From Verrucomicrobiaceae bacterium E54 (GTDB taxonomy: Bacteria; Verrucomicrobiota; Verrucomicrobiia; Verrucomicrobiales; Akkermansiaceae): a stretch of 64,000 nt of DNA. Under the pieces are notes generated by a model. It ran no database searches, was not told where the DNA came from, and saw only the letters and a program-made list of their open reading frames with translations. The position numbers and the translations under genes were made by a program. Each line of letters opens with the position of its first letter. Position 1 is the stretch's first letter. Shown piece by piece: positions 1-64,000 of the stretch. Location: NCBI GenBank assembly GCA_022548915.1, contig JAKZES010000009.1:62001-126000 (forward strand). Direction: 5' to 3'.

Positions 1-1620
1 CTCCACGAGCTGGGTCAGCCGCTGCACGCCTTCGATGCCGCCAAGGTCTCGGGCGACATCGTCGTCCGCAGTGCCAGGGACGGCGAGGTCTTCAAGGCTC
101 TCGACGAGGCCGACTACCCGCTCGAAACCGGAGACTGCGTGATTTCCGATGAATCCGGTGCGGCGCTGGCCCTCGGCGGCGTGATGGGCGGGCTCGACAG
201 CGGGGTCGTGGAAGGCACCACCGACATCCTTCTCGAGTCGGCTTACTTCACCCCTTCCCGGATCCGCCGCACCTCGCGCCGCACGGCGCTGATGTCGGAC
301 TCCTCGTATCGCTTCGAACGGGGTGTCGATCCCGCGGGTGTCGACCCTGCCTCGGCCCTGGCCGTGAAGCTCATCCTCGAGCTTGCCGGCGGCAGCGCCG
401 AGGCCGCGAGCCGGGTTGCCGGCGAGGCTCCGACCCTCACCGGTCCGGTCGCTCTCGACCTGGACCGCCTCGACCAGCTCAGCGGCGGCAGCATTTCCCA
501 CGCCGACGCCGAATCCATTCTCACCCGTCTCGGGTTGGGCAAGAACACCGACGGGCTGTGGGAGGTTCCGTCCTTCCGGGCGGATCTCCAGCGGCACATC
601 GACCTGGTCGAGGAAATCGTCCGCGTGAAGGGCCTCGATGCCGTGCCGTCGCGGCTGCGGGGCAGCTTCGTGCCATCGAGCCCGGTCGACCACGCCTACG
701 ATGCCGACATGCGCCTTCGGCAGCGTCTGACCGGTCTGGGATTCCACGAGTGCCAGACGATCAAGCTGATCTCCGACGCCCAACTCGCCGACGCGCTGCC
801 GCTCAAGCCGCTGCGCGACGGTGACACGATCCGCGTGAGCCTCCCGCTCAGCGAGGATCACGCCGTGATGCGCCCGAGCCTCGCTCCCGGCCTCCTCAGC
901 TCGGCAGCCCGCAACATCCGTCAGGGTGCCACCAGCCTGCGTCTCTTCGAGATGGGCCGCTTCTTCCGCAACGCTGGCGGGGGCAAGGCCACCGACCTCG
1001 AAGCCGACGCACTCGGAATCCTCCTTTCCGGACCTTGCCAACCCGCCGGCTGGGATGGCTCACCGTCGAGCGCGGACGGGTTCGACCTGCTCGCCGCCAT
1101 CCAGGCACTGGTTCCGGGCACCAAGGTGCGTCTGTCGCCGCGCGAGCGCGACGGCTGGGCACTTGGGGCGGACATCCAGGCGGCAGGACAGAACCTCGGC
1201 TCTTTCGCCATGGTGGCACCCGCCCGCCAGCGCAATCTCGACGCACCCAACCCGGTCTTCCTCGCCGAACTCGACCTGGCCAAGCTGCGCAAGCTTTCGG
1301 CGGTTTCGAACGACATCGAGGAGCTTCCGCTGTACCCCGGCTCCAGCCGCGACGCGGCGATCGATGCCCCCATCGATCTCGCGAATGCCGAAATCGAAAA
1401 GGCCCTCTCGAAGGTCAACGAGCCGCTCCTCACGGGCTTCGAGTGCTTCGACCTCTTCACCGATGCCAGCGGCGAACGGCTTGCTGCCGACCGCAAGTCG
1501 ATCGCCTACCGGCTTCACTACCGTTCACCGGAAAAAACGCTCAAGACCAAGGAGGTCGACAAGGCGCACCAAGCGATCCTCGATCATCTGGCCAAAAGCC
1601 TGCCGATCCAGTTCCGCTGA
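1..1620 (+). CDS. pheT: Phenylalanine-tRNA ligase beta subunit, 3' part of the gene
   Basis: The gene enters from the left edge: frame 1 is open from base 1 and encodes 539 residues to the TGA at 1618-1620. The first visible residues (LHELGQPLHAFD) match the B3/B4 region of bacterial PheT. The C-terminus (YRSPEKTLKTKEVDKAH) belongs to the anticodon-binding FDX-ACB domain. With the alpha subunit, PheT forms the alpha2-beta2 cytoplasmic enzyme that charges tRNA-Phe; the beta subunit binds tRNA and edits Tyr-tRNA-Phe. The N-terminal third (EMAP-type tRNA-binding and B1 regions) and pheS would lie upstream of the window. Nothing looks degenerate in the visible part. Confidence 0.96.
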   Translation, partial: LHELGQPLHAFDAAKVSGDIVVRSARDGEVFKALDEADYPLETGDCVISDESGAALALGGVMGGLDSGVVEGTTDILLESAYFTPSRIRRTSRRTALMSDSSYRFERGVDPAGVDPASALAVKLILELAGGSAEAASRVAGEAPTLTGPVALDLDRLDQLSGGSISHADAESILTRLGLGKNTDGLWEVPSFRADLQRHIDLVEEIVRVKGLDAVPSRLRGSFVPSSPVDHAYDADMRLRQRLTGLGFHECQTIKLISDAQLADALPLKPLRDGDTIRVSLPLSEDHAVMRPSLAPGLLSSAARNIRQGATSLRLFEMGRFFRNAGGGKATDLEADALGILLSGPCQPAGWDGSPSSADGFDLLAAIQALVPGTKVRLSPRERDGWALGADIQAAGQNLGSFAMVAPARQRNLDAPNPVFLAELDLAKLRKLSAVSNDIEELPLYPGSSRDAAIDAPIDLANAEIEKALSKVNEPLLTGFECFDLFTDASGERLAADRKSIAYRLHYRSPEKTLKTKEVDKAHQAILDHLAKSLPIQFR

Positions 1621-1789
1621 CGATCGGCTCGGGGGTGACACGCTCCGAGCGCCATGACTTCGGGCGGTCGGCTGTCGGCCGACACGGAGACGCCGGGCTT
1701 TTCCAAGCCTCCCGGAGCCGTGGCTACACAGCGAACCCACTCACGGCAGCGTGGACGTCGCCCCGCCCCGTGGCCGGAGCCACTCCATC

Positions 1790-2023
1790 TCACCCGAGGT
1801 CCTCGCTCGTCACCGAGGTCTGCTCGCGGGAACCCAGCAGCTCGGCCTGCTCGATGACGCGCCGCGGCGCGTCATCAAAGCGGTAGCTGTGGCAATTCGG
1901 ACATAGCACGACCTGGCTGCCGACGATCGAGTCGCAACCCTCACAGACCTTGTATCCCCGGGGATTTTCGGCGATCTGCCGGGCTTTCTCCCGGCGGCTG
2001 TCGATGGGTGTGGAATCACTCAT
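1790..2023 (-). CDS. Small zinc-ribbon protein of unknown function
   Basis: A 77-residue protein with two CxxC knuckles (CEGC and CPNC) about 17 residues apart, the layout of a one-zinc ribbon. There is no signal peptide or membrane segment, so it is probably cytoplasmic. It lies downstream of rpsT on the same strand, separated by a hairpin that looks like a terminator, so it may be expressed by read-through or from its own weak promoter. The start is the ATG at 2021-2023. The fold is a confident guess; a partner or target cannot be named. The 169 bases between pheT and this gene hold no gene or RNA that I can recognise. Confidence 0.7.
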   Translation of the reverse strand: MSDSTPIDSRREKARQIAENPRGYKVCEGCDSIVGSQVVLCPNCHSYRFDDAPRRVIEQAELLGSREQTSVTSEDLG

Positions 2024-2037
2024 GGGTGGAAAGAGAA

Positions 2038-2069
2038 GAGGCGGCCCCGGAACAATCCAGCGCCGCCTC
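2038..2069 (-). terminator. Probable rho-independent terminator after rpsT
   Basis: Read on the minus strand, an 8-bp perfect stem GAGGCGGC / GCCGCCTC is followed by a pyrimidine-rich, T-containing tail (ttctcttt, bases 2037-2030). It sits 26 bases past the rpsT stop codon, as expected for a terminator of the single-gene rpsT unit. The tail is not a pure T-run, so termination may be partial. Confidence 0.6.
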
Positions 2070-2095
2070 GGAAAGAGGTTGGTCTCCCGGGCGGC

Positions 2096-2359
2096 TCAGC
2101 CCACCGAAGCCACCGACTTCGCGGCACGGCTCTTGAGGTTGGCGGCCTTGTTCTTGTGAATCATGCCCTTCTTGGCCGCCTTGTCCACGGCCGAGGAGAA
2201 CTTCGACAGGGATTCGGCCGCTGCTTTCGCGTCACCGGCCTCGGCGGCGGCAAGGGTCTCCTTGCGGAGCGTCTTGATGGTGCTCTTGCGCTGGCGGTTG
2301 CGCTCGGTGCGGACCTTGGTCTGACGAACGCGCTTGAGGGCTGACTTGTGGTTGGCCAT
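2096..2359 (-). CDS. rpsT: 30S ribosomal protein S20
   Basis: An 87-residue, very basic protein beginning MANHKSALKR, the hallmark N-terminus of S20, with the expected run of Arg/Lys and a C-terminal helix containing HKNKAANLKSR. S20 binds the 5' and 3' minor domains of 16S rRNA during assembly of the small subunit. Length is normal for the family. The gene has its own promoter candidate (-35 TTGACA at 2430-2435, -10 TAAAGT at 2408-2413 on the minus strand) and a hairpin terminator at 2038-2069, so it appears to be a monocistronic unit. Confidence 0.96.
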   Translation of the reverse strand: MANHKSALKRVRQTKVRTERNRQRKSTIKTLRKETLAAAEAGDAKAAAESLSKFSSAVDKAAKKGMIHKNKAANLKSRAAKSVASVG

Positions 2360-2407
2360 GGATGCTGAAAATCGGTTCGGGAGCGCCTTTTCCGGCGCGG
2401 GGGCGGG

Positions 2408-2435
2408 ACTTTAGGACCTTGGCCCGCCTTGTCAA
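2408..2435 (-). promoter_or_regulatory. Sigma70-type promoter candidate for rpsT
   Basis: On the minus strand a perfect -35 hexamer TTGACA (2435-2430) is followed after 16 bases by TAAAGT (2413-2408), about 48 bases before the rpsT ATG. A match of this quality is unlikely by chance in DNA this rich in GC, and it resembles the tig promoter candidate at 9041. Confidence 0.55.
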
Positions 2436-2452
2436 GCTCGTGAGCAACAATC

Positions 2453-3085
2453 TCAGGGCGAGGAAACGAGGCCGTAGAGCCTGGCGGCGCCCCGGTTCTT
2501 GTTCACGTATTCCCGGCCTTCCGAGGTCTGGAGCAGCGAACCGCGGAAGACGCGCACCTCGGCGCCCTCCCCGACCCGGTCGTAAAGGTCCACCACGTCC
2601 TTCATCCCCATCCGGATGCAGCCATACGAGGCCGGCCGGCCCAGGCGCCACTCCTCCGGGGTGCCGTGAATGTAGATCAGGCGGCGGAAGGTGTTCTTGT
2701 TGTGCCAGTCCTTGCCGCTCAGCCACATGATGCGGCTGACGATGGGATCGCGACCGGGGGCGTTCGGCTTGAGAATCTCCCCGGTGGGACGCCGGCTCTT
2801 GAAGACCATGCCCTTGGGCTCGCCGCTTCCGATCTTCTTCGCGACTTCCATGCGGCCCAGAGGCGTGCGGTTGCTGCCTTGCTGCGAGCCCAGACCGAAT
2901 TTCGAGGTCGAGATCGCGTAGCTCTTCACCGGCTTGCCGTCGCGAACCAGAAGCATCCGCTGGTCACGGACGCTGACGAGCATCTTGTTCCGGGTGTCCT
3001 TCCCGCCCCCGCAGGAGCTCAGGAGCATCCCGCCGCCGACCAGCAGCAGCGAGAAAAGGAGGTTGCGCAGAATGTTCGGGTGCAT
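2453..3085 (-). CDS. L,D-transpeptidase (YkuD) lipoprotein
   Basis: This 210-residue protein starts at the ATG 3083-3085; a TTG five codons upstream is also in frame but would spoil the signal peptide. The N-terminus is a lipoprotein signal with lipobox LLSSC followed by GGG. The catalytic YkuD motif is present as the HGTPEE histidine and ASYGCIRM, whose Cys is the nucleophile. Such enzymes make 3-3 crosslinks in peptidoglycan or attach lipoproteins to it; which one cannot be told here. The gene lies 30 bases downstream of the GT2 gene on the same strand and is probably co-transcribed with it. Confidence 0.88.
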   Translation of the reverse strand: MHPNILRNLLFSLLLVGGGMLLSSCGGGKDTRNKMLVSVRDQRMLLVRDGKPVKSYAISTSKFGLGSQQGSNRTPLGRMEVAKKIGSGEPKGMVFKSRRPTGEILKPNAPGRDPIVSRIMWLSGKDWHNKNTFRRLIYIHGTPEEWRLGRPASYGCIRMGMKDVVDLYDRVGEGAEVRVFRGSLLQTSEGREYVNKNRGAARLYGLVSSP

Positions 3086-3115
3086 GGCGGTGAAGTCCAA
3101 TGGACACCCCCGGTC

Positions 3116-4612
3116 TCACGCCGACTCGTCGCCGGCCTCGCGGCCGCTCGGCAGAAGGCGGGCCAAGGATGATACGGAAGTGTAAAAGAAACCGACCGGG
3201 AAGGGAAGCAGAAGAATCGAGGCGGGCCAGCGTCCGTCGAGGGCCGCTTCCACGACCACGAAGAGGAAGAAAAAGCCGAACAGAAGCTCGACCACCGGCG
3301 TCAGCGTCTTCATCGCCTTGTAGCTGCTCTTCTTCCAATCCGAGCGCTTCTTCTTGTGCTCGATGCCATACTTCGGCGTGCGTACGAAGCCGGACTGGTG
3401 GTTGAAGATGGCCTCGATCACCGCCTTGGCATTGTTGATCGACATGCCGATGCCCAGCGCCAGCAACAGCGGCAGGTAGGGCACTTCCTTCCACCAGCTC
3501 TGGGGACGCAGCGCCTTCTGCGCCGTCACGTAGAAGACGATCACCGAAACCGAAGCGAAGAAGAAAATCGGGATGTTGACGATGTAGTAGGTCAACGGTC
3601 CGAAATCGGGTGCCGCATGCTGGTTCGGGTAGATTAGGAAGCACAGGCAGATAAGCAGCAGGTAGGCGAAATTCGAGGTCAGGTGGGCCGTCGCCTCAAG
3701 CTTCGCATAGATCGGAGCGTTGCTGCGCCAGATCGCCGGAAGCACCTTCTTGCAGACCTGGATCGACCCCTTGGTCCAGCGGTGCTGCTGGCTCTTGAAG
3801 CCATCCATGTCGACCGGAAGCTCGGCCGGAGTCTCGACTTCCTTGAGGAAGATGAAGCGCCACCCCTTGAGCTGGGCGCGGTAGCTGAGGTCCATGTCCT
3901 CGGTGAGCGTGTCGTGTTCCCATCCGCCGGCGTCGGCGATGCAGGACTTCCTCCAGATGCCGGCCGTGCCGTTGAAGGTGAAAAAGCGACCGCTGCGGTT
4001 GCGCGCGGTCTGCTCGAGCTCAAGGTGCCCGTCGAGGAACATCGCCTGGATCCGGGTCAGCAGGTTGAAGGTCCGGTTGAGGTGACCCCAGCGGGTCTGG
4101 ATCATCCCGATCCGGTCGTCCGAGAAATAGTGGATCGTCTTTTCGAGCACGTCCGGATTCGGAACAAAATCCGCGTCCAGGATGAAGAGATACTCGCCCT
4201 TGGCGAATTTCGTGCCGTTCTCCAGCGCACCCGCCTTGTATCCGGTCCGGTCGGTGCGGTGGATCATCTCGGCATCGAAACCCTGCGCCTTCAGGCGCTC
4301 GACCCCGGCGCGGCAGATGTCGGTCGTCTCGTCGGTCGAGTCGTCCAGCACCTGGATCTGGAGCTTGTCCTTCGGATAGTCGATCTTCGCGACTGAATCC
4401 AGCAGGCGGTCGACGACGTGGAGTTCATTGAAGACCGGGAGCTGGACCGTCACCAGCGGCCGCTCCTCGAAACGGCGAAGCGGCTCCGGCTTCTTGCGGG
4501 AATGCTTGAGGTAGAGATAGACGATGCCCAGGCGGTGCATGCCGTATCCCGAGAGACCGAGAAGCACGAGGATGTAGGAGGCATACCAAAGGGGTGAGGA
4601 CCACAATTCCAT
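3116..4612 (-). CDS. Processive GT2-family membrane glycosyltransferase (cellulose/mannan synthase-like)
   Basis: A 498-residue inner-membrane protein. An N-terminal membrane helix (about 8-35) precedes a GT-A catalytic domain with the four processive GT2 signatures: DD (90-91), DAD (146-148), TED (237-239) and QQHRW (275-279). Roughly four further hydrophobic segments follow from about 310 on. The motifs mean a nucleotide-sugar is polymerised and probably extruded through the membrane, as in cellulose synthase or CslA-type mannan synthases. No BcsB, c-di-GMP PilZ domain or polysaccharide lyase is adjacent, so the polymer is unknown. The downstream partner is the L,D-transpeptidase lipoprotein, 30 bases away, suggesting an envelope role. 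Confidence 0.87.
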   Translation of the reverse strand: MELWSSPLWYASYILVLLGLSGYGMHRLGIVYLYLKHSRKKPEPLRRFEERPLVTVQLPVFNELHVVDRLLDSVAKIDYPKDKLQIQVLDDSTDETTDICRAGVERLKAQGFDAEMIHRTDRTGYKAGALENGTKFAKGEYLFILDADFVPNPDVLEKTIHYFSDDRIGMIQTRWGHLNRTFNLLTRIQAMFLDGHLELEQTARNRSGRFFTFNGTAGIWRKSCIADAGGWEHDTLTEDMDLSYRAQLKGWRFIFLKEVETPAELPVDMDGFKSQQHRWTKGSIQVCKKVLPAIWRSNAPIYAKLEATAHLTSNFAYLLLICLCFLIYPNQHAAPDFGPLTYYIVNIPIFFFASVSVIVFYVTAQKALRPQSWWKEVPYLPLLLALGIGMSINNAKAVIEAIFNHQSGFVRTPKYGIEHKKKRSDWKKSSYKAMKTLTPVVELLFGFFFLFVVVEAALDGRWPASILLLPFPVGFFYTSVSSLARLLPSGREAGDESA

Positions 4613-4855
4613 GACGTTGGGCGGGTGGGGGTTGGGAAGGCGCGGCGGCGAGGGCTCGACTGGAGTTTGAAAGCAAGCGGCAGGCCGATTCGGGAATCGC
4701 CATCAGAGGCTGGAAGGCCGACGATTTCCGGGTGGTGGATGGTTTTCCACCCGGCCGGAGGCCAACACGGAAAGGATCCCGGGTCAAGCTTCGAGAATCC
4801 GAACCTTTCGCTCATTCCCGTTGCTCTTGCGGCTTCCTGCTGCCAGATTGGGCCC

Positions 4856-5692
4856 ATGAAGACATTGCTGGCATTGGTTTCCACGCTGGCCCTCGTAGCG
4901 CCCGTCACGGCCCAGGAGGAAGAGCCGGACTTCCGGAAGGAGATTCCACCGGATCTTCTGGAAGATCCCCATGTCCGGGAGGAACTGGCGATCAACGAGT
5001 TCACGGCTCCGTCGATCTCGAGGATCTTCGATTCGCTCGATTCGCTGGCCCCCCTCCCCTTGGGCGATCATCCCCGGGAGATCCCGGAAAAGATGCCCCT
5101 CAACCGCGCCGATCTCGCCATCGAGCTCGGCTTCCTGATCGCCGACGGCTTCCTGGTCGTGCAGGTGGGCGAACTCAGCAAGGTCGAGGATTTTGCCTCG
5201 CAACTCACCCGCTACGCCAAGGCCCTCGGGGCCGGCGAGCGCATCAACCGCCACGCCGCCAGCCTGCTGGAATCGGCACGGGCCGGCAAGGTGGACCAGC
5301 TCAAGAAGGAGCTCTCCGCGACCCAGAAAGACGTGGAAAGGGAGCTCGTCACGCTCCGCGACGCCGATCTGGCCCACCTGATTTCCCTCGGAGGGTGGAT
5401 CCGGGCGCTTCACGTCGCTTCCGGAGCGGTCGAGAAGCAGTTCAGCGATGAACGGGCACGCGAAGTCATGCGCGAGGACATCGCCGACTACTACTCGTCC
5501 ATCGTCGGTTCCCTGGAGCCCAGGATCGCCGAACGCCCGACCTTCATCGAGATGCGGAACGTTCTCGCCGGCATGCGCAGCGCCATGCTCATCGAGGTCG
5601 GGGAATCCCCGACCGAGGAAGACATCGCCGAGATCCACAAGCAGGCCGCCCGGCTCGCCAAGCTGGCCCTGACCCGGGAGGAAGGCAACTGA
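4856..5692 (+). CDS. Exported protein of unknown function
   Basis: A 278-residue protein with a clear Sec signal peptide (MKTLLALVSTLALVAPVTAQ, cleavage after TAQ). The open frame extends upstream to 4625, but only the ATG at 4856 gives a signal peptide. The mature part is acidic and largely helical, with a charged stretch near the middle (KKELSATQKDVERELVTLRD) that could form a short coiled coil. I recognise no catalytic motif. It is divergent from the GT2 gene (243-base gap, nothing recognised in it) and lies 24 bases ahead of ygfZ, so the two are probably transcribed together. Probably periplasmic. Confidence 0.75.
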   Translation: MKTLLALVSTLALVAPVTAQEEEPDFRKEIPPDLLEDPHVREELAINEFTAPSISRIFDSLDSLAPLPLGDHPREIPEKMPLNRADLAIELGFLIADGFLVVQVGELSKVEDFASQLTRYAKALGAGERINRHAASLLESARAGKVDQLKKELSATQKDVERELVTLRDADLAHLISLGGWIRALHVASGAVEKQFSDERAREVMREDIADYYSSIVGSLEPRIAERPTFIEMRNVLAGMRSAMLIEVGESPTEEDIAEIHKQAARLAKLALTREEGN

Positions 5693-5716
5693 GCCCCGGG
5701 GCACCGCCCGCGCCTC

Positions 5717-6529
5717 ATGACACGACGCCTCCCCACCGAGTCGCCCGCGCTGCTCTCGTTTCGCGGCCCGGATGCCGTCCGCTACCTCAATGGACAGCTC
5801 ACTCAGGACGTCCGTGACCTGGGGAACACCGCCCTGCCCTCCTGCGTCACCGATGCCAAAGGGCGCCTCCAGTTTCTCGTCTCCGTGTTCCGGGGGCCGG
5901 AAGACGACGAGATCCGGATCGCGGGCGACTCCGCCCGCGCCGAGGAACTGCGGGCGCGCCTGGAGCGCTACCTGATCGCCGACGACGTCGAAGTCGAGGA
6001 CCTCAGCGGTCAATGGATCCGCGTGCATGCCGAAGGCCCGCTGGACGGCGCGGAGATGGCGCGGGATGCCGGGGGCCTCTTCGGCTCCGGCATCGACCAC
6101 TGGTTCTCCCCGGATGCCGAGCCTCCCGGTGAAATGATTCCCGATGCGGAAGCCGAGTCGCTGCGGGTCGCCGCCGGCATCCCGGCCTGGGGCCGGGAAC
6201 TCGAGGAAGGCATGCTGCCACCCGAGGCGGGACTCGATCGGACCGCCATTTCCTACCACAAGGGCTGCTACATCGGGCAGGAGGTGCTTTCGCGGATCAA
6301 GTCCATCGGACGCGTGAACCGCCGCCTCGCTCGCCTGAGCACCTCGGCAACGGGCCCGACCTCCCTCCACTTGGCCGGCCGGGAATGCGGCACCCTCACC
6401 AGTGTCGACCCGGCCGCCGCCGAGGATGGAACCCGGCTCGCCCTCGGCTACCTGCGGAAGTCCGCCTATGAGGAGACGGTCTTCGAATCGCCGGAGGGTC
6501 ACCGGACCCGGCTCCTCGGCTGGGCTTGA
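5717..6529 (+). CDS. ygfZ: Folate-binding YgfZ/GcvT-like protein
   Basis: A 270-residue member of the YgfZ family (COG0354). The diagnostic motif K-G-C-Y-x-G-Q-E is present as HKGCYIGQEVLSR near residue 180, and the N-terminus has the GcvT-like sequence YLNGQLTQDV. In Escherichia coli YgfZ uses tetrahydrofolate to help build or repair iron-sulfur clusters in a subset of enzymes; the motif Cys is required. Iron-sulfur clients in this window would include NadA and the NrdG activase. The gene converges on bamA with a 30-base gap. Confidence 0.9.
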   Translation: MTRRLPTESPALLSFRGPDAVRYLNGQLTQDVRDLGNTALPSCVTDAKGRLQFLVSVFRGPEDDEIRIAGDSARAEELRARLERYLIADDVEVEDLSGQWIRVHAEGPLDGAEMARDAGGLFGSGIDHWFSPDAEPPGEMIPDAEAESLRVAAGIPAWGRELEEGMLPPEAGLDRTAISYHKGCYIGQEVLSRIKSIGRVNRRLARLSTSATGPTSLHLAGRECGTLTSVDPAAAEDGTRLALGYLRKSAYEETVFESPEGHRTRLLGWA

Positions 6530-6559
6530 ACCCAGCTCCGCCCTCTGGCAGCGACCCGA

Positions 6560-8944
6560 TCAGTACTCGTACTGCAGCGAGAACTGGAATCTTCCTCCCT
6601 GGTCCGCAACCGGATCCGGGCTTTCGATCGGAATCGCATAGTCGAGCGCCAGCGGCACCGGACTCATCGGAAGCTTGAGCCGGACACCAAAGCCAAGGTC
6701 ACTGTAAAGATCGCTCGGATCGGGATCCCATGCCGAGGCATTGACAAAGCCCATGTCGTAGAAGGCGGCCACCCGGATCTGGTCGATGACCGGGACGGTG
6801 TACTCCACGGAGAAGAACCCGAGCGATTGTCCCCCGACCACTTCCTGCGTCACCGGATCCCGCGGGCCGACGTCGCGGAAGTCGAAGCCCCGCAGGGTGC
6901 GGGCACCACCGAGATAGAGCCGGTCGAAGACCGGAACGGTTCCACTGGTCGCGTCGACGAAGGCAAGCTCACCCTGGACGGAAAGGATCGTGTCCCAGCG
7001 GAGGTTCCAGTACTGCTGGCCGCGCATGGTCAGCCCGATCGTGTCCACATCCCCGCCCAGGAAGGTCCCGGCGACACTGATTCCGATGTCCACCTTGGCT
7101 CCCTCGCGGGTTTCGATGAGGGCGTCGCGGGTGTCGTAGACCCAGTTGGCGCTGATCGAACTGCGCAGGTAATCCCCGCCCTCGCCGGTCAGCAGCGACG
7201 GCGGCGTGCCCGGGGGCAGACCGGCGTTGAGGATCGCCACGCTGTTCAGCAACTCGATCTCGACATTCTCGAGCCGGTATTCGGCGCTGATGTAAGTCCG
7301 CTCGGTGAGCGGCTTGCGGATCCCGATCGCTCCCCCGGCGTTCGTCTGTTCGTAGAAATCCGAGAAGAACTGGGAGTCGCGGTAGAACAGCTCGCCGGTG
7401 AGCGCCAGCTGCTGGCCCATGAACCACGGCTCCGTCAGCGAGATCGAGAAGTCGGTCCGCTCCGAGCCGATGCGCAGGTTCGTCGCGAAACGCTGCCCGC
7501 CACCGGTGAAGGACCAGGGGTTGGTGATGTCGAAGTTCGACTGCTCGAGGCTGACGAAACCGACCACGTTGTCGATCGAGCTGAAGCCGATGCCCGCGGA
7601 AATCGACCCGGTCCGGCGCTCGCTGACCAGGATGTCCACGTCGCGGTAGTTGCCGCCGCGCGCGCTCGGTGACGAGGAGACCGAGACGTTGTTGAAGTAT
7701 TGCAGGCCGTTCAGACGAGAGGTGGTCGTGTCCAGTTCGACCGAGTTGAACTCATCCCCGGGCTTGAGCGGCACCTCCCGCCGGATCACCCGGTCCTGGG
7801 TCTTGGTGTTGCCCTCGATGTTGACGTTGCCCACCCGGAAGCGGCGACCCTCGGTGACCCGGTAGATCACGTTGACCTGGTTGGGACCCGCATCGCGGAT
7901 GTCCGGAGTCACGGTGGCATCGGCATAGCCTCTCGAACCGTAGTAGCTGCGGATGGTCGTCATGTCCGCCCGCATCTTCTTCGAGTTGTAGGCATCCCCC
8001 CCCTGCAGGGTCAGGGCCGGATACAGCTCCTCCTCGTTGAAGACGGTCATCGGCCCGAAGCCGACACCCTTCACGGTGTATTTGTCGCCTTCGTTGATCG
8101 GAATCACGAGATCGGTGCGGCCATCCCCCACCGGCTCCCGCCGGACGCCCGGACTGCTCGCCCGCAGGTAGCCCTTCGAGCGGTAGTAATCGAGCACCGC
8201 TTCCAGATCCTCGTCCAGCTGGTCGACCTCGAAACGTCCGGAGTTCGTGAAGAAGGAGAACAAGCCCTTCTCCTTGATGCTCATCTGACGACGCAGCGTC
8301 CGGTCATCGAACACCGAATTCCCTTCGAAACGGATGTCGCGGATCTCGTTCTTCGCCCCTTCCTCGATGACGAAAATCAGTTCCGATCCGTTGCCCGACG
8401 GGGACGGCTGGACCCGGTGACTGATCAGCACGTCCGGGTAGCCGGCGTCCTCGTAGTAGTTCTCGAGGTTGTCCCGGGCATCGAGAATCATCTGGTCGCT
8501 GAGGGCCCCGCCCGCCTTGAGCTCGGAGGCCTTGGCCAGCTTGTTGTCGGAAAAGACCGAATTGCCAACAAAACCGACGCCGACGATCTCACTGCGGGGA
8601 ACGATGGCATAGACCACCCTCACCCCGTCGGCACCCACCGGCTCGGCCAGCACGCGGACGTCGTCCACGAAACCGGACTCGTAGAGCGAGCGGATGTCAT
8701 TGTCGATGGTGTCGGTCCGGTAGTCCGAACCGGCCCGGAGCTGGATGTTGTTCCGGAGCCGCGCCTCGTCCACCGCACGGCGGTCGCCCTCGTAGCGGAA
8801 ATCCACCGAGGAAACCCGCTTGCCCTCGAAGTCCTGCGCGGACGCTTCGTCGGCGCCGATCCCCAGAAAAACAGCCGTCGCCAGAACCACTCCGCTTGCT
8901 CGTGCGAGCCCGCGCCTCATGCGTGAAAGGATTGAAATTCCCAT
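6560..8944 (-). CDS. bamA: Outer membrane protein assembly factor BamA
   Basis: A 794-residue protein in the Omp85 family. After a signal peptide (cleavage near ASAQ) come about five POTRA repeats (roughly residues 30-420), then the C-terminal 16-strand barrel with the conserved VRGF-type lid-loop motif seen here as LRGFDF. The chain ends in SLQYEY, an aromatic-terminated beta-signal. BamA folds and inserts barrel proteins, such as the LptD encoded at 35.3 kb. The start was placed at the ATG 8942-8944 because it gives a coherent signal peptide; an ATG eight codons later is also possible. A TTGACG sequence at 8987-8992 on the minus strand may be its -35 box. Confidence 0.95.
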   Translation of the reverse strand: MGISILSRMRRGLARASGVVLATAVFLGIGADEASAQDFEGKRVSSVDFRYEGDRRAVDEARLRNNIQLRAGSDYRTDTIDNDIRSLYESGFVDDVRVLAEPVGADGVRVVYAIVPRSEIVGVGFVGNSVFSDNKLAKASELKAGGALSDQMILDARDNLENYYEDAGYPDVLISHRVQPSPSGNGSELIFVIEEGAKNEIRDIRFEGNSVFDDRTLRRQMSIKEKGLFSFFTNSGRFEVDQLDEDLEAVLDYYRSKGYLRASSPGVRREPVGDGRTDLVIPINEGDKYTVKGVGFGPMTVFNEEELYPALTLQGGDAYNSKKMRADMTTIRSYYGSRGYADATVTPDIRDAGPNQVNVIYRVTEGRRFRVGNVNIEGNTKTQDRVIRREVPLKPGDEFNSVELDTTTSRLNGLQYFNNVSVSSSPSARGGNYRDVDILVSERRTGSISAGIGFSSIDNVVGFVSLEQSNFDITNPWSFTGGGQRFATNLRIGSERTDFSISLTEPWFMGQQLALTGELFYRDSQFFSDFYEQTNAGGAIGIRKPLTERTYISAEYRLENVEIELLNSVAILNAGLPPGTPPSLLTGEGGDYLRSSISANWVYDTRDALIETREGAKVDIGISVAGTFLGGDVDTIGLTMRGQQYWNLRWDTILSVQGELAFVDATSGTVPVFDRLYLGGARTLRGFDFRDVGPRDPVTQEVVGGQSLGFFSVEYTVPVIDQIRVAAFYDMGFVNASAWDPDPSDLYSDLGFGVRLKLPMSPVPLALDYAIPIESPDPVADQGGRFQFSLQYEY

Positions 8945-9040
8945 GTGTTGGTGCGTTGCGTGATGAAACCTGCCGGACCCCCGCTCCGTCAAGGCCCATG
9001 TCGGGCGGGTAGGCGCCGCCCGCCGGTCGATCTACTTCGT

Positions 9041-9069
9041 TTGACAAGCCCCGGCCCGACTCCTTAGCT
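9041..9069 (+). promoter_or_regulatory. Sigma70-type promoter candidate for tig-clpP(-clpX)
   Basis: TTGACA at 9041-9046, a 17-base spacer, then TTAGCT at 9064-9069, ending 59 bases before the tig ATG in the divergent space shared with bamA. Perfect -35 and optimal spacing make this the clearest promoter in the window. Confidence 0.6.
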
Positions 9070-9128
9070 TCCCGCCCCCTGCCCGCGGGACCGTGAGGCG
9101 GATCGTGAGGCCTTTCCCACTCCAGAAC

Positions 9129-10466
9129 ATGAACATCACCGTCGACAAGCAGCCGAACTGCACCGCAACCCTCAAGGTGGAAGTGCCCACCGACGATGTC
9201 CGCGCGGAGCGTGACAGCATCGTCAAAGTCTATGCCAAGCAGGCCCGGATCCAGGGATTCCGTCCCGGCAAGGCCCCGCGCAAGGTGATCGAGAAGCGGT
9301 TTGCCCCCCAAATCTCCGAGGAACTCGAGGAGCGCCTGACCCGCAAGGCCTTTGACGAGGCCATTCGGGAGCAGGATCTCAAGGTGCTCAATTTCGGCAG
9401 GCCGACCGCTTTCACCGAAACGCCCGACGGTTCGGTCACCTTCGAGTCGATGCTGACCCTCGCTCCCGAAATCGACCTTCCGCAATACAAGGGCATCAGT
9501 GTCCGCATTCCGCCGGTCGACCTGACCGACGCCGAGCTCGACCAGCAGATCGAGCAGATGCGCGAACGCTTCGCCGACTACGCGGATATCGAGGATCGCG
9601 GTGCCGCGGAGGGCGATCTCGCGGTGATCGACTATTCCTCCACCCTCGACGGCCGGCCGCTCGAGGAGGCCCTCGACAAGCAAGTCGGCTATCTGGCGGG
9701 CCGCGAGGGATTCTGGCTGAAGATCGACGAGGAATCCTTCCTCCCGGGATTCGCCCTGCAGCTCGTCGGCGCCAAACCCGGCGACGAAAAGGAGATCACC
9801 GTCACCATTCCCGACGACTTCCCGGTGGCCGAGATCCGTGGCAAGGAGCTGGTGTTCGCCGTGTCGGTGAAGGAACTCAAGGCCGTCCGCCTTCCGGAAC
9901 TCGACGACGACTTCGCCGCCAAGCTCGGCGCGGAGAGTTTCGACAAGCTCAAGGAGATGATCGGCGAGCAGGCGGCCATGGAAAAGCGCCGCCGCATCGA
10001 CGACCTCAAGGTCAACCAGGTCGTCGAGCACTTCAACAGCCTGGTCGACTTCGAACTGCCCGAGGACCTGGTCCGCCAGGAAACCCAGAGCCAGGCCGAC
10101 TCGCTGGTTCAGCGCGGCGTGCAGTCGGGCATGAGCGAGGAGGAGATCGCCGCCCAGCAGCAGGAAATCTTCGCCACCGCCGGGATGCAGGCCCGCACCA
10201 ACCTGAAGACCAACTTCATCCTCCAGGAGGTCGCCCACGCCGAGGGCATCGAGGTCAGCGACCAGGAACTCGTCCAGCACCTCGCCCGGGTGGCACAGTC
10301 GCGGAACGAAAACCCCAAGAAGGTCATCAAGGAGATGCAGCGTCAGGGCCGCCTGCCCGGCATCCGCAACTCGATGCTGGTCGGCAAGGCCATTGACTTC
10401 ATCCTCGAGCACGCCACCGTCGAGGAAGTCTCCGAAACACCGGAGCCAAGCACCACCGAATCATGA
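9129..10466 (+). CDS. tig: Trigger factor, ribosome-associated chaperone and prolyl isomerase
   Basis: A 445-residue protein with the three trigger-factor regions: an N-terminal ribosome-binding domain containing the signature GFRPGKAP (about residue 40), a central FKBP-type domain (about 150-250) and a helical C-terminal chaperone domain. It binds nascent chains at the ribosome exit tunnel. The ATG at 9129 is preferred over an in-frame GTG 12 codons upstream because the family starts close to this point (MNITVDKQ). The stop codon overlaps the clpP start (ATGA), so the two are translationally coupled, the usual tig-clpP-clpX arrangement. Confidence 0.96.
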
Positions 10467-11158
10467 GCGATTTTCCCACATCCCTGCCCCGGATGGCAGG
10501 CCCGCAGAACAACTACTACGTCCCGACGGTCATCGAGCAGGACGGCCGGGGCGAGCGCGCCTTCGACATCTACTCGCGACTGCTGAAGGACCGCATCATC
10601 TTCATCGGCACGCCGATCGATGACTTCGTCGCGAACTCGGTGATCGCCCAGCTTCTTTTCCTGCAGATGCAGGACCCGAAGAAGGACATTCACATCTACA
10701 TCAACTCGCCGGGCGGCTCCGTGACGGCCGGTCTGGCGATGTATGACACGATGCAGTTCGTCACCTGCGACGTGAACACCTACTGCATCGGCATCGCCGC
10801 CTCGATGGGCTCGGTCCTGCTGACCGCCGGCACCAAGGGCAAGCGCTTCTGCCTGCCGAATTCCCACGTGATGATCCACCAGGTCTCCGGTGGCGCCCAG
10901 GGCACCGCCTCGGACGTCGAGCGCACCATCGGCTTCATGTTCAACCTCAAAAAGCGCCTCAACGGCATCCTTGCCAAGCACACCGGCAAGTCGGTCGAAC
11001 AGGTCGAGACGGATTCCGACCGCGACAACTACATGACCGGCGAAGAGGCCATGGAATACGGCCTCGTCGACAAGGTCCTCGAAAGCCGCAAGGAGCTGCC
11101 CGATGCCGTCAAGGACGCCGCCGGGGGCGACGATGACGGAAAAAAGAAGGACGACTGA
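10463..11158 (+). CDS. clpP: ATP-dependent Clp protease proteolytic subunit
   Basis: A 231-residue serine peptidase of family S14. The catalytic triad can be read as Ser114 (in ASMGS), His139 (in VMIHQ) and Asp188 (in DRDNYM). The NSPGGSV substrate-binding loop is intact. ClpP forms a two-ring 14-mer that degrades proteins unfolded by ClpX, which is encoded next. The C-terminal tail is longer and more charged than in E. coli ([11 protein letters not shown]). It overlaps tig by four bases and is separated from clpX by a strong hairpin. Confidence 0.96.
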
Positions 11159-11177
11159 GCGAAAATCCGCTATCATG

Positions 11178-11211
11178 ACGGGGCGGCGCGGGTGTTTCCC
11201 GGCCGCCCCGT
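11178..11211 (+). terminator. Strong hairpin between clpP and clpX (terminator or attenuator)
   Basis: A perfect 10-bp stem ACGGGGCGGC / GCCGCCCCGT, with further pairing inside the loop (CGGG with CCCG), ends in a short T-containing run. It lies 19 bases after the clpP stop and 21 bases before the clpX start, so it may terminate tig-clpP mRNA partially, letting clpX be made at lower level, or protect the 3' end of the tig-clpP transcript. Confidence 0.6.
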
Positions 11212-11232
11212 TTCCATTTCCAGAACCAAGCC

Positions 11233-12495
11233 ATGGCACGAGCCTCCAATCTCACGATGTGTTCTTTCTGCGGAAAGAGTCACTCGGAAGTGAAGAAACT
11301 GATCGCCGGTCCCGGCGTCTACATCTGCAACGAATGCGTCGAGGTCTGCTCGAACATCCTCGACAAGGAATTCGCCGACGCCGAAGGCTCGTCGCCGACC
11401 CGCCGTTCACCCTCGTCAGCGGCGCGGTTGGTCCCGCCCACTGACATCCGCCGACGCCTCGACGATTTCGTGGTCGGCCAGGACCTGGCCAAGAAGGTCC
11501 TCGCCGTGGCGGTCTTCAACCACTACCAGCGCCTCCGCCAGGAGGAGGCCGACGGCGAGTTTTCCGAGGTCGAGATCGAGAAATCCAACGTCCTCCTGCT
11601 CGGTCCCACCGGTTCGGGCAAGACCCTCCTCGCCCGCACCCTCGCCCGCGTCCTCGACGTCCCCTTCTGCATCGTCGATGCGACCACGCTCACTGAAGCG
11701 GGCTACGTCGGCGAGGATGTGGAAAACATCATCCTCCGGCTCCTGCAGGCGGCCGACTTCGACGTCGAGCGGGCCGAGCAGGGCATCATCTACGTCGATG
11801 AAATCGACAAGATCGGCCGCAAGACCGACAACGTCTCGATCACCCGCGACGTTTCGGGTGAAGGCGTCCAGCAGGCGCTGCTGAAGATTCTCGAGGGCAC
11901 GGTCTGCAACGTGCCGCCACAGGGTGGCCGCAAGCACCCGCAGCAGGAATACATCCAGATCAACACCGAGCGCATTCTCTTCATCTGCGGCGGTGCCTTC
12001 GTCGGACTGCCGGATATCATCCAGCGCCGACTCGGCAGGAGCGCCCTCGGTTTCCACGGCATCAAGGACAAGACCGAGAGCGAGGAACGCGAAGTGCTCG
12101 AACTCACCGAACCGGAAGACCTCCTCCACTTCGGCCTGATCCCGGAGTTCATCGGTCGCCTGCCCGTCATCTCCTCGCTCCGCCAGCTCACCGAAGACGA
12201 GCTGGTCACGGTTCTCACCGAGCCGAAGAACGCACTCGTGAAGCAGTACGCCAAGCAGCTCTCGCTGATGGACGTGAAACTCAAGGTTACCAAGGACGGC
12301 CTGCGCGCCCTCGCCGAGGAAGCCGTCCGCCGCGGCACCGGAGCCCGGGCCCTGCGCTCGATCTTCGAGCGGATGATGCTCGACATCATGTACGACCTTC
12401 CCTCCCGCGACGACGTCGAGTCGGTCACCATCAATCGCGCCGTCGTCATCGGCGAGAAGCCCCCGCTGATCCGCAAGCGCCGCAACGCGGCGTAG
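11233..12495 (+). CDS. clpX: Clp protease ATP-binding unfoldase subunit
   Basis: A 420-residue AAA+ unfoldase. The N-terminal C4 zinc-binding domain has Cys10, Cys13, Cys32 and Cys35. The Walker A motif reads GPTGSGKT near residue 125, Walker B follows as [10 protein letters not shown], and the pore region GYVGEDVE and sensor/arginine-finger elements are in place. ClpX recognises tagged substrates, unfolds them and feeds ClpP. Length is normal. The ATG at 11233 is supported by the zinc-finger spacing to the N-terminus. Confidence 0.97.
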
Positions 12496-12530
12496 CTGCG
12501 GCGTCCCGTCGCAGGCTCCTCAATCCGCTC

Positions 12531-13739
12531 ATGCGTCCCCTGCTTCTCCTGCTCTGCCTTCTCCCTGCCTTCGCGGACGAGAAAGCCCCGGCCCTCCCCG
12601 ATCCCGACGAGGCCGCCTACCCCGCGATCGAGCGATTCGTCGAGGTCCTCGAGCAGGTCCGGCAGCGGCACCCCGACGTCGACAAGCTGGCCTACGATCG
12701 ACTGGTGAACCATGCCCTCGAGGGCATGCTCGGATCGCTGGATCCCCACTCCTCCTTCATCCACCCGGAAATGGCCGCCGCGATGGCCGCCCACCCGGAC
12801 CTCGACCCTCACATTCCCTCGCTCGGTCTCACGCTCGGCCTGCGCCAGGGCGGTCCCTACATCGCCAATGTCCTCCCGGGCTCGGCCGCCGCGGAACTTC
12901 TTCCCGGCTCCGCCCTCCAGGAGATCGACGGGCAGCCCACCGCCGGGCTCGAACTGCCCACCCTGCTCTCCCGGCTCACCGGCGAGGCCGGCGCGACGGT
13001 GACCCTCAAGTTGAAGTCGCCGGTCGAAGCGAAGCCGCTCGAGCTCACCCTCACCCACCACGCCATCGATGAACGCGCCGTGGCCGAATCACGCCTCCTC
13101 GACGACGGGCAGACGGGATACCTTCGGCTCTCGTCCTTCACCGACGCCGCCCCGCGCGAAATGGAGGCCGCGCTCGACGAGATGGAGGACGACGGCATGA
13201 AGCGCCTCATCCTCGACCTGCGCGGGAATCCCGGTGGATCGCTGCCGGCCACCGTGCGGATCCTCGGGCTCTTCCTCCCCCCGGAGACCGAGGTCGTCAC
13301 TACCCGGGGCCGCGAAATGGAAGACGAGGTCCTTTCCACGCCGGAACGCCAGCGCCGCCAGCGCGACTACCCCATCGCCGTTCTGGTCGACCGCATGTCC
13401 GCCTCCGCGTCCGAACTCACCGCCGGCGCCCTGCAGGACCTCGACCGCGCCGAGATCGTGGGCGAGACCTCCTACGGCAAGGGCTCGGTGCAGAACATCA
13501 TCCCCATGGGTGGCGGCACCGCCCTTCGACTGACCATCGCCACCTACCACACTCCTAGTGGCAGGACGCCCCATCTCACCGGCGTCACTCCGGACGTCGA
13601 GGTCGAGATCACCGAAGAGATTCGGGAGAATACCGCCCTCAGCTTCCGCCGCGACACCCTCACGCCCGAGGAGATCAAGGCCCTCGAAGGCTGGACCGAC
13701 CCGGTCCTTGCCGCGGCTCTGGAAAGGTTGGCCCGGTAG
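12531..13739 (+). CDS. ctpA: Carboxyl-terminal processing protease, S41 family
   Basis: A 402-residue exported serine protease. A signal peptide (MRPLLLLLCLLPAFA) is followed by an N-terminal helical segment with SLDPHSSFI, a PDZ domain (roughly 100-165) and the S41 catalytic domain (180-360). The catalytic Ser sits in MSASASELTAGAL and the Lys base in SYGKGSVQ. CtpA/Prc proteases trim the C-termini of envelope proteins in the periplasm. The gene follows clpX by 35 bases and may be read from the same transcript. It converges on the gene at 13753. Confidence 0.92.
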   Translation: MRPLLLLLCLLPAFADEKAPALPDPDEAAYPAIERFVEVLEQVRQRHPDVDKLAYDRLVNHALEGMLGSLDPHSSFIHPEMAAAMAAHPDLDPHIPSLGLTLGLRQGGPYIANVLPGSAAAELLPGSALQEIDGQPTAGLELPTLLSRLTGEAGATVTLKLKSPVEAKPLELTLTHHAIDERAVAESRLLDDGQTGYLRLSSFTDAAPREMEAALDEMEDDGMKRLILDLRGNPGGSLPATVRILGLFLPPETEVVTTRGREMEDEVLSTPERQRRQRDYPIAVLVDRMSASASELTAGALQDLDRAEIVGETSYGKGSVQNIIPMGGGTALRLTIATYHTPSGRTPHLTGVTPDVEVEITEEIRENTALSFRRDTLTPEEIKALEGWTDPVLAAALERLAR

Positions 13740-13752
13740 TCTGGCGCGACGA

Positions 13753-14505
13753 CTATTTGGCCCCGCCTTTCGCCCTTGCGGCGTCCTTCTCCATGTTGGC
13801 CTTGATCCAGTTCGCCAGCGTGCTGCTGCCCTGGCCATAGCCACCTGGCAGTGGTCGCAAATCGCGGGTCTGGACGCGCGGTGGATCACCCCAGTGGGCC
13901 GGAAAGCGTCCGCCGGCCCCGGCCTTCGCTCCGCCCTTGGCTGGCTGGCCGTAAACCATTTCGTAAACTTCCTCGGCGGACCGGCGCTCGCCCTTCGTCT
14001 CGTCGAACCACGGCGTGCCCCCCGTCCACATCCGATCCTCCGGCAGAGGTTTCCCCGCCTTCACCCACTCCTCAAAGCTCGGGACCTTCGGCTTCCCGCA
14101 ACCCTTGCGGGCCACCAAACCCGCCACCTCATCGAGTTTCTCCACCGGCTCGAACTTGTCGGCCCGCAACCAGTAGCGGCCCTCGTGCTTGTCCCCGAGC
14201 AAGGCGATTCCGCGGGCCCCTTGCTTCGCATCGTAGACCTGGAAATCCCCCACCCGCTTGCGCCAGATCACTTTGATCTGTTGCTTCTCTTCAACTCCGC
14301 GCAGGGCGGTGTCCACGCGCAATTCGCCGCGCACCCAGTCACCATCCTCCACGCGGTCCATCAGCGTTCCCAGGAAGACCTTCTCGGCCTCGGCCACCCG
14401 CTCGGCAAGCGGCCGGGGCGGTGCCATCGAGAGACAAAACGCCCGGTCGGCGACTCCCAGAAGAACCGCCATGCCGACGAGGAGTAGGATTTTCATTCGT
14501 TTCAT
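13753..14505 (-). CDS. Exported protein of unknown function, possibly with an NTR/TIMP-like N-terminal fold
   Basis: A 250-residue protein starting at the ATG 14503-14505 (MKRMKILLLVGM), which gives a signal peptide cleaved near AFC-LSM. The first 130 mature residues (AERVAEAEKVFLGTL, then strands with VRGELRVDTALRG) have the look of netrin/TIMP-like OB-fold domains, but this is weak and rests on pattern only. The C-terminus is Gly/Lys/Ala-rich. It lies 78 bases downstream of the DUF4405-like membrane gene on the same strand and could be the last gene of that unit. No function is proposed. Confidence 0.65.
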   Translation of the reverse strand: MKRMKILLLVGMAVLLGVADRAFCLSMAPPRPLAERVAEAEKVFLGTLMDRVEDGDWVRGELRVDTALRGVEEKQQIKVIWRKRVGDFQVYDAKQGARGIALLGDKHEGRYWLRADKFEPVEKLDEVAGLVARKGCGKPKVPSFEEWVKAGKPLPEDRMWTGGTPWFDETKGERRSAEEVYEMVYGQPAKGGAKAGAGGRFPAHWGDPPRVQTRDLRPLPGGYGQGSSTLANWIKANMEKDAARAKGGAK

Positions 14506-14583
14506 GGCCGCAGTTTGCCGGAAGGACGCCCGTTGTGACACGAAATTTGCGACCGCAGGGAAACGCGGACCCCGAACGCCGGA

Positions 14584-15573
14584 TCATTGCGAACCATCCG
14601 AATCACGGGAAACCGGGCCAAGCTTCGCCAGCAGGAGGTCCACCAGCTTCATGGCGCTGTCGATGCCCTCGAAGTCGTATTCGAGGGTGCCCCCCTGCTG
14701 CGCACCGCCACCGTGGGCGGTGAGTTCGAGCAGCGCGTAGCCGCCTCCCGTCGCCGGCTCGAAATAGGCGGTGTAGAGCAGCGACGGCTGCCCGAGTTCC
14801 TCATCCGGCCACGCCGCATTCGGATCGCGCACCGCATTGACCTCGACGCAGATCACGAACTCCTTTTCCTCCTTGAGGTGTTTCTCGAGCTTGAAGGAAT
14901 GCGTCTGCGTTGCCGCCGAATAGAGATCGACCTCGCCGCTCGGTTCGACGCCGGAGACCAGCGTGTAGCGATGACGCCAGATCGGCAGCAACTTGTGTCG
15001 CTCCGTTTCCACGCCCTGCCACTCGACCTGCTCCGAGTATCCCAGACCCTCATCGAGATAAAGCGTCTCGATCATGGTGCCGGTGGTGCTTTCGACCCAT
15101 GCCGCGACCGCCGGGGCCGGCCCCTCGGGATCGGCGAAGCGGATGGCCAGTGCCAACGAGGGAAGCCCGGGCTCCTCGGGTTCCCGGACGATCCAACGCG
15201 TGCTGCCGGTATCGAGAAATCCGGCGGCGGGCGACTCCCTCACGATCGCCGCCCGGTTCCTCGATTCGTAGCCGAGCGCAATGGCGGCGTCGGTCGGCCA
15301 CCATCCGGCAAATGCCGCCACCGCCAGCAAGCCGACCGCAAGCATCACCGCACCGACCATTCCACGGGATGCGCCCCTCCCCTTCAGCTTGCCGGAAAAG
15401 TACCGCGTGCGGGAAACGAGGTGCGCGACCACCAGCAGCAGCGTCAGCGCCCCGAAGATGATGTGGACCCGCGTCGTCGTGATCGAAAACGGCAGCGTGA
15501 AGGCCATCACTCCGGTCACCGTTAGACCGAGGAAGGCGAACAGCAGGCCGAAGTTGACGATGTGCCTTGTCAC
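14584..15573 (-). CDS. Membrane protein with DUF4405-like transmembrane and DUF2271-like periplasmic parts
   Basis: A 329-residue protein. Three membrane segments occupy about residues 5-95, with histidines at 4, 37 and 51 that could bind haem, as in cytochrome-b-like DUF4405 domains. The following 230 residues are predicted extracytoplasmic and resemble DUF2271 proteins (AVAAWVESTTGTMIETLYL, later FVICVEVNAVRDP). Both families are known from extracytosolic flavin-linked electron-transfer gene sets. It starts with GTG at 15571-15573, and that codon overlaps the stop of the upstream FAD-oxidoreductase gene (GTGA), so the two are translationally coupled. The domain calls are by eye and should be treated as tentative. 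Confidence 0.6.
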   Translation of the reverse strand: MTRHIVNFGLLFAFLGLTVTGVMAFTLPFSITTTRVHIIFGALTLLLVVAHLVSRTRYFSGKLKGRGASRGMVGAVMLAVGLLAVAAFAGWWPTDAAIALGYESRNRAAIVRESPAAGFLDTGSTRWIVREPEEPGLPSLALAIRFADPEGPAPAVAAWVESTTGTMIETLYLDEGLGYSEQVEWQGVETERHKLLPIWRHRYTLVSGVEPSGEVDLYSAATQTHSFKLEKHLKEEKEFVICVEVNAVRDPNAAWPDEELGQPSLLYTAYFEPATGGGYALLELTAHGGGAQQGGTLEYDFEGIDSAMKLVDLLLAKLGPVSRDSDGSQ

Positions 15574-17378
15574 GCTTCGTAGCCAATCAGCTTACGAAGC
15601 TCGGTGACATGCTTTTTGCCGACCTCGCGCGGCATCGCGCCGTGCTTCTTGCAAAGCGCTGCGGCATACCCGGTGGCGATGCCCATCTGGCCGCAGGTCA
15701 GCATCACCCGCGGTCCGGAAAGGCCGATGTGCGAGCAACTGAAGCAGCGTCCGGCCATCATCAGATTGGAGATGTCCTTCGAGTAGAGGCAGCGGAAGGG
15801 CACGTAGTACAGTCCCCCCGTCTTGCGGAAGATCGCCTTGGAGAGAAAGTCGACCGGCGAGCCGGTTTCCTTGAGCTGGTAATGGGTGTCGAGTTCGCGC
15901 TTCTCCTCGACCACGGCGTCGGGAAATTCCCGCCGCTCGGTGGCGTCCTTCATCGTGTAGATGTAGTCGCCGACGAGCCGGCGCGAGCATCGCTTGCCGC
16001 CGACGTAGGCGACCCACTCGAGCTGCACGGTCGCGTTCTTGGGCTGCTTCTTGGCATTCGAAAACGACCCGAAGATCGCGCGCAGGACGTGGTCCCGGAT
16101 CTGCTCGGCATCCTTGATCTGGTCGAGGTGATCCGCGGAGTATTCCCAGTACCATTCGCCGTTGATCGCGGAGTGGCGCTTGGCCACCGGCATCGCCCAG
16201 GGCACGTCGGGGAACTTCACCGGCTGCTTCGCCTTGCTTGAGTTCCACAGCACACTGGTGCCCATCACCTTGCCGTCGGCCTTCTCGGGACTCCAAAGGT
16301 CGCCGTATTTCTCCCAGCCCTCGTCGAACTCGCTCCTCGCCTCGCGGCCTTCCCGATACTCGGCCCCCGCCCAGAATCCCAGCCAGCCGTCGCCGGTCGC
16401 ATCGACGAAAACCGGCGCGAGAAAACGGCGGATCAGACCGGTGGTCGCCTCGCGGGCCTCGACGCTGGTGATCCGGTCACCGTCCTTGCCGAGACCGACC
16501 GCGGTGTGGTGCGGGAACAACTTGACCCCGGATTCCTTGAGCGTCTTCTCGCGCTTGATCTGGTCGAGCTTTGCGTCGGCGTGGCCGTTGGGCCAGTGCC
16601 CCGTGTCGATCTGCTTGAGGATGTCCGCGCCCTTGCCGTGAATCCCGATCGTGTGGACCCGGACCTCCTGGCTGGCATTGCCGCCGAACAACGGGCGGTC
16701 CTGCACCAGCGCCACCTTCAAGCCCTGCGAACGCGCGGCCAGCGCAGCGCCGCAGCCCGACATGCCGCCGCCCACGATCACCACGTCGAAGCTCTCCTCG
16801 GGAACCTCGCGGTCCGCCCGGCCGGTGAGCCGGTCCTTCCACGCGGTCAGCTCCGCGAGGTCGTCGTTCGGCAGCGCAGGCTGGTCCTCGCGGGTGAAAA
16901 ACACCGCATCGAAGCGTCCATCGAAGCCGGTCAGGTCCTCCATCTCGAGCGACTGCTTGCCGGCCTTGGAAATCTCCACGGTTCCCCCGTCCTGCCAGGC
17001 CCATCCTTCCTCGGTGCCGAAGTCCTTGCCCAGGTCCGTGCCGTTCACCTTCACCCGGAAACGTCCCGGCGCCTCCCACTCGCCCGGACACCAGTCGCGC
17101 GTCCGCACCCACACCCGCCAGGTCCCGGCCTCTGGAATCTCGAAGGCCGTCCTTGCGTTCGCGACCGGCTTGCCCATGCCGTGCGCCAGCAGCTGCACGC
17201 CGCCCATCTGCTGGTAGAATTGGGTGTCGAGCACCCAGCCGCCTGGATCGTCAAATCCACAGGCCTCGACCAGCACCCCGGCCGCACCCTTGCCGGAGCC
17301 ACCGAAAAGCTGCCCAGGAGCGACCGCCGAAACGAAGGTCGAACCGCCGATCACACGAAGAAAATTTCGTCTTTGCAT
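15570..17378 (-). CDS. Tat-exported FAD-dependent oxidoreductase with N-terminal beta domain
   Basis: A 602-residue protein starting at the ATG 17376-17378. The N-terminus MQRRNFLRVIGG is a twin-arginine signal, so it is exported folded with cofactor. About 150 residues of probable beta-sandwich (rich in Trp, as in carbohydrate-binding modules) precede a Rossmann FAD motif VVIVGGGMSGCGAA near residue 200; the fold matches FAD_oxidored-type enzymes, common in Planctomycetota and Verrucomicrobiota. Later motifs include VFVDATGDGWLG and, near the C-terminus, LMMAGRCFSCSH. The substrate is unknown; sugars or organic acids are plausible. It is coupled by a 4-base overlap to the DUF4405/DUF2271-like gene, a possible electron acceptor. 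Confidence 0.85.
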   Translation of the reverse strand: MQRRNFLRVIGGSTFVSAVAPGQLFGGSGKGAAGVLVEACGFDDPGGWVLDTQFYQQMGGVQLLAHGMGKPVANARTAFEIPEAGTWRVWVRTRDWCPGEWEAPGRFRVKVNGTDLGKDFGTEEGWAWQDGGTVEISKAGKQSLEMEDLTGFDGRFDAVFFTREDQPALPNDDLAELTAWKDRLTGRADREVPEESFDVVIVGGGMSGCGAALAARSQGLKVALVQDRPLFGGNASQEVRVHTIGIHGKGADILKQIDTGHWPNGHADAKLDQIKREKTLKESGVKLFPHHTAVGLGKDGDRITSVEAREATTGLIRRFLAPVFVDATGDGWLGFWAGAEYREGREARSEFDEGWEKYGDLWSPEKADGKVMGTSVLWNSSKAKQPVKFPDVPWAMPVAKRHSAINGEWYWEYSADHLDQIKDAEQIRDHVLRAIFGSFSNAKKQPKNATVQLEWVAYVGGKRCSRRLVGDYIYTMKDATERREFPDAVVEEKRELDTHYQLKETGSPVDFLSKAIFRKTGGLYYVPFRCLYSKDISNLMMAGRCFSCSHIGLSGPRVMLTCGQMGIATGYAAALCKKHGAMPREVGKKHVTELRKLIGYEA

Positions 17379-17439
17379 GGCGCTTCTACGCCCGGATCCC
17401 GCGGCGGCTTTCATCCCCGCGGCGGACACCTTCTAGACT

Positions 17440-17557
17440 GCGGCGCTTCAGCGCCGCTCTACGCCGGCCGGGCTTCAGCACGGGTCGGCCACTTCGCCCC
17501 CCTCGGCGACAACCCGGCGATGAATCGCCTCGCCCAGAGCGGCGCTGAAGCGCCGCA
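17440..17557. repeat. Pair of inverted REP-like palindromes (BIME-like)
   Basis: Two copies of an 18-base palindrome-like unit, GCGGCGCTTCAGCGCCGC at 17440-17457 and its inverted counterpart at 17539-17556, share flanking bases (GA-C/G-T before, TCT after) when one is reversed. Each can form a tight 8-bp hairpin. They face each other across 81 bases of GC-rich sequence in the divergent gap between the FAD oxidoreductase and tsaD. This is the arrangement of bacterial interspersed mosaic elements built from REP units. Confidence 0.6.
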
Positions 17558-17605
17558 CTCAAGGGCACTCTTGCCAACTGCCGGCACGCGAAAGAGGCTT
17601 GGGCC

Positions 17606-18637
17606 GTGCCCCTCATCCTCGCCATCGAGAGCTCCTGCGACGAGACCGCCGTCGCGATCCTGCGCGGCGAGCCCGGTCGGCCCGCCGAGGTGCTCGCGTC
17701 GGAAATCGCCAGCCAGATCGACCTGCACCGGGCCTACGGCGGCGTCGTCCCCGAGCTGGCCTCGCGCAATCACTCACTGCACCTCCGTCCGCTGATCGAG
17801 CGGGCGCTTGAAACCGCCGGAGTCGGCATCCGGGAGATCGACGTCTTCGGTGCCACATCCGGCCCCGGCCTCGCGTCGTCGCTGCTGATCGGCTCGACGG
17901 CCGCCAAGGCCCTCGCCGCCGCCACCGGCAAACCCTTCGTCGCGGTCAACCACCTCGAAGGCCACCTGCTCTCGCCCTTCGTCGATCGGGGCGAAATCCC
18001 GCCGCATCTCGCGCTGGTCGTCTCCGGCGGTCACACGCTCCTGCTCGACGTCGCCGGCGCCGGTCACTACCGCAGGATCGGATCGACCCGCGACGATGCC
18101 GCGGGCGAAGCCTTCGACAAGGTGGCCAAAATGCTCGGCCTTCCCTACCCCGGCGGCCCGGAGATCGAACAAACCGCCGCCGCCGGCAATCCCACCGCTT
18201 TCGATTTTCCCCGCTCGATGCTCAAGGAAGCAAACTTCGACTTCTCCTTCTCCGGGCTCAAGACCGCGGTGCTCTACACGCTCACGGATCGCGATCCCGA
18301 TCACGGCACCCCGCAGCCCGCCGACCTTCCCGACCTCTGCGCCTCGTTCCAGCAGGCGGTCGTCGATGTCCTGCTCGCCAAGACGCTCCGGGCCGCCGCC
18401 GATCTCGGCCGCGAAACGGTCGCCCTCTCCGGCGGCGTTTCACTGAACGCAGTCCTGCGAAACGCCTTCCGGGAGGGCTGCCAATCGAGCGGCCGCCAAC
18501 TCATCCTCGCCAAGCCGCAACTCTGCACCGACAATGCCGCGATGATCGGATTCGCCGGCCTGCACCACCATTTCAAAGGCCACCACGCGCCCCTCGACAC
18601 CGGCATCGATCCGAATCTCCCGCTTGCGCTCGGGTGA
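17606..18637 (+). CDS. tsaD: tRNA N6-adenosine threonylcarbamoyltransferase
   Basis: A 343-residue member of the Kae1/TsaD/Qri7 family. The N-terminus LILAIESSCDETAVAIL is diagnostic; the metal-binding motif NHLEGH is near residue 112, and VSGGHTLL and SFSGLKTAV follow. TsaD transfers the threonylcarbamoyl group to A37 of ANN-decoding tRNAs, working with TsaB, TsaE and the TsaC product; none of those is in the window. The start is GTG at 17606. It stands just downstream of the REP-like pair. Confidence 0.95.
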   Translation: MPLILAIESSCDETAVAILRGEPGRPAEVLASEIASQIDLHRAYGGVVPELASRNHSLHLRPLIERALETAGVGIREIDVFGATSGPGLASSLLIGSTAAKALAAATGKPFVAVNHLEGHLLSPFVDRGEIPPHLALVVSGGHTLLLDVAGAGHYRRIGSTRDDAAGEAFDKVAKMLGLPYPGGPEIEQTAAAGNPTAFDFPRSMLKEANFDFSFSGLKTAVLYTLTDRDPDHGTPQPADLPDLCASFQQAVVDVLLAKTLRAAADLGRETVALSGGVSLNAVLRNAFREGCQSSGRQLILAKPQLCTDNAAMIGFAGLHHHFKGHHAPLDTGIDPNLPLALG

Positions 18638-18695
18638 TTCCGCCGCCTTTGTCCTTGGCCCCCGCGCCCCAACCGCCTTTCTTGACCCGCCCCGC

Positions 18696-19331
18696 ATGGC
18701 CTACCGGACGATCATTTTCGATTTCGACGGCACCCTCGCGAACACCCTCGAGGAAAGCCGCCGCATCTTCAACCAACTCGGTGCCGAGTACGGCCTGCGC
18801 GAAGTGACGGCGGAAGAACTCCCGACGCTGCGTCACCTGTCGATCAAGCAGCTCATTTCCCACCTCGGCATTCCCAAGCGCAAGGTGCCCGCGATCATCG
18901 CGAGGGGCACCTCCATGATGCGCGGCAACATCGTCCGCCTGCCGCTGATCGAGGGCATGGCGGAAGTGCTCCCGGTGCTGCGTTCCCGCTGCCACTCCTT
19001 CGGGGTGCTCACCTCGAATGCCTCGACCAACGTCGACCTTTTCCTCCGGGCGAACGGCGTGCGCGGCCACTTCAACTTCATTTCCTCGACCTCCAAGCTC
19101 ACCGGCAAGGCCAAGCACCTCAAGGCCATCCGCAAGACCTTCTCGCTGAAGTCCGAGGAAATGCTCTACGTCGGCGACGAGATCCGCGACGTGAAAGCCT
19201 CGCAGAAGGCCGAGATTCCGGTGGCCGCCGTCACCTGGGGATTCAACTCGCCGGAGGTTCTCGCCGCCGAGAAGCCCGACCACCTCCTGACCCACGCCAC
19301 CGAACTGCTCGATCTGGCGCCCGGTGCCTGA
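18696..19331 (+). CDS. HAD-superfamily hydrolase, phosphoglycolate-phosphatase-like
   Basis: A 211-residue cytoplasmic HAD enzyme. Motif I is FDFDGTLANT, motif II the Thr/Ser in GVLTSNAST, motif III a Lys in TGKAKHLKA, and motif IV MLYVGDEIRDV, all intact. The helical cap insertion after motif I suggests a small phosphorylated metabolite, as in Gph. The start is ATG 18696, because upstream in-frame codons would read through the tsaD tail. Possibly co-transcribed with tsaD, 58 bases upstream. Confidence 0.85.
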   Translation: MAYRTIIFDFDGTLANTLEESRRIFNQLGAEYGLREVTAEELPTLRHLSIKQLISHLGIPKRKVPAIIARGTSMMRGNIVRLPLIEGMAEVLPVLRSRCHSFGVLTSNASTNVDLFLRANGVRGHFNFISSTSKLTGKAKHLKAIRKTFSLKSEEMLYVGDEIRDVKASQKAEIPVAAVTWGFNSPEVLAAEKPDHLLTHATELLDLAPGA

Positions 19332-19381
19332 GCTGATTTCCGGCTTCGACAAACGGGCCCGTTCCGCTTTCCTCTGAACCC

Positions 19382-20668
19382 ATGAACGACGAAACAACGC
19401 GAGACACCGACGCTCCCGAGACGCCTCCCGAGACGCCTCCCGAGGCACCGGCCGGGGAAACGCCAGCAGCCAAGCCACCGGTCTCACCCGTGGTGCTGAC
19501 GATCGGCTTCATCATCGTCGTGCTGCTCGGCATCATCATTTTCCAGAACCTCTTCAATCGGCCCGGCGGAGGAGGAAAAGAAGACAGTCTGGCCATTCAG
19601 TCACTCCAAGCCGACATCAAGACCCGACAGGCCCAGCTCAACCGCGAGCGCCTCGCCCTTGGCCTGGAACCACTGCCCGGAACCACCGGCGTGGAAACCA
19701 CCGAGGAAGTGGCCGAGCGACTGACCGAGGATGCCGCCACCCTCGCCTCCTTGGCCACCAGCTTCCAGGACCTGCTCAACCGCAAGGAAATGGAACTCGA
19801 CGAACTGCGCAGCGAATCCATCTCGGCCCTCAAGGAACAAAAACGCCTGCGCGAACTCCTCAATCAGACCAACGCCGAGCTCCGTGCCGCCATGGTCGAT
19901 GCCTCGATGGCCACCACCATCAAGGGCGAGCTCGATCGCGCGAATGCCACCATCAGCGCCCTCAACGAGGAGATCGCCCGCCTCCAGACCGAGCCGGGCG
20001 AGCTGCGCGCCCAGCTCGCCGAGGTCACCCTCCGCCGCAACGAACTCGAGGCGCGCGTCGCCGAACTGGAAGAGCAGCTTCGCAAGACCAACCTCTTCGC
20101 CGCCTCGGAGAACGAACTCATCAAGGAAGCCGTCGCCCTCTTCAAGGCCCTGCGAAAACTCGAGGGGTCGTCCGAACAGGAACTCGCCGCCGCCTACAGC
20201 CGCTTTGGTGCCGAACTGCGCTCCGAAGTGCTCGACACCTGTGAGTTCGCCACCGGCTCGTCCGAGGTCCGCGCGGATCTCGAATCCCGCCTCCGCCTGC
20301 TGCCCGGCGAGGCCCCCGAGAACGCCATGCTCTTCGTCGTCGGATACGCCTCGGAAACCGGCAACGTCGACAACAACCGCACGCTCTCATCCGACCGCGC
20401 CACCGCCGTCGCGCGCATCCTCGATACCATCAAGCGCCCCGGTCAACGTGTCCAGGCGGTCTATCTGGGGCAGACCGACCGCTTCAGCGCCGAAACGCCG
20501 GTGAAAAACCAACGCGTCGAGGTCTGGCAGATCCTTCCCAAGGCCGGGACCCCGGACGCCGGTTTTTCACCGGGCTCAAATCCGCCGCCACCCGCTCCCT
20601 CGGCACCCGATCCGTCCGTCTCCGACGACGGCGCTCCCCCGCTGCGCCCGCTCCCGGACCTCCAATGA
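19382..20668 (+). CDS. Membrane-anchored coiled-coil protein with OmpA-like domain
   Basis: A 428-residue protein. A Pro/Glu-rich cytoplasmic tail (1-35) is followed by one membrane helix (about 36-57), a long Glu/Lys/Leu-rich coiled coil (about 65-255) and a C-terminal OmpA/MotB-type domain (about 280-395) with NRTLSSDRATAVARIL and the terminal NQRVEVW strand. These domains bind peptidoglycan, so the protein probably links the inner membrane to the wall, as in MotB or TolR/OmpA hybrids. The last 35 residues are Pro-rich and disordered. The classical NX2LSX2RAX2V peptidoglycan-binding motif is present. Confidence 0.82.
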   Translation: MNDETTRDTDAPETPPETPPEAPAGETPAAKPPVSPVVLTIGFIIVVLLGIIIFQNLFNRPGGGGKEDSLAIQSLQADIKTRQAQLNRERLALGLEPLPGTTGVETTEEVAERLTEDAATLASLATSFQDLLNRKEMELDELRSESISALKEQKRLRELLNQTNAELRAAMVDASMATTIKGELDRANATISALNEEIARLQTEPGELRAQLAEVTLRRNELEARVAELEEQLRKTNLFAASENELIKEAVALFKALRKLEGSSEQELAAAYSRFGAELRSEVLDTCEFATGSSEVRADLESRLRLLPGEAPENAMLFVVGYASETGNVDNNRTLSSDRATAVARILDTIKRPGQRVQAVYLGQTDRFSAETPVKNQRVEVWQILPKAGTPDAGFSPGSNPPPPAPSAPDPSVSDDGAPPLRPLPDLQ

Positions 20669-20729
20669 CCCGCCGTATGGCGCTTCCTGGAGCATGTTTT
20701 CGCGAATCGAGGTGCCCCAGGTCGGCGCG

Positions 20730-20841
20730 GTCGAAGGTCGAAAGGTCCAAGGTCAAAAGTCCTCTGTTTCGAGAGTTCGCGGGCGTCCATCCCGCGTGGT
20801 TGGTTCTGACCTTCGACTTTGAGACCTTCAGACCTTCCGAC
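20730..20841. repeat. Composite inverted-repeat element with heptad arms and palindromic core
   Basis: Left arm 20730-20761 is a run of 7-8-base units of the form GGTCNAA; right arm 20808-20841 has the same units inverted (GACCTTC type). The arms pair imperfectly. Between them lies a 6-bp palindrome CGCGGG / CCCGCG (20778-20796) whose loop contains GGCGTCC-like sequence also found in the core of the element at 27561. It lies just past the OmpA-like gene. Confidence 0.6.
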
Positions 20842-20879
20842 GAAGGCACCCCTCCAAACAAGTGCCGCCCCCAATAAGC

Positions 20880-21018
20880 CGGGCGGACAAATGTTCCGCC
20901 CGTCCGCTGGGGCCGCCCCAGCTCCCCCGGGGCCCGAGGGCCCCAACATTTTGGGGCTCCCTCCCTGGCCCTCCCCGGGCACTGCCTGCTTGCTGGCTGA
21001 AACTCAGTCACTTCAGCC
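20880..21018. repeat. Cluster of hairpins in the 472-base gap before nrdG
   Basis: At least four inverted repeats follow one another: CGGGCGGA/TCCGCCCG (20880-20902), CTGGGGC/GCCCCAG (20907-20921), GGGGCCC/GGGCCCC (20929-20944) overlapping CCCCAA/TTGGGG (20941-20956), and GGCTGAA/TTCAGCC (20995-21018). None has a T-run, so they are not simple terminators. Together with the heptad element they fill the gap 20669-21060, which holds no gene that I can support. Confidence 0.45.
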
Positions 21019-21060
21019 CAGGAATGACCGATGCCATCCCCTTCGGCTTCACACCCTAAA

Positions 21061-21106
21061 ATCAATATGTAGTATGAGATGAAATTTTTCATACAATATG
21101 TTTGCG
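21061..21106 (+). promoter_or_regulatory. Two NrdR-box-like operators, 31 bp apart, before nrdG-nrdD
   Basis: Within a short AT-rich patch, two 15-base sites (21061-21075 and 21092-21106) share CAATATG at the same internal position, exactly 31 bases apart. Aligned by eye to the NrdR box (CACAATATATTGTGT type) they match at about 10 and 9 of 15 positions. NrdR boxes controlling ribonucleotide reductase genes normally occur as pairs about three helix turns apart. Between them lies a palindrome ATGAAATTTTTCAT (21079-21092). Promoter hexamers cannot be assigned firmly. Confidence 0.45.
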
Positions 21107-21140
21107 CCAGCAAGCAAGATATGCACAGTATCAGGGCGCT

Positions 21141-21629
21141 GTGTTAACCTCACTTCGCTACGTCTGCCACACGGTCGGAACCCTCGAAGTCCCCGACGAA
21201 GTCTCGCTCATCTACACCGTTTCCGGCTGCCCGCTGCGCTGCCCCGGCTGCCACTCGTCGGACCTCCGAAATCCCAGCCTCGGCCAGCCGCTTGATCGCT
21301 CCTCCTTCGGCGCCGCTCTGGACCGCTACGCCGGTCTCGCCTCATGCGTGTGCTTCCTTGGCGGCGAATGGCAGCCCGACGCCCTGATCGAACTCCTCAA
21401 ACTCGCCCGCGACCGCGGTCTCGCCACCTGCCTCTACAGCGGCCTCGAGGAAATCGACGACCGCATCGCCGTTCATCTCGACTATCTCAAGCTCGGCCCC
21501 TTCATCGCCGCCCGTGGCGGTCTCGACCAGCCCGGCACCAACCAGCGCTTCCTCGACCTGCGCAGTGGCCGCGACCTCACCCACCGCTTCCAGCGCCACG
21601 CCGCCCCCGCCTTCGAACTCGCCGCCTGA
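21141..21629 (+). CDS. nrdG: Anaerobic ribonucleotide reductase activating enzyme (radical SAM)
   Basis: A 162-residue radical SAM protein with the cluster-binding motif CX3CX2C (SGCPLRCPGCHSSDL) near residue 30. It is the size of NrdG activases, which use SAM to create the glycyl radical in NrdD. The following sequence FLGGEWQPDAL corresponds to the GGEP-type SAM-binding motif. An in-frame TTG at 21102 would give 13 more residues, but it lies inside the second NrdR-like box and the family normally begins about 30 residues before the first Cys, so GTG 21141 was chosen. It lies 95 bases ahead of its substrate gene nrdD. Confidence 0.85.
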   Translation: MLTSLRYVCHTVGTLEVPDEVSLIYTVSGCPLRCPGCHSSDLRNPSLGQPLDRSSFGAALDRYAGLASCVCFLGGEWQPDALIELLKLARDRGLATCLYSGLEEIDDRIAVHLDYLKLGPFIAARGGLDQPGTNQRFLDLRSGRDLTHRFQRHAAPAFELAA

Positions 21630-21643
21630 TCCCGGCCAAGGGA

Positions 21644-21719
21644 AGTCAGACACTCCTGTCTGACTCTTCTCCATCTCCATCTCCATCTCGATCTTCACCT
21701 GAACTCTGAACTCTGAACT
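21644..21719. repeat. Hairpin plus hexad/heptad tandem repeats before nrdD
   Basis: A perfect 9-bp stem AGTCAGACA / TGTCTGACT with loop CTCC (21644-21665) is followed by CCATCT repeated three times plus one variant (21671-21694) and CTGAACT repeated three times exactly (21699-21719). The repeat ends five bases before the nrdD ATG, so it occupies the ribosome-binding region; no purine-rich Shine-Dalgarno is seen there. Confidence 0.7.
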
Positions 21720-21724
21720 TCTCC

Positions 21725-23485
21725 ATGACCACCCAACTCGACTTCATCGACCACTACATCTCGGCCGGCAACTCCGCCGACGGATCACTCGTTGACGCGA
21801 ACGCCAACGTCTCCTGCAAGAACGCCGCCGTGCTCGCCGCCGAGATCCACAAGCAGTCCAACATCCGCATCCACCGCGAGCTGATGGATCGCAAGCTGCG
21901 CGAACTCTTCGGCGACGCCACCGCCGACCGCTACCGCGAGCAGCTCGACAAGCACGAGATCTACACCCACGACGAGACCGCTCCCTTCATGCCCTACTGC
22001 GCGTCGGTCAGCCTGTTCCCGCTGCTTCAGCACGGCTGCGTCCCGCTCGGCGGTGAAAGCAAGGCCCCGAAGCACCTCGCCTCGTTCTGCGGCTCGTTCA
22101 TCAACTTTGTCTTCGCCATCTCCGCCAACCTCGCCGGTGCCTGCGCCACGGTCGAGTTCCTCAACTGCTTCGACCACTTCGCGCGCAAGGACTACGGCCC
22201 CGACTACCTCGCCACCCACCGCTTCGAGATCGAGAACCACCTCCAGCACGTCGTCTACGCCCTCAACCAACCCGCCGCCGCCCGCAGCTACCAGAGCGTG
22301 TTCTGGAACATCTCGGTCTTCGACGAGCACTACTTCACCAGCATGTTCGGCGACTTCGTGTTTCCCGACGGCGACCGGCCTTCATGGAAAAGCGTCAGCC
22401 GACTGCAGGCCTTCTTCCTCGAGTGGTTCAACCACGAGCGGGAACGCTCGCTGCTTACCTTTCCCGTGGTCACCGCCGCACTGGTCCACGACCGCGAGGA
22501 ACCCCGCGACAAGGAGTTCTCGGAAATGCTCTCCCTCCAGCTCGCCGCCGGGAACTCCTTCTTCATCTACACCAGCGACAGCGTCGACTCGCTGTCGTCC
22601 TGCTGCCGCCTGCGCAACGCGCTCGACGAGGACAACGACTTCTCGTTCTCGCTCGGTGCGGGTGGCGTGATGACCGGCTCGATGCAGGTTATGACGATCA
22701 ACTTCAACCGCCTCATCCAGGACCGCCGCGACCTCGCCGAACAAGTCCGCGACCTCCACCGCTACCTCGTCGCCCGCCGCGCCATCCTGGCCGAATTCAA
22801 CGACGCCGGACTGCTGCCGATCTACACCGCAAAGTGCATCGTCCCCGAAAAGCAGTACCTCACCATCGGCGTCAACGGCCTGGTCGAGGCCGCCGAGTTC
22901 CTCGGACTCGATCCCTCGAACAACGAGGACTACATCGAGTGGGTCTCCGGCCAGCTCCGCACGATCAACGAACTCAACCGCGAGGCGACGAAGGAATACG
23001 GTGCCCGCTTCAACACCGAGTTCGTCCCGGCCGAGAACCTGGGCGTCAAGTTCGCCCGCTGGGACCGCGAGGCGGGCTACCAAGTGCCCCGTCCCTGCTA
23101 CAACTCGTACTTCTATCCGGTCGAGCGCGACGACATCCACATCCTCGACAAGCTCATCCTCCACGGCGAGCGTGTCACCCGCTACCTCGACGGCGGTTCG
23201 GCGCTGCACCTCAACCTCGAGAGCTACCCGACCGAGGAGAGCTTCGCCAAACTCATCCGCGCCGCCATCCGCACCGGCTGCAATTACTTCTGCACCAACG
23301 TGCGGGTGACCTGCTGCAACGACTGCGGCCACATCGACAAGCTCACCCGCGACCACTGCACCGCCTGCGGTTCCCGCAACGTCGACCACGCCACCCGCAT
23401 CATCGGCTACCTCAAGCGCGTCTCCTCCTGGTCCGGCGAACGCCGCGACGAGCACGAGCGACGTGCCTACCAGACCACAGGGTGA
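21725..23485 (+). CDS. nrdD: Anaerobic (class III) ribonucleoside-triphosphate reductase
   Basis: A 586-residue glycyl-radical enzyme that reduces NTPs to dNTPs without oxygen. The active-site CC motif is seen in SSCCRLRN; near the C-terminus a four-Cys zinc ribbon (CCNDC and CTAC) precedes the glycyl-radical motif RIIGYL, with the radical Gly at about 561. It is shorter than E. coli NrdD (about 710) because the N-terminal ATP-cone is absent, so dATP inhibition through that domain is not expected. It is activated by NrdG, encoded just upstream. This implies growth or survival at low oxygen. It converges on the sulfatase gene with a 22-base gap. Confidence 0.92.
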   Translation: MTTQLDFIDHYISAGNSADGSLVDANANVSCKNAAVLAAEIHKQSNIRIHRELMDRKLRELFGDATADRYREQLDKHEIYTHDETAPFMPYCASVSLFPLLQHGCVPLGGESKAPKHLASFCGSFINFVFAISANLAGACATVEFLNCFDHFARKDYGPDYLATHRFEIENHLQHVVYALNQPAAARSYQSVFWNISVFDEHYFTSMFGDFVFPDGDRPSWKSVSRLQAFFLEWFNHERERSLLTFPVVTAALVHDREEPRDKEFSEMLSLQLAAGNSFFIYTSDSVDSLSSCCRLRNALDEDNDFSFSLGAGGVMTGSMQVMTINFNRLIQDRRDLAEQVRDLHRYLVARRAILAEFNDAGLLPIYTAKCIVPEKQYLTIGVNGLVEAAEFLGLDPSNNEDYIEWVSGQLRTINELNREATKEYGARFNTEFVPAENLGVKFARWDREAGYQVPRPCYNSYFYPVERDDIHILDKLILHGERVTRYLDGGSALHLNLESYPTEESFAKLIRAAIRTGCNYFCTNVRVTCCNDCGHIDKLTRDHCTACGSRNVDHATRIIGYLKRVSSWSGERRDEHERRAYQTTG

Positions 23486-23507
23486 GCCTGAGACGCGCCC
23501 CCCATCG

Positions 23508-25022
23508 TCACTCGTCCACGACCCGGTAGAAGGCCCGGTCGTCCGGAGGCGCCGGGTCGCGGAGAATGATGACGGGATCACCGTTGTCGATGATCTCCGC
23601 GCCGGGCACGGCTTCCCACCCAACAAGATTCAATCCCCGCTCCAGCGTCAGCGACGCGTTGGCGAACCATCCCAGTTCCAGGTTGAAACCCCCCTCGCCG
23701 TCGAAATGCATCCGGTGCACCTCGGGTTGGTTGGCATACCCGGCGAGCCGCGCGGTCAGGTCATCGTAGGCCGCCTGCTGGCTGGCGTTGAGAGTCCCAG
23801 CGAGAAAGTTCACCGCCTCCCGCGGATTCGCATCGACCCGGTACAACTCCCCGGCCCCGCCTTCCCGGAGGATGAACTTGAACTCCTGACCCACGATGGT
23901 CCGGTCCCCGTCCGCAGTGCCGGCTGACGAAGGGGTCAGGGCCATGACATCGGCCGGATCGCGGGAATAGGCGCCCGTATCCAGAAGCGGGGCGAACGAG
24001 CGGGAGTCGAGGACGAGTTCCTGCGGCACCACATCCGCGGCCACCACGCCGAAGAGTTCGAGAATGGTCGCATAGAGGTCGCAGGCATGGATGATCCCGT
24101 CGTAGGCCGTGCCCGCGAGTGAAGGATCCACTGCGGCTCCCGCGATCACCATCGGCACGCGGATGCCGCCCTCGTAGAGCGAGCCCTTGGCATGGTCGCT
24201 GGCAAAGGGCGGCTGGATCACCCTGCCCGAAGTCCCGTTGTCGCCCATGAAGATGACCGTCGTTTCCGCGAGGTCGACCGCCCCGAGCAGGCGGCCGATC
24301 TCCGTGTCCATCGCCTGCACCATTGCCTCGTAGTGGTCCCGCGAGCCAGGAGCCCCGTCGTCGGAAATCGAGTCGTAGTCGTGAAGGTCGTTCGGAGGAC
24401 GGTGCAGCGGGGTGTGGGGGGCGTTGAAGGCCAGCCACAGGAACCACGACTCGGTGCCGCGGGCGTCGATCCATGCCACGGCGTCGTTGACGTTCTCGGT
24501 GGTCGCATACGCAGAGTTGGGGACCGTCACGCCATCGACCACCTTGTCGAAGCTGTCATAATCCAGGAGCGCCCCTCCGAGCGTGCCGACGAAATGGGGC
24601 CAGCCGCCGATCTCGTTCGGCGAGTCCGCGTCGTTGCCGAGGTGCCATTTGCCGATGCACGCCAGCCGGTCGCCGATCACGCCCGAGGCGACCAGGGCCT
24701 CCGGAAGGGTGAAGTCGTTGGGCTGGAGTTGGTTGATCTCCGGCGCGAGCACGCCGGTACGGAAGGCATGCCGGCCGGTCATGATCGAGGCACGTGTCGG
24801 AGAACAGGTCGGGTAGGCGTAGAAGCGCCCGAAGGCGAGACCTTGCGCCCGAAGCCCGTCGATGGTCGGGGTCGGAGGAAAGGAGGCGGTCGGATTCACG
24901 TTGAAGCCGGACAGGCTGTCGGTGCCGAGGTCGTCGGCGATGATAAGCAGCACGTTGTCGGCGCGGACCGAACCCCACGCCACGACAAGGCAGGCGAGGC
25001 CGGTTGCACGAAGACGGGACAT
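23508..25022 (-). CDS. Exported type I sulfatase
   Basis: A 504-residue protein beginning at the ATG 25020-25022, which gives a signal peptide ending near VRA. The calcium/active-site start IIADDLG (Asp30, Asp31) and the formylglycine motif CSPTR (Cys73) with ASIMTGR are intact; further motifs are GKWHLG and MGDNG. Cys73 must be converted to formylglycine by FGE or anSME, neither of which is in the window. The last 60 residues (ending RAFYRVVDE) form an extension beyond the sulfatase fold, similar to short C-terminal tails I recall on secreted verrucomicrobial proteins. Its substrate is probably a sulfated polysaccharide or sugar, but this cannot be read from sequence. Confidence 0.9.
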   Translation of the reverse strand: MSRLRATGLACLVVAWGSVRADNVLLIIADDLGTDSLSGFNVNPTASFPPTPTIDGLRAQGLAFGRFYAYPTCSPTRASIMTGRHAFRTGVLAPEINQLQPNDFTLPEALVASGVIGDRLACIGKWHLGNDADSPNEIGGWPHFVGTLGGALLDYDSFDKVVDGVTVPNSAYATTENVNDAVAWIDARGTESWFLWLAFNAPHTPLHRPPNDLHDYDSISDDGAPGSRDHYEAMVQAMDTEIGRLLGAVDLAETTVIFMGDNGTSGRVIQPPFASDHAKGSLYEGGIRVPMVIAGAAVDPSLAGTAYDGIIHACDLYATILELFGVVAADVVPQELVLDSRSFAPLLDTGAYSRDPADVMALTPSSAGTADGDRTIVGQEFKFILREGGAGELYRVDANPREAVNFLAGTLNASQQAAYDDLTARLAGYANQPEVHRMHFDGEGGFNLELGWFANASLTLERGLNLVGWEAVPGAEIIDNGDPVIILRDPAPPDDRAFYRVVDE

Positions 25023-25071
25023 GGCGGAACGAACCCGACCACGCCGGAAAAGTCGCGGTCGCCGGGAACAT

Positions 25072-25362
25072 TCAGCCGATTGGATCCATCTCGTAAACCG
25101 CCACATCCGCCACCATCTCATCCGCCTTCGCCTGGAACTCCCGGATGTGCGGCGCCTCCATGTGCGCCAGCCAGTGGTCCCGCGTCTCCCAATTCTCGTA
25201 GAACAGGAAATGCGCCGGCTCGCCCTGGTCCTGGTGGAGGTCGTAGTTGAGGCATCCCGCCTCGGCCCGGGTGGCCGGCACGAGCTTCATGAGTTCTTCC
25301 TTTACCAGCCCGACCTTGCCGGGCTTGGCCGTGATTCTTGCAACGATGGTCAGCTTGGACAT
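25072..25362 (-). CDS. ABM-domain (YgiN-like) quinol monooxygenase family protein
   Basis: A 96-residue protein filling a single antibiotic-biosynthesis-monooxygenase domain, a ferredoxin-like dimer fold. Family features are the opening LTIVARITAKPGK, the central YDLHQD and YENWE. Members oxidise quinols or aromatic metabolites without cofactors, or act in stress handling; no specific substrate is indicated. It lies 49 bases upstream of the sulfatase and 54 bases downstream of the SGNH hydrolase on the same strand. Confidence 0.85.
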   Translation of the reverse strand: MSKLTIVARITAKPGKVGLVKEELMKLVPATRAEAGCLNYDLHQDQGEPAHFLFYENWETRDHWLAHMEAPHIREFQAKADEMVADVAVYEMDPIG

Positions 25363-25416
25363 GGGTCTTCCAGTTCGTGGTTTGGGAACGTCCCCGGGGA
25401 GCCAAGCAAGCCGGGC

Positions 25417-26097
25417 TCAATCCGGCAAGGGCACATCGGCTTCCCCGAACAGCGGCAGCAGCGCTTCCAGCCACTTCATCGCCATCTTCCTCGCGCCCTC
25501 CACATTCGGATGCACCTTGTCGGCCAGGGTGTCGGTCCGCCAGTCGAACCCGTCCGCCTGGTCGACCAGAATCACCTTCGAATTCTCCTCACGCAGGAGC
25601 CCGGCAAGCCGACCCAGCTCCCGGTTCAGCTCCGGAATGTAAGAATACTTCGGCAGCTTGCCCGAGGGAATCACCTGCGCCAGCAGCACCGTGACCCCGG
25701 GGTTGATCTCCCGGAAAACCCCGATCATCGCCGCCGTGTCGCGCACGATTCCGGGAACCGGCCGGTCCTTGCTGAAAGAGTTGTGACCCGAGTGGATCAG
25801 CACGATGTCGGCCGGGTACTCGCGGTAGATCTTCCTCGAGGCCCCGAGCAGCCACTCGGTGTTCCTGCCGCCGTATCCCGCGTGGCGGGAATGGGCATCC
25901 TTCTCCGGCCCGATGAACTCGACGGCCAGGCCCCGCTTGCGCAATTCGGGGCCGAGAAACTGCCGGTAAGACGGAAAACCCTTCCCGCCCTGCGTGATCG
26001 AATCGCCGATCGCGAGGATGGTGGGCACTTCGCCGGCTGCCGCGGTCATGCCGAGCATTCCCAAGGCGACGATCCAGAGACTCGTGAACCGTTTCAT
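25417..26097 (-). CDS. Exported SGNH/GDSL-family hydrolase
   Basis: A 226-residue esterase-like protein starting at the ATG 26095-26097, which gives a signal peptide cleaved near AAAG; two earlier in-frame Met codons would only lengthen the basic N-terminus. Block I is IGDSITQG with nucleophile Ser33, the Asn block is GHNS and the catalytic Asp-His pair is in DKVHPN. Such enzymes often remove acetyl or other esters from polysaccharides. Its position between a small membrane protein and the sulfatase fits a role in polysaccharide handling, but this is inference. Confidence 0.85.
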   Translation of the reverse strand: MKRFTSLWIVALGMLGMTAAAGEVPTILAIGDSITQGGKGFPSYRQFLGPELRKRGLAVEFIGPEKDAHSRHAGYGGRNTEWLLGASRKIYREYPADIVLIHSGHNSFSKDRPVPGIVRDTAAMIGVFREINPGVTVLLAQVIPSGKLPKYSYIPELNRELGRLAGLLREENSKVILVDQADGFDWRTDTLADKVHPNVEGARKMAMKWLEALLPLFGEADVPLPD

Positions 26098-26127
26098 TTC
26101 CAGACGCATCGACATCACAAGGCCGGA

Positions 26128-26298
26128 CTAATCCCCGGAGCGCATCAGGATCAGCCAGGCAATGAAGCTGGTGCCGCCGATCACCAGCGCCAGCGCCGCC
26201 ACCGGTTTGTGCAAATATTCATAGTCCGGCGCCGTCGCGGTCCCATGCCACAGGACGGCAGCCGCAAGGACCATGATTGCCGAACTGATCGCCTTCAT
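26128..26298 (-). CDS. Small two-helix membrane protein, function unknown
   Basis: A 56-residue protein starting at the ATG 26296-26298, with two hydrophobic segments (about 4-20 and 30-52) joined by a short polar loop containing EYLHKP. An in-frame Met six codons upstream would add only a basic tail. It has close spacing to both neighbours (35 bases from the prepilin peptidase, 30 from the SGNH gene). It could be a real small membrane protein; no homologue is known to me. Confidence 0.55.
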   Translation of the reverse strand: MKAISSAIMVLAAAVLWHGTATAPDYEYLHKPVAALALVIGGTSFIAWLILMRSGD

Positions 26299-26333
26299 CG
26301 TTCTCGCCTTACGCATCCAACGGCAAAGAACTC

Positions 26334-27509
26334 TCACCTCAAGCTCGCCACGTACCACTCGGCCAGCTTCCAGCCCCCGAAGAACCAGGTGAGCGCCCCG
26401 AGGACGAGGAAGGGACCGAAGGGCAGGCGCATGCCGAAACCGATGCGTCCGAGGATGGCGGCGGCAATCGCGTAGAGCGAGCCGGCCAGCAGCGAGAAAA
26501 ACACCCCGAAAGGACCGAAGAAGGCACCGATCACGCCCATCAGGTGCACGTCGCCCATGCCCATCGCCTCACGGGGAACCACCGCCTTCTTCGCGGTGCC
26601 ACGCAGGGCCTTGAGATCCTCGAGCTTGATCTCCCGCCCGTCCGGCAGGATCAGGCCTTCCTCGTGCAGCTTGAGCGTGCCGCCCTCGATCCACTCGCCG
26701 TCGACTTCGAGCGTTTCGGCCTCGATGATGAGACGGTCGCTCTTTCGGTAGAAGATGTCCCACCAGGCGAGCCTGTCCTCCCCCATCTGGAAATGAATCG
26801 GGTCCTCCTCGTTGCTCGGCTCTTCCAGAAACCACTCGACCGGCTCGTCGTGCGCCCATTCGACCCGGCCGAAGGCGAGCTTGCCGAGGAGAACGACGAT
26901 CCACAGGCCGAAGAAGCCGATCAAGAAGCCGAGGCCGGACTGGATCAGCCCGTCCAGCCATCCGGGTTCCATCGAGCGCCAACCGATGAGATCGGGGAGT
27001 TGTGGACAAAGCAGCGCCCCGATGAAGCCGGCAACCGTGCCGCTGATGGTCAGCTCGAGCGGAATCACGAGGTGCTCGGCATCGATGAAGGCGATCGCCA
27101 CGAACGAGGCGATCAGGAACCACAACGGGATCACCGCGAGATGCGCGGGCTGGAACCGCGCTCCGCCGAGCCGGTCGGCCATCACCCACAACACCGCGGT
27201 GAAAAGCAGCGCGGTGAGCAGCTCGACGGCAAAATAGCGGGCGGAAATCCTTGTCCCGCAGGACCGGCACTTCCCCCGCAACCACAACCAGCTGACCAGC
27301 GGGATGTTGAGGCGGAGCGGAATCTCGGCCTTGCAACCGGGACAAAACGAGCGCTTGGGGTCGTTCACCGAGAGCCCGAGCGGCAACCGGTAGATCACGA
27401 CGTTGAGAAACGAACCGATGCATGCGCCGACGAGAAATGCCGCCAGCAGCCACACCGGATGATCGAGCGGAGGGTAGATCACCCGCCCAGTGAAACCCAA
27501 CTCAGGCAT
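26334..27509 (-). CDS. pilD: Prepilin peptidase (A24) with a large soluble insert
   Basis: A 391-residue inner-membrane protease/methyltransferase for type IV pilin or type II secretion pseudopilins. The start ATG 27507-27509 (MPELGFTG) is set by the family N-terminus GSFLNVVIYRLP and the four-Cys zinc motif (CPGC and CRSC); the frame continues much farther upstream but there it is antisense to cca. The first catalytic Asp is in FIDAEHLVIP and the second in the GMGDV motif, which reads AMGMGDVHLMG. About 100 residues between them, acidic and Trp-rich, form an insert not found in E. coli or Pseudomonas PilD. No pilin genes are nearby. Confidence 0.9.
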   Translation of the reverse strand: MPELGFTGRVIYPPLDHPVWLLAAFLVGACIGSFLNVVIYRLPLGLSVNDPKRSFCPGCKAEIPLRLNIPLVSWLWLRGKCRSCGTRISARYFAVELLTALLFTAVLWVMADRLGGARFQPAHLAVIPLWFLIASFVAIAFIDAEHLVIPLELTISGTVAGFIGALLCPQLPDLIGWRSMEPGWLDGLIQSGLGFLIGFFGLWIVVLLGKLAFGRVEWAHDEPVEWFLEEPSNEEDPIHFQMGEDRLAWWDIFYRKSDRLIIEAETLEVDGEWIEGGTLKLHEEGLILPDGREIKLEDLKALRGTAKKAVVPREAMGMGDVHLMGVIGAFFGPFGVFFSLLAGSLYAIAAAILGRIGFGMRLPFGPFLVLGALTWFFGGWKLAEWYVASLR

Positions 27510-27560
27510 TTCGGAAATCCGAAACTTCTGCGGGGGCGAGGGCGCAGGGTGAGGCGGTCT

Positions 27561-27723
27561 CGAAGTGCCAAGTGAAAAGTTCCAAGTTCCAAGGGGAGCG
27601 CCGGCGTCCCGCCGGCTTCGTTCGGCATCCTGCCGAACGCCGAACCGCTGAAGCAGGGACGCCGACCTTCGTCGCCGCAGGCGCTGATCCTTTGGAACTT
27701 GGAACTTCTCACTTGGCACTTCG
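27561..27723. repeat. MITE-like composite element: near-perfect heptad inverted repeat around palindromes
   Basis: Left arm 27561-27594 and right arm 27689-27723 are inverted copies that differ by one substitution and one inserted base over about 34 bases. Each arm is itself four 7-base units of the type AAGTNCC. The 94-base core has two hairpins: GCCGGC/GCCGGC (27600-27616) and CGTTCGGCA/TGCCGAACG (27619-27639). The element sits between divergent pilD and cca and ends 17 bases before the cca GTG. No transposase is present. Confidence 0.75.
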
Positions 27724-27740
27724 GAGCGCAGCTTCGCCCC

Positions 27741-29051
27741 GTGACTGCCCGCGATGCCGCCTGCGACCTGGCCGCCCGCCTTTCGGCGGCCGGTCACCGG
27801 GCCTTGTTTGCGGGTGGCTGCGTCCGCGACGGATTGCTCGGGCACGAACCGAAGGACTACGACATCGCCACCTCGGCCACGCCGCGGGAAATCCTCGGGA
27901 TCTTCCCAGGAGGCAACGAAGTGGGAGCACACTTTGGCGTGATCATCGTCCGGCACCACGACCATCCCGTGGAAATCGCCACGTTCCGCACCGATGGATC
28001 CTACCGCGACGGGCGTCGACCGGAGTCGGTCGAGTTCTCGACCGCCGAGGAGGATGCGCAGCGTCGCGATTTCACGATCAATGGCCTCTTTGAGGATCCG
28101 TCGACCGGCGAAATCATCGACCACGTCGGCGGACGCACCGATCTCGATGCCCGCCGGCTTCGCTCCATCGGCGATCCGGCGGCCCGCTTCGCCGAAGACT
28201 CGCTGCGCCTGCTGCGGGCGGTGCGTTTCGCGACCACGCTCGATTTCGAGATCGAGCCTGCCACCTGGCAGGCGATCCGCGACCACGCCGGTGGCCTGAC
28301 CCGGATCGCCCCCGAGCGCATCCGCGACGAGTTTTCCAAGCTGATCACCTCGCCCCGCCGGGCGCACGGACTCGACCTGCTGGTGCACTCCGGGCTGCTC
28401 GCGCATTTCCTGCCCGAGGCACTCGCGATGATCGGCTGCGACCAACCGCCCGAGTGGCATCCCGAGGGCGACGTTTACACGCACACCCGGATCATGCTCG
28501 ACCTGCTCGGGACCGGGGCGCCGCTGGAACTCTGCCTCGCGGTGCTGCTGCACGACATCGGCAAGCCGCCGACCCGCACCTGGGACGAGGAGGCCGGCCG
28601 GATCCGCTTCAACGGCCACGATGCGCTCGGCGCGAAGATGGCCGCGGAAATCCTCCGGCGCCTGAAGTATCCCAACAAGGTGATCGAGGAGGTGGCCTTC
28701 ATGGTCTCGCGGCACATGCGCTTCATGCACGTGCAGGAGATGCGGGTGGCCAAGCTCAAGCGCTTCATGGATGCCCCCACATTCCCCCGCGAACTCGAGC
28801 TGCACCGGGTCGATTGCGCGTCGTCGAACGGCTTCACCGACAACTACGAGTTCCTGCTGGCCAAGCGCGACGAATTCGCCCGCGAGCCGCTGGTGCCACC
28901 GCCGCTGGTGACCGGCAAGGACCTCATCGCCCTCGGGCTCGAGCCCGGTCCGCGATTCAAGGAGCTGCTCGAGGGGGTCCAGACCGAGCAACTCGAGGGT
29001 CGGCTGGCGGACCGTGAGGCGGCGATCGAGTGGCTCCGCGACATGCTTTGA
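27741..29051 (+). CDS. cca: CCA tRNA nucleotidyltransferase / poly(A) polymerase family with HD domain
   Basis: A 436-residue class II nucleotidyltransferase. The N-terminal catalytic head has GGCVRDGLL and the metal-binding DYDIATSA; the flexible-loop and RRDFTIN motifs follow. The C-terminal half carries an HD hydrolase domain (LLHDIGKP, then FNGHDALG). It adds or repairs the 3' CCA of tRNA; a poly(A) polymerase role cannot be excluded by motif alone. The frame is open from 27699, but that part lies in the heptad repeat, so the GTG at 27741 (VTARDAACDLA) is preferred. Confidence 0.9.
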   Translation: MTARDAACDLAARLSAAGHRALFAGGCVRDGLLGHEPKDYDIATSATPREILGIFPGGNEVGAHFGVIIVRHHDHPVEIATFRTDGSYRDGRRPESVEFSTAEEDAQRRDFTINGLFEDPSTGEIIDHVGGRTDLDARRLRSIGDPAARFAEDSLRLLRAVRFATTLDFEIEPATWQAIRDHAGGLTRIAPERIRDEFSKLITSPRRAHGLDLLVHSGLLAHFLPEALAMIGCDQPPEWHPEGDVYTHTRIMLDLLGTGAPLELCLAVLLHDIGKPPTRTWDEEAGRIRFNGHDALGAKMAAEILRRLKYPNKVIEEVAFMVSRHMRFMHVQEMRVAKLKRFMDAPTFPRELELHRVDCASSNGFTDNYEFLLAKRDEFAREPLVPPPLVTGKDLIALGLEPGPRFKELLEGVQTEQLEGRLADREAAIEWLRDML

Positions 29052-29195
29052 AGCGATCGCCGACACGGGGTCGGACGGATGCCCGCACCGGTCGAAAGCA
29101 AATAAAGCGGAGGATTCGCAACGAATGCCGCAAGAATTGGGTCGAAGCCGCGGTGCCATTCTCCCTAGGCTCTCGCCTGAAATCTCCCGCTACCC

Positions 29196-31145
<1,950 letters not shown>

Positions 31146-31156
31146 GACGATCTTTC

Positions 31157-32026
31157 ATGACCACCGCACAGTATTTCATCGCCCGCGTCGCGCTGGCTTT
31201 CGGCATCAGCCGGAAGCAGCGGCGGCGCGCCGAAGCGGCGAGTGAAACCCACCTGCTCCGCGAGGCCGAACAGCTGCTCGGCGAACGAATCTGGGAGCGG
31301 GTGGAATCGGTCGAGGAACTCGGCATCGAGTACTGGAACCTGCGGCGGTTGCACGTGAAGCGCGACGAACTGAAGGAGAAGCTTCACGAGGCCGAGGACC
31401 TGCTCACGCAAGCCCACGAGCAGCGGGCGGAACTGCTGGGAGCCAAATCGGAGATGACCGAGGATCTCGAAGAGGAGCGCTCCCGCATCCTCGCGGAGCT
31501 GGACCAACTGGCGAGGAAGCGCGACGACATCGTGCGCCGAGCCCGCGACATCCGGCGGCTTTACGACGGCATCAAGACCAAGCTCGAGGTCCTGCGGGCC
31601 GAGAAGCGCGACGATCCGGCAACCGAGGAAGCCTCCCGCAAGCGAATGACCGAACTGCGCGGCCAGTTCGATGCCCTGAAGGCCGAACGGACCGAGATCG
31701 CCGGAGAAATCGCGCGGCAGAACGCGAAGATCGACAAGCTCGACACCAAGCTCGACGAGGAACGCACCAGGCACCGGACGGACGCCGCCGAGGCATTCCA
31801 GATGATTGGCGAGGCGAACCAGAAAATCTCGTCATTCAAGGCGGAGATCGGCCTGATGGAGACCGAGATGCAGCAGCTCTACGGCGAAATCGGCCGGCAC
31901 GTGAGCCGCACGATCAAGACCAATCCGGTGTGCCGCGACGCCACCCGGGACTGGTCGTCCATGGTCGACGTGATGGAGGCGCTGCGGCGCTCGATCCAAC
32001 TCAACCACCGGCTCTCGGGAGGCTGA
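31157..32026 (+). CDS. Coiled-coil protein of unknown function
   Basis: A 289-residue, highly charged, almost entirely helical protein: heptad-patterned Glu/Lys/Arg/Leu sequence runs from about residue 25 to 240. The N-terminus (TTAQYFIARVALAFGIS) could be a short amphipathic or membrane-contact helix. No enzyme motif is visible. The last 45 residues (with CRDATRDWSSMVDVMEAL) are not coiled coil. It follows acsA by 11 bases and is probably in the same transcript, but the sequence gives no functional link. It converges on mpl. Confidence 0.7.
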   Translation: MTTAQYFIARVALAFGISRKQRRRAEAASETHLLREAEQLLGERIWERVESVEELGIEYWNLRRLHVKRDELKEKLHEAEDLLTQAHEQRAELLGAKSEMTEDLEEERSRILAELDQLARKRDDIVRRARDIRRLYDGIKTKLEVLRAEKRDDPATEEASRKRMTELRGQFDALKAERTEIAGEIARQNAKIDKLDTKLDEERTRHRTDAAEAFQMIGEANQKISSFKAEIGLMETEMQQLYGEIGRHVSRTIKTNPVCRDATRDWSSMVDVMEALRRSIQLNHRLSGG

Positions 32027-32047
32027 CGCTCCCGCGGGAATCCCGCC

Positions 32048-33430
32048 TCAATCGGCGAGGGCCTCGAGCAGGAGTTGGTGGATGCCGCCGAAGCCCCCGT
32101 TGCTGAGCACCGCCACCACGTCCCCGGCCACCGTTTCGGCGGCCACCGCCTCGACAATCGCCTCGACTCCGGGAATGTACCTGCCCTTGCCGCCCGGCAC
32201 ATTCGCCGCCACCGCGGCCGGATCGAGCCGGTCCTCCGGCGGCACCTTTTCAGGATCGGGCAGGGCCGCGATGACCGCCACATCCGCTCCGGCCAGACAC
32301 TCGGCCAGTTCGTTCTGAAAGATCTTCCGCTTGGTGGTGTTGGAGCGCGGCTCGAAGAGCACCCACAGGCGGCCCTCCGGGTGCTGCTGACGCAGCGCCT
32401 CGACCGCCTGGCGGATCGCCGTCGGGTGGTGCGCGAAGTCGTCGATCACCTTCACACCGCCGGCCACGCCGCGGAGCTCCTGGCGCCGGGCGATGCCCTG
32501 GAACGACGCCAGACCCTCCCGGATCTCCTCGTCCGAGAGTCCGGCGTGCCGCGCGGCCGTGGCCGCCATCGCCGCATTGCGGACATTGAACTCCCCGGGC
32601 ATGGCCACCGAGAATCTCGTCGCTCCCAGATCGAACGCGCTGCCCCCCGGGGTGTATTCCACCGACTCGATGCGGACGTCGCAATTCGATCCGAAGCCGA
32701 CCTTGGTGACCGGACACGGCGCACCTCCGGCGACATCGAGGCAGTTCGGGTCGTCGCCATTGACCACCGCCAGTCCGTTCCGGGGCACCACCCGCAGCAG
32801 GCGCTCGAAGCTCAGCTTGATCTGGTCGAGGTTGTCGTAGATATCGGCGTGGTCGAACTCGATGTTGTTGATCACCGCGACCTCCGGCAGGTAGTGGAGG
32901 AACTTGGAGCGCTTGTCGAAAAAGGCGGTGTCGTACTCGTCGCCCTCCAGAACGTTGAACTCCGAGTCGGGGAAATGGGCACCGCGTCCGAGGTTGCGGG
33001 GCAGCCCGCCGATCATCCAGCCGGGATCCCGCCCCGCCGACAGCAGCAGCCAGGCCAGCAGCGAGCTGGTCGTCGTCTTGCCGTGGGTTCCGGCGACCAC
33101 CAGGTTGCGTTTTCCCCGCAGGAAATACTCCTTCATCACCTCGGGCAGCGAGACGTAGAGCAGGCGGCGGTCGAGCGCCTCCTCGGCCTCGTCGTTGCCA
33201 CGGCTGATCGCATTGCCGATCACGATCGCATCGGCACCCTCCGGGATGTTGGAGCCACGGTAGCCCTCGACCACTTCGACCCCCTCGTCGCGAAGGAAGT
33301 CGGACATCGGCGGATACACGTTGGCGTCGGAGCCGGTGACGGTGAATCCCTTGCGCATCATGGCCGCGGCCACCGAGCCCATGGCCGTTCCGCAGACCCC
33401 GACGAAATGGAAGTGCTTCTTCTCTGGCAT
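32048..33430 (-). CDS. mpl: UDP-MurNAc:L-Ala-gamma-D-Glu-meso-DAP ligase (peptidoglycan recycling)
   Basis: A 460-residue Mur-ligase. The N-terminal UDP-binding GVCGTAMGS motif resembles MurC/Mpl, the ATP loop is AGTHGKTTT, and the central domain keeps the NIEFDHADI region. The sequence after the P-loop and the length fit Mpl, which joins recycled tripeptide to UDP-MurNAc, better than MurC, though the two are close relatives. It is three bases from the upstream HAD gene, so they form an operon. A MurC function would be possible if no other copy exists in the genome. Confidence 0.85.
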   Translation of the reverse strand: MPEKKHFHFVGVCGTAMGSVAAAMMRKGFTVTGSDANVYPPMSDFLRDEGVEVVEGYRGSNIPEGADAIVIGNAISRGNDEAEEALDRRLLYVSLPEVMKEYFLRGKRNLVVAGTHGKTTTSSLLAWLLLSAGRDPGWMIGGLPRNLGRGAHFPDSEFNVLEGDEYDTAFFDKRSKFLHYLPEVAVINNIEFDHADIYDNLDQIKLSFERLLRVVPRNGLAVVNGDDPNCLDVAGGAPCPVTKVGFGSNCDVRIESVEYTPGGSAFDLGATRFSVAMPGEFNVRNAAMAATAARHAGLSDEEIREGLASFQGIARRQELRGVAGGVKVIDDFAHHPTAIRQAVEALRQQHPEGRLWVLFEPRSNTTKRKIFQNELAECLAGADVAVIAALPDPEKVPPEDRLDPAAVAANVPGGKGRYIPGVEAIVEAVAAETVAGDVVAVLSNGGFGGIHQLLLEALAD

Positions 33431-33433
33431 GAA

Positions 33434-34315
33434 TCAGAAGGTCGGAGCCGAAACCGTGCCGCGATCCGTCTCTTCGCGACGATTGCGCAGGATGCGGTCG
33501 GCGATCTCGCGGACCATTTCGCTGAGCAGCAACCACAGGTGGCTTCCCTGCCGGTAGTCGGCCGGGGCGATGTGCTTCACCCGGTTGGCGTGGGCACAGA
33601 GCTGGAAGCACTTGCGGAAGCTGCGCCCGCTCTCGTCATCCGGATTGTAGACCGCGATGCCGTGCCCGCCATTCCGTGAAATGACCGTGAAGCAGGGCAC
33701 GTCGGTCGGGCCGTCGCCGACATAGACCATGTTCTCGAAGGGAACCGGCCGCAGCTCCGGCGGCATGTGGTCGTTCACGTCCTGCGAATACTCCAGCATC
33801 CCCTTGTTGATGCGGAAAAGGAACTGCGTCTTGGTGGTGTGCGAGATCGCCCGCTTCGGGAACGAGATGTTCCCGGCATCGTCGACGCCGAACTCGCAGC
33901 CGAAGATCGCCTTCACCTTGTTGCGGAGCCGCGATCCCTCGAGCAGTTCCTTCAGGCCCGAGGAGATGATGTAGAACTCGATTTCGATGCCGGCCGCCTC
34001 GTGGTCCGGGGAAAGGATCGTGCCCGAGAGGTCGTCGAAGATCTCGGGAACCCCAGGGAAAAAGCGCAGGCCCTTGCCGAGTTCCCGCAGCCGCTCGTTG
34101 GTGACGCGGTCCATCTCGAGGTAGTCGAGCAGGCACTTGAGGTAGGCCAGCTCGCCATCCCACTGCGAGTCGGCGACCAACGAGTTGCACTTGCTCCAGA
34201 ACTGCCCGGGGTCGATCCCGAACTCGGGAAACACCACGTCGTCCTGCATGTAGCGGGGACTCAGCGTCTGGTCGTAATCGAAGACCAGGGCGATCTTGTT
34301 CTGGGGTGTTGCCAT
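33434..34315 (-). CDS. HAD-family phosphatase-like protein
   Basis: A 293-residue protein with HAD motif I as [10 protein letters not shown], motif II in YIISSGLKE and motif IV in [11 protein letters not shown]. The DYDQT form with a long cap domain (about residues 25-95) differs from the phosphoglycolate type at 18.7 kb. It lies three bases upstream of mpl in the same direction, which hints at cell-wall recycling, but the substrate is unknown. The C-terminal 30 residues are Arg-rich and probably disordered. Confidence 0.8.
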
Positions 34316-34367
34316 CGGAGTGCCAAACCCAAGCCCGCCACCTCCCCGGCGACAAGTGCAATTCCGT

Positions 34368-35252
34368 TCAAAGCAGCTCTTCTAGCGCATCCTCGAGCCT
34401 CGGGAAGCGGAAGCGGTAACCGCTCTGGAGCAAGGCCTCGGGCATCACCCGCTGGCTTGCCAGCAGGGCGCCGGAAAATTCGCCCAGACCGACCCTCAGA
34501 GCCCACTCGGGAGCATGGAAGAACGCCGGCCGCTTCAGCCTTGCCGCGAGCTTGCGGGTGAAGTCCGCATTCCTCTCGGACTCGGGGGCGGCACCGTTCA
34601 CCGCACCACTCAGTTCCCCACAGTCCAGCACATGCACGATCCCGCCGGCCAGATCCGCCTCGTGGATCCACGGCATCCACTGCCGCCCGTCGCCAAACCG
34701 GCCTCCCAGACCGAGCTTGAAGACCTTGCGCATCTTTCCCCAGGCCGCACCACCGGATCCGAGGACGATGCCGGTCCGGATCTTCGCCACCCGCACCCCT
34801 TCCGGAGCCTCGTCCGCCGCCGCTTCCCACTCGCGGCAGAGTTCGGCGAGAAACCCCTCCCCGGGTTCCGCCTTCTCGTTCAAGGGCTCCTCTCCCCGGT
34901 CACCGTAGATTCCCACCGCGGATCCATTCACCAGGACAGCCGGGCGATGCCCTTCCATCCCCCGGAGGAGGGCCCGCGTGACCCCCACCCGGCTCTCGCG
35001 CAGCCGCTCCCGCACCGCCGCCGTCCAGCGTTGGTCGACCGGTTCGCCGGCCAGGTTCACCACGGCGTCCAGCCCGGAAAGATCCGGCACATCCTGCCAG
35101 CGACGCCACTCGTCGACGGCCCCTCCCGCACGGCGCTCGCGGCGACTGAAGCCGACCACCCGCCAGCCCGACGCGGAGGCGGCCGAGGCCACTTCGCCCC
35201 CGATGAAACCCGAAGCTCCCACGATTCCAACCGTCCGCCGTGGCTTGTCCAT
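34368..35252 (-). CDS. TIGR01777-family (YfcH/SDR39U1-like) epimerase
   Basis: A 294-residue extended short-chain dehydrogenase. The nucleotide motif is [12 protein letters not shown] at the N-terminus; [13 protein letters not shown] and [10 protein letters not shown] (the Tyr of the YxxxK-type region) are typical of TIGR01777 proteins such as E. coli YfcH. The biochemical role of this family is unresolved. It lies 52 bases upstream of the HAD gene on the same strand and is divergent from lptD. Confidence 0.88.
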
Positions 35253-35274
35253 GCCGAAGCATCAACCGGCACGG

Positions 35275-35303
35275 TTGCAGTGCAATCGCTTTCCAACTTT
35301 ACT
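35275..35303 (+). promoter_or_regulatory. Sigma70-type promoter candidate for lptD
   Basis: TTGCAG at 35275-35280, a 17-base spacer and TTTACT at 35298-35303, 32 bases before the lptD ATG in the divergent gap. A weaker match than the tig promoter, but with the same spacing and a T-rich -10. Confidence 0.4.
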
Positions 35304-35335
35304 TGGCCGCCGCCAATCCCTGAGATCCAGTCCCG

Positions 35336-37834
35336 ATGAGGTTCGTCCCGGTCTCCCTGATTCTTCTCCTTCCGCTGTTCGCCCAGGAGCCCGCACCCAT
35401 CGCCCCGGTCGAGCCCGTCCCCCTGCCAACCGAGGCCGACCTCATCGACGCCGAAGAACTCGCGCCGGCCGAACCGGAGTCCGTATCCCTGAGCTTCTCG
35501 GGCGGGGCCGATTACAAGAAGGAGACACAGACGCTCACCTCGCGCGGCGCGGTCAGTGCGACCACCGATACCGGCATGGAGCTCCAGGCCAACCGCGGGC
35601 GCTACCTCGGCAAGGACAAGCGGCTTGAGGTCGAAGGCAACGTGAAGCTGCGGACCGAAACCGGCGTCGAGGTCTTCGCCGACCGCGGCGTGCTCGATGA
35701 CGCGGCGAAGACGGTGACGCTCACCGGAAACGTCAGCATCTATCAGGGCCAGACCCTTCAGAGAGGTCAGCGGGTCGTCTACCTGATGGAGGAGCAGAAG
35801 ATCGACGCCTCGAATCTCCGGACCGGCGTCGACCCGCTGCTGCTCGAGGCGGACGGTTTCACCGTCGAGGAGCGGAACGGCAAGCAGGTCTTCGTCGGCC
35901 GCGATGCCGGCATCACCACCCACGACGTCGAGGATCCCGGCTTCTGGGTGCGCGCCGACGAGACCACCGTCTATCCGGAAGACCGGGTCACCTTCAAGAA
36001 CCTGAAACTCTATGCCGGCGACACCCCGATCTTCTGGCTGCCCTACCTGGCACAGCCGCTGGATGGCGACCTCGGCTATCACTTCATTCCCGGCGCCCGC
36101 ACCAACTGGGGCGTCTACCTCCTGAACAGCTACGGGATCATGCTCGGCCAGGGCGACGGGGTCGCCGCAGACGACGCTTGGCTCCTGTCCCGCTGGCGAT
36201 TCGACCTCCGCTCGAGACGGGGCGTCGCGGGGGGCCTCGACCTCCTCGACCGCCGTGTCGAGGACAACGAGGCCCTCACCGGACTTTCGCTCTACTATGC
36301 GAATGACCTCGATCCGACGATCAGCCGCACCGGGCTGCCCCGGCCGACCGTCAACGAGGACCGCTGGAAGGCGCAGCTCCGCTACCGGGTGCCCCTGCCG
36401 ATGGAAGGAGGCGAGCGCTGGCGTTTCGACAGCAACATCACGGCACTGAGCGACAACTACTACCTCGAAGACTTCGATCCGCGCGAGTTCCGGATCGATC
36501 CTGCGCCGGACAACACCTTCGGCCTTTTCCGGCATGGCGACCAGTCGCTGCTGGGCGTCGTCGCCCGCGTCCGTCCCAACGATTTCTACCGTTCCGACTC
36601 GCGGCTCGAGCTTTCCTTCGAGCAATCGCGGCGGCCCATTTTCGGCACCTCCATCCTCCACGAGGGCCAGACGACCTTCGGCTTTCTGAATGAAAAGATC
36701 GGAGGACCGACGAACTCGATCATCCAGGCGATCAACGCCCTGCCACCGGGCAATCCGCGAATCCCGGTCCTTTTCAGCCAGCTGCCTCCCTATGAACGGC
36801 AGATTCTCCAACTCATCCGCAGCCTGCCTCCCGGCAGCCCGGCCATCCCGTCGCTGAATGCCCAGCTCTACGACCCGGGATACACCCGCTTCCACACCTA
36901 CCAGGAGGTCTCGCTGCCGATGAAGCTCGGCGGATGGCTCAACTTCACCCCGGAGGCAGGGCTGGGCTACAGCCGATACATGTCGGTCAACGGTCCGGCC
37001 TCCTCGCTCAACCGCACCCACCTCTACGCCGGAGCCGAGGCTTCGGTGAAGTTCACCCGGGATCTCGGGGATTACCGCGATCGGGACTGGGGCATCGACG
37101 GCCTGATGCACGTGTTCCAGCCCTACCTGCGCTACTCGTTCCTCAGCACCGACGACCTCGACCCGCTGTTTCCCGCCATCGACCGGGAGTATTTCTCCAC
37201 GCGGCCGCGGACCCTCGCCCCCAACCGCTTCACCGCCATCGACTCGCTACGCGACTGGTCGATCCTCCGCATGGGGATGCGCAACCGGCTCATCACCCGT
37301 CGCGATGGGCAGAGCTTCGAGTGGCTTTACCTCGATACCTACATCGACACCTTCTTCGAGGATCCCGAACTCTCCCGGTCGTTTTCGAACCTCTACAACG
37401 ATCTTCTCTGGAACCCGCTGCCCTGGCTCTCCGTGCAGCTCGAAACACAGATCCCGGTCATCAGTGACGGCTCCGGCTTCTCGGAGGCGATCGCCCGCCT
37501 CCGTTTCATGCCCAACGAGAATCTCGAATTCTCGATCGGTGCCCAGTATCTCAACAACCACCCCATCCTGCTCGATTCCACGCGCCTCGACCTGCGGGGA
37601 TACCTGCGCCTCAACGACAAGTGGGGCATCGGCGCCACCCACGTCTGGGAACTCGACGACGGCACGCTCGAACTCCAGCAGTACACGATCAACCGCGACT
37701 TCAACCACTGGGTGGGATCACTCGGCTTCACCACCCGGGACAACCGGATCGAGAACGAGTACGGCGTCGTCCTCGCCATCTCGCTGAAGGACTTCCCCTC
37801 GGCCTCGCTGCCGCTATCGCTCGACGCGCAGTAG
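35336..37834 (+). CDS. lptD: LPS-assembly outer-membrane protein LptD
   Basis: An 832-residue protein with a short signal peptide (ending LLPLFAQ). Residues about 50-200 form the OstA/LptA-like beta-taco (repeats such as TLTSRGAVSATTDTG, LEVEGNVKLRTETG and VTLTGNVSIYQG); the rest is the lumen-plugged barrel, with many aromatic-alternating strands. LptD with LptE inserts LPS into the outer leaflet. Its presence, with lpxB and kdsA, shows that the organism makes LPS. Barrel assembly would need the BamA encoded at 6.6 kb. LptE is not recognised in the window. Confidence 0.9.
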   Translation: MRFVPVSLILLLPLFAQEPAPIAPVEPVPLPTEADLIDAEELAPAEPESVSLSFSGGADYKKETQTLTSRGAVSATTDTGMELQANRGRYLGKDKRLEVEGNVKLRTETGVEVFADRGVLDDAAKTVTLTGNVSIYQGQTLQRGQRVVYLMEEQKIDASNLRTGVDPLLLEADGFTVEERNGKQVFVGRDAGITTHDVEDPGFWVRADETTVYPEDRVTFKNLKLYAGDTPIFWLPYLAQPLDGDLGYHFIPGARTNWGVYLLNSYGIMLGQGDGVAADDAWLLSRWRFDLRSRRGVAGGLDLLDRRVEDNEALTGLSLYYANDLDPTISRTGLPRPTVNEDRWKAQLRYRVPLPMEGGERWRFDSNITALSDNYYLEDFDPREFRIDPAPDNTFGLFRHGDQSLLGVVARVRPNDFYRSDSRLELSFEQSRRPIFGTSILHEGQTTFGFLNEKIGGPTNSIIQAINALPPGNPRIPVLFSQLPPYERQILQLIRSLPPGSPAIPSLNAQLYDPGYTRFHTYQEVSLPMKLGGWLNFTPEAGLGYSRYMSVNGPASSLNRTHLYAGAEASVKFTRDLGDYRDRDWGIDGLMHVFQPYLRYSFLSTDDLDPLFPAIDREYFSTRPRTLAPNRFTAIDSLRDWSILRMGMRNRLITRRDGQSFEWLYLDTYIDTFFEDPELSRSFSNLYNDLLWNPLPWLSVQLETQIPVISDGSGFSEAIARLRFMPNENLEFSIGAQYLNNHPILLDSTRLDLRGYLRLNDKWGIGATHVWELDDGTLELQQYTINRDFNHWVGSLGFTTRDNRIENEYGVVLAISLKDFPSASLPLSLDAQ

Positions 37835-37955
37835 GTCCCCCACGGCTCCCTCCGCTCCCGGCCCGCTGATTCCCGCACCCCTGCGAAAGGCCGGCCCGGG
37901 TTGACACTTGCGCCACCCGGACTCCCCGCCAGACTACCGGGAAAGCACGCTGCGC

Positions 37956-38594
37956 ATGGATCCATCCAAACTCCTTTCCGCCCTCAACTTCCGCTACGCG
38001 ACCAAGGCCTTCGACCCCGCCAAGACGATCCCCGCCGAGACCTGGGAGGCGCTGCTCGACTCTCTGGTTCTCGCTCCCTCCTCGTTCGGACTCCAGCCCT
38101 GGCGCTTCGTCGTGGTCGAGGACCCGGCGCTGCGCGCCGAACTCCGGAAGGTCTCCTGGGGCCAGTCGCAGGTCACCGATGCCGACAAGCTGGTGGTCTT
38201 CACCTCGCGGGACGACCTCACCCCCGAAGACACCGCCCGCTGGCTCGACCGGCTGGCCGAGGTCCAGGGACAGGACCCCGCCACCTTCGAGGGACTCCGC
38301 AAAGTCATCGACGGGTTTGCCAACAACATGACGGTGGAGGAGCGCCACTCATGGAACGTCCGGCAGACCTACCTTGCGCTCGGGCAGTTCATGACCTCGG
38401 CGGCCGTGCTCGGGATCGACACCTGCCCCCTGGAAGGTCTCGACCCTGCGAGCTACGACAACATCCTGGCCCTCACCGGCAGTGGCTACGCGACCTGCGT
38501 CGCCTGTGCGGTGGGCTACCGGACGGAGGACGACCATCACGCGGCCCGCCCCAAGGCGCGCTTCCCGCGGGAGGACGTCATCCAGGCCATCTGA
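37956..38594 (+). CDS. Nitroreductase-family NAD(P)H oxidoreductase
   Basis: A 212-residue FMN enzyme like NfsB. The FMN-contacting N-terminus has NFRYATKAFDPAKT, then LAPSSFGLQPWRF (Ser/Gln contacts), and the C-terminal ACAVGYR-type segment reads CVACAVGYRTEDD. The physiological electron acceptor is unknown. The ATG at 37956 is used; an upstream in-frame start would add residues not seen in the family. A TTGACA occurs at 37901-37906 but has no good -10 at the right distance. Confidence 0.88.
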   Translation: MDPSKLLSALNFRYATKAFDPAKTIPAETWEALLDSLVLAPSSFGLQPWRFVVVEDPALRAELRKVSWGQSQVTDADKLVVFTSRDDLTPEDTARWLDRLAEVQGQDPATFEGLRKVIDGFANNMTVEERHSWNVRQTYLALGQFMTSAAVLGIDTCPLEGLDPASYDNILALTGSGYATCVACAVGYRTEDDHHAARPKARFPREDVIQAI

Positions 38595-38629
38595 ACCATG
38601 CGGATCGAACGCCGGCAAGGTGCCGGAGA

Positions 38630-38646
38630 AGTCTGCTAGACAGACT
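38630..38646. repeat. Short inverted repeat between nitroreductase and MscS-like genes
   Basis: AGTCTG and CAGACT are separated by five bases (CTAGA). It resembles in sequence the stem of the hairpin at 21644-21665. It could be an operator or a degenerate member of the same hairpin family; no T-run follows. Confidence 0.3.
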
Positions 38647-38676
38647 CGTGGATCGAGCGTCATAGTGTTGGAACCG

Positions 38677-40374
38677 ATGATGCGCCGGAGAACCCCAGGT
38701 CTGTTTTTCACGCTTCTGCTCGCGCTGCTGGCGCCCTTGGCTCTGCTCCGGGGCCAGGAAGAGGCCACCTCGCCGCCGGACAAGACGCTCGAAGCGCTGC
38801 AGTCCACCATTCCCCTGCTCAAGAGGGAGCAGGCCACGCTGGATGACCTTCGCCAGCGCCTGGAAGACACCGCCAGTGACGTCGAGCGGGAAAAGATCGA
38901 GGCGGAGATCGCCTCGGTTCGTCAGCGCATGGACGAACTTCGGAACAACTTCCGGACGATCGCATCAGGCGTGGATGAAGATGCCTATTTCGAGGACCAG
39001 ACCGGCAGCACGAGCTTCAACCAGGAGTTCCAGGAGATCCTCAAGCCGGTCTTGGAAGAACTGCGCGACGCCACTTCGGCACCCCGCGAGATGGAGGAAC
39101 TCCGCGACGGCCTTGCCACCGCGACCAGCCGTCGTGACCTGGCCGACTCCGCCGTCCGGCGACTCGATGAGTTGCTGAAGCGCGAGGATCTTGACGAGGC
39201 GATCGTCGGGCAAATCAAGAGCACCCGGTCCCTGTGGCAGGAACGCCTTGACGAGGCGGCAGGCCGGATCGCCGTGATCGAGGCCAAGCTTGCCGAGCGC
39301 GACCGGCAGGCCCCCTCCGTGCTCGAATCGATTTCCAACGCCATCTCCCGCTTCTGGAAAAGCCGCGGTCTGAACCTGCTGATGGCCATCGGGGCATTCA
39401 TCGTCTCCTCGATCCTCGTGCGCCGTCTTTACCGCTTGCTCAAGCGGATGAGCCCCTTTCACCGCAAGGGCGAAACACGGCTGACGGCGCGGTTGGTCGA
39501 CCTGGTGGCGGTGATCGCCGCGGTCGTTGCCGGCATCGGGGCCGCCCTGATCGTCTTCTATCTCCGGGGCGACTGGTTGCTGCTCACCGTCACGGCCATC
39601 CTCATCGCCGGGCTCCTCATCGCCTCGCGGAACTCGCTCGTGCCCTACATCGATCAGGTCCGCACCATGCTCAATCTCGGACCGGTGCGGGAAGGCGAAC
39701 GACTGGTCTACGACGGCGTCCCGTGGCGGGTCGACAGGCTCGGCATCTACTGCCGCTTCACCAACCCCCTCCTGGGAGGCGCCGTTCTCCGGCTTCCGAT
39801 CCGGACCGTCAACGGGCTGCACTCCCGGCCCTGCCACCGCAAGGAGCCGTGGTTCCCCACCAAGGAGAACGACTGGGTCATCCTCGGCGACGAGACCTAC
39901 GGAAAGGTCGTCCAGCAGACCCCCGAGAGGGTCACGGTTCTGAGACTTGGCGGCAGCCGCAAGACCTATCCCACGTCCGAATTTCTCTCCCTCTCGCCGG
40001 AGAACCTGTCCACCGGCTTCCGCGTCAGCTCGACCTTCGGCATCGACTACGGACATCAGGCCATCAGCACCCTGGAAGTTCCGGGGGTTCTCGCCGCACG
40101 ATTGGAAGCCACCCTGCTTGAAGCATTCGGCCATGAGGCCGTTCAGAATCTCAACGTCGAGTTCGAGGCGGCGGGTTCCTCCTCCCTCGACTATGCGATC
40201 CTTGCGGACTTCACGGGAGAGGTCGCCCACCGTTTCAAGGCCATCGGACGACTCCTTCAGAAGGTCTGCGTGGATGTCTGCAACGAACACGGCTGGGTGA
40301 TTCCATTCACCCAGGTCACGGTGCATCAGGCCGGCACCGGGGTTTCCCTTGACGCGCCCGACCCGCAGGCCTAG
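38677..40374 (+). CDS. MscS-family mechanosensitive channel-like protein with coiled-coil periplasmic domain
   Basis: A 565-residue protein. A signal-like N-terminus ([22 protein letters not shown]) is followed by about 200 residues of charged coiled coil, then about three or four membrane segments (roughly 230-330). The soluble C-terminal part has MscS-type beta-domain sequence ([20 protein letters not shown]) and ends with [11 protein letters not shown], like the alpha/beta domain of MscS. Such channels release solutes on osmotic downshock. The pore helix is less clearly Gly/Ala-patterned than in E. coli MscS. It lies 46 bases upstream of rimK, and a channel next to rimK is seen in other bacteria too. 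Confidence 0.75.
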
Positions 40375-40420
40375 CCGTCGTTCCCCGGCGAGAGAACATC
40401 CCGGGCCCAGCTGCTTTCCC

Positions 40421-41326
40421 ATGAACATCGCCGTCCTTTCCCGCAACGCCAAACTCTACTCGACCCGCCGGCTGCTCGAGGCGGGCAAGGAACGCGGCCA
40501 CGACATCCGGCGCATCGACTATCTCCGGTGCCACATGAACATCACCACCATGCGTCCGCGGATCTACCTCGGGGACGAGGAGATCTCGGCGGTGGACGCC
40601 ATCATTCCGCGGATCGGCGCGAGTCACACCTTTTACGGCACCGCCGTGGTCCGGCAGTTCGAAATGATGGGAACCTACCCGCTCAACGAGTCGGTCGCCA
40701 TTTCCCGTTCCCGCGACAAGCTGCGCTCGCTGCAACTCCTCGCACGAAAGGGCATCGGACTCCCGGTGACCGCCTTCGCGCACGACACCAAGGCCACCGG
40801 CCACCTGATCAAGCTGTGCGGCGGCGCGCCCATCGTCATCAAGCTGCTCGAAGGCACCCAGGGGGTCGGCGTCGTGCTGGCGGAAACCCAGAAGGCCGCC
40901 GAGTCGGTGATCGAGGCATTCCGCGGACTCGAAGCCAACATCCTCGCCCAGGAATTCATCGCCGAAGCCGGCGGATCGGACATCCGCTGCTTCGTGGTCG
41001 GCGACAAGGTGGTGGCCGCGATGAAGCGTCAGGGGGCCGAGGGCGAGTTCCGCTCCAACCTCCACCGCGGCGGCTCGTCGACGGTGGTCAAGATCACCCC
41101 CGAAGAACGCTCGACGGCGGTCCGCGCGGCCCGCGTCATGGGTCTGAACGTCGCCGGAGTCGACCTGCTGCGCTCCAACCACGGCCCGGTGGTCATGGAA
41201 GTCAATTCCTCGCCGGGGTTGGAAGGCATCGAACACGCGACCGGCAAGGATGTGGCCGGCAAGATCATCGAGTTCATCGAAAAGCGGGCCCAGGCCGGCA
41301 CCACGCGCACCCGCGGCAAGGGCTGA
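40421..41326 (+). CDS. rimK: RimK-type ribosomal protein S6 glutamate ligase / poly-glutamate ligase
   Basis: A 301-residue ATP-grasp ligase, the same length as E. coli RimK and beginning [17 protein letters not shown], near identical to the family start. ATP-grasp features are [13 protein letters not shown], the AQEFI segment and the metal-binding [14 protein letters not shown]. RimK adds glutamates to the C-terminus of ribosomal protein S6 or makes poly-alpha-glutamate. The start ATG is at 40421. The following gene encodes an AstE/AspA-type deacylase often found beside rimK. Confidence 0.93.
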
Positions 41327-41444
41327 CCCGGATTTCTTCATCCGTGATCGGGTGCCCGACCGAGCGGGCCGAGCAAGGAAGAGCAAACGCCGCCCGGGCA
41401 TCTTTAGGGTTTCATGTTCAGCCGATCGATCTTCAATCTCGCCC

Positions 41445-42518
41445 ATGGCAAAGAGCCCCAGGGCCGAACCCTTTCAACTTGGTGACGTCTCGGTCGCGCC
41501 CGGCACCCGTGAGCGCGTCCAGCTCGACGTCGGCACCTATCTGACCTCGGAATCGCTACGGCTGGCGGTCCATGTGCTCCACGGGCGCCGACCCGGCCCG
41601 GTGACCCTGGTCACCGCCGCGATCCACGGCGACGAGACCAATGGCACGGAAATCGTCCGCCGCCTGCTCCGGGAGCGCCGCCTGAAGCGGCTGGCCGGCA
41701 CCCTGCTCGCCATCCCCATCGTCAACCGTCCGGGCTTCGTCACGCGTTCCCGCTACATGCCGGACCGCCGCGACCTCAACCGCCTCTTTCCCGGCAGCCC
41801 GACCGGCTCGCTCGGCTCGCGACTCGCCAAGGTCCTCATCGACGAGGTGGTGAAGCGGGCGGATGTGGTGATCGACCTCCACACCGGAGCCGTCAACCGC
41901 CCCAACCTTCCCCAGCTCCGGATCAGCCCCGGTCGCTCCGCCGAACTGGAGCTGGCCCGCGTCTTCGCGCCACCCGTGATCCTCGCCGGGGAGCCCAGGG
42001 AGGGCACCTTCCGTCATGCCTGCCGCGCGCTCGGAAAGACCTGCCTGCTCTACGAGGCCGGCGAGGCGCTGCGCCTCGACACGCCGGCCATCCGCTTCGG
42101 TGTCCAGGGCGTGCTGTCGGTCCTGCGCCAGCTCCAGATGCTGCGCGGCAAGTCACCCATCCGCCGGCTCCCGCTGGTGTGCTCGCGCTCGTTCTGGGAG
42201 CGGGCGCCGGCCGGCGGCATCTTCACTCCGCTGGTTTCCCTCGGAAGGGCGGTCGAAGCCGGCACCCAGCTCGGTTTCGTCGCCGATCCCCACGGCACCG
42301 GCGACACCCCGGTGCTCGCCAGCAGGCCCGGGCTGCTCATCGGGCGCACCAACGACGCGGCCGCCGACGAGGGAGACGGTCTGTTCCACCTCGCGTCGCT
42401 CGAGGGCATCGACCAGGCCGAGTCGCGCATCGCCCGCACCGCGGAAAACCTGCCTTCGGCACACGACGACGAGGATGACCACCCGGTGCCCTACGATTCG
42501 TTGAACGACACCATCTGA
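41445..42518 (+). CDS. Succinylglutamate desuccinylase/aspartoacylase-family zinc hydrolase
   Basis: A 357-residue member of the M14-related AstE/AspA family. Zinc ligands are visible in AAIHGDETNG (His and Glu) and VIDLHTG (His); RDLNRLFPGS is also typical. Members remove acyl groups or amino acids from modified substrates. Its position 118 bases after rimK recurs in many genomes, and a role in processing glutamate-containing products has been proposed from such context; this is inference. The C-terminal 20 residues are Asp-rich. Confidence 0.87.
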   Translation: MAKSPRAEPFQLGDVSVAPGTRERVQLDVGTYLTSESLRLAVHVLHGRRPGPVTLVTAAIHGDETNGTEIVRRLLRERRLKRLAGTLLAIPIVNRPGFVTRSRYMPDRRDLNRLFPGSPTGSLGSRLAKVLIDEVVKRADVVIDLHTGAVNRPNLPQLRISPGRSAELELARVFAPPVILAGEPREGTFRHACRALGKTCLLYEAGEALRLDTPAIRFGVQGVLSVLRQLQMLRGKSPIRRLPLVCSRSFWERAPAGGIFTPLVSLGRAVEAGTQLGFVADPHGTGDTPVLASRPGLLIGRTNDAAADEGDGLFHLASLEGIDQAESRIARTAENLPSAHDDEDDHPVPYDSLNDTI

Positions 42519-42631
42519 GCAAATTCGGCGGAGGCTTTCCCATGAAAGCCACAGCTTGACGGGGCCCTCGAACGTAGCAACATCAAGGAGTCAAAGTTGA
42601 ATTTCACCAGCCCCCCCGGAATCCTTCCGTC

Positions 42632-45043
42632 ATGAAGACCACCCTGCACATCGCCCGAATTCTCGCTCTCTTCTCCATTTCCATGAGTCCCGCCCTTTCC
42701 TCGTCGCTTCCCGTGCCGGACCGGGGCTTTCTCAGCAGCAGGCCCGCCGCCAACTGGGAGGAAGGCCTGATCTGCGGCAACGGCACCCTCGGCATGCTCG
42801 CCTTCAGCCATCCCAACGACGAGCGGATCATCTTCACCCACGAGGAACTGTTCATGCCGATGGGCGATCCGGTCGTCCCGCCCGATCAGTCCATGCACCT
42901 GCCGGAAATCCGGAGTCTCATTGCCGAAGGCAAATACAAGGAGGCCGAGGCCCTGCAGGCGAAGTACTCCGGCCAGGATGGCTTCATGTACCCGGACTAC
43001 TTCGTGCCGGCCTTCGACCTGCAGATCACCCAACCGGGCGGTGAGGCCCGGGACTATGCCCGCACGGTGGACTTCTCGACCAGCGAGGCCCGCATCAAGT
43101 GGACCAACGATCTCGGCACCTTCGAGCGCGGCCTGTTCTGCTCACGGAAAGACCGGATCGCCGTGGTCCGCTTGCAGGCTGAAAAGCCCGGCTCGCTCAA
43201 CGCCACCCTCAAGCTCGTCCCGCGCAAGACCAGCGACGAGTTCAACAAGGACACCGACATCGCCAAGAAATCCAGCGACTCCTTCAAGGAGCACTTCGGC
43301 GACATCGAGAGCCGCTCCACCTCGGACTCCCTGTCCTACAGCATGCAGTGCCTCAAGGCCTACGAGGGCAGCATCACCGCCGTCAACGGCCACGCCCGCG
43401 TCATCACCAAGGGCGGCAAGGCCACTGCCAAGGACGACGGCTCGCTGGTGGTCGAGAATGCCGACGAGGTCCTGCTGCTCGTCGACATCGCCCTGCCCCG
43501 CGAAAAGGGCAGCGACCTTTTCGACGAACTTGCCGCCAAGCTGGACAAGGTCGAGGCCGACTACGACAAGCTGCTCTCCAGCCAGGCCAAACTCCACGGC
43601 GAACTCTTCAACCGGGTCAGGCTCGACCTCGGCGGCAGCGCGGAGGACCACAAGAAGAGCACCGAGGAACTGCTCGAGATCTCCACCTGGGAGGACATCA
43701 ACATGGCCCTTCTTGAGAAGGAATTTGATGCCGGCCGCCACAACATCATCTCCTCCACCGGAAAACTGCCACCGAACCTGCAGGGCATCTGGGGCGGCAC
43801 CTACGTGCCCAACTGGGCCAGCGACTTCACTCACAACGGCAACGTGCCCTCCGCCATCGCGGCCAACCTGCCGGGCAACATGCCGGAGCTGACCCCGGCC
43901 TACACCAGCTACATCGAGTCGCTGATTCCCGATCTCCAGCTCAATGCCAAGCATCTCTTCGGCGCCCGCGGGATCGTCCTGCCGTCGCGCACCAGCACCA
44001 ACGGCTACAACAACGCCTACTCGGAGAACTTCGCCGGCGGCATGTGGGTCGCCGGTGCCGGAAAAGCCGCCCGCTTCTTCTACGACTACTACCTCTTCAC
44101 CGGTGACGAGGAGTTCCTCGCCAAGCACGCCGTGCCCTACCTCGAGCAATGCGCGCTGTTCTTCGAGGACTACCTTTACGAGGACGAAAACGGCCAGTTC
44201 GTCTTCTCACCGACCCAGTCGCCCGAGAACTGGCCCGAGGGCAGCGACTCACAGGCCACCTTCAACGCGACCATGGACGTCGCCGTTGCCAAGGAAGTCC
44301 TGCACAACCTGATCGCGGCCTCCCGCACCCTGGACATCAACGCCGACAAGATCCCGAAGTGGAAAGGCATGCTCGCCAAGATGCCCCCCTACATGCTCAA
44401 TGAGGACGGCATCATCAAGGAGTGGCTGACGCCCAAGCTCGGCAACAACGACAAGCACCGCCATTCCTCCCAGCTTTATCCTCTCTACTACGTCATGCCC
44501 GAGGAGATCGAGCAGGACCCGAAACTGGTCGAAGGTTTCCGCAAGAGCGTGGAGTTCAAGCTGGCCGAGCACTGGAAGGACCCGGAGGACCGCGGGTTCA
44601 TGTCCTTCGGCCTGGTCCAGCTCGGTCAGGTCGTCTCGACCCTCGGCGACGGCGAACTCTCGCTGCTCTGTCTGCGCCACCTGGTGAACCGCTTCTGGCT
44701 CAACAACCTGGCGTCGATGCATAACCACCGCCACCTGTTCAACATGGACATCAGCGGTGGCCAACCCGCCCTGATCATCCAGATGCTGGTCGGTTCCGAC
44801 GTCGGGGAGGTCAAGTTGCTGCCCGCCCTTCCGAAGGAGTGGAAGACGGGCACTCTGGAAGGCGTGCTCTGCCGCGGTGCGATCGAAATCAACCGGCTCC
44901 ACTGGACGCCCGGCAAGGTGGAGGTCGCGATGACCTCGAAGGAAGCACAGACCATCGATCTGATCCTGCCGGGTCAGGAGCCCCGCAAGGTCGAGCTGTC
45001 GGCCGGCGAGACCGTCAAGCTGGAGCTCCCGCGAAAAGGCTGA
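42632..45043 (+). CDS. Exported GH95-family alpha-L-fucosidase-like glycoside hydrolase
   Basis: An 803-residue protein with a signal peptide (cleavage near ALSS). The GH95 layout is present: an N-terminal beta-sandwich with WEEGLICGNGTLGMLAF, a linker, an (alpha/alpha)6 barrel (about 330-690) with LPPNLQGIWGG and SRTSTNGYNNAYSENFAGG, and a C-terminal beta domain. GH95 enzymes cleave alpha-1,2-fucosyl or alpha-L-galactosyl residues by inversion. A neighbouring amidohydrolase on the opposite strand fits the next steps of fucose breakdown. Periplasmic or secreted. Confidence 0.92.
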   Translation: MKTTLHIARILALFSISMSPALSSSLPVPDRGFLSSRPAANWEEGLICGNGTLGMLAFSHPNDERIIFTHEELFMPMGDPVVPPDQSMHLPEIRSLIAEGKYKEAEALQAKYSGQDGFMYPDYFVPAFDLQITQPGGEARDYARTVDFSTSEARIKWTNDLGTFERGLFCSRKDRIAVVRLQAEKPGSLNATLKLVPRKTSDEFNKDTDIAKKSSDSFKEHFGDIESRSTSDSLSYSMQCLKAYEGSITAVNGHARVITKGGKATAKDDGSLVVENADEVLLLVDIALPREKGSDLFDELAAKLDKVEADYDKLLSSQAKLHGELFNRVRLDLGGSAEDHKKSTEELLEISTWEDINMALLEKEFDAGRHNIISSTGKLPPNLQGIWGGTYVPNWASDFTHNGNVPSAIAANLPGNMPELTPAYTSYIESLIPDLQLNAKHLFGARGIVLPSRTSTNGYNNAYSENFAGGMWVAGAGKAARFFYDYYLFTGDEEFLAKHAVPYLEQCALFFEDYLYEDENGQFVFSPTQSPENWPEGSDSQATFNATMDVAVAKEVLHNLIAASRTLDINADKIPKWKGMLAKMPPYMLNEDGIIKEWLTPKLGNNDKHRHSSQLYPLYYVMPEEIEQDPKLVEGFRKSVEFKLAEHWKDPEDRGFMSFGLVQLGQVVSTLGDGELSLLCLRHLVNRFWLNNLASMHNHRHLFNMDISGGQPALIIQMLVGSDVGEVKLLPALPKEWKTGTLEGVLCRGAIEINRLHWTPGKVEVAMTSKEAQTIDLILPGQEPRKVELSAGETVKLELPRKG

Positions 45044-45118
45044 GACAGGGGGAAAGGCGGACTTCCGTCCGGTGCCCCGAGCGTATGGGACGCGGGGCCA
45101 CGGTCCGTATTCCCTCGA

Positions 45119-45949
45119 TCAGAAGCCGTAGATCCGCACCGCGTTGCCACCCCAAATGGCCGCCTTTTCTTCCTCACTGAGTCCGGCGACCAGCTCGGTC
45201 ACGCACTCGACCCACTGCCCGTACTCGGAGCGCAGCAGACACACCGGCCAGTCGGAGCCGAACATCAGGCGACCGGCGCCGAAGGCCTCCAGCACCGTCT
45301 CGAAGTAGGGCCGCAGCAAATCCACATCCCACTCCGCATCGCGGACCTCGGTCACCATGCCGGAGACCTTGCAGCTGACATTCTCACGGCGGGCGAGTTC
45401 GCGGGTGTTCTTTGCCCACGCCTCGTCGAACGCGTCGCGCCGGACCACCGGCTTGGCGATATGATCGACCACGAAGATCTGCTCCGGGTGGCGATCGACG
45501 AACTCGATCGTCTGCGGCAGATGCTTCTCGAAGATCAGGATGTCGTAAACCAGCCCGTAGTTCATGAGCCGCCGGATGCCCTCGTTGAAATCCTCGCGCA
45601 GGATGAAGTCGTCGTCCGGCTCGTCGTGCACCACGTGCCGCACGCCGCACAGCTTCGGATGCGGGGCGAAGCGCTCGAGGAACGGCTCGCCGGCATCCTC
45701 GAGCAGCGGCACCCAGCCGACCACGCCACGCATCCAGTCGTTCGCCTCCGCGAGCCCCAGCAACCACTCGGTTTCCTCGACAATCTGCCGCGCCTGAACG
45801 ACGACGCTGCCACCGATCCCCGAGCTCTTGAAGTTCCGCGCGGCATCCCCGGCGAGGAAATCCCGGCGGATGACCGACTTCTCCTCGTCGATCCAGGGAT
45901 AGTCGGTGTCGTTGATGGCCCACAGGTGGTGATGGCTGTCGATTTTCAT
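45119..45949 (-). CDS. Amidohydrolase-2 family protein, candidate L-fucono-1,5-lactonase
   Basis: A 276-residue metal-dependent hydrolase of COG3618. It begins KIDSHHHLWAI with the HxH metal site, has FVVDHIAKP with a third metal His, and ends with the FGSDWPV catalytic Asp segment. The family contains L-fuconolactone and L-rhamnonolactone hydrolases. The adjacent GH95 fucosidase makes fuconolactone the most attractive substrate, but other sugar lactones or dicarboxylates are possible. The ATG at 45947-45949 is chosen because the frame upstream overlaps the divergent MBL gene leader. Confidence 0.82.
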   Translation of the reverse strand: MKIDSHHHLWAINDTDYPWIDEEKSVIRRDFLAGDAARNFKSSGIGGSVVVQARQIVEETEWLLGLAEANDWMRGVVGWVPLLEDAGEPFLERFAPHPKLCGVRHVVHDEPDDDFILREDFNEGIRRLMNYGLVYDILIFEKHLPQTIEFVDRHPEQIFVVDHIAKPVVRRDAFDEAWAKNTRELARRENVSCKVSGMVTEVRDAEWDVDLLRPYFETVLEAFGAGRLMFGSDWPVCLLRSEYGQWVECVTELVAGLSEEEKAAIWGGNAVRIYGF

Positions 45950-46065
45950 GTCCCAAGGCAATCCGACCCGGTCCCGGCTGTCCAGCCCATCGAGGGCCGT
46001 GCGGGACTTCATCCATCCAAAATCCGCCATCGACAAAAGCTCCGGCCCGACCAAGGTCCGACGCC

Positions 46066-47436
46066 GTGCTTTTCCGCAGCCTCTGCCGCCACGCCGAAAT
46101 CGGCTCGAACTCCTACCTCCTCGACACCGGAGAAGTCCGCATCGTTCTCGATGCCGGAATGCATCCGAAACACGAGGGACAGGAGGCCATCCCCCATTTC
46201 GAGTTGCTGGAGGAGGGCTCGGTCGATGCGGCGGTGATCACCCATTCCCATCTCGACCACATCGGCACGCTGCCCGTGCTGCTTCGCGACCAACCCCAGG
46301 CGCGGGTGTTCTTTTCCCAGGCCGCGGCCGAACTCGGCTTTGCCATGCTCCACAACTCGGTGAACGTGATGCAGTCGAAGAGGACCGAACTCGGCATCAC
46401 CGACTACCCGCTCTTCCACCACCGCGAACTCGACGAGATCGAAGCCGCGATCGAAACCCGCGCCATCGAGCGCCCCTTCGATCTCGATGCCGACGGCGAC
46501 GTCCGCGCGACCTTCCACGATGCCGGCCACGTCCTTGGCTCGGTGGGCGTGACCCTGAAAACGGGGGGCAAGTCCCTGTTTTACACCGGCGACGTGAACT
46601 TCGAGTCATCCACCCTGATCAAGGGCGCCATCTTTCCCGACGAGCCGGTCGATACGCTGGTCATCGAGACGACCCGCGGTGCCAGCCCGCGCGACCCCGC
46701 CTACACCCGCGACGCCGAGGAGGCGCGCTTCGCGGAGACCATCGAGCGAACCCTCCATCGCGGCGGCTCGGTGCTCATCCCGGTCTTCGCCGTGGGAAAG
46801 ACCCAGGAGGTCCTGACGATGATCCACCGCTTCAAGCGCAAGGGCATGATCCCGGCCAGGGCTCCGGTCGTCATCGGCGGGCTCTCGACCAAGATGACGA
46901 TCATCTACGACAAGTATGCGGGCGGCCTCACCCGGCGGACCGATGACGACTTCCGCATCCTTTCCGACATGGAAATCCAGGCCGGCAGCCGCCGCCGCAA
47001 CCGTGCGCCCATCATTCCCCGGGCGGGCACGATCTACTGCCTGTCGAGCGGCATGATGACCGAGAAAACGGTCTCCAATGCCTTCGCCCGTGCCGGTTTC
47101 CTGGAGAACCCGAAGAATGCGCTGCTTTTTGTCGGCTATGCCGATCCGGACTCGCCCGCCGGCCACATTCGCGCAGCGGCCCACGGCGACAAGATCGTGC
47201 TCGATCCGGCACACCCATCGGCCCCCTTGCGGGCGCAGACGGACGTTTTCGATTTCAGCGGCCACGCCACCCGCGATGACCTGCTGGCCTACGCGAAAAA
47301 GGTCCGGCCCAAACGTACGTTCCTGGTCCACGGCGACCCCGAGGCCAGCCGATGGTTCCAGGATCGCCTGCGCGAGGAGTTGCCCCAGACCGAGCCCATC
47401 ATTCCCGAACCGGGTCTGAGTTACGAACTCGACTGA
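46066..47436 (+). CDS. Metallo-beta-lactamase / beta-CASP family RNA-processing nuclease
   Basis: A 456-residue cytoplasmic protein. The MBL metal motif is ITHSHLDHIGTLP with the further His in HDAGHVLGS and Asp in YTGDVN. The beta-CASP domain is inserted in the usual place (IPVFAVGKTQEVL), and the C-terminus has the FSGHATRDDLL and FLVHGDPEA motifs of CPSF73/RNase-J-like proteins. It probably processes or degrades RNA ends; the exact class cannot be told. Its 3' end overlaps the convergent PKS gene by 16 bases. Confidence 0.88.
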   Translation: MLFRSLCRHAEIGSNSYLLDTGEVRIVLDAGMHPKHEGQEAIPHFELLEEGSVDAAVITHSHLDHIGTLPVLLRDQPQARVFFSQAAAELGFAMLHNSVNVMQSKRTELGITDYPLFHHRELDEIEAAIETRAIERPFDLDADGDVRATFHDAGHVLGSVGVTLKTGGKSLFYTGDVNFESSTLIKGAIFPDEPVDTLVIETTRGASPRDPAYTRDAEEARFAETIERTLHRGGSVLIPVFAVGKTQEVLTMIHRFKRKGMIPARAPVVIGGLSTKMTIIYDKYAGGLTRRTDDDFRILSDMEIQAGSRRRNRAPIIPRAGTIYCLSSGMMTEKTVSNAFARAGFLENPKNALLFVGYADPDSPAGHIRAAAHGDKIVLDPAHPSAPLRAQTDVFDFSGHATRDDLLAYAKKVRPKRTFLVHGDPEASRWFQDRLREELPQTEPIIPEPGLSYELD

Positions 47437-50400
47437 ACGAGTGCCGCGGAGACCTCGTCGGCCAGCGTCAGCAGGTGGTCGGGGCCGAAGAACTCGAAGT
47501 GCCCCAGATCCCTGACGGTCTCGCGGAGCTCGCCGTGGGTCAGCGGTTTACCGTCGACCGCCGCCGCCCATTCGTGGCTGCCGCGCCAGACGCTGACCGG
47601 TGCCTTCACCGGTGCCAGGGTGGCCGAGTGGGCCAGCAAGGCGTGATGCAGGTGAACCGAAAGGGCGAATTCGATGACCCGGGGATCGACAACCTCGGCC
47701 AGTTTCGGCCGTGACTTCAGCCAGCGCCGGATACGCGACTCGCGGGCCTTGGCCGATGCCCCCGCGAGATCCGCGACAAGATCCTGAAGGTCATCGCGGA
47801 TGGTGGTATCCACCAACACCTCGTCGCCGTAGAGTTCGCCGAGCAGCACCAGGATGTCGTCGATGTGCCAGCGGTAGACTTCCTCGGCGCGGTCCTCGGG
47901 AACCGTCGCGACGGCCTCGAGCGGGTCGACCATTCCGAGCCAGGCGACCGTTCTCCCCCGCTCTTCCATGATGCGGGCGATGGCATGGGCCAGCAGTGCT
48001 CCGAAGGAGAAGCCGAACAGGTGAAGATCGCCCCTCGGCTGGCGCAGCGCGATGGCATCGGCATAGCCCGCCGCCATGGCTTCGAAGGCATCGAACTCGC
48101 CCCCTTCCGTGAAAAAGACCCGGGACTGCAGGGCGACGACCGGCCGATCTTCCGGCAGGCGCGCGGCGATGCCGTCATAGAGGGCCACCAGTCCTCCGGC
48201 CGGGTGGATCATGAACACGGGCTCGCGGGTGCCGGACTTCTTGAGGTCGATCAGGCACCGATCCGGAAGTACCAGCCCGGTGTCGCCCTCCTTGGTCGTC
48301 GCCGCCCCCGAGGCGGCGCGCCCGGAGCTCCCGGTCTCGACCTGCCCGCCGGAAATGGTTTCGAGCAGGTGCATCGAGACATCGGCGAGGGTCGTGCCCT
48401 CCTTCATCTTCGTCGGCGGCACCGAAATCTCGAACAGGCTCTCAAGGCGCATCAGCAACTCGAAGGTCATCAGCGAGTCCAGCCCCAACTGCGTGAGCGG
48501 GCGATCCTCGCGGATCTTCGAAGGCGACGAGCGCAAGACCTTGGCCACCTCTTCCTTGAGCATGGACGTCAGCAGGGCGCGCCGTGCTCCCGGGGCGGCA
48601 TCCATCAGGATCTCCCGGGCCGAACGCGCCCCGGTGTCGGCGCCATCATCCCCGGCATGGCGGAAGACCTCTTCATAGCGGGACGATTTCTCCAGCTGCG
48701 GATGGGTCGCACGGAAGGCCTTCCAATCGATCGGAATGACTCCGGTGTGGACGTGACCATTCCCCATCAATCGCTCGAGCAACTCGAGTCCGCGGGCCGG
48801 AGGCAGCGGGATGATGCCCTGGCGCGTCAGCTTCTCGCGCAGCTTCTCGTCGGCCGCCGCCACGCCGACCTCGCCGAGCTGTCCCCAGTTCACGGTCAGG
48901 GCCGGAAGTCCGAGTCCCTTGCGGTAATGGGCCATGGCATCGAGGAACGCATTGGCCGCCGAGTAGTTGCCCTGTCCGGCGTTGCCCAGTGCCGAGCTGA
49001 CCGACGAGAACATGATGAAGCAATGAAGATCCTCGCCGAGGGTGGCCTCGTGCAGGTTCCAGGTGCCCTGGACCTTGGGTGCGAGGACACGCTCCATCTG
49101 CTCCGGCTTCATCCGGCTCATGGTCTTGTCGTCGAGAACCATCGCCGAATGGACGATGCCGCCCAGCGGCATGCCGCTCCGCTTGATCTTCGCGACCAGG
49201 CGATCGACGTCCTTGCGTGAAGTCACGTCCACCGCATCAAAGTGAATGTACGCGCCCTTCACCTTCGCCTCCCTGGCGATCTGCATGAGCTCGTCATCGG
49301 CACGCCCGCTGCGGCTCACGAGATACACGTGGCGTGCGCCGCGGGCGATCATCCACATCGCCGCTTCGCGCCCGAATCCGGTCAGCCCCCCGGTGACCAC
49401 GTAGGCCACGTTGCCGCGGAAAAGGCGCGTTGGATGGGCGGCCTCGGGCCGCGGCACGATCGACGAACCCTCGGCGCTGAGCACGATCTTGCCGATGTGC
49501 CGGGCCTGGGCCATGCAGCGGAAGGCATCCTTCGCCCGCGCCATCGGGAACACCCGGTGGGGCAGCGGCTTGAGCTTGCCACTCGTGAAATGCTCCGAGA
49601 CTTCCCCCAGAAGCGTCTGCAGGCGCTCGCCGCCGTCGTTCATCGCCTGGCCGAGGTCGACGACCGACATCGTCAGATTGTGGCGGAACGGGCGCAATCC
49701 GACCGGGGTGTTTCCGTAAATGTCGCGCTTGCCGATCTCGACGAAGCGGCCGTACGGCGCGAGGCAGGACAGCCCCTTCTCGATCGCCGCCCCGGCCAGG
49801 GAGTTGAGCACCACATCGACGCCCCGGCCATCCGTCACCTCGCGAACCTGGTCGGCAAAGGCAAGTGAACGGGAGTCGAAGACATGCTCGACCCCGAAGC
49901 GGCGGAGGAACTCGCGCTTTTCCGGATTGCCCGCGGTGGCGATCACCCTGGCACCCAGCGAGCGGGCCAGCTGGATGGCCGCCATCCCGACCCCTCCACT
50001 GCCCGCCTGGACCAGCACGGTCTCCCCTTCCCGGATCTTGGCCATTTCCACCAGGGAATAGACCGAGGTCATGAAGGCGACCGGCAGGGTGCAGGCCTCC
50101 TCGAAGGTCATCCCGTCCGGAACCGGCAGCAGCAACGGCGCCGGAACCGTGAGGTGCGAGCCGAAACAACCGGCTCCGAGCGAGATCACCCGGTCCCCGA
50201 CCTTCCAGTCCTTCACACCGGGGCCGACCCGCTCGATCACTCCGGCGCACTCGTCGCCGATCAGCATGTCGATGTCGCTGTCCGACGGGTAGATGCCGAG
50301 TGCCTTCATGACATCACGGAAATTCAAGGCCGCCGCCTTGATCGAGATCTCGACCTGTCCCTCCTTCGGGGTGCGGCGCGCCGCCTCGACGAAGGTCATC

Positions 50401-53400
50401 GAATCCAGCATGCCGGGCGAAAGCACGTCCAGCCGGTAGCCGCGACGACTCGAGGCCGAAGATCTCTTGACCAGATCCTTGGGCAGGAAGCGCAGGGCAC
50501 GCCTTCCGGTCGACCGCAGCGCCACTTCCTCCTCCTTGGAGTCAGAACGGATCTCCGCCAGCAGGTCGCTGACCTCCCGCCGGTCGCCGGCCGGGGGCAG
50601 GTCCACCAGGCGCACCTTGATCCGTGAGTTTTCCGAAATCATCGTCCGCCCCAGACCGATCACGGTGGCACCGGCGGGATTGAGGGTCTTGTCTCCCACC
50701 TTCAAGGCCTGGGCACACCGGGTGAGGAGCATCATCCCCTTCGGCAGCTCGTCACGGGTCGCCGGCAGGGCACGGGCGATGGCCAGCAAGGGGGCCGTCG
50801 TCAATTCCTGGGCCGCCACCAGCGCCTCGGCGGACAAATCCTCCGCCGCCGGCAGATCGAGGCTCCAGCCAAAGATCAGATCGAGCCTGCTCAGCGAAAA
50901 ACGCCGGTCCAGCTCGCGGAAAAGACGCGAGGCGTCCTGCAGATTCCCCGGCCGGATCTCATAGGCCCCGACACCCTTCTTCGCGAACCGCTGACCCCGA
51001 TACACGCAGATGACGAGATCCTTCAGGTCGCCGGAAAGCTCCTCCACCACCGGGGCCAGCGCCCCACCCTCGTCGGTGAAGACGACCCGCACCATCGAGG
51101 GACGGTGGCGCAGGACATTCAGATCGAATGCCCCCTTCTCCCGCAGCGCCCGCTTCGCAGCAACGCGGGCGGCCGCAAAGACGCGTCCCGAAGGGCCGAA
51201 ACGATGCGCTTCGACCGACTCGAAGCCGAGCGACTCGAGCGTCCCGGTCAGGTCCTCCACCGATTCCGACCGCGCCGGCAGGAAACGCTCCGCGGACTCC
51301 TGACCGAAACCGAAGGCCAGCTCCGCCCACAGAGGAGGACTCACCGTGCCCTCGACCAGGCACAGCCCACGCGACTTCATCGCCCGCAGGAGACGTCTGG
51401 AACCCTTCTCCGTGCGCGCGGCCTCGGCTTCCCGCCCGAGCACGATCGCCAGATCGTAGCGCTGCGGATCGAACACGCCGGCAGCCTTTCCCTGGGTCAG
51501 CCCGCTGGAGGCATACTCGACAAAATGATGATCGAAGAACTTCTGCTCGGCCATCACCGCCCGCTTTTCGTCGGGCTCGGCAAAGACGACTTTCGTGCAT
51601 TCGGGATCGAAGCACGCCAGCAATTCCGAGACGGCACCCCCGCTCCCCCCGCCCAGCACGAGAACCTCGAGCGGAGTGTGGTCGGGAATGGCGTCCAGCG
51701 ATGCCCGGAGCGCGTCGCGCAGTGCCAGGTGCTCATGGCGGACCGTCGGCGAATCCTGCGAGAAATGTTCCTCGAGCGAAATCGAGCCGGTCGGCATCAG
51801 GACCTCGCCGACCTTGCGGCGCCCGCGCAGGACGGCCGGCAGGTCGGAGCCGATCCGCTCGACGAAGAACGCCTCGGGGTAGGCGTCGGGATACGACGCG
51901 AGCAGCTTGCGAAAGGCTTCGCCGGATCGAGAGGGCGACTTCGGCAGGTTCGCTCCGCTGATCAGATCCTCGAGACGCCGGCGGGCCGACTGGCTGATGC
52001 CCGCGGGCATCGACAATTCCGCGAGATGCGACAGGGCGATCCGATCCAGGGCCCGGTTCAGTCCACGAAGCCGCCGGGTCACCGGCGCCTCCGGCTTCGG
52101 CCATTCGGGTGCCGGCAGTTCCACCGGGCCGTCCTGCACCGCCTCGAGCGGCGCCTCGATCCAGCCGTTCTCGTAAAGACACTCCTCGGCGCTGGTGGCG
52201 CGGAACTCCTTGGTCCGGACCACCGCCTGGCTTTCCAGCCCCTTGATCTCGGCGACCAGGCGCCCCTGCTCGTCCTGGAGATCCATGTCGCCCCTCAGCG
52301 TCTTGCCACCGCAGTGGACGATGCGGATGCGGCAATAAAACCGACGACCCTCCGATGGACGGAAAATCCGGAAGGAGTCGCAATACACCGGCATGAATCC
52401 GGTCTCGCGGATCAGCGCAAAATCACTCGGCGCCGAGGACGGCATCGCCTGGAAGCAGCAGTCGAGCAATGCCGGCACCAGATGGAACTTCTTCGCCGAG
52501 CGCTCGACCGCGGGTGGGATGTCGATCACCGCCAGCGACTCGTGCTCGCTGTGGTAGAGATTGGAGATCCCCCGGAAGGTGGGCCCGTAGCGAAGCCCGA
52601 CGAAGTCACAAGTACGATAGATGACGTAGCCCGGAATCTCGCGGTTCGCCCGCTCGATCATCGTCTGCGGGTCGAACCTTCGCGACGGCTCCGGCATCGT
52701 GTCGGGGCGGAAGTTGCCCTTCACGTGGAGCGTCCAGTCGTCCGACGATTCATCGGACCGGCTGTGGATCTCAAAGGAAGCGGTCGCCGGCTGGTGCCGA
52801 AACTGCATTTCCGTCGACTCGCCCGCATTTTCCGGCAGGAACAGCGCCTTGACGAAGTCGACATTCTCGACCCTCACGGGCACATCGCCATGCATCTCGT
52901 GGGCGGCGGCGGTGGCCGACTCGAGATAGCCCGCGGCCGGAAAGACGGGGTGGTCCTGGATCACGTGGTCCCGCAGGAAATCGTAGACCTCCAGATCCAA
53001 CCGGGTGCTCCAGGTCGGTGCCGCGGAACCGAGACGGTCGGCCAGCAGCGGGTGCGGCACGTCCTCGACCCGGATCTGGCGGTAGCGGGGCGGCTCATGC
53101 CAGTGGTGGACCCGCCGGAAGGGCATGATGGGGAAATCCTGTTTCCCGCAGGCCACCGGGTAGAGCGCCCCCCAATCGATGGCCTGGCCCAGGATGTGGA
53201 GACGACCGGCCGCCGCGAGCATCGTCAGGCGTTCGTCGGTCCGGCGCTTGAGTGAGTGCACCACCGTGCCGTGGCTTTCCTTGTGCTCGAAGCACTCGGA
53301 AATCGATGCGGAAAGCACCGGGTGCGGCGCGATCTCGAGGAACAGGCGGTAGCCCTCCTCGATCAAGCCGCCGATCGCTCCGGCAAAACGCACCGGCTTG

Positions 53401-55766
53401 CGGACGTTGTGCCACCAGTATCCGGCATCGAAGGTCTTCGGACCGGCCGGACCGCCGGAGACCGTCGAGTAAACGGGAATCGAAGGCTTGCGGAGTTTCA
53501 GCATCCCGAGCTTCTCCAGCAGCGGCTGCCGCGCCCCGTTCATGTGATGGCTGTGGAACGCGTAGCCGACCTTGAGGAAGCGGTTGAACACCTGCCGGGC
53601 GGAAAGCTCGACAGCAATTTCCTCGAGGGGGGCGGCATCGCCGGACAGGGTCACCGACTTCGGCCCGTTGATCGCCGCGAGACCGACCCGTCCCTTGTAT
53701 CCCGCGAGCAATTCCTCGGCCTCCTCCTCGGTGAGCGAGGCCGCCAGCATGCGTCCGTGCTGATCGTCCGCCGCGTCCATGCAGGCGCCACGCCAGAAGA
53801 TGACCCGGCAGGCCTCCTCCAGCGTCAGCACGCCCGCGGTGAGTGCCGCCGCCACCTCGCCGACGCTGTGGCCGACAGTCGCCGCCGGCATCACGCCCCA
53901 CGATTTCCAGAGCGCCGCCAGTCCCGCCTGGATGGCGAAGATCGCCGGTTGGGCGATTGCCGTCTCGTTGATCCGGGACTTCGACTCCGACTTGGAAAGT
54001 TCCTCGATCAGCGACCAGTCGCCCCACCGGCGCATCGTCGCGTCGCAACGCTCGATGACCTCACGGAAGACCGGCTCGTGCTTGAGCAGGTCGCGACCCA
54101 TCGCATACCACTGCGGACCCTGGCCCGAGAAAACGAAGACCGGGCCGGGGTGCTCGAAGTCCATCGGCGTGCCCTCGACCACGCCGGGTGCCGCCTCGCC
54201 AGCGGCCAGCAATCCAAGCTGCTCGACAAGCTCGGCGCGGGTCCGGCCGACCGCCACCGCGCGGTGCATGAACTGGACCCGCCGGGTCGCGGCATCGAGG
54301 CAGACCTCGGCGACATTCGGAGCCGGCTTGGCCGACAGATGGTCACGGAACTGGCCCGCGATGTCGCGGATCGCCTCGGACGTGCCCCCGGACATCGCCA
54401 GGGCGTACCCGGATGCCTTGGAACGATCCGTCTTCGGCGCTGCCGTCGGGCGGAAGCGCCGCTGCGGCACCGGCACCCCCTGCAGGATTGCGTGGGCATT
54501 GGCCCCTCCGAAACCGAATGAGTTGACCCCGACGTACGGCTGGGAAGCACCATCGGGCAGCTCCTCCATCTCGGTCACCACCCGCAGCTTGAGCTTCTCG
54601 AGGTCGATGTTCGGGTTGACCGTCTTGAAGTGCAGGCTCGGGGGAATCTGACGGTGATGGAGCGACAGCGCCGCCTTGATGATCCCGGCGGCACCCGCGC
54701 CGGCCTCGAGGTGACCGATGTTCCCCTTCACCGAGCCCACCGGACAGGGATTGTCGCTGCGGCGTCCGACACCAAGCGCCATGCCGAGGGCGTGGGCCTC
54801 GATCGGGTCGCCGATGGGCGTGCCGGTTCCATGCGCCTCCATGTAGGCGATCTTCGAGGGCTCGATGCCCGCGCGCTCCATGGCTGCCCGGGTCAGGGCC
54901 TCCTGCGACGCCGGGCTGGGCACGGTGATGCCATTGGTGCGACCGTCCTGGTTCGAGGTGGTGGCGGCGATCGTCGCGTAGATCCGGGTGCCGTCCTTGA
55001 TCGCCTGCGACAGCGGTTTGAGCAGCACCATGCCCGCACCCTCGCCACGGACGAACCCGTCGGCCCGCGAGTCGAACGCCCGGCAGCGACCGGTCGGCGA
55101 AAGCATCGCCATCCGGCAGAATGCCAGGTAGGGCACCGGTCCGAGAATCGAGTTCACCCCGCCGGCCAGCGCCATTTCACAATCCCCCCGGTGCAGGCTC
55201 TCGCAAGCGAGGTGCACGGCGACCAGGGCCGAGGAACAGGCGGTGTCCACCGCCACGCTCGGACCCTTGAAATTGAAAACGTAGGAAATCCGGTTCGCCG
55301 CGATGCTGTGAACCGAGCCGGTCGCCATGTAGATGTCGGTCTTGCTCGAGGTGTCGAGCCCCGACTGCATCAGGTGGTAATCGAAGGTCGAAACCCCGGT
55401 GAAGACGCCGACTTGGCGGCCCTTCTTGAAGTCGAACACCTCGCGGCCGTCTTCCAGGGCGCGCCAGGAGGTCTCGAGCAGCATTCGCTGCTGCGGGTCG
55501 ATGAAGTCCGCCTCGCGTGGCGAAACGCCGAAAAACGACGCGTCAAATCCATCGAAATGATCCACCAGGGCTCCCCACTTTGAATAGGTCTTGCCCTCGA
55601 CGCCCATTTTCGGGTGGTAGAACGTATCCTTGTTGAACCGCTCCTTGGGCAGGACTGAAACCGTGTCCTTGCCGTCACAGAGCATCTTCCAGTAGGCCTC
55701 GGGGGTGTCGGAGCTGCCCGGGAAACGGCAGCCAATCCCGACGATGGCGATAGGTTCGAAAGACAT
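47421..55766 (-). CDS. Single-module highly reducing type I polyketide synthase with thioesterase
   Basis: A 2,781-residue multienzyme starting at the ATG 55764-55766. Domains in order, with key residues: ketosynthase (1-425, Cys177, His312, His352), acyltransferase (545-870, Ser634 in GHSVGE; YAFHSH suggests malonyl-CoA), dehydratase (905-1190, His934, Asp1102), a methyltransferase-like region (about 1290-1530, GGGSGG loop near 1373), enoylreductase (1775-2100, GSGGVGMAA), ketoreductase (2120-2300, Ser2255, Tyr2268, LDD motif of B-type KRs), acyl carrier (Ser2431 in LGLDSL) and thioesterase (2510-2781, Ser2587 in GFSFG, Asp2614, His2756). All beta-carbon steps look functional, so iterative synthesis of a reduced fatty-acyl-like chain is expected, released by the TE. 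A Sfp-type transferase is needed but absent here. The GT1 gene lies 125 bases upstream. Confidence 0.95.
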   Translation of the reverse strand: MSFEPIAIVGIGCRFPGSSDTPEAYWKMLCDGKDTVSVLPKERFNKDTFYHPKMGVEGKTYSKWGALVDHFDGFDASFFGVSPREADFIDPQQRMLLETSWRALEDGREVFDFKKGRQVGVFTGVSTFDYHLMQSGLDTSSKTDIYMATGSVHSIAANRISYVFNFKGPSVAVDTACSSALVAVHLACESLHRGDCEMALAGGVNSILGPVPYLAFCRMAMLSPTGRCRAFDSRADGFVRGEGAGMVLLKPLSQAIKDGTRIYATIAATTSNQDGRTNGITVPSPASQEALTRAAMERAGIEPSKIAYMEAHGTGTPIGDPIEAHALGMALGVGRRSDNPCPVGSVKGNIGHLEAGAGAAGIIKAALSLHHRQIPPSLHFKTVNPNIDLEKLKLRVVTEMEELPDGASQPYVGVNSFGFGGANAHAILQGVPVPQRRFRPTAAPKTDRSKASGYALAMSGGTSEAIRDIAGQFRDHLSAKPAPNVAEVCLDAATRRVQFMHRAVAVGRTRAELVEQLGLLAAGEAAPGVVEGTPMDFEHPGPVFVFSGQGPQWYAMGRDLLKHEPVFREVIERCDATMRRWGDWSLIEELSKSESKSRINETAIAQPAIFAIQAGLAALWKSWGVMPAATVGHSVGEVAAALTAGVLTLEEACRVIFWRGACMDAADDQHGRMLAASLTEEEAEELLAGYKGRVGLAAINGPKSVTLSGDAAPLEEIAVELSARQVFNRFLKVGYAFHSHHMNGARQPLLEKLGMLKLRKPSIPVYSTVSGGPAGPKTFDAGYWWHNVRKPVRFAGAIGGLIEEGYRLFLEIAPHPVLSASISECFEHKESHGTVVHSLKRRTDERLTMLAAAGRLHILGQAIDWGALYPVACGKQDFPIMPFRRVHHWHEPPRYRQIRVEDVPHPLLADRLGSAAPTWSTRLDLEVYDFLRDHVIQDHPVFPAAGYLESATAAAHEMHGDVPVRVENVDFVKALFLPENAGESTEMQFRHQPATASFEIHSRSDESSDDWTLHVKGNFRPDTMPEPSRRFDPQTMIERANREIPGYVIYRTCDFVGLRYGPTFRGISNLYHSEHESLAVIDIPPAVERSAKKFHLVPALLDCCFQAMPSSAPSDFALIRETGFMPVYCDSFRIFRPSEGRRFYCRIRIVHCGGKTLRGDMDLQDEQGRLVAEIKGLESQAVVRTKEFRATSAEECLYENGWIEAPLEAVQDGPVELPAPEWPKPEAPVTRRLRGLNRALDRIALSHLAELSMPAGISQSARRRLEDLISGANLPKSPSRSGEAFRKLLASYPDAYPEAFFVERIGSDLPAVLRGRRKVGEVLMPTGSISLEEHFSQDSPTVRHEHLALRDALRASLDAIPDHTPLEVLVLGGGSGGAVSELLACFDPECTKVVFAEPDEKRAVMAEQKFFDHHFVEYASSGLTQGKAAGVFDPQRYDLAIVLGREAEAARTEKGSRRLLRAMKSRGLCLVEGTVSPPLWAELAFGFGQESAERFLPARSESVEDLTGTLESLGFESVEAHRFGPSGRVFAAARVAAKRALREKGAFDLNVLRHRPSMVRVVFTDEGGALAPVVEELSGDLKDLVICVYRGQRFAKKGVGAYEIRPGNLQDASRLFRELDRRFSLSRLDLIFGWSLDLPAAEDLSAEALVAAQELTTAPLLAIARALPATRDELPKGMMLLTRCAQALKVGDKTLNPAGATVIGLGRTMISENSRIKVRLVDLPPAGDRREVSDLLAEIRSDSKEEEVALRSTGRRALRFLPKDLVKRSSASSRRGYRLDVLSPGMLDSMTFVEAARRTPKEGQVEISIKAAALNFRDVMKALGIYPSDSDIDMLIGDECAGVIERVGPGVKDWKVGDRVISLGAGCFGSHLTVPAPLLLPVPDGMTFEEACTLPVAFMTSVYSLVEMAKIREGETVLVQAGSGGVGMAAIQLARSLGARVIATAGNPEKREFLRRFGVEHVFDSRSLAFADQVREVTDGRGVDVVLNSLAGAAIEKGLSCLAPYGRFVEIGKRDIYGNTPVGLRPFRHNLTMSVVDLGQAMNDGGERLQTLLGEVSEHFTSGKLKPLPHRVFPMARAKDAFRCMAQARHIGKIVLSAEGSSIVPRPEAAHPTRLFRGNVAYVVTGGLTGFGREAAMWMIARGARHVYLVSRSGRADDELMQIAREAKVKGAYIHFDAVDVTSRKDVDRLVAKIKRSGMPLGGIVHSAMVLDDKTMSRMKPEQMERVLAPKVQGTWNLHEATLGEDLHCFIMFSSVSSALGNAGQGNYSAANAFLDAMAHYRKGLGLPALTVNWGQLGEVGVAAADEKLREKLTRQGIIPLPPARGLELLERLMGNGHVHTGVIPIDWKAFRATHPQLEKSSRYEEVFRHAGDDGADTGARSAREILMDAAPGARRALLTSMLKEEVAKVLRSSPSKIREDRPLTQLGLDSLMTFELLMRLESLFEISVPPTKMKEGTTLADVSMHLLETISGGQVETGSSGRAASGAATTKEGDTGLVLPDRCLIDLKKSGTREPVFMIHPAGGLVALYDGIAARLPEDRPVVALQSRVFFTEGGEFDAFEAMAAGYADAIALRQPRGDLHLFGFSFGALLAHAIARIMEERGRTVAWLGMVDPLEAVATVPEDRAEEVYRWHIDDILVLLGELYGDEVLVDTTIRDDLQDLVADLAGASAKARESRIRRWLKSRPKLAEVVDPRVIEFALSVHLHHALLAHSATLAPVKAPVSVWRGSHEWAAAVDGKPLTHGELRETVRDLGHFEFFGPDHLLTLADEVSAALVQSSS

Positions 55767-55891
55767 GCGCACGAATATCAAGGGTGGCGGCGGACGGAAC
55801 TATCCCTCGCCGCGCTGTCTGTAAGCCGATTCATGCCACGCCGACAAGTGGCTTCATGCCGAATCTCCCGACGGATGGCCGCTGGCGGCAA

Positions 55892-57148
55892 TCAATCCCG
55901 TGCCTTAGCCAGCTTCTCGATCAGATCTGCGGACTCCCTGCGCCAGCCCTCCGCATCGCAGCGGGCCGCGGCCGCTTCCGCTCCGCGCCGGATCTCCGAA
56001 TCGTGGAGCACCCGGTCGAGCTCCCGCCGAATCTGCCACGACGTCGCGGTCGGATCATAGGCCCAGCGTCCGGCACCCAGGCGGGTGACCCTCGCACCGT
56101 GGTCCGGATGGTCCATCGTCTGGGCGACGATCAACTGTGGGATCCCGAACCGCAGTCCCTCCGCGACCGCACCCGCGCCACCGCGATGTACCAGCGCCCG
56201 GCATCGCGGAAGCACCTGGCTCATCGCCACCGGAGAGGTGATGCAGTGATTGCCTTCGATCTTCGGAGGGCCCTCATGGTCGAAGGAAAGAAGGAGCGTG
56301 CGGGTGCTGAAATCGTTGCAGGCGGAGATCAGCTGCTCGACCAGCTTCTCACTCGGCCGGATGGCCGAACCCTGGGTGATCGCCGCCGGAGGTTCGCCCG
56401 CGTCGAGAAACTCACCGAGAGCCGGGTCGAGCGGCATGACCTGCTCGGACTGAAGGTAGGGGAAACCGGTTTGACGCATCTGAGCCGGCATGCGCGCTCC
56501 CAGCCGCCCGTACCAATCCGGATAGAGGGCCAGCGGCAGACGCGCCCCGAACATCCAGTCGCGGTAGGAGCCGTGCCGCTCGTCCAGGCCCACCTTGCGG
56601 CGGAGCGGATTGAGGAACTTCCACATCATCCGGTCGATCACCCGACTCTCGATGAGCCGGGTCGCTTTCGTGTAAAGCCACCCGGGCGCGCTCCTCGACA
56701 CGGCATCACTCAGATGCCCGCCGATGCAGGCACGGTCTTCCTCGGAGGTGAGCTCGGTGGGTGCGACGTAGACCGCGACCCCCGGAATCCCCTTCTTCTC
56801 CTCGACGATGCGCGCACTCGATACGAGGCTGCGATAGACCAGCACATCGTCGTTCCCGACCGTCTCCATCAGCACGTCCAGAAAGGGCTCGGCTTCCTTT
56901 TCGCCGGCCTCGCGCAACGCCGCGAAACTTCTCAGCGGAGAAGAGAGCCGGGGATCCCGGATCGTCCGCTCCACCGTCGCCGCCTCTCCGGCGGGGATCG
57001 AATCAAAGCCCCATTTTTTCAGGGAGGCCTGATGGAAGGGATTGACCACCCACCGCACATCGCAACCCCGCTGCCGAAGTTCGACGGCAAGGACCAGGAG
57101 CGGGGCGATATCTCCGAAACTACCCGCGCTGGTGAAGATGAAACGCAT
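55892..57148 (-). CDS. GT1-family glycosyltransferase, likely acting on a lipid or polyketide
   Basis: A 418-residue GT-B enzyme. The N-terminus IFTSAGSFGDIAPLLVLAVEL is the acceptor-domain start of UGT/macrolide-type transferases. The C-terminal donor-binding motif is HRGGAGAVAEGLRFGIPQL, followed by a P-x-x-x-D/H segment (MDHPDHGARV). No signal peptide or membrane segment. GT1 enzymes attach a sugar from NDP-sugar to hydrophobic aglycones. Its place just upstream of the PKS on the same strand suggests that it glycosylates the PKS product. Its start is 21 bases from the end of the glutaredoxin-like gene, so the three genes probably form an operon. Confidence 0.9.
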   Translation of the reverse strand: MRFIFTSAGSFGDIAPLLVLAVELRQRGCDVRWVVNPFHQASLKKWGFDSIPAGEAATVERTIRDPRLSSPLRSFAALREAGEKEAEPFLDVLMETVGNDDVLVYRSLVSSARIVEEKKGIPGVAVYVAPTELTSEEDRACIGGHLSDAVSRSAPGWLYTKATRLIESRVIDRMMWKFLNPLRRKVGLDERHGSYRDWMFGARLPLALYPDWYGRLGARMPAQMRQTGFPYLQSEQVMPLDPALGEFLDAGEPPAAITQGSAIRPSEKLVEQLISACNDFSTRTLLLSFDHEGPPKIEGNHCITSPVAMSQVLPRCRALVHRGGAGAVAEGLRFGIPQLIVAQTMDHPDHGARVTRLGAGRWAYDPTATSWQIRRELDRVLHDSEIRRGAEAAAARCDAEGWRRESADLIEKLAKARD

Positions 57149-57169
57149 CCCGGTCCCTTGGCAGGTGGC

Positions 57170-57538
57170 TCAATCGAGGAACTTGACCTTGCCTCCGGGA
57201 ACCTCGCCACGGGCCATTGCCTCGTGTTCCTCGTCGCTGCACGCCGAGTTGGTCGGAGCATCCGCCTCGGCATCGACCGGGGCCACCTTTCCGTTCTCCA
57301 GCATCCACGCCTCGACTTCCTCGCCCGAGACATCCGCGAGCATCTGGCCGTCCACCTCGACGCAGGGCGACAGCGGCTGGCCGCTCTTCTGCTCCATCTC
57401 CCAGCGGAATGCCGGGTTCTTGATGATGTCCTTCTCCTCGAATTCGAGGTCATACTTGCGCATGATGGCCCGCACACCCTCGCTCCAGCCGCAGTAGGTC
57501 TTAAGATAAGCCGTGATTTTCGGTTGGTTCTCGCTCAT
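57170..57538 (-). CDS. Glutaredoxin-like protein with C-terminal extension
   Basis: A 122-residue thioredoxin-fold protein starting at ATG 57536-57538. The active-site region reads TYCGWSEG in place of CPYC or CGFS, so it has one catalytic Cys. The cis-Pro strand LSPCVEVDG is at about residue 58 and carries another Cys. The last 40 residues are acidic and lie outside the fold. It may be a monothiol redox or iron-sulfur handling protein; a role with the GT1/PKS genes is suggested only by its place at the head of the same run. Confidence 0.75.
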   Translation of the reverse strand: MSENQPKITAYLKTYCGWSEGVRAIMRKYDLEFEEKDIIKNPAFRWEMEQKSGQPLSPCVEVDGQMLADVSGEEVEAWMLENGKVAPVDAEADAPTNSACSDEEHEAMARGEVPGGKVKFLD

Positions 57539-57578
57539 GGCGCGGAACATAACGGGACAATCCCCGATCGCAAGCCCG

Positions 57579-57707
57579 ATGCATCCGCCCGCCCCGTGGA
57601 CCCGAAGACGCACCGTCGGCGCCGTCGCGTCGCTTCTGTGGTGCGTCTCTCCGGTCCTGCTCCTCGGGCTGGAATGGGGAATCGCCTTCCTTACCCGGTT
57701 CGACTGA
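57579..57707 (+). CDS. Possible 42-residue single-pass membrane peptide
   Basis: The open frame from ATG 57579 encodes a basic start (HPPAPWTRRR) and one strongly hydrophobic helix (VGAVASLLWCVSPVLLLGLE), ending four bases before the start of the RibD-like gene. The close spacing and membrane pattern argue for a real gene, the short length against it. No function is suggested. Confidence 0.4.
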   Translation: MHPPAPWTRRRTVGAVASLLWCVSPVLLLGLEWGIAFLTRFD

Positions 57708-57711
57708 CGCC

Positions 57712-58329
57712 ATGTCCGCACCCCGCATCTCCATCAATTTCGCCGTCTCGGCCGACGGCAAGATCACCTCGGTCGAGGGCAGACCCTCGGGCTGGACCTC
57801 CGACGCCGACCACGAGCGCCTGCTCGAACTCCGGCAGACGGCCGACGCCCTGATGGTCGGTCGTGGCACTCTCGAAGCCGACCGCATGACCATGAAGGCC
57901 CCGCAGCAACCGCTCCGCTGCATCGTCTCCGGCAGGGGCCGCTTCGATCCCGGGCATCCGGTTTTTTCCACGGACGGCGGCCCGATCCATCTGCTCGGCA
58001 CCGGGGGGCAACCGAACGCCATCCCCGGCACCACGACCCACCACATGTCGCTGCCAGATTTTCTCGAATACCTCCACCGGGAGCAAGGCGTGCGGCACCT
58101 TCACTGCGAGGGCGGCGGTCACCTCGGCCGCTCGCTGGCCGAGCTCGACCTTATCGACGAAATCCACCTCACCTGGGCCGGCCACAAGCTTTTCGGCGGA
58201 GCCGCGGCACCCGGCATCACCGCTGCGGGCGGGGAATTCCTGCCCGCCTCGCGAGCCTTCCGCCTGACCCATTTCGAGCCCCGTGAGGAACTCGGAGAGG
58301 TGTTCCTGAGCTACGAGCGGACTCAGTGA
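57712..58329 (+). CDS. RibD C-terminal / dihydrofolate-reductase-like reductase
   Basis: A 205-residue NADPH-dependent reductase domain as in the C-terminal half of RibD. The N-terminus ISINFAVSADGKIT and the ADALMVGRGTLEADR segment are family features, and the glycine-rich CEGGGHLGRSL binds cofactor. The deaminase domain of RibD is absent, so it may act in a split riboflavin pathway or on another pteridine- or pyrimidine-like substrate. It converges with the His-rich lipoprotein gene and overlaps it by 7 bases. Confidence 0.85.
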   Translation: MSAPRISINFAVSADGKITSVEGRPSGWTSDADHERLLELRQTADALMVGRGTLEADRMTMKAPQQPLRCIVSGRGRFDPGHPVFSTDGGPIHLLGTGGQPNAIPGTTTHHMSLPDFLEYLHREQGVRHLHCEGGGHLGRSLAELDLIDEIHLTWAGHKLFGGAAAPGITAAGGEFLPASRAFRLTHFEPREELGEVFLSYERTQ

Positions 58330-58505
58330 TCGCCGGTCCCGGCATCCCCGTGGGGCTCTTCCACATGAGCCGCATCGCCATGCCCGTCGGCGTGGGCGGC
58401 GTGCCCGTGCTGCTCATGCAGGGCCTTGGTTTCCTCCCAGTCGTGCCGTTCGCAGGAAACCGAGACGAGGAACAGAGTGGCGGCGAGGAGGTGGAGCGCT
58501 TTCAT
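58323..58505 (-). CDS. Small His-rich exported peptide, probable lipoprotein
   Basis: A 60-residue protein starting at the ATG 58503-58505. The hydrophobic N-terminus KALHLLAATLFLVSVSC ends at a Cys that could be lipidated, although the box SVSC lacks the usual Leu at -3. The remaining 40 residues contain ten His plus many Asp/Glu (HGHAAHADGHGDAAH), a typical pattern for metal binding, perhaps zinc, nickel or copper at the envelope. The long gap upstream (58506-58712) holds nothing else that I can support. Confidence 0.55.
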   Translation of the reverse strand: MKALHLLAATLFLVSVSCERHDWEETKALHEQHGHAAHADGHGDAAHVEEPHGDAGTGDH

Positions 58506-58712
58506 CCGCGCCGGATGTATCCGCTCCTCGCCTGCTGACAAGCAAGAACCCCCGACCGAATCCCCCGCCCCCGGCTTCGTGGAAAGAGATCTGCTTTCAA
58601 GAACCGGCCGGGTTCCAGGGGACTGCCGGACCCGCAGCCAGATCCAGCTCACGCCATCCCCCCGAGGACTTCGTTCCTATGATGTGCTCCGGCTTGCCTA
58701 CGCAACCGCGGA

Positions 58713-59849
58713 TCACTCGTCGCCGCCCGGAAACCAGGCCGACACCGCGCCGGCCGCCCGCTCATGCGCCCCCGTGCCTCCGAGCAGGGCCACCGTTTCC
58801 GCCAGACGCGCCTGCAATTCCGCGACCTCGCCGGGCGAGGAAAGAAACCGCTGCAGCGACCGCGCCACCTGGCACGGGTCGGCATCCGACTGGATGAATT
58901 CCTCGATGACCTCGTCCTTGGCAAGGATGTTGATCAGCCCGATGTGCTCGATCTTCACCACCATTCTCGCGATCATGTAGGTGGGCCACGCCAACTTGTA
59001 GACGAGGCAGTAGGGCAAGCCATAGTAGGCCGCCTCGACCGTGGCCGTGCCACTCGCCACCACCCCGCAGGCCGCCCGCTGCATCAGCCCGTGCGCCCCG
59101 CCATCGGTAATCTCGAGCCGGCCGCCGAAGCCCGTCTTCTCGGCCATCTCCCGCATCCGCTGGCCAAGCGCCGGCCGTGCCGCCGGCACCTCAAAGGTCA
59201 GCCCCGGGTCGGCCACCACCAGCCGCTCCGCCGCTTCGAGCATCACGGGAAAGAGCTTCTCGACCTCCGGCTCCCGGCTGCCCGGCAGCAGCGCCACCCG
59301 CTTCGGATCCCGCACGACCTCGGTCCGCTCCGCCTCGAGTTCGTCCACCAGCGGGTGACCGACGAAGGTGGCCTTCAAGCCGCTGCCCTCGAAAATCTCC
59401 GGCTCGAACGGCAACAGGCACAGCACCTCATCGAAAAGCTCGACCATCTTCGGGATGCGGCCCTTTTTCCACGCCCACACCTGCGGGCACACGTATTGCA
59501 CGATCTTCGTCGCGGGCAGATGCCGGCGGACGGCCGCCGCGAAGCGGAAATTGAAACCCGGGTAATCGACCAGCAGCAGGACCTCCGGACGCATTTCCCG
59601 GATATCGGCGAGCATCTCGTGGAAGCTCCGCTTGAAGAAAGAGTAGTGCTTGAGCACCTCCACCACGCCCATCACCGCCGCCTGGTCCACCCAGTCGCGA
59701 ATCCCGTCGCCGGCGACCGAGCGCATTTTCGGCCCTCCCGCGCCCCGGATCTCAAGTCCGGGACGCTCCCGGAGCAGGGCCTCGAGCAGCCCCGCCGCGT
59801 GTGCATCGCCACTCAGCTCACCGGCGATCACGTACAGGGATCCGCTCAT
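58713..59849 (-). CDS. lpxB: Lipid-A-disaccharide synthase
   Basis: A 378-residue GT19 enzyme that joins UDP-2,3-diacylglucosamine and lipid X in lipid A synthesis. Family features are YVIAGELSGDAHAAGL at the start, the YPGFN segment, and later QYVCPQVWAWKKGRI and ASGTATVEAAYYGLPYCLVYK. The ATG at 59847-59849 was chosen because it gives the normal start; a longer frame adds 21 foreign residues. With kdsA and lptD in this window, it supports a full LPS pathway. Confidence 0.95.
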   Translation of the reverse strand: MSGSLYVIAGELSGDAHAAGLLEALLRERPGLEIRGAGGPKMRSVAGDGIRDWVDQAAVMGVVEVLKHYSFFKRSFHEMLADIREMRPEVLLLVDYPGFNFRFAAAVRRHLPATKIVQYVCPQVWAWKKGRIPKMVELFDEVLCLLPFEPEIFEGSGLKATFVGHPLVDELEAERTEVVRDPKRVALLPGSREPEVEKLFPVMLEAAERLVVADPGLTFEVPAARPALGQRMREMAEKTGFGGRLEITDGGAHGLMQRAACGVVASGTATVEAAYYGLPYCLVYKLAWPTYMIARMVVKIEHIGLINILAKDEVIEEFIQSDADPCQVARSLQRFLSSPGEVAELQARLAETVALLGGTGAHERAAGAVSAWFPGGDE

Positions 59850-59926
59850 GTGGGGAAATCCTAGGCCTTCCCGGCACCGGGCGGCAATGCGCATCTGCTC
59901 GATCGCCGGCACGCGTCAATTCGTCA

Positions 59927-59955
59927 TTGATTTCCCCCGACCTGGACCCTTAATC
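59927..59955 (+). promoter_or_regulatory. Sigma70-type promoter candidate for the TPR-protein gene
   Basis: TTGATT (59927-59932), a 17-base spacer and TTAATC (59950-59955), 27 bases before the ATG at 59983 in the gap divergent from lpxB. The -35 region overlaps a short heptad-like stretch (ATTCGTCATT). Confidence 0.45.
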
Positions 59956-59982
59956 GCTGCCCGCGCAACCCGCAAGATTTCC

Positions 59983-60915
59983 ATGGCCGAACCCACCTCC
60001 GACCACGCCTCGCCCATCGGCGAGATCACCCACGGGCCGAGCTCCTTCGAGCAATTCCTCGATCGCAACCAAAAAGCCATGATCGTGCTCGGTCTCGTGC
60101 TGGCACTGGGTGTGGGTGCCTGGGTCGTGATTTCGGGCATGGAAGAAGGCAAGCGCCTCGCCGCCGGCGAGGCACTCGTCGGAGCCGACGACGTCTCCGC
60201 CATGCAGGACGTGGTGAAGAACCATCCGGGCACGCCGGCCGCCGCCTCCGCCGCGGTGCTCTTGTCCGACATGCAGTGGGACGAGGGCCAGCAAAGTGCC
60301 GCGATCGAAACGCTCCGCGGGGAAATCGAGGCCAATCCCGACCACCCCGCCACCGTGCCCGCCCGGGCCCGCCTCGCCACCCGCCTGCTCCAACAGGGCG
60401 ATCGCGAGAGTGCGAGTGCCCGGTTCGAGGAAATCGTCGAGCGCCCCGACTCGGCCTACCTCGCTCCCTACGCCCTTCTCTCCCTTTCCGAGATTGCCCG
60501 CGAAGAAGGCCGGATCGAGGAGGCGAAGGAGCTACTCGAACGGGCCGCGGAGGACTATCCGGACAACCCGCTGCGGTGGCTGGTCACCCAGGCGATCAGC
60601 TACGTGGACTTTGAAATGCCCGAGGCCGTCGATCCGCCCGCTCCCATCGAGGAACCGGCCGATCCCAGCGGCGATCTCGCCCCGGAGCCCGACCTCTCCA
60701 CACCGGTTGAACTCGACCCGACCAGCCCCGGCGCCGGGTCCGGCACCGGAAATCCCCTGCTCGACAATCTGACGGGCGGTGGTGAAGCCACGGACGACAG
60801 CCCCGCTGCACCAGCCGGGGAAACTCCCGATCCCGCACCGGAACCCACTCCCGATCCGGCTCCCGAACCCACTCCCGAGGATACGGAGGATTCCGCATCC
60901 GGTGCGAATGAATGA
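59983..60915 (+). CDS. Membrane-anchored TPR protein (YfgM-like)
   Basis: A 310-residue protein. Residues 1-33 are cytoplasmic, one membrane helix follows (about 33-52), then TPR-like helices (about 70-215) facing the periplasm, and a Pro/Glu/Asp-rich disordered tail with repeats of PDPAPEPTP. The topology resembles YfgM, which works with the PpiD/SecYEG chaperone set, but the C-terminal tail is unlike it. The bactofilin gene follows at 39 bases. Role inferred only from topology. Confidence 0.75.
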   Translation: MAEPTSDHASPIGEITHGPSSFEQFLDRNQKAMIVLGLVLALGVGAWVVISGMEEGKRLAAGEALVGADDVSAMQDVVKNHPGTPAAASAAVLLSDMQWDEGQQSAAIETLRGEIEANPDHPATVPARARLATRLLQQGDRESASARFEEIVERPDSAYLAPYALLSLSEIAREEGRIEEAKELLERAAEDYPDNPLRWLVTQAISYVDFEMPEAVDPPAPIEEPADPSGDLAPEPDLSTPVELDPTSPGAGSGTGNPLLDNLTGGGEATDDSPAAPAGETPDPAPEPTPDPAPEPTPEDTEDSASGANE

Positions 60916-60954
60916 CATTGACAAGCCACCCACTCCAACCCTCATTTCAAGACT

Positions 60955-61632
60955 GTGAGCAACAACATGTTTCGTAAAGTCATCGGGCAGAAGCCCGGCG
61001 ATTCCGAGGTCGATCCGATCCCCGCGCCGCAGCCCGAATCCGCGGCACCCGCCCCGGTCGATCGCCCTGCGCCGAGTCCGGCCGTCAGCCCCGCCCCCAG
61101 CTCCTCGGCCGCACCCTCGGCCTCCCGCAACGTGCTGAGTGCCGACGTCGACATCAAGGGAACGGTCAAATTCACCAATGATCTGGTCGTCGATGGCAAG
61201 ATCGAGGGCGAAATCAGCTCGGAAGGGAATCTCACCGTCGGAGAAAACGCCCGCCTCAAGGCGGAGATCAAGACCGCCACCGTCGTGGTCTACGGCAAGG
61301 TCCACGGCAACATCATCGCCAGCGAGCGCGTGGATCTGAAATCCAGCGCCGAAGTCGTCGGTGACATCAAGGCCAAGACCCTTTCGATCGAATCGGGAGC
61401 CATCTTCGTCGGCAAGTCGACCGTCGGCACCCCGTCCACCCCGGCCACGTCCGCCAGCAAGCCCCAGTCGCAGCCGGAGAAGAAGCCCGACACCGTCGGC
61501 AAAGGCAACGACTCCGGAGGCAAACCCCAGAATTCCGGCGGCAACCCGCAGCAGCAACAGCAGTCGAAGGACAGAGACTCCGGAAACCCGTCCAAGCCCG
61601 AGCAAGGCAACCTTGCGGGACTCAAGAGCTGA
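60955..61632 (+). CDS. Bactofilin-family polymer-forming protein
   Basis: A 225-residue protein with a Pro/Ser/Ala-rich N-terminal stretch (about 15-57), a right-handed beta-helix bactofilin (DUF583) domain (about 60-160: DVDIKGTVKFTNDLVVDGK and repeats such as AEIKTATVVVYGKVHGN) and a Gln/Gly/Ser-rich C-terminal tail. Bactofilins polymerise without nucleotide and organise wall or polarity functions. The start is GTG 60955; an in-frame ATG at 60967 is possible and would sit better after the TTGACA at 60918. A hairpin terminator follows at 61649. Confidence 0.87.
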   Translation: MSNNMFRKVIGQKPGDSEVDPIPAPQPESAAPAPVDRPAPSPAVSPAPSSSAAPSASRNVLSADVDIKGTVKFTNDLVVDGKIEGEISSEGNLTVGENARLKAEIKTATVVVYGKVHGNIIASERVDLKSSAEVVGDIKAKTLSIESGAIFVGKSTVGTPSTPATSASKPQSQPEKKPDTVGKGNDSGGKPQNSGGNPQQQQQSKDRDSGNPSKPEQGNLAGLKS

Positions 61633-61648
61633 CCGGTTCACCTTTCTC

Positions 61649-61683
61649 AAAAGCGGCACATCCTCCGGGGTGATGCCGCTTTT
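61649..61683 (+). terminator. Rho-independent terminator after the bactofilin gene
   Basis: A 10-bp perfect stem AAAAGCGGCA / TGCCGCTTTT with the T-run TTTTTTG continuing from it, 16 bases after the bactofilin stop. This is the clearest intrinsic terminator in the window. Confidence 0.85.
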
Positions 61684-61702
61684 TTGTTTCGGAAAATTTC
61701 CA

Positions 61703-61737
61703 CATTCGACATTCCCTCTCCTTCATTCGACATTTCC
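61703..61737 (+). repeat. Five-unit degenerate heptad repeat before nadA
   Basis: Five consecutive 7-base units in strict register; units 1 and 4 are identical (CATTCGA), units 2 and 5 keep CATT and unit 3 is divergent (TCTCCTT). The array ends five bases before the nadA ATG, so it replaces the Shine-Dalgarno position. It is much richer in AT than its surroundings. Confidence 0.75.
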
Positions 61738-61742
61738 GCCCC

Positions 61743-62681
61743 ATGCCGACCGTCGAACTCGATCTTTCGGAAGCCATTCTACGCCTCAAGAAGGAGCGGA
61801 ATGCCGTCATCCTTGCCCACAACTACCAGACCGGGGACATCCAGGACCTCGCCGACTACGTGGGCGACTCGCTCGGCCTCGCCTACAAGGCCAGGGAGAC
61901 CGAGGCCGACGTGATCGCCTTTTGCGGCGTCCACTTCATGGCGGAGACCGCCAAGATCGTGAATCCGACGAAGACCGTCGTGCTCCCCGACCGCGACGCC
62001 GGTTGCTCGCTCGAGGAAAGCTGCCCCGGCCCCGAACTCGAGGCGTTCCTCGAGCAGAACAAGGAGAAGAACTACTACGTCATCGCCTACATCAACTGTT
62101 CGGCCCACGTGAAGGCCCTGTGCGACGTGATCTGCACCTCCGGCAATGCCATCCGTATCGTTGAAAAGGCCCCCGCCGACCGCCCCATCCTCTTCGTCCC
62201 GGATGCCAATCTCGGTGCCTGGGTGATGGAGCAAACCGGTCGCAAGATGGACCTGTGGCAGGGCTCCTGCTACGTCCACGTCGAGTTCACGCGCGACTCG
62301 ATCAACCGGATCAAGGCCGAGTTTCCCGACGCCCTCGTGGTGGCCCATCCCGAATGCACGGAGGCCGTCCGACTGCTTGCCGACGAGGTCTGCTCGACCG
62401 AGAAAATGGTCACCTACTGCAAGAACGCGCCGGTGAAGAACATCATCGTCGTCACCGAGAGCGGCATGCTCCACCGTCTGCGCAAGGAGGCGCCCGACAA
62501 GAACCTCATCGCGGGTCCCACCGACCACTGCGCCTGCGCCGACTGCAAGTTCATGAAGATGAACACTCTCGAGAAACTCCACGACTGCCTCGAGAAACTC
62601 GAACCCCGGGTCATCCTGCCCGAAGACATCCGGGCCCGTGCCGAAGCCCCCCTGCTGCGGATGCTTGAGCAGTCAAAATGA
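61743..62681 (+). CDS. nadA: Quinolinate synthase A
   Basis: A 312-residue iron-sulfur enzyme that condenses iminoaspartate with dihydroxyacetone phosphate to quinolinate, the entry to de novo NAD synthesis. The substrate region is AHNYQTGDIQD at the start and the three conserved cluster Cys positions are seen in INCSAHVK, ECTEAV and CADCKFMK. Length is normal for the shorter type. NadB and NadC are not in the window. The 5' region carries the heptad array at 61703; the DUF1844 gene follows at 58 bases. Confidence 0.95.
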   Translation: MPTVELDLSEAILRLKKERNAVILAHNYQTGDIQDLADYVGDSLGLAYKARETEADVIAFCGVHFMAETAKIVNPTKTVVLPDRDAGCSLEESCPGPELEAFLEQNKEKNYYVIAYINCSAHVKALCDVICTSGNAIRIVEKAPADRPILFVPDANLGAWVMEQTGRKMDLWQGSCYVHVEFTRDSINRIKAEFPDALVVAHPECTEAVRLLADEVCSTEKMVTYCKNAPVKNIIVVTESGMLHRLRKEAPDKNLIAGPTDHCACADCKFMKMNTLEKLHDCLEKLEPRVILPEDIRARAEAPLLRMLEQSK

Positions 62682-62688
62682 TGGGACC

Positions 62689-62735
62689 CATTCGTCATTT
62701 GGCATTTATCATTCGTCATTGAAGCCGCAGGCTTC
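62689..62735 (+). repeat. Five-unit heptad repeat and small hairpin before the DUF1844 gene
   Basis: Five 7-base units in register from 62689 to 62723; units 1 and 4 are identical (CATTCGT), and every unit begins with CATT. It is followed by a hairpin GAAGCC / GGCTTC with a 3-base loop (62721-62735), which ends four bases before the ATG. The base unit is nearly the same as in the nadA array 1 kb upstream (CATTCGA). Confidence 0.75.
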
Positions 62736-62739
62736 CCCC

Positions 62740-63000
62740 ATGCCCTCGGCAGATCCCCGCTTCCACGATTTCGTCCTCCTGCAGGCCCAGAACGCCGGCT
62801 TTTTCCTCGGCCAGCTCCCGAATCCGAAAACCGGCGAGAAGCAGGTCAACCTCACCGCCGCCAGAAGCGTGATCGACTCCCTCGAGATGCTCGAGATCAA
62901 GACCGAGGGCCATCTCACCGCCGAGGAGCAAAAACTCCTCGGCACCGCCCTTGCCAATCTGCGGCCACTCTACGAAAAAGTGGCGGACGAGGAGGAATGA
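62740..63000 (+). CDS. DUF1844 family protein
   Basis: An 86-residue acidic protein with the family features FVLLQAQNAGFFLGQLP and ARSVIDSLEMLEIKTEGHLTAEE. DUF1844 proteins are small, soluble and uncharacterised. The ATG at 62740 is set by the family start. It lies 34 bases upstream of kdsA and is probably co-transcribed, with nadA before it. Confidence 0.85.
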   Translation: MPSADPRFHDFVLLQAQNAGFFLGQLPNPKTGEKQVNLTAARSVIDSLEMLEIKTEGHLTAEEQKLLGTALANLRPLYEKVADEEE

Positions 63001-63034
63001 ACGGAGCGTCCACCAGCCCACCCCATCTGCACCG

Positions 63035-63859
63035 ATGAATTTCGAACCCTTTCAAATTGGCTCGGTCCCCGTCGGCGGGCCCCTTCCCATCTTCATCCTC
63101 GGCCCCTGTGCCTTGGAGAACGAGGAGTTCGTTTGGAGCATGGCACGCTCCGTCAAGGAGATCGCCACACGCACCGGCGTGCCCCTCATCTTCAAGGCCT
63201 CCTACGACAAGGCCAACCGGACCTCGGTGACGTCCTTCCGCGGCCCCGGGGTGCACGAGGGATGCCGGATCCTCGGCGAGATCGCCAAGGAACTCGACGT
63301 CCCGGTCACCACCGACGTCCACACCGCCGAGCAGGCTGAGATTGCCGCCGAGCACATCGATTTGCTGCAGATCCCCGCCTTCCTCTGCCGCCAGACCGAT
63401 CTGCTCGAGGCCGCCGCGAAGACCGGACGCGCCGTCAACGTCAAGAAGGGCCAGTTCCTCGCCCCCTGGGACACGGTCAACATCGCCGACAAGATGCGCG
63501 CCTTCGGATGCCAAAGCTTCTTCATCACCGAGCGAGGCACGACCTTCGGCTACAACAACCTTGTCACCGACATGCGCTCGTTGTTCTGGATCCGCAAGGA
63601 AGGGATCCCGGTGATCTTCGACGCCACCCACTCGGTCCAGCGTCCCGGCGGCCTCGGAGGCACCACGGGGGGCGACGGCGAACTCGCACCGGTCCTCGCC
63701 CGCGCGGCGGTCGCGACCGGCGTCGACGGCCTCTTCATGGAGACCCACTCCGATCCCGAGAACGCGGTGTCCGACGGGCCCAATCAGATCCCGCTCGAAT
63801 TTCTTGAAGACATTCTCGTCCGACTGATCGCCATCCACCACGCCTCCCACGGCGCCTGA
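63035..63859 (+). CDS. kdsA: 3-deoxy-8-phosphooctulonate synthase
   Basis: A 274-residue aldolase-like enzyme that makes KDO-8-phosphate from arabinose-5-phosphate and PEP for the LPS core. Motifs are ILGPCALEN at the PEP/phosphate site, FKASYDKANRTS, the conserved QIPAFLCRQTDL and KKGQFLAPWD, and SVQRPGG near the end. Both metal-dependent and metal-independent forms exist; the FLGPCA-like Cys suggests possible metal binding but this is not certain. The start ATG is at 63035. Confidence 0.95.
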   Translation: MNFEPFQIGSVPVGGPLPIFILGPCALENEEFVWSMARSVKEIATRTGVPLIFKASYDKANRTSVTSFRGPGVHEGCRILGEIAKELDVPVTTDVHTAEQAEIAAEHIDLLQIPAFLCRQTDLLEAAAKTGRAVNVKKGQFLAPWDTVNIADKMRAFGCQSFFITERGTTFGYNNLVTDMRSLFWIRKEGIPVIFDATHSVQRPGGLGGTTGGDGELAPVLARAAVATGVDGLFMETHSDPENAVSDGPNQIPLEFLEDILVRLIAIHHASHGA

Positions 63860-63863
63860 TTCC

Positions 63864-64000
63864 GTGACCACCCGCAAGACATCCCGCATCGTCCGCTCCA
63901 CTTCGCTGGTCGCGGGCGCCGGTTGTCTGGTGGCCGCCCCGCTCCATGCCCAGGGTGTCACGCTCGACACCACCCCATCCAAAGACGCAACCCTTCCCGG
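63864..64000 (+). CDS. Exported protein, 5' end only
   Basis: The frame starts at GTG 63864, four bases after the kdsA stop, and stays open to the window end. The 45 visible residues contain a basic start, a hydrophobic core (SLVAGAGCLVAAP) and a probable cleavage site at LHAQ. The close spacing suggests co-transcription with kdsA. Genes after kdsA are often for LPS transport (such as LptA/LptC), but too little is visible for a call. Confidence 0.6.
   Translation, partial: MTTRKTSRIVRSTSLVAGAGCLVAAPLHAQGVTLDTTPSKDATLP

Follow-up and report, generated by a model that had tools for sequence, protein, structure and literature searches.

The window, a stretch of 64,000 nucleotides from Verrucomicrobiaceae bacterium E54, holds a gene for a GT1-family glycosyltransferase (GT) and, downstream of it on the same strand, one for a single-module type I polyketide synthase (PKS). 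The preliminary description had reported this arrangement, and both reading frames are present as described. The question that the locus raises is what two such genes make together. Judging from sequence, the GT1-PKS pair, which is found in three related genomes, probably makes an undescribed glycolipid. In a literature search outside of which most subscription journals lie, we found no description of a GT1-PKS pair or of this PKS family.

The gene pair and the domains of the synthase

The GT (55892..57148, minus strand, 418 aa) is the upstream gene of the pair. The PKS (47421..55781, minus strand) has 2786 aa when read from a TTG codon and 2781 aa from an ATG at 55766, which is the likelier start, and the genes are 110 bases apart if the TTG is used, 125 if it is the ATG. 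Convergent with the PKS, and overlapping its end by 16 bases, is a gene for an MBL/RMMBL-type protein (46066..47436, plus strand), 80% identical to the product of L115:3628-5199, which itself has Lactamase_B, Beta-Casp and RMMBL matches. On the other side there is a glutaredoxin-domain ORF (57170-57721, minus strand; conserved part 57170..57580), followed by a RibD_C gene and by an LpxB-like gene that was named by eye. With these neighbours, it is right that no transporter, regulator or phosphopantetheinyl transferase (PPTase) stands immediately beside the pair; two matches to the ACPS family of PPTases are found on other contigs of the genome, C88 and C66. The GC content is 0.663 for the PKS and 0.655 for the GT, as compared to 0.652 for the window. 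At third codon positions (GC3) the values are 0.845 and 0.788; six other genes were measured at 0.825-0.905, so that no gene of the eight has a lower value than the GT.

The only other KS of the genome in a frame of PKS length is on contig C66 (G000:C66, L078:5582-16105). It belongs to a long type I PKS of 3508 aa, a hybrid of KS-AT-ACP-aminotransferase-C-A-T-TE type, which lies beside a beta-barrel porin gene and has an ACPS-family match nearby, in a 230-aa frame that is Sfp-like by size. PKS frames of 3026-3678 aa were also seen in eight other genomes of the genus and family.

The Pfam matches of the window PKS are all above the cut-offs and come in the order KS, KAsynt_C_assoc, AT, PKS_DH_N and PS-DH, ADH_N and ADH_zinc_N (the ER), KR, PP-binding and Thioesterase. 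Numbered in the TTG reading and all on the minus strand, the KS (54480..55757, aa 9-434) has Cys182, His317 and His357, the AT (53184..54140, aa 548-866) has the motifs GHSVGE and YAFH, the latter presumably malonyl-type, and the DH (52209..53054, aa 910-1191) has His939 and Asp1107. The ER (49476..50384, aa 1800-2102) shows GSGGVG, the KR (48876..49406, aa 2126-2302) an LDD motif and Tyr2273, the ACP (48369..48560, aa 2408-2471) Ser2436, and the TE (47442..48221, aa 2521-2780) Ser2592, Asp2619 and His2761. When the three TE-bearing PKSs were aligned (window, G373 and G358), the KS, DH, KR, ACP and TE residues given here were invariant, as were Ser639 and His743 of the AT; we take these aligned residues to have the catalytic roles usual for their domains. 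The alignment agrees with the earlier claim that the reductive domains have intact catalytic residues, and the TE triad, previously numbered Ser2587/Asp2614/His2756, is the same one, shifted by five residues because of the ATG start at 55766. With KS, AT, DH, ER, KR and ACP in one chain, and with their catalytic residues, the protein is a type I PKS with a single fully reducing module. That it could be a decaying gene was ruled out by the single open frame and the conserved active sites.

Among solved structures, the TE matched an NRPS TE (E 8.4e-18) and then the TE of Pks13 (E 3.4e-12), its nearest PKS relative. According to the accessible part of PMC9210659, the Pks13 TE releases its product onto polyols, with trehalose preferred, and the similarity could mean that the window TE too is an acyltransferase, passing the chain straight to a sugar or polyol, with the GT1 building or extending the sugar part. 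The similarity to Pks13 is weak, however, covering no more than residues 14-138 or so of a query of 286 aa, and the NRPS TE outscores it, so that we regard such a direct transfer as unlikely, though it is the strongest of the alternative readings.

Between the DH and the ER lies a stretch that had been called MT-like (51012..52136, minus strand, aa 1216-1590), followed by a structural (psi) KR region (50442..51011, minus strand, aa 1591-1780), where the profile matched MAS, PikAII, AmphB and other PKS chains. Profile, sequence and fold all identify the MT-like stretch as a PKS C-methyltransferase (cMT), and the description can be sharpened to a decayed one. A profile built from 16 PKSs of the family, including that of the window, matched the CurJ cMT with E 1.1e-108, and also citrinin CMeT, DisA and LovB, and the window stretch as single query had CurJ as its best match (E 1.4e-16). 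An AlphaFold2 model of moderate confidence (mean pLDDT 68) gave the CurJ cMT as the best PDB fold (E 9e-17, TM 0.66), and the LovB fold was matched as well. We inspected 28 family PKSs, picked for reach and not at random, and in 24 of them the acid and the glycines of the ILEIGAGTGG motif are kept; the acid is gone in the window and G373, and the glycines are broken in G358 and G250. Of the 28, 16 have the His of an N-x-x-H motif and 12, including the window, G373 and G358, lack it, and a Glu further along, at the likely dyad position, is kept in the window and is Gln in G373. PKS C-methyltransferases work by a His-Glu dyad, as the accessible text of PMC9821293 has it, and in our reading the N-x-x-H His may be the His of that dyad. 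An active cMT was rejected, as both the SAM-motif acid and the catalytic His are missing by sequence, and a chain that is unbranched, with no C-methyl groups, is therefore predicted. An eroded cMT SAM motif was also observed in six single-module PKSs of like domain order (L149, L156, L158, L160, L169 and L172), whose hosts are Achromobacter, a beta-proteobacterial MAG, Accumulibacter, Paraburkholderia and Stappia.

The glycosyltransferase

The GT has Pfam matches to EryCIII-like_C and Glyco_transf_28, and a score of 64.3 bits for the former (PF06722; gathering score 31.7) places it in the GT1 superfamily. Its best relative among solved structures is GtfA (E 1.1e-20). The NCBIfam matches were an activator-dependent GT, the rifamycin-inactivating Rgt, MGT and the macrolide-inactivating Mgt, all far below the cut-off, and for the macrolide GT family (TIGR01426) 74.3 bits were obtained where the cut-off is 260. 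These names may suggest that the PKS product is a bioactive acid or lactone, and that the GT1, in the manner of macrolide GTs, serves self-protection or a prodrug strategy by masking the product inside the cell. However, no NCBIfam cut-off is reached, and neither an exporter nor a glycosidase is found immediately beside the pair, which makes this explanation quite improbable.

When 33 GTs were placed in a tree, the PKS-linked ones of the window, G373 and G634 formed a clade of their own (100/100) on a long branch; the tree drew a long-branch warning, with G634 among the rows concerned, and L157 (a short match) and G158 (L034) were omitted from it. Only these three GTs have DH at a site that is DQ in the other 30, and they read HRGG where the rest mostly read HHGG. 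From GT1 structures we take the DQ/DH site to be in contact with the donor sugar, and the change might serve as a lead, though only as a lead, to an altered donor sugar in the PKS-linked GTs. GT1 homologues in genomes that lack a close PKS copy, a point raised in the preliminary description, do exist. They were found in 34 other genomes of the 288 searched in the phylum, at 19-35% identity, and fall outside the PKS-linked clade. At the level of loci, our search of the genome contigs collection gave no relative of the GT protein.

Conservation of the unit and the empty site

The KS-AT query was aa 1-900 of the window PKS, and for long queries such as this, scoring was confined to the best 2-6 first-look candidates of each genome. 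Matches were obtained in 33 of 288 genomes of the phylum at E<=1e-80, in 102 of 386 genomes of the order at E<=1e-150, and in 13 of 260 genomes of the family at E<=1e-230. A close PKS is present in three of the 260, the window (100%), G373 of the same genus (78%) and G634 of another genus (69%); the remaining ten of the 13 are 46-48% identical. A profile of the three linked GTs matched 33 of the family genomes at E<=1e-20, with E-values of 6.8e-224 or better in these same three and 2.7e-70 or worse in the other 30, so that the close PKS and the close GT subfamily occur in the same three genomes. The GT is in each case directly upstream of the PKS on the same strand, with gaps of 110, 97 and 108 bases. 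G373 has the flanks of the window, the MBL (80%), glutaredoxin (88%), RibD_C (69%) and LpxB-like (82%) genes. In G634, an LTD/CotH protein is found upstream of the pair, and the contig stops within the PKS, beyond which the TE and the cMT are unseen.

The PKS is present in two of the 18 genomes of the genus. Both flank genes, MBL and glutaredoxin, were found in 17, and in four of these they adjoin each other or are separated only by the unit, which is present in the window and G373 and absent in G491 and G591; the remaining 13 have them on separate contigs or at a distance of 120 kb or more. The congener G491 has an empty site, with the two flank matches, one at either edge, 86 bases apart and an MBL protein that is the closest to the window's (85%). 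As the unit occupies this very site in G373, a clean loss in G491 and a transfer are both possible. In G591 the flank genes are separated by 1.37 kb, and the ORF found between them is without a match in Pfam. An AT-like match in L265 (149 residues, 28.9%) was taken by its position and size for a putative FabD rather than for what is left of a PKS.

As the LpxB-like gene lies just past the glutaredoxin and RibD_C genes, it could be argued that the GT serves envelope or lipid A metabolism, and that the PKS is next to it by mere chance. In G634, however, the pair adjoins the LTD/CotH protein instead, and G491 and G591 keep the LpxB-like gene while showing no PKS or GT match in the searches of the 260 family genomes. 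These three genomes led us to reject the lipid A role that the neighbouring genes suggest for the GT, and we consider a chance adjacency very improbable. The view of PKS and GT1 as one minimal unit is supported, as they occur in the same three of 260 genomes and in two neighbourhoods, and are both absent from the empty site; this conservation has n = 3, with G634 ending inside the PKS.

A comparison of the domains of the window and G373 showed identities of 86% for the KS and the ACP, 85% for the ER, 78% for the AT, 74% for the KR and 68% for the DH, as compared to 55% for the cMT and the psi-KR, 54% for the TE and 45% for the GT. The GT is the fastest-evolving of the parts compared, the flanks being 69-88% identical. 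Thus, the parts that build the chain are held, and the exit parts (TE and GT) drift together with the dead cMT. That the TE and GT drift with their motifs kept fits a change of product and weak constraint alike.

Release domains and relatives of the PKS

The 28 inspected PKSs end in different ways, with a TE in three, a thioester-reductase-like domain (R) in nine, C or C-A-T in five and no release domain in 11. Pfam confirmed the R in four cases and C-A-T in one, the other calls being made by BLAST. A fused TE was seen only in the window, G373 and G358. Within the fetched stretches, a condensation enzyme is found beside eight of the 11 PKSs that have no release domain, and an ABC ATPase homologue near six, and full sets add a desaturase, an FtsX/MacB permease and a LolA-like protein. 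At L068:14466-19603, and also at L070, L129, L130 and L134, a sister PKS without release domain heads an operon-like run that comprises a condensation enzyme, a desaturase, an ABC ATPase, an FtsX/MacB permease and a LolA-like protein, though not every run is complete as called. It looks like a possible system in which a lipid is made and then exported to the outer membrane in a Lol-type manner. Another type of ending was observed in the PKS-NRPS chains L125-L128 (family f62), which end in a domain of ~400 aa (PKS aa about 3600-4020); that of L126 had no Pfam match at E 0.001 and is by eye like an NAD-binding reductase.

In a KS-AT tree of 64 rows, made by a quick method with SH-aLRT support only and with an odd letter make-up in several rows, the window, G373 and G634 form a clade (100) that G358 joins (99). 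The sister group brings together G356 and the R-type PKSs that the tree contains (group 90, drawn open; join 96), followed by L143 (95); G350, G472, G653, G648 and G603 are omitted. Nearest to the window PKS are uncharacterised PKSs from the same order, together with one acidobacterial MAG. L144, a MAG named as Verrucomicrobiales, stands among the f62 rows, which are taken to be of the same order, and this is our ground for speaking of the Verrucomicrobiota. The preliminary description had asked for the clade of the KS, and among these 64 rows, drawn up without the MIBiG reference set, the KS-AT of the window PKS falls outside any product-defined clade.

Other phyla were covered by at least 79 genome-contig loci, of which at least 16 have a GT or MT match and at least three a GT (L143, L157 and L218). 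In L143 (L143:527-8443), an Acidobacteria MAG, a GT1 (30%) adjoins the PKS (KS-AT 50%) downstream on the same strand; the PKS frame is broken in the record and gave no TE or MT match. The L143 GT clusters with the GTs of G243, G178 and G251, outside the clade of the window GT. In L157 (Micromonospora) the match is a partial one in a 335-aa ORF, with a single-module PKS 1.8 kb upstream of it, and the GT match of L218 is separated from modular PKS genes by 6.4 kb. A divergent GT in G653 and G648 (24-27% to the window's) is one TPR gene away from the PKS, and in G048 a GT1 (22%) is divergent from the PKS and adjoins it. In G039, a close relative of G048, the GT and the PKS are on different contigs, which implies that such adjacency can be incidental. 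A GT homologue on another contig than the PKS was also the case for the related PKSs of G187, G190, G199 and G217, and no GT match was found within the 19.9-kb locus of G358, the nearest PKS with a TE. The GT1 genes near the PKSs of L143, G653, G648 and G048 imply that recruitment of a GT1 to this PKS family may be repeated, on evidence that is weaker than that for the unit of three genomes; G358, G187, G190, G199 and G217 speak against it.

It is conceivable, though we hold it to be doubtful, that the Verrucomicrobiales have a PKS core with interchangeable exits, and that the exit in the window is a complete two-gene glycolipid cassette gained or lost as a whole. In such a cassette, TE release and a GT1 subfamily changed from DQ to DH would give a new class of glycolipids, with TE and GT changing quickly and the chain-building domains fixed. 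The PKS family is a natural experiment, in which related cores have TE, reductase, C-A-T or acyltransferase-plus-export exits, and this variety could help to show which domains determine the kind of product.

Proposed pathway and known systems

Observed directly are the gene structure, the intact active-site residues, a cMT without its catalytic residues and a pair that is conserved in three genomes. The reading that we prefer, with a probability of roughly 0.57, is that the two genes encode a pathway for a glycosylated fatty-acid-like polyketide, in which an unbranched acyl chain would be released by the TE and glycosylated by the GT1. A PPTase encoded elsewhere would activate the PKS, and its one module would be used repeatedly, the AT loading malonyl units and the KS condensing them. 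Reduction by KR, DH and ER, the degree of which we infer, would give a largely saturated chain, unbranched as the cMT no longer methylates, and the TE would free it, presumably as an acid. The GT1, probably on the same transcript, would take the PKS product as acceptor and add a sugar to a hydroxyl (for instance a beta-hydroxyl from a KR-only cycle) or to the carboxylate. If this is true, two genes are enough to direct a glycolipid in a phylum of little-known lipid chemistry, the minimal unit around a bacterial single-module PKS includes a GT, and the small size of the system makes it cheap to test by expression.

PKSs are not new in themselves in this phylum, as type I PKS clusters in Luteolibacter soli (PMC11427321) and divergent clusters, PKS included, in Verrucomicrobiota (PMC8692599) are reported in the accessible parts of these papers. 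Among known enzymes, the MAS/Pks2-type iterative PKS (NF041183, PDB 9d2z) gave the top score for the whole protein, 1304.7 bits in NCBIfam and 1117.7 bits in PDB, and at 1304.7 bits, the equivalog cut-off being 2400, the window PKS was rejected as a member. The MAS/Pks2-type enzymes, which in mycobacteria feed complex lipids, are likewise single-module and reducing, but the window PKS differs by the added cMT region and the TE. A PfaA-type PUFA synthase was also rejected (TIGR02813; 369.6 bits, cut-off 1010.1).

The fungal highly reducing PKSs, such as LovB and PsoA, have the domain order KS-AT-DH-cMT-psiKR-ER-KR-ACP, and the window PKS has it in common with them. It differs from them by the lost cMT residues, the C-terminal TE and the GT1 partner. 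The KS scores against solved structures were 441 bits for CurL, 410 for PikA1, 402 for MAS, 377 for LovB and 346 for PsoA (7zma heads the list solely by summing two KS domains, 375 and 362). Thus the earlier label HR-PKS-like holds for the domain order and is not supported for the ancestry, and a fungal-type enzyme was rejected on these scores and on the absence of the cMT SAM motif and catalytic His. The window cMT is closest in sequence and fold to the CurJ-type domains, but is without their SAM-motif acid and catalytic His.

The GT has EryCIII-like_C in common with the bacterial GT1 enzymes of EryCIII, MGT and GtfA type, and departs from them in its scores below the NCBIfam cut-offs, in DH for DQ, and in HRGG for the HHGG-type motif. 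The closest systems to the PKS are the verrucomicrobial ones with other exits (reductase, C-A-T or stand-alone condensation enzyme), which are about 46-55% identical in KS-AT and have the same order up to the ACP; in contrast to these, the PKSs of the window, G373 and G634 are the only ones in the family with a close GT beside them.
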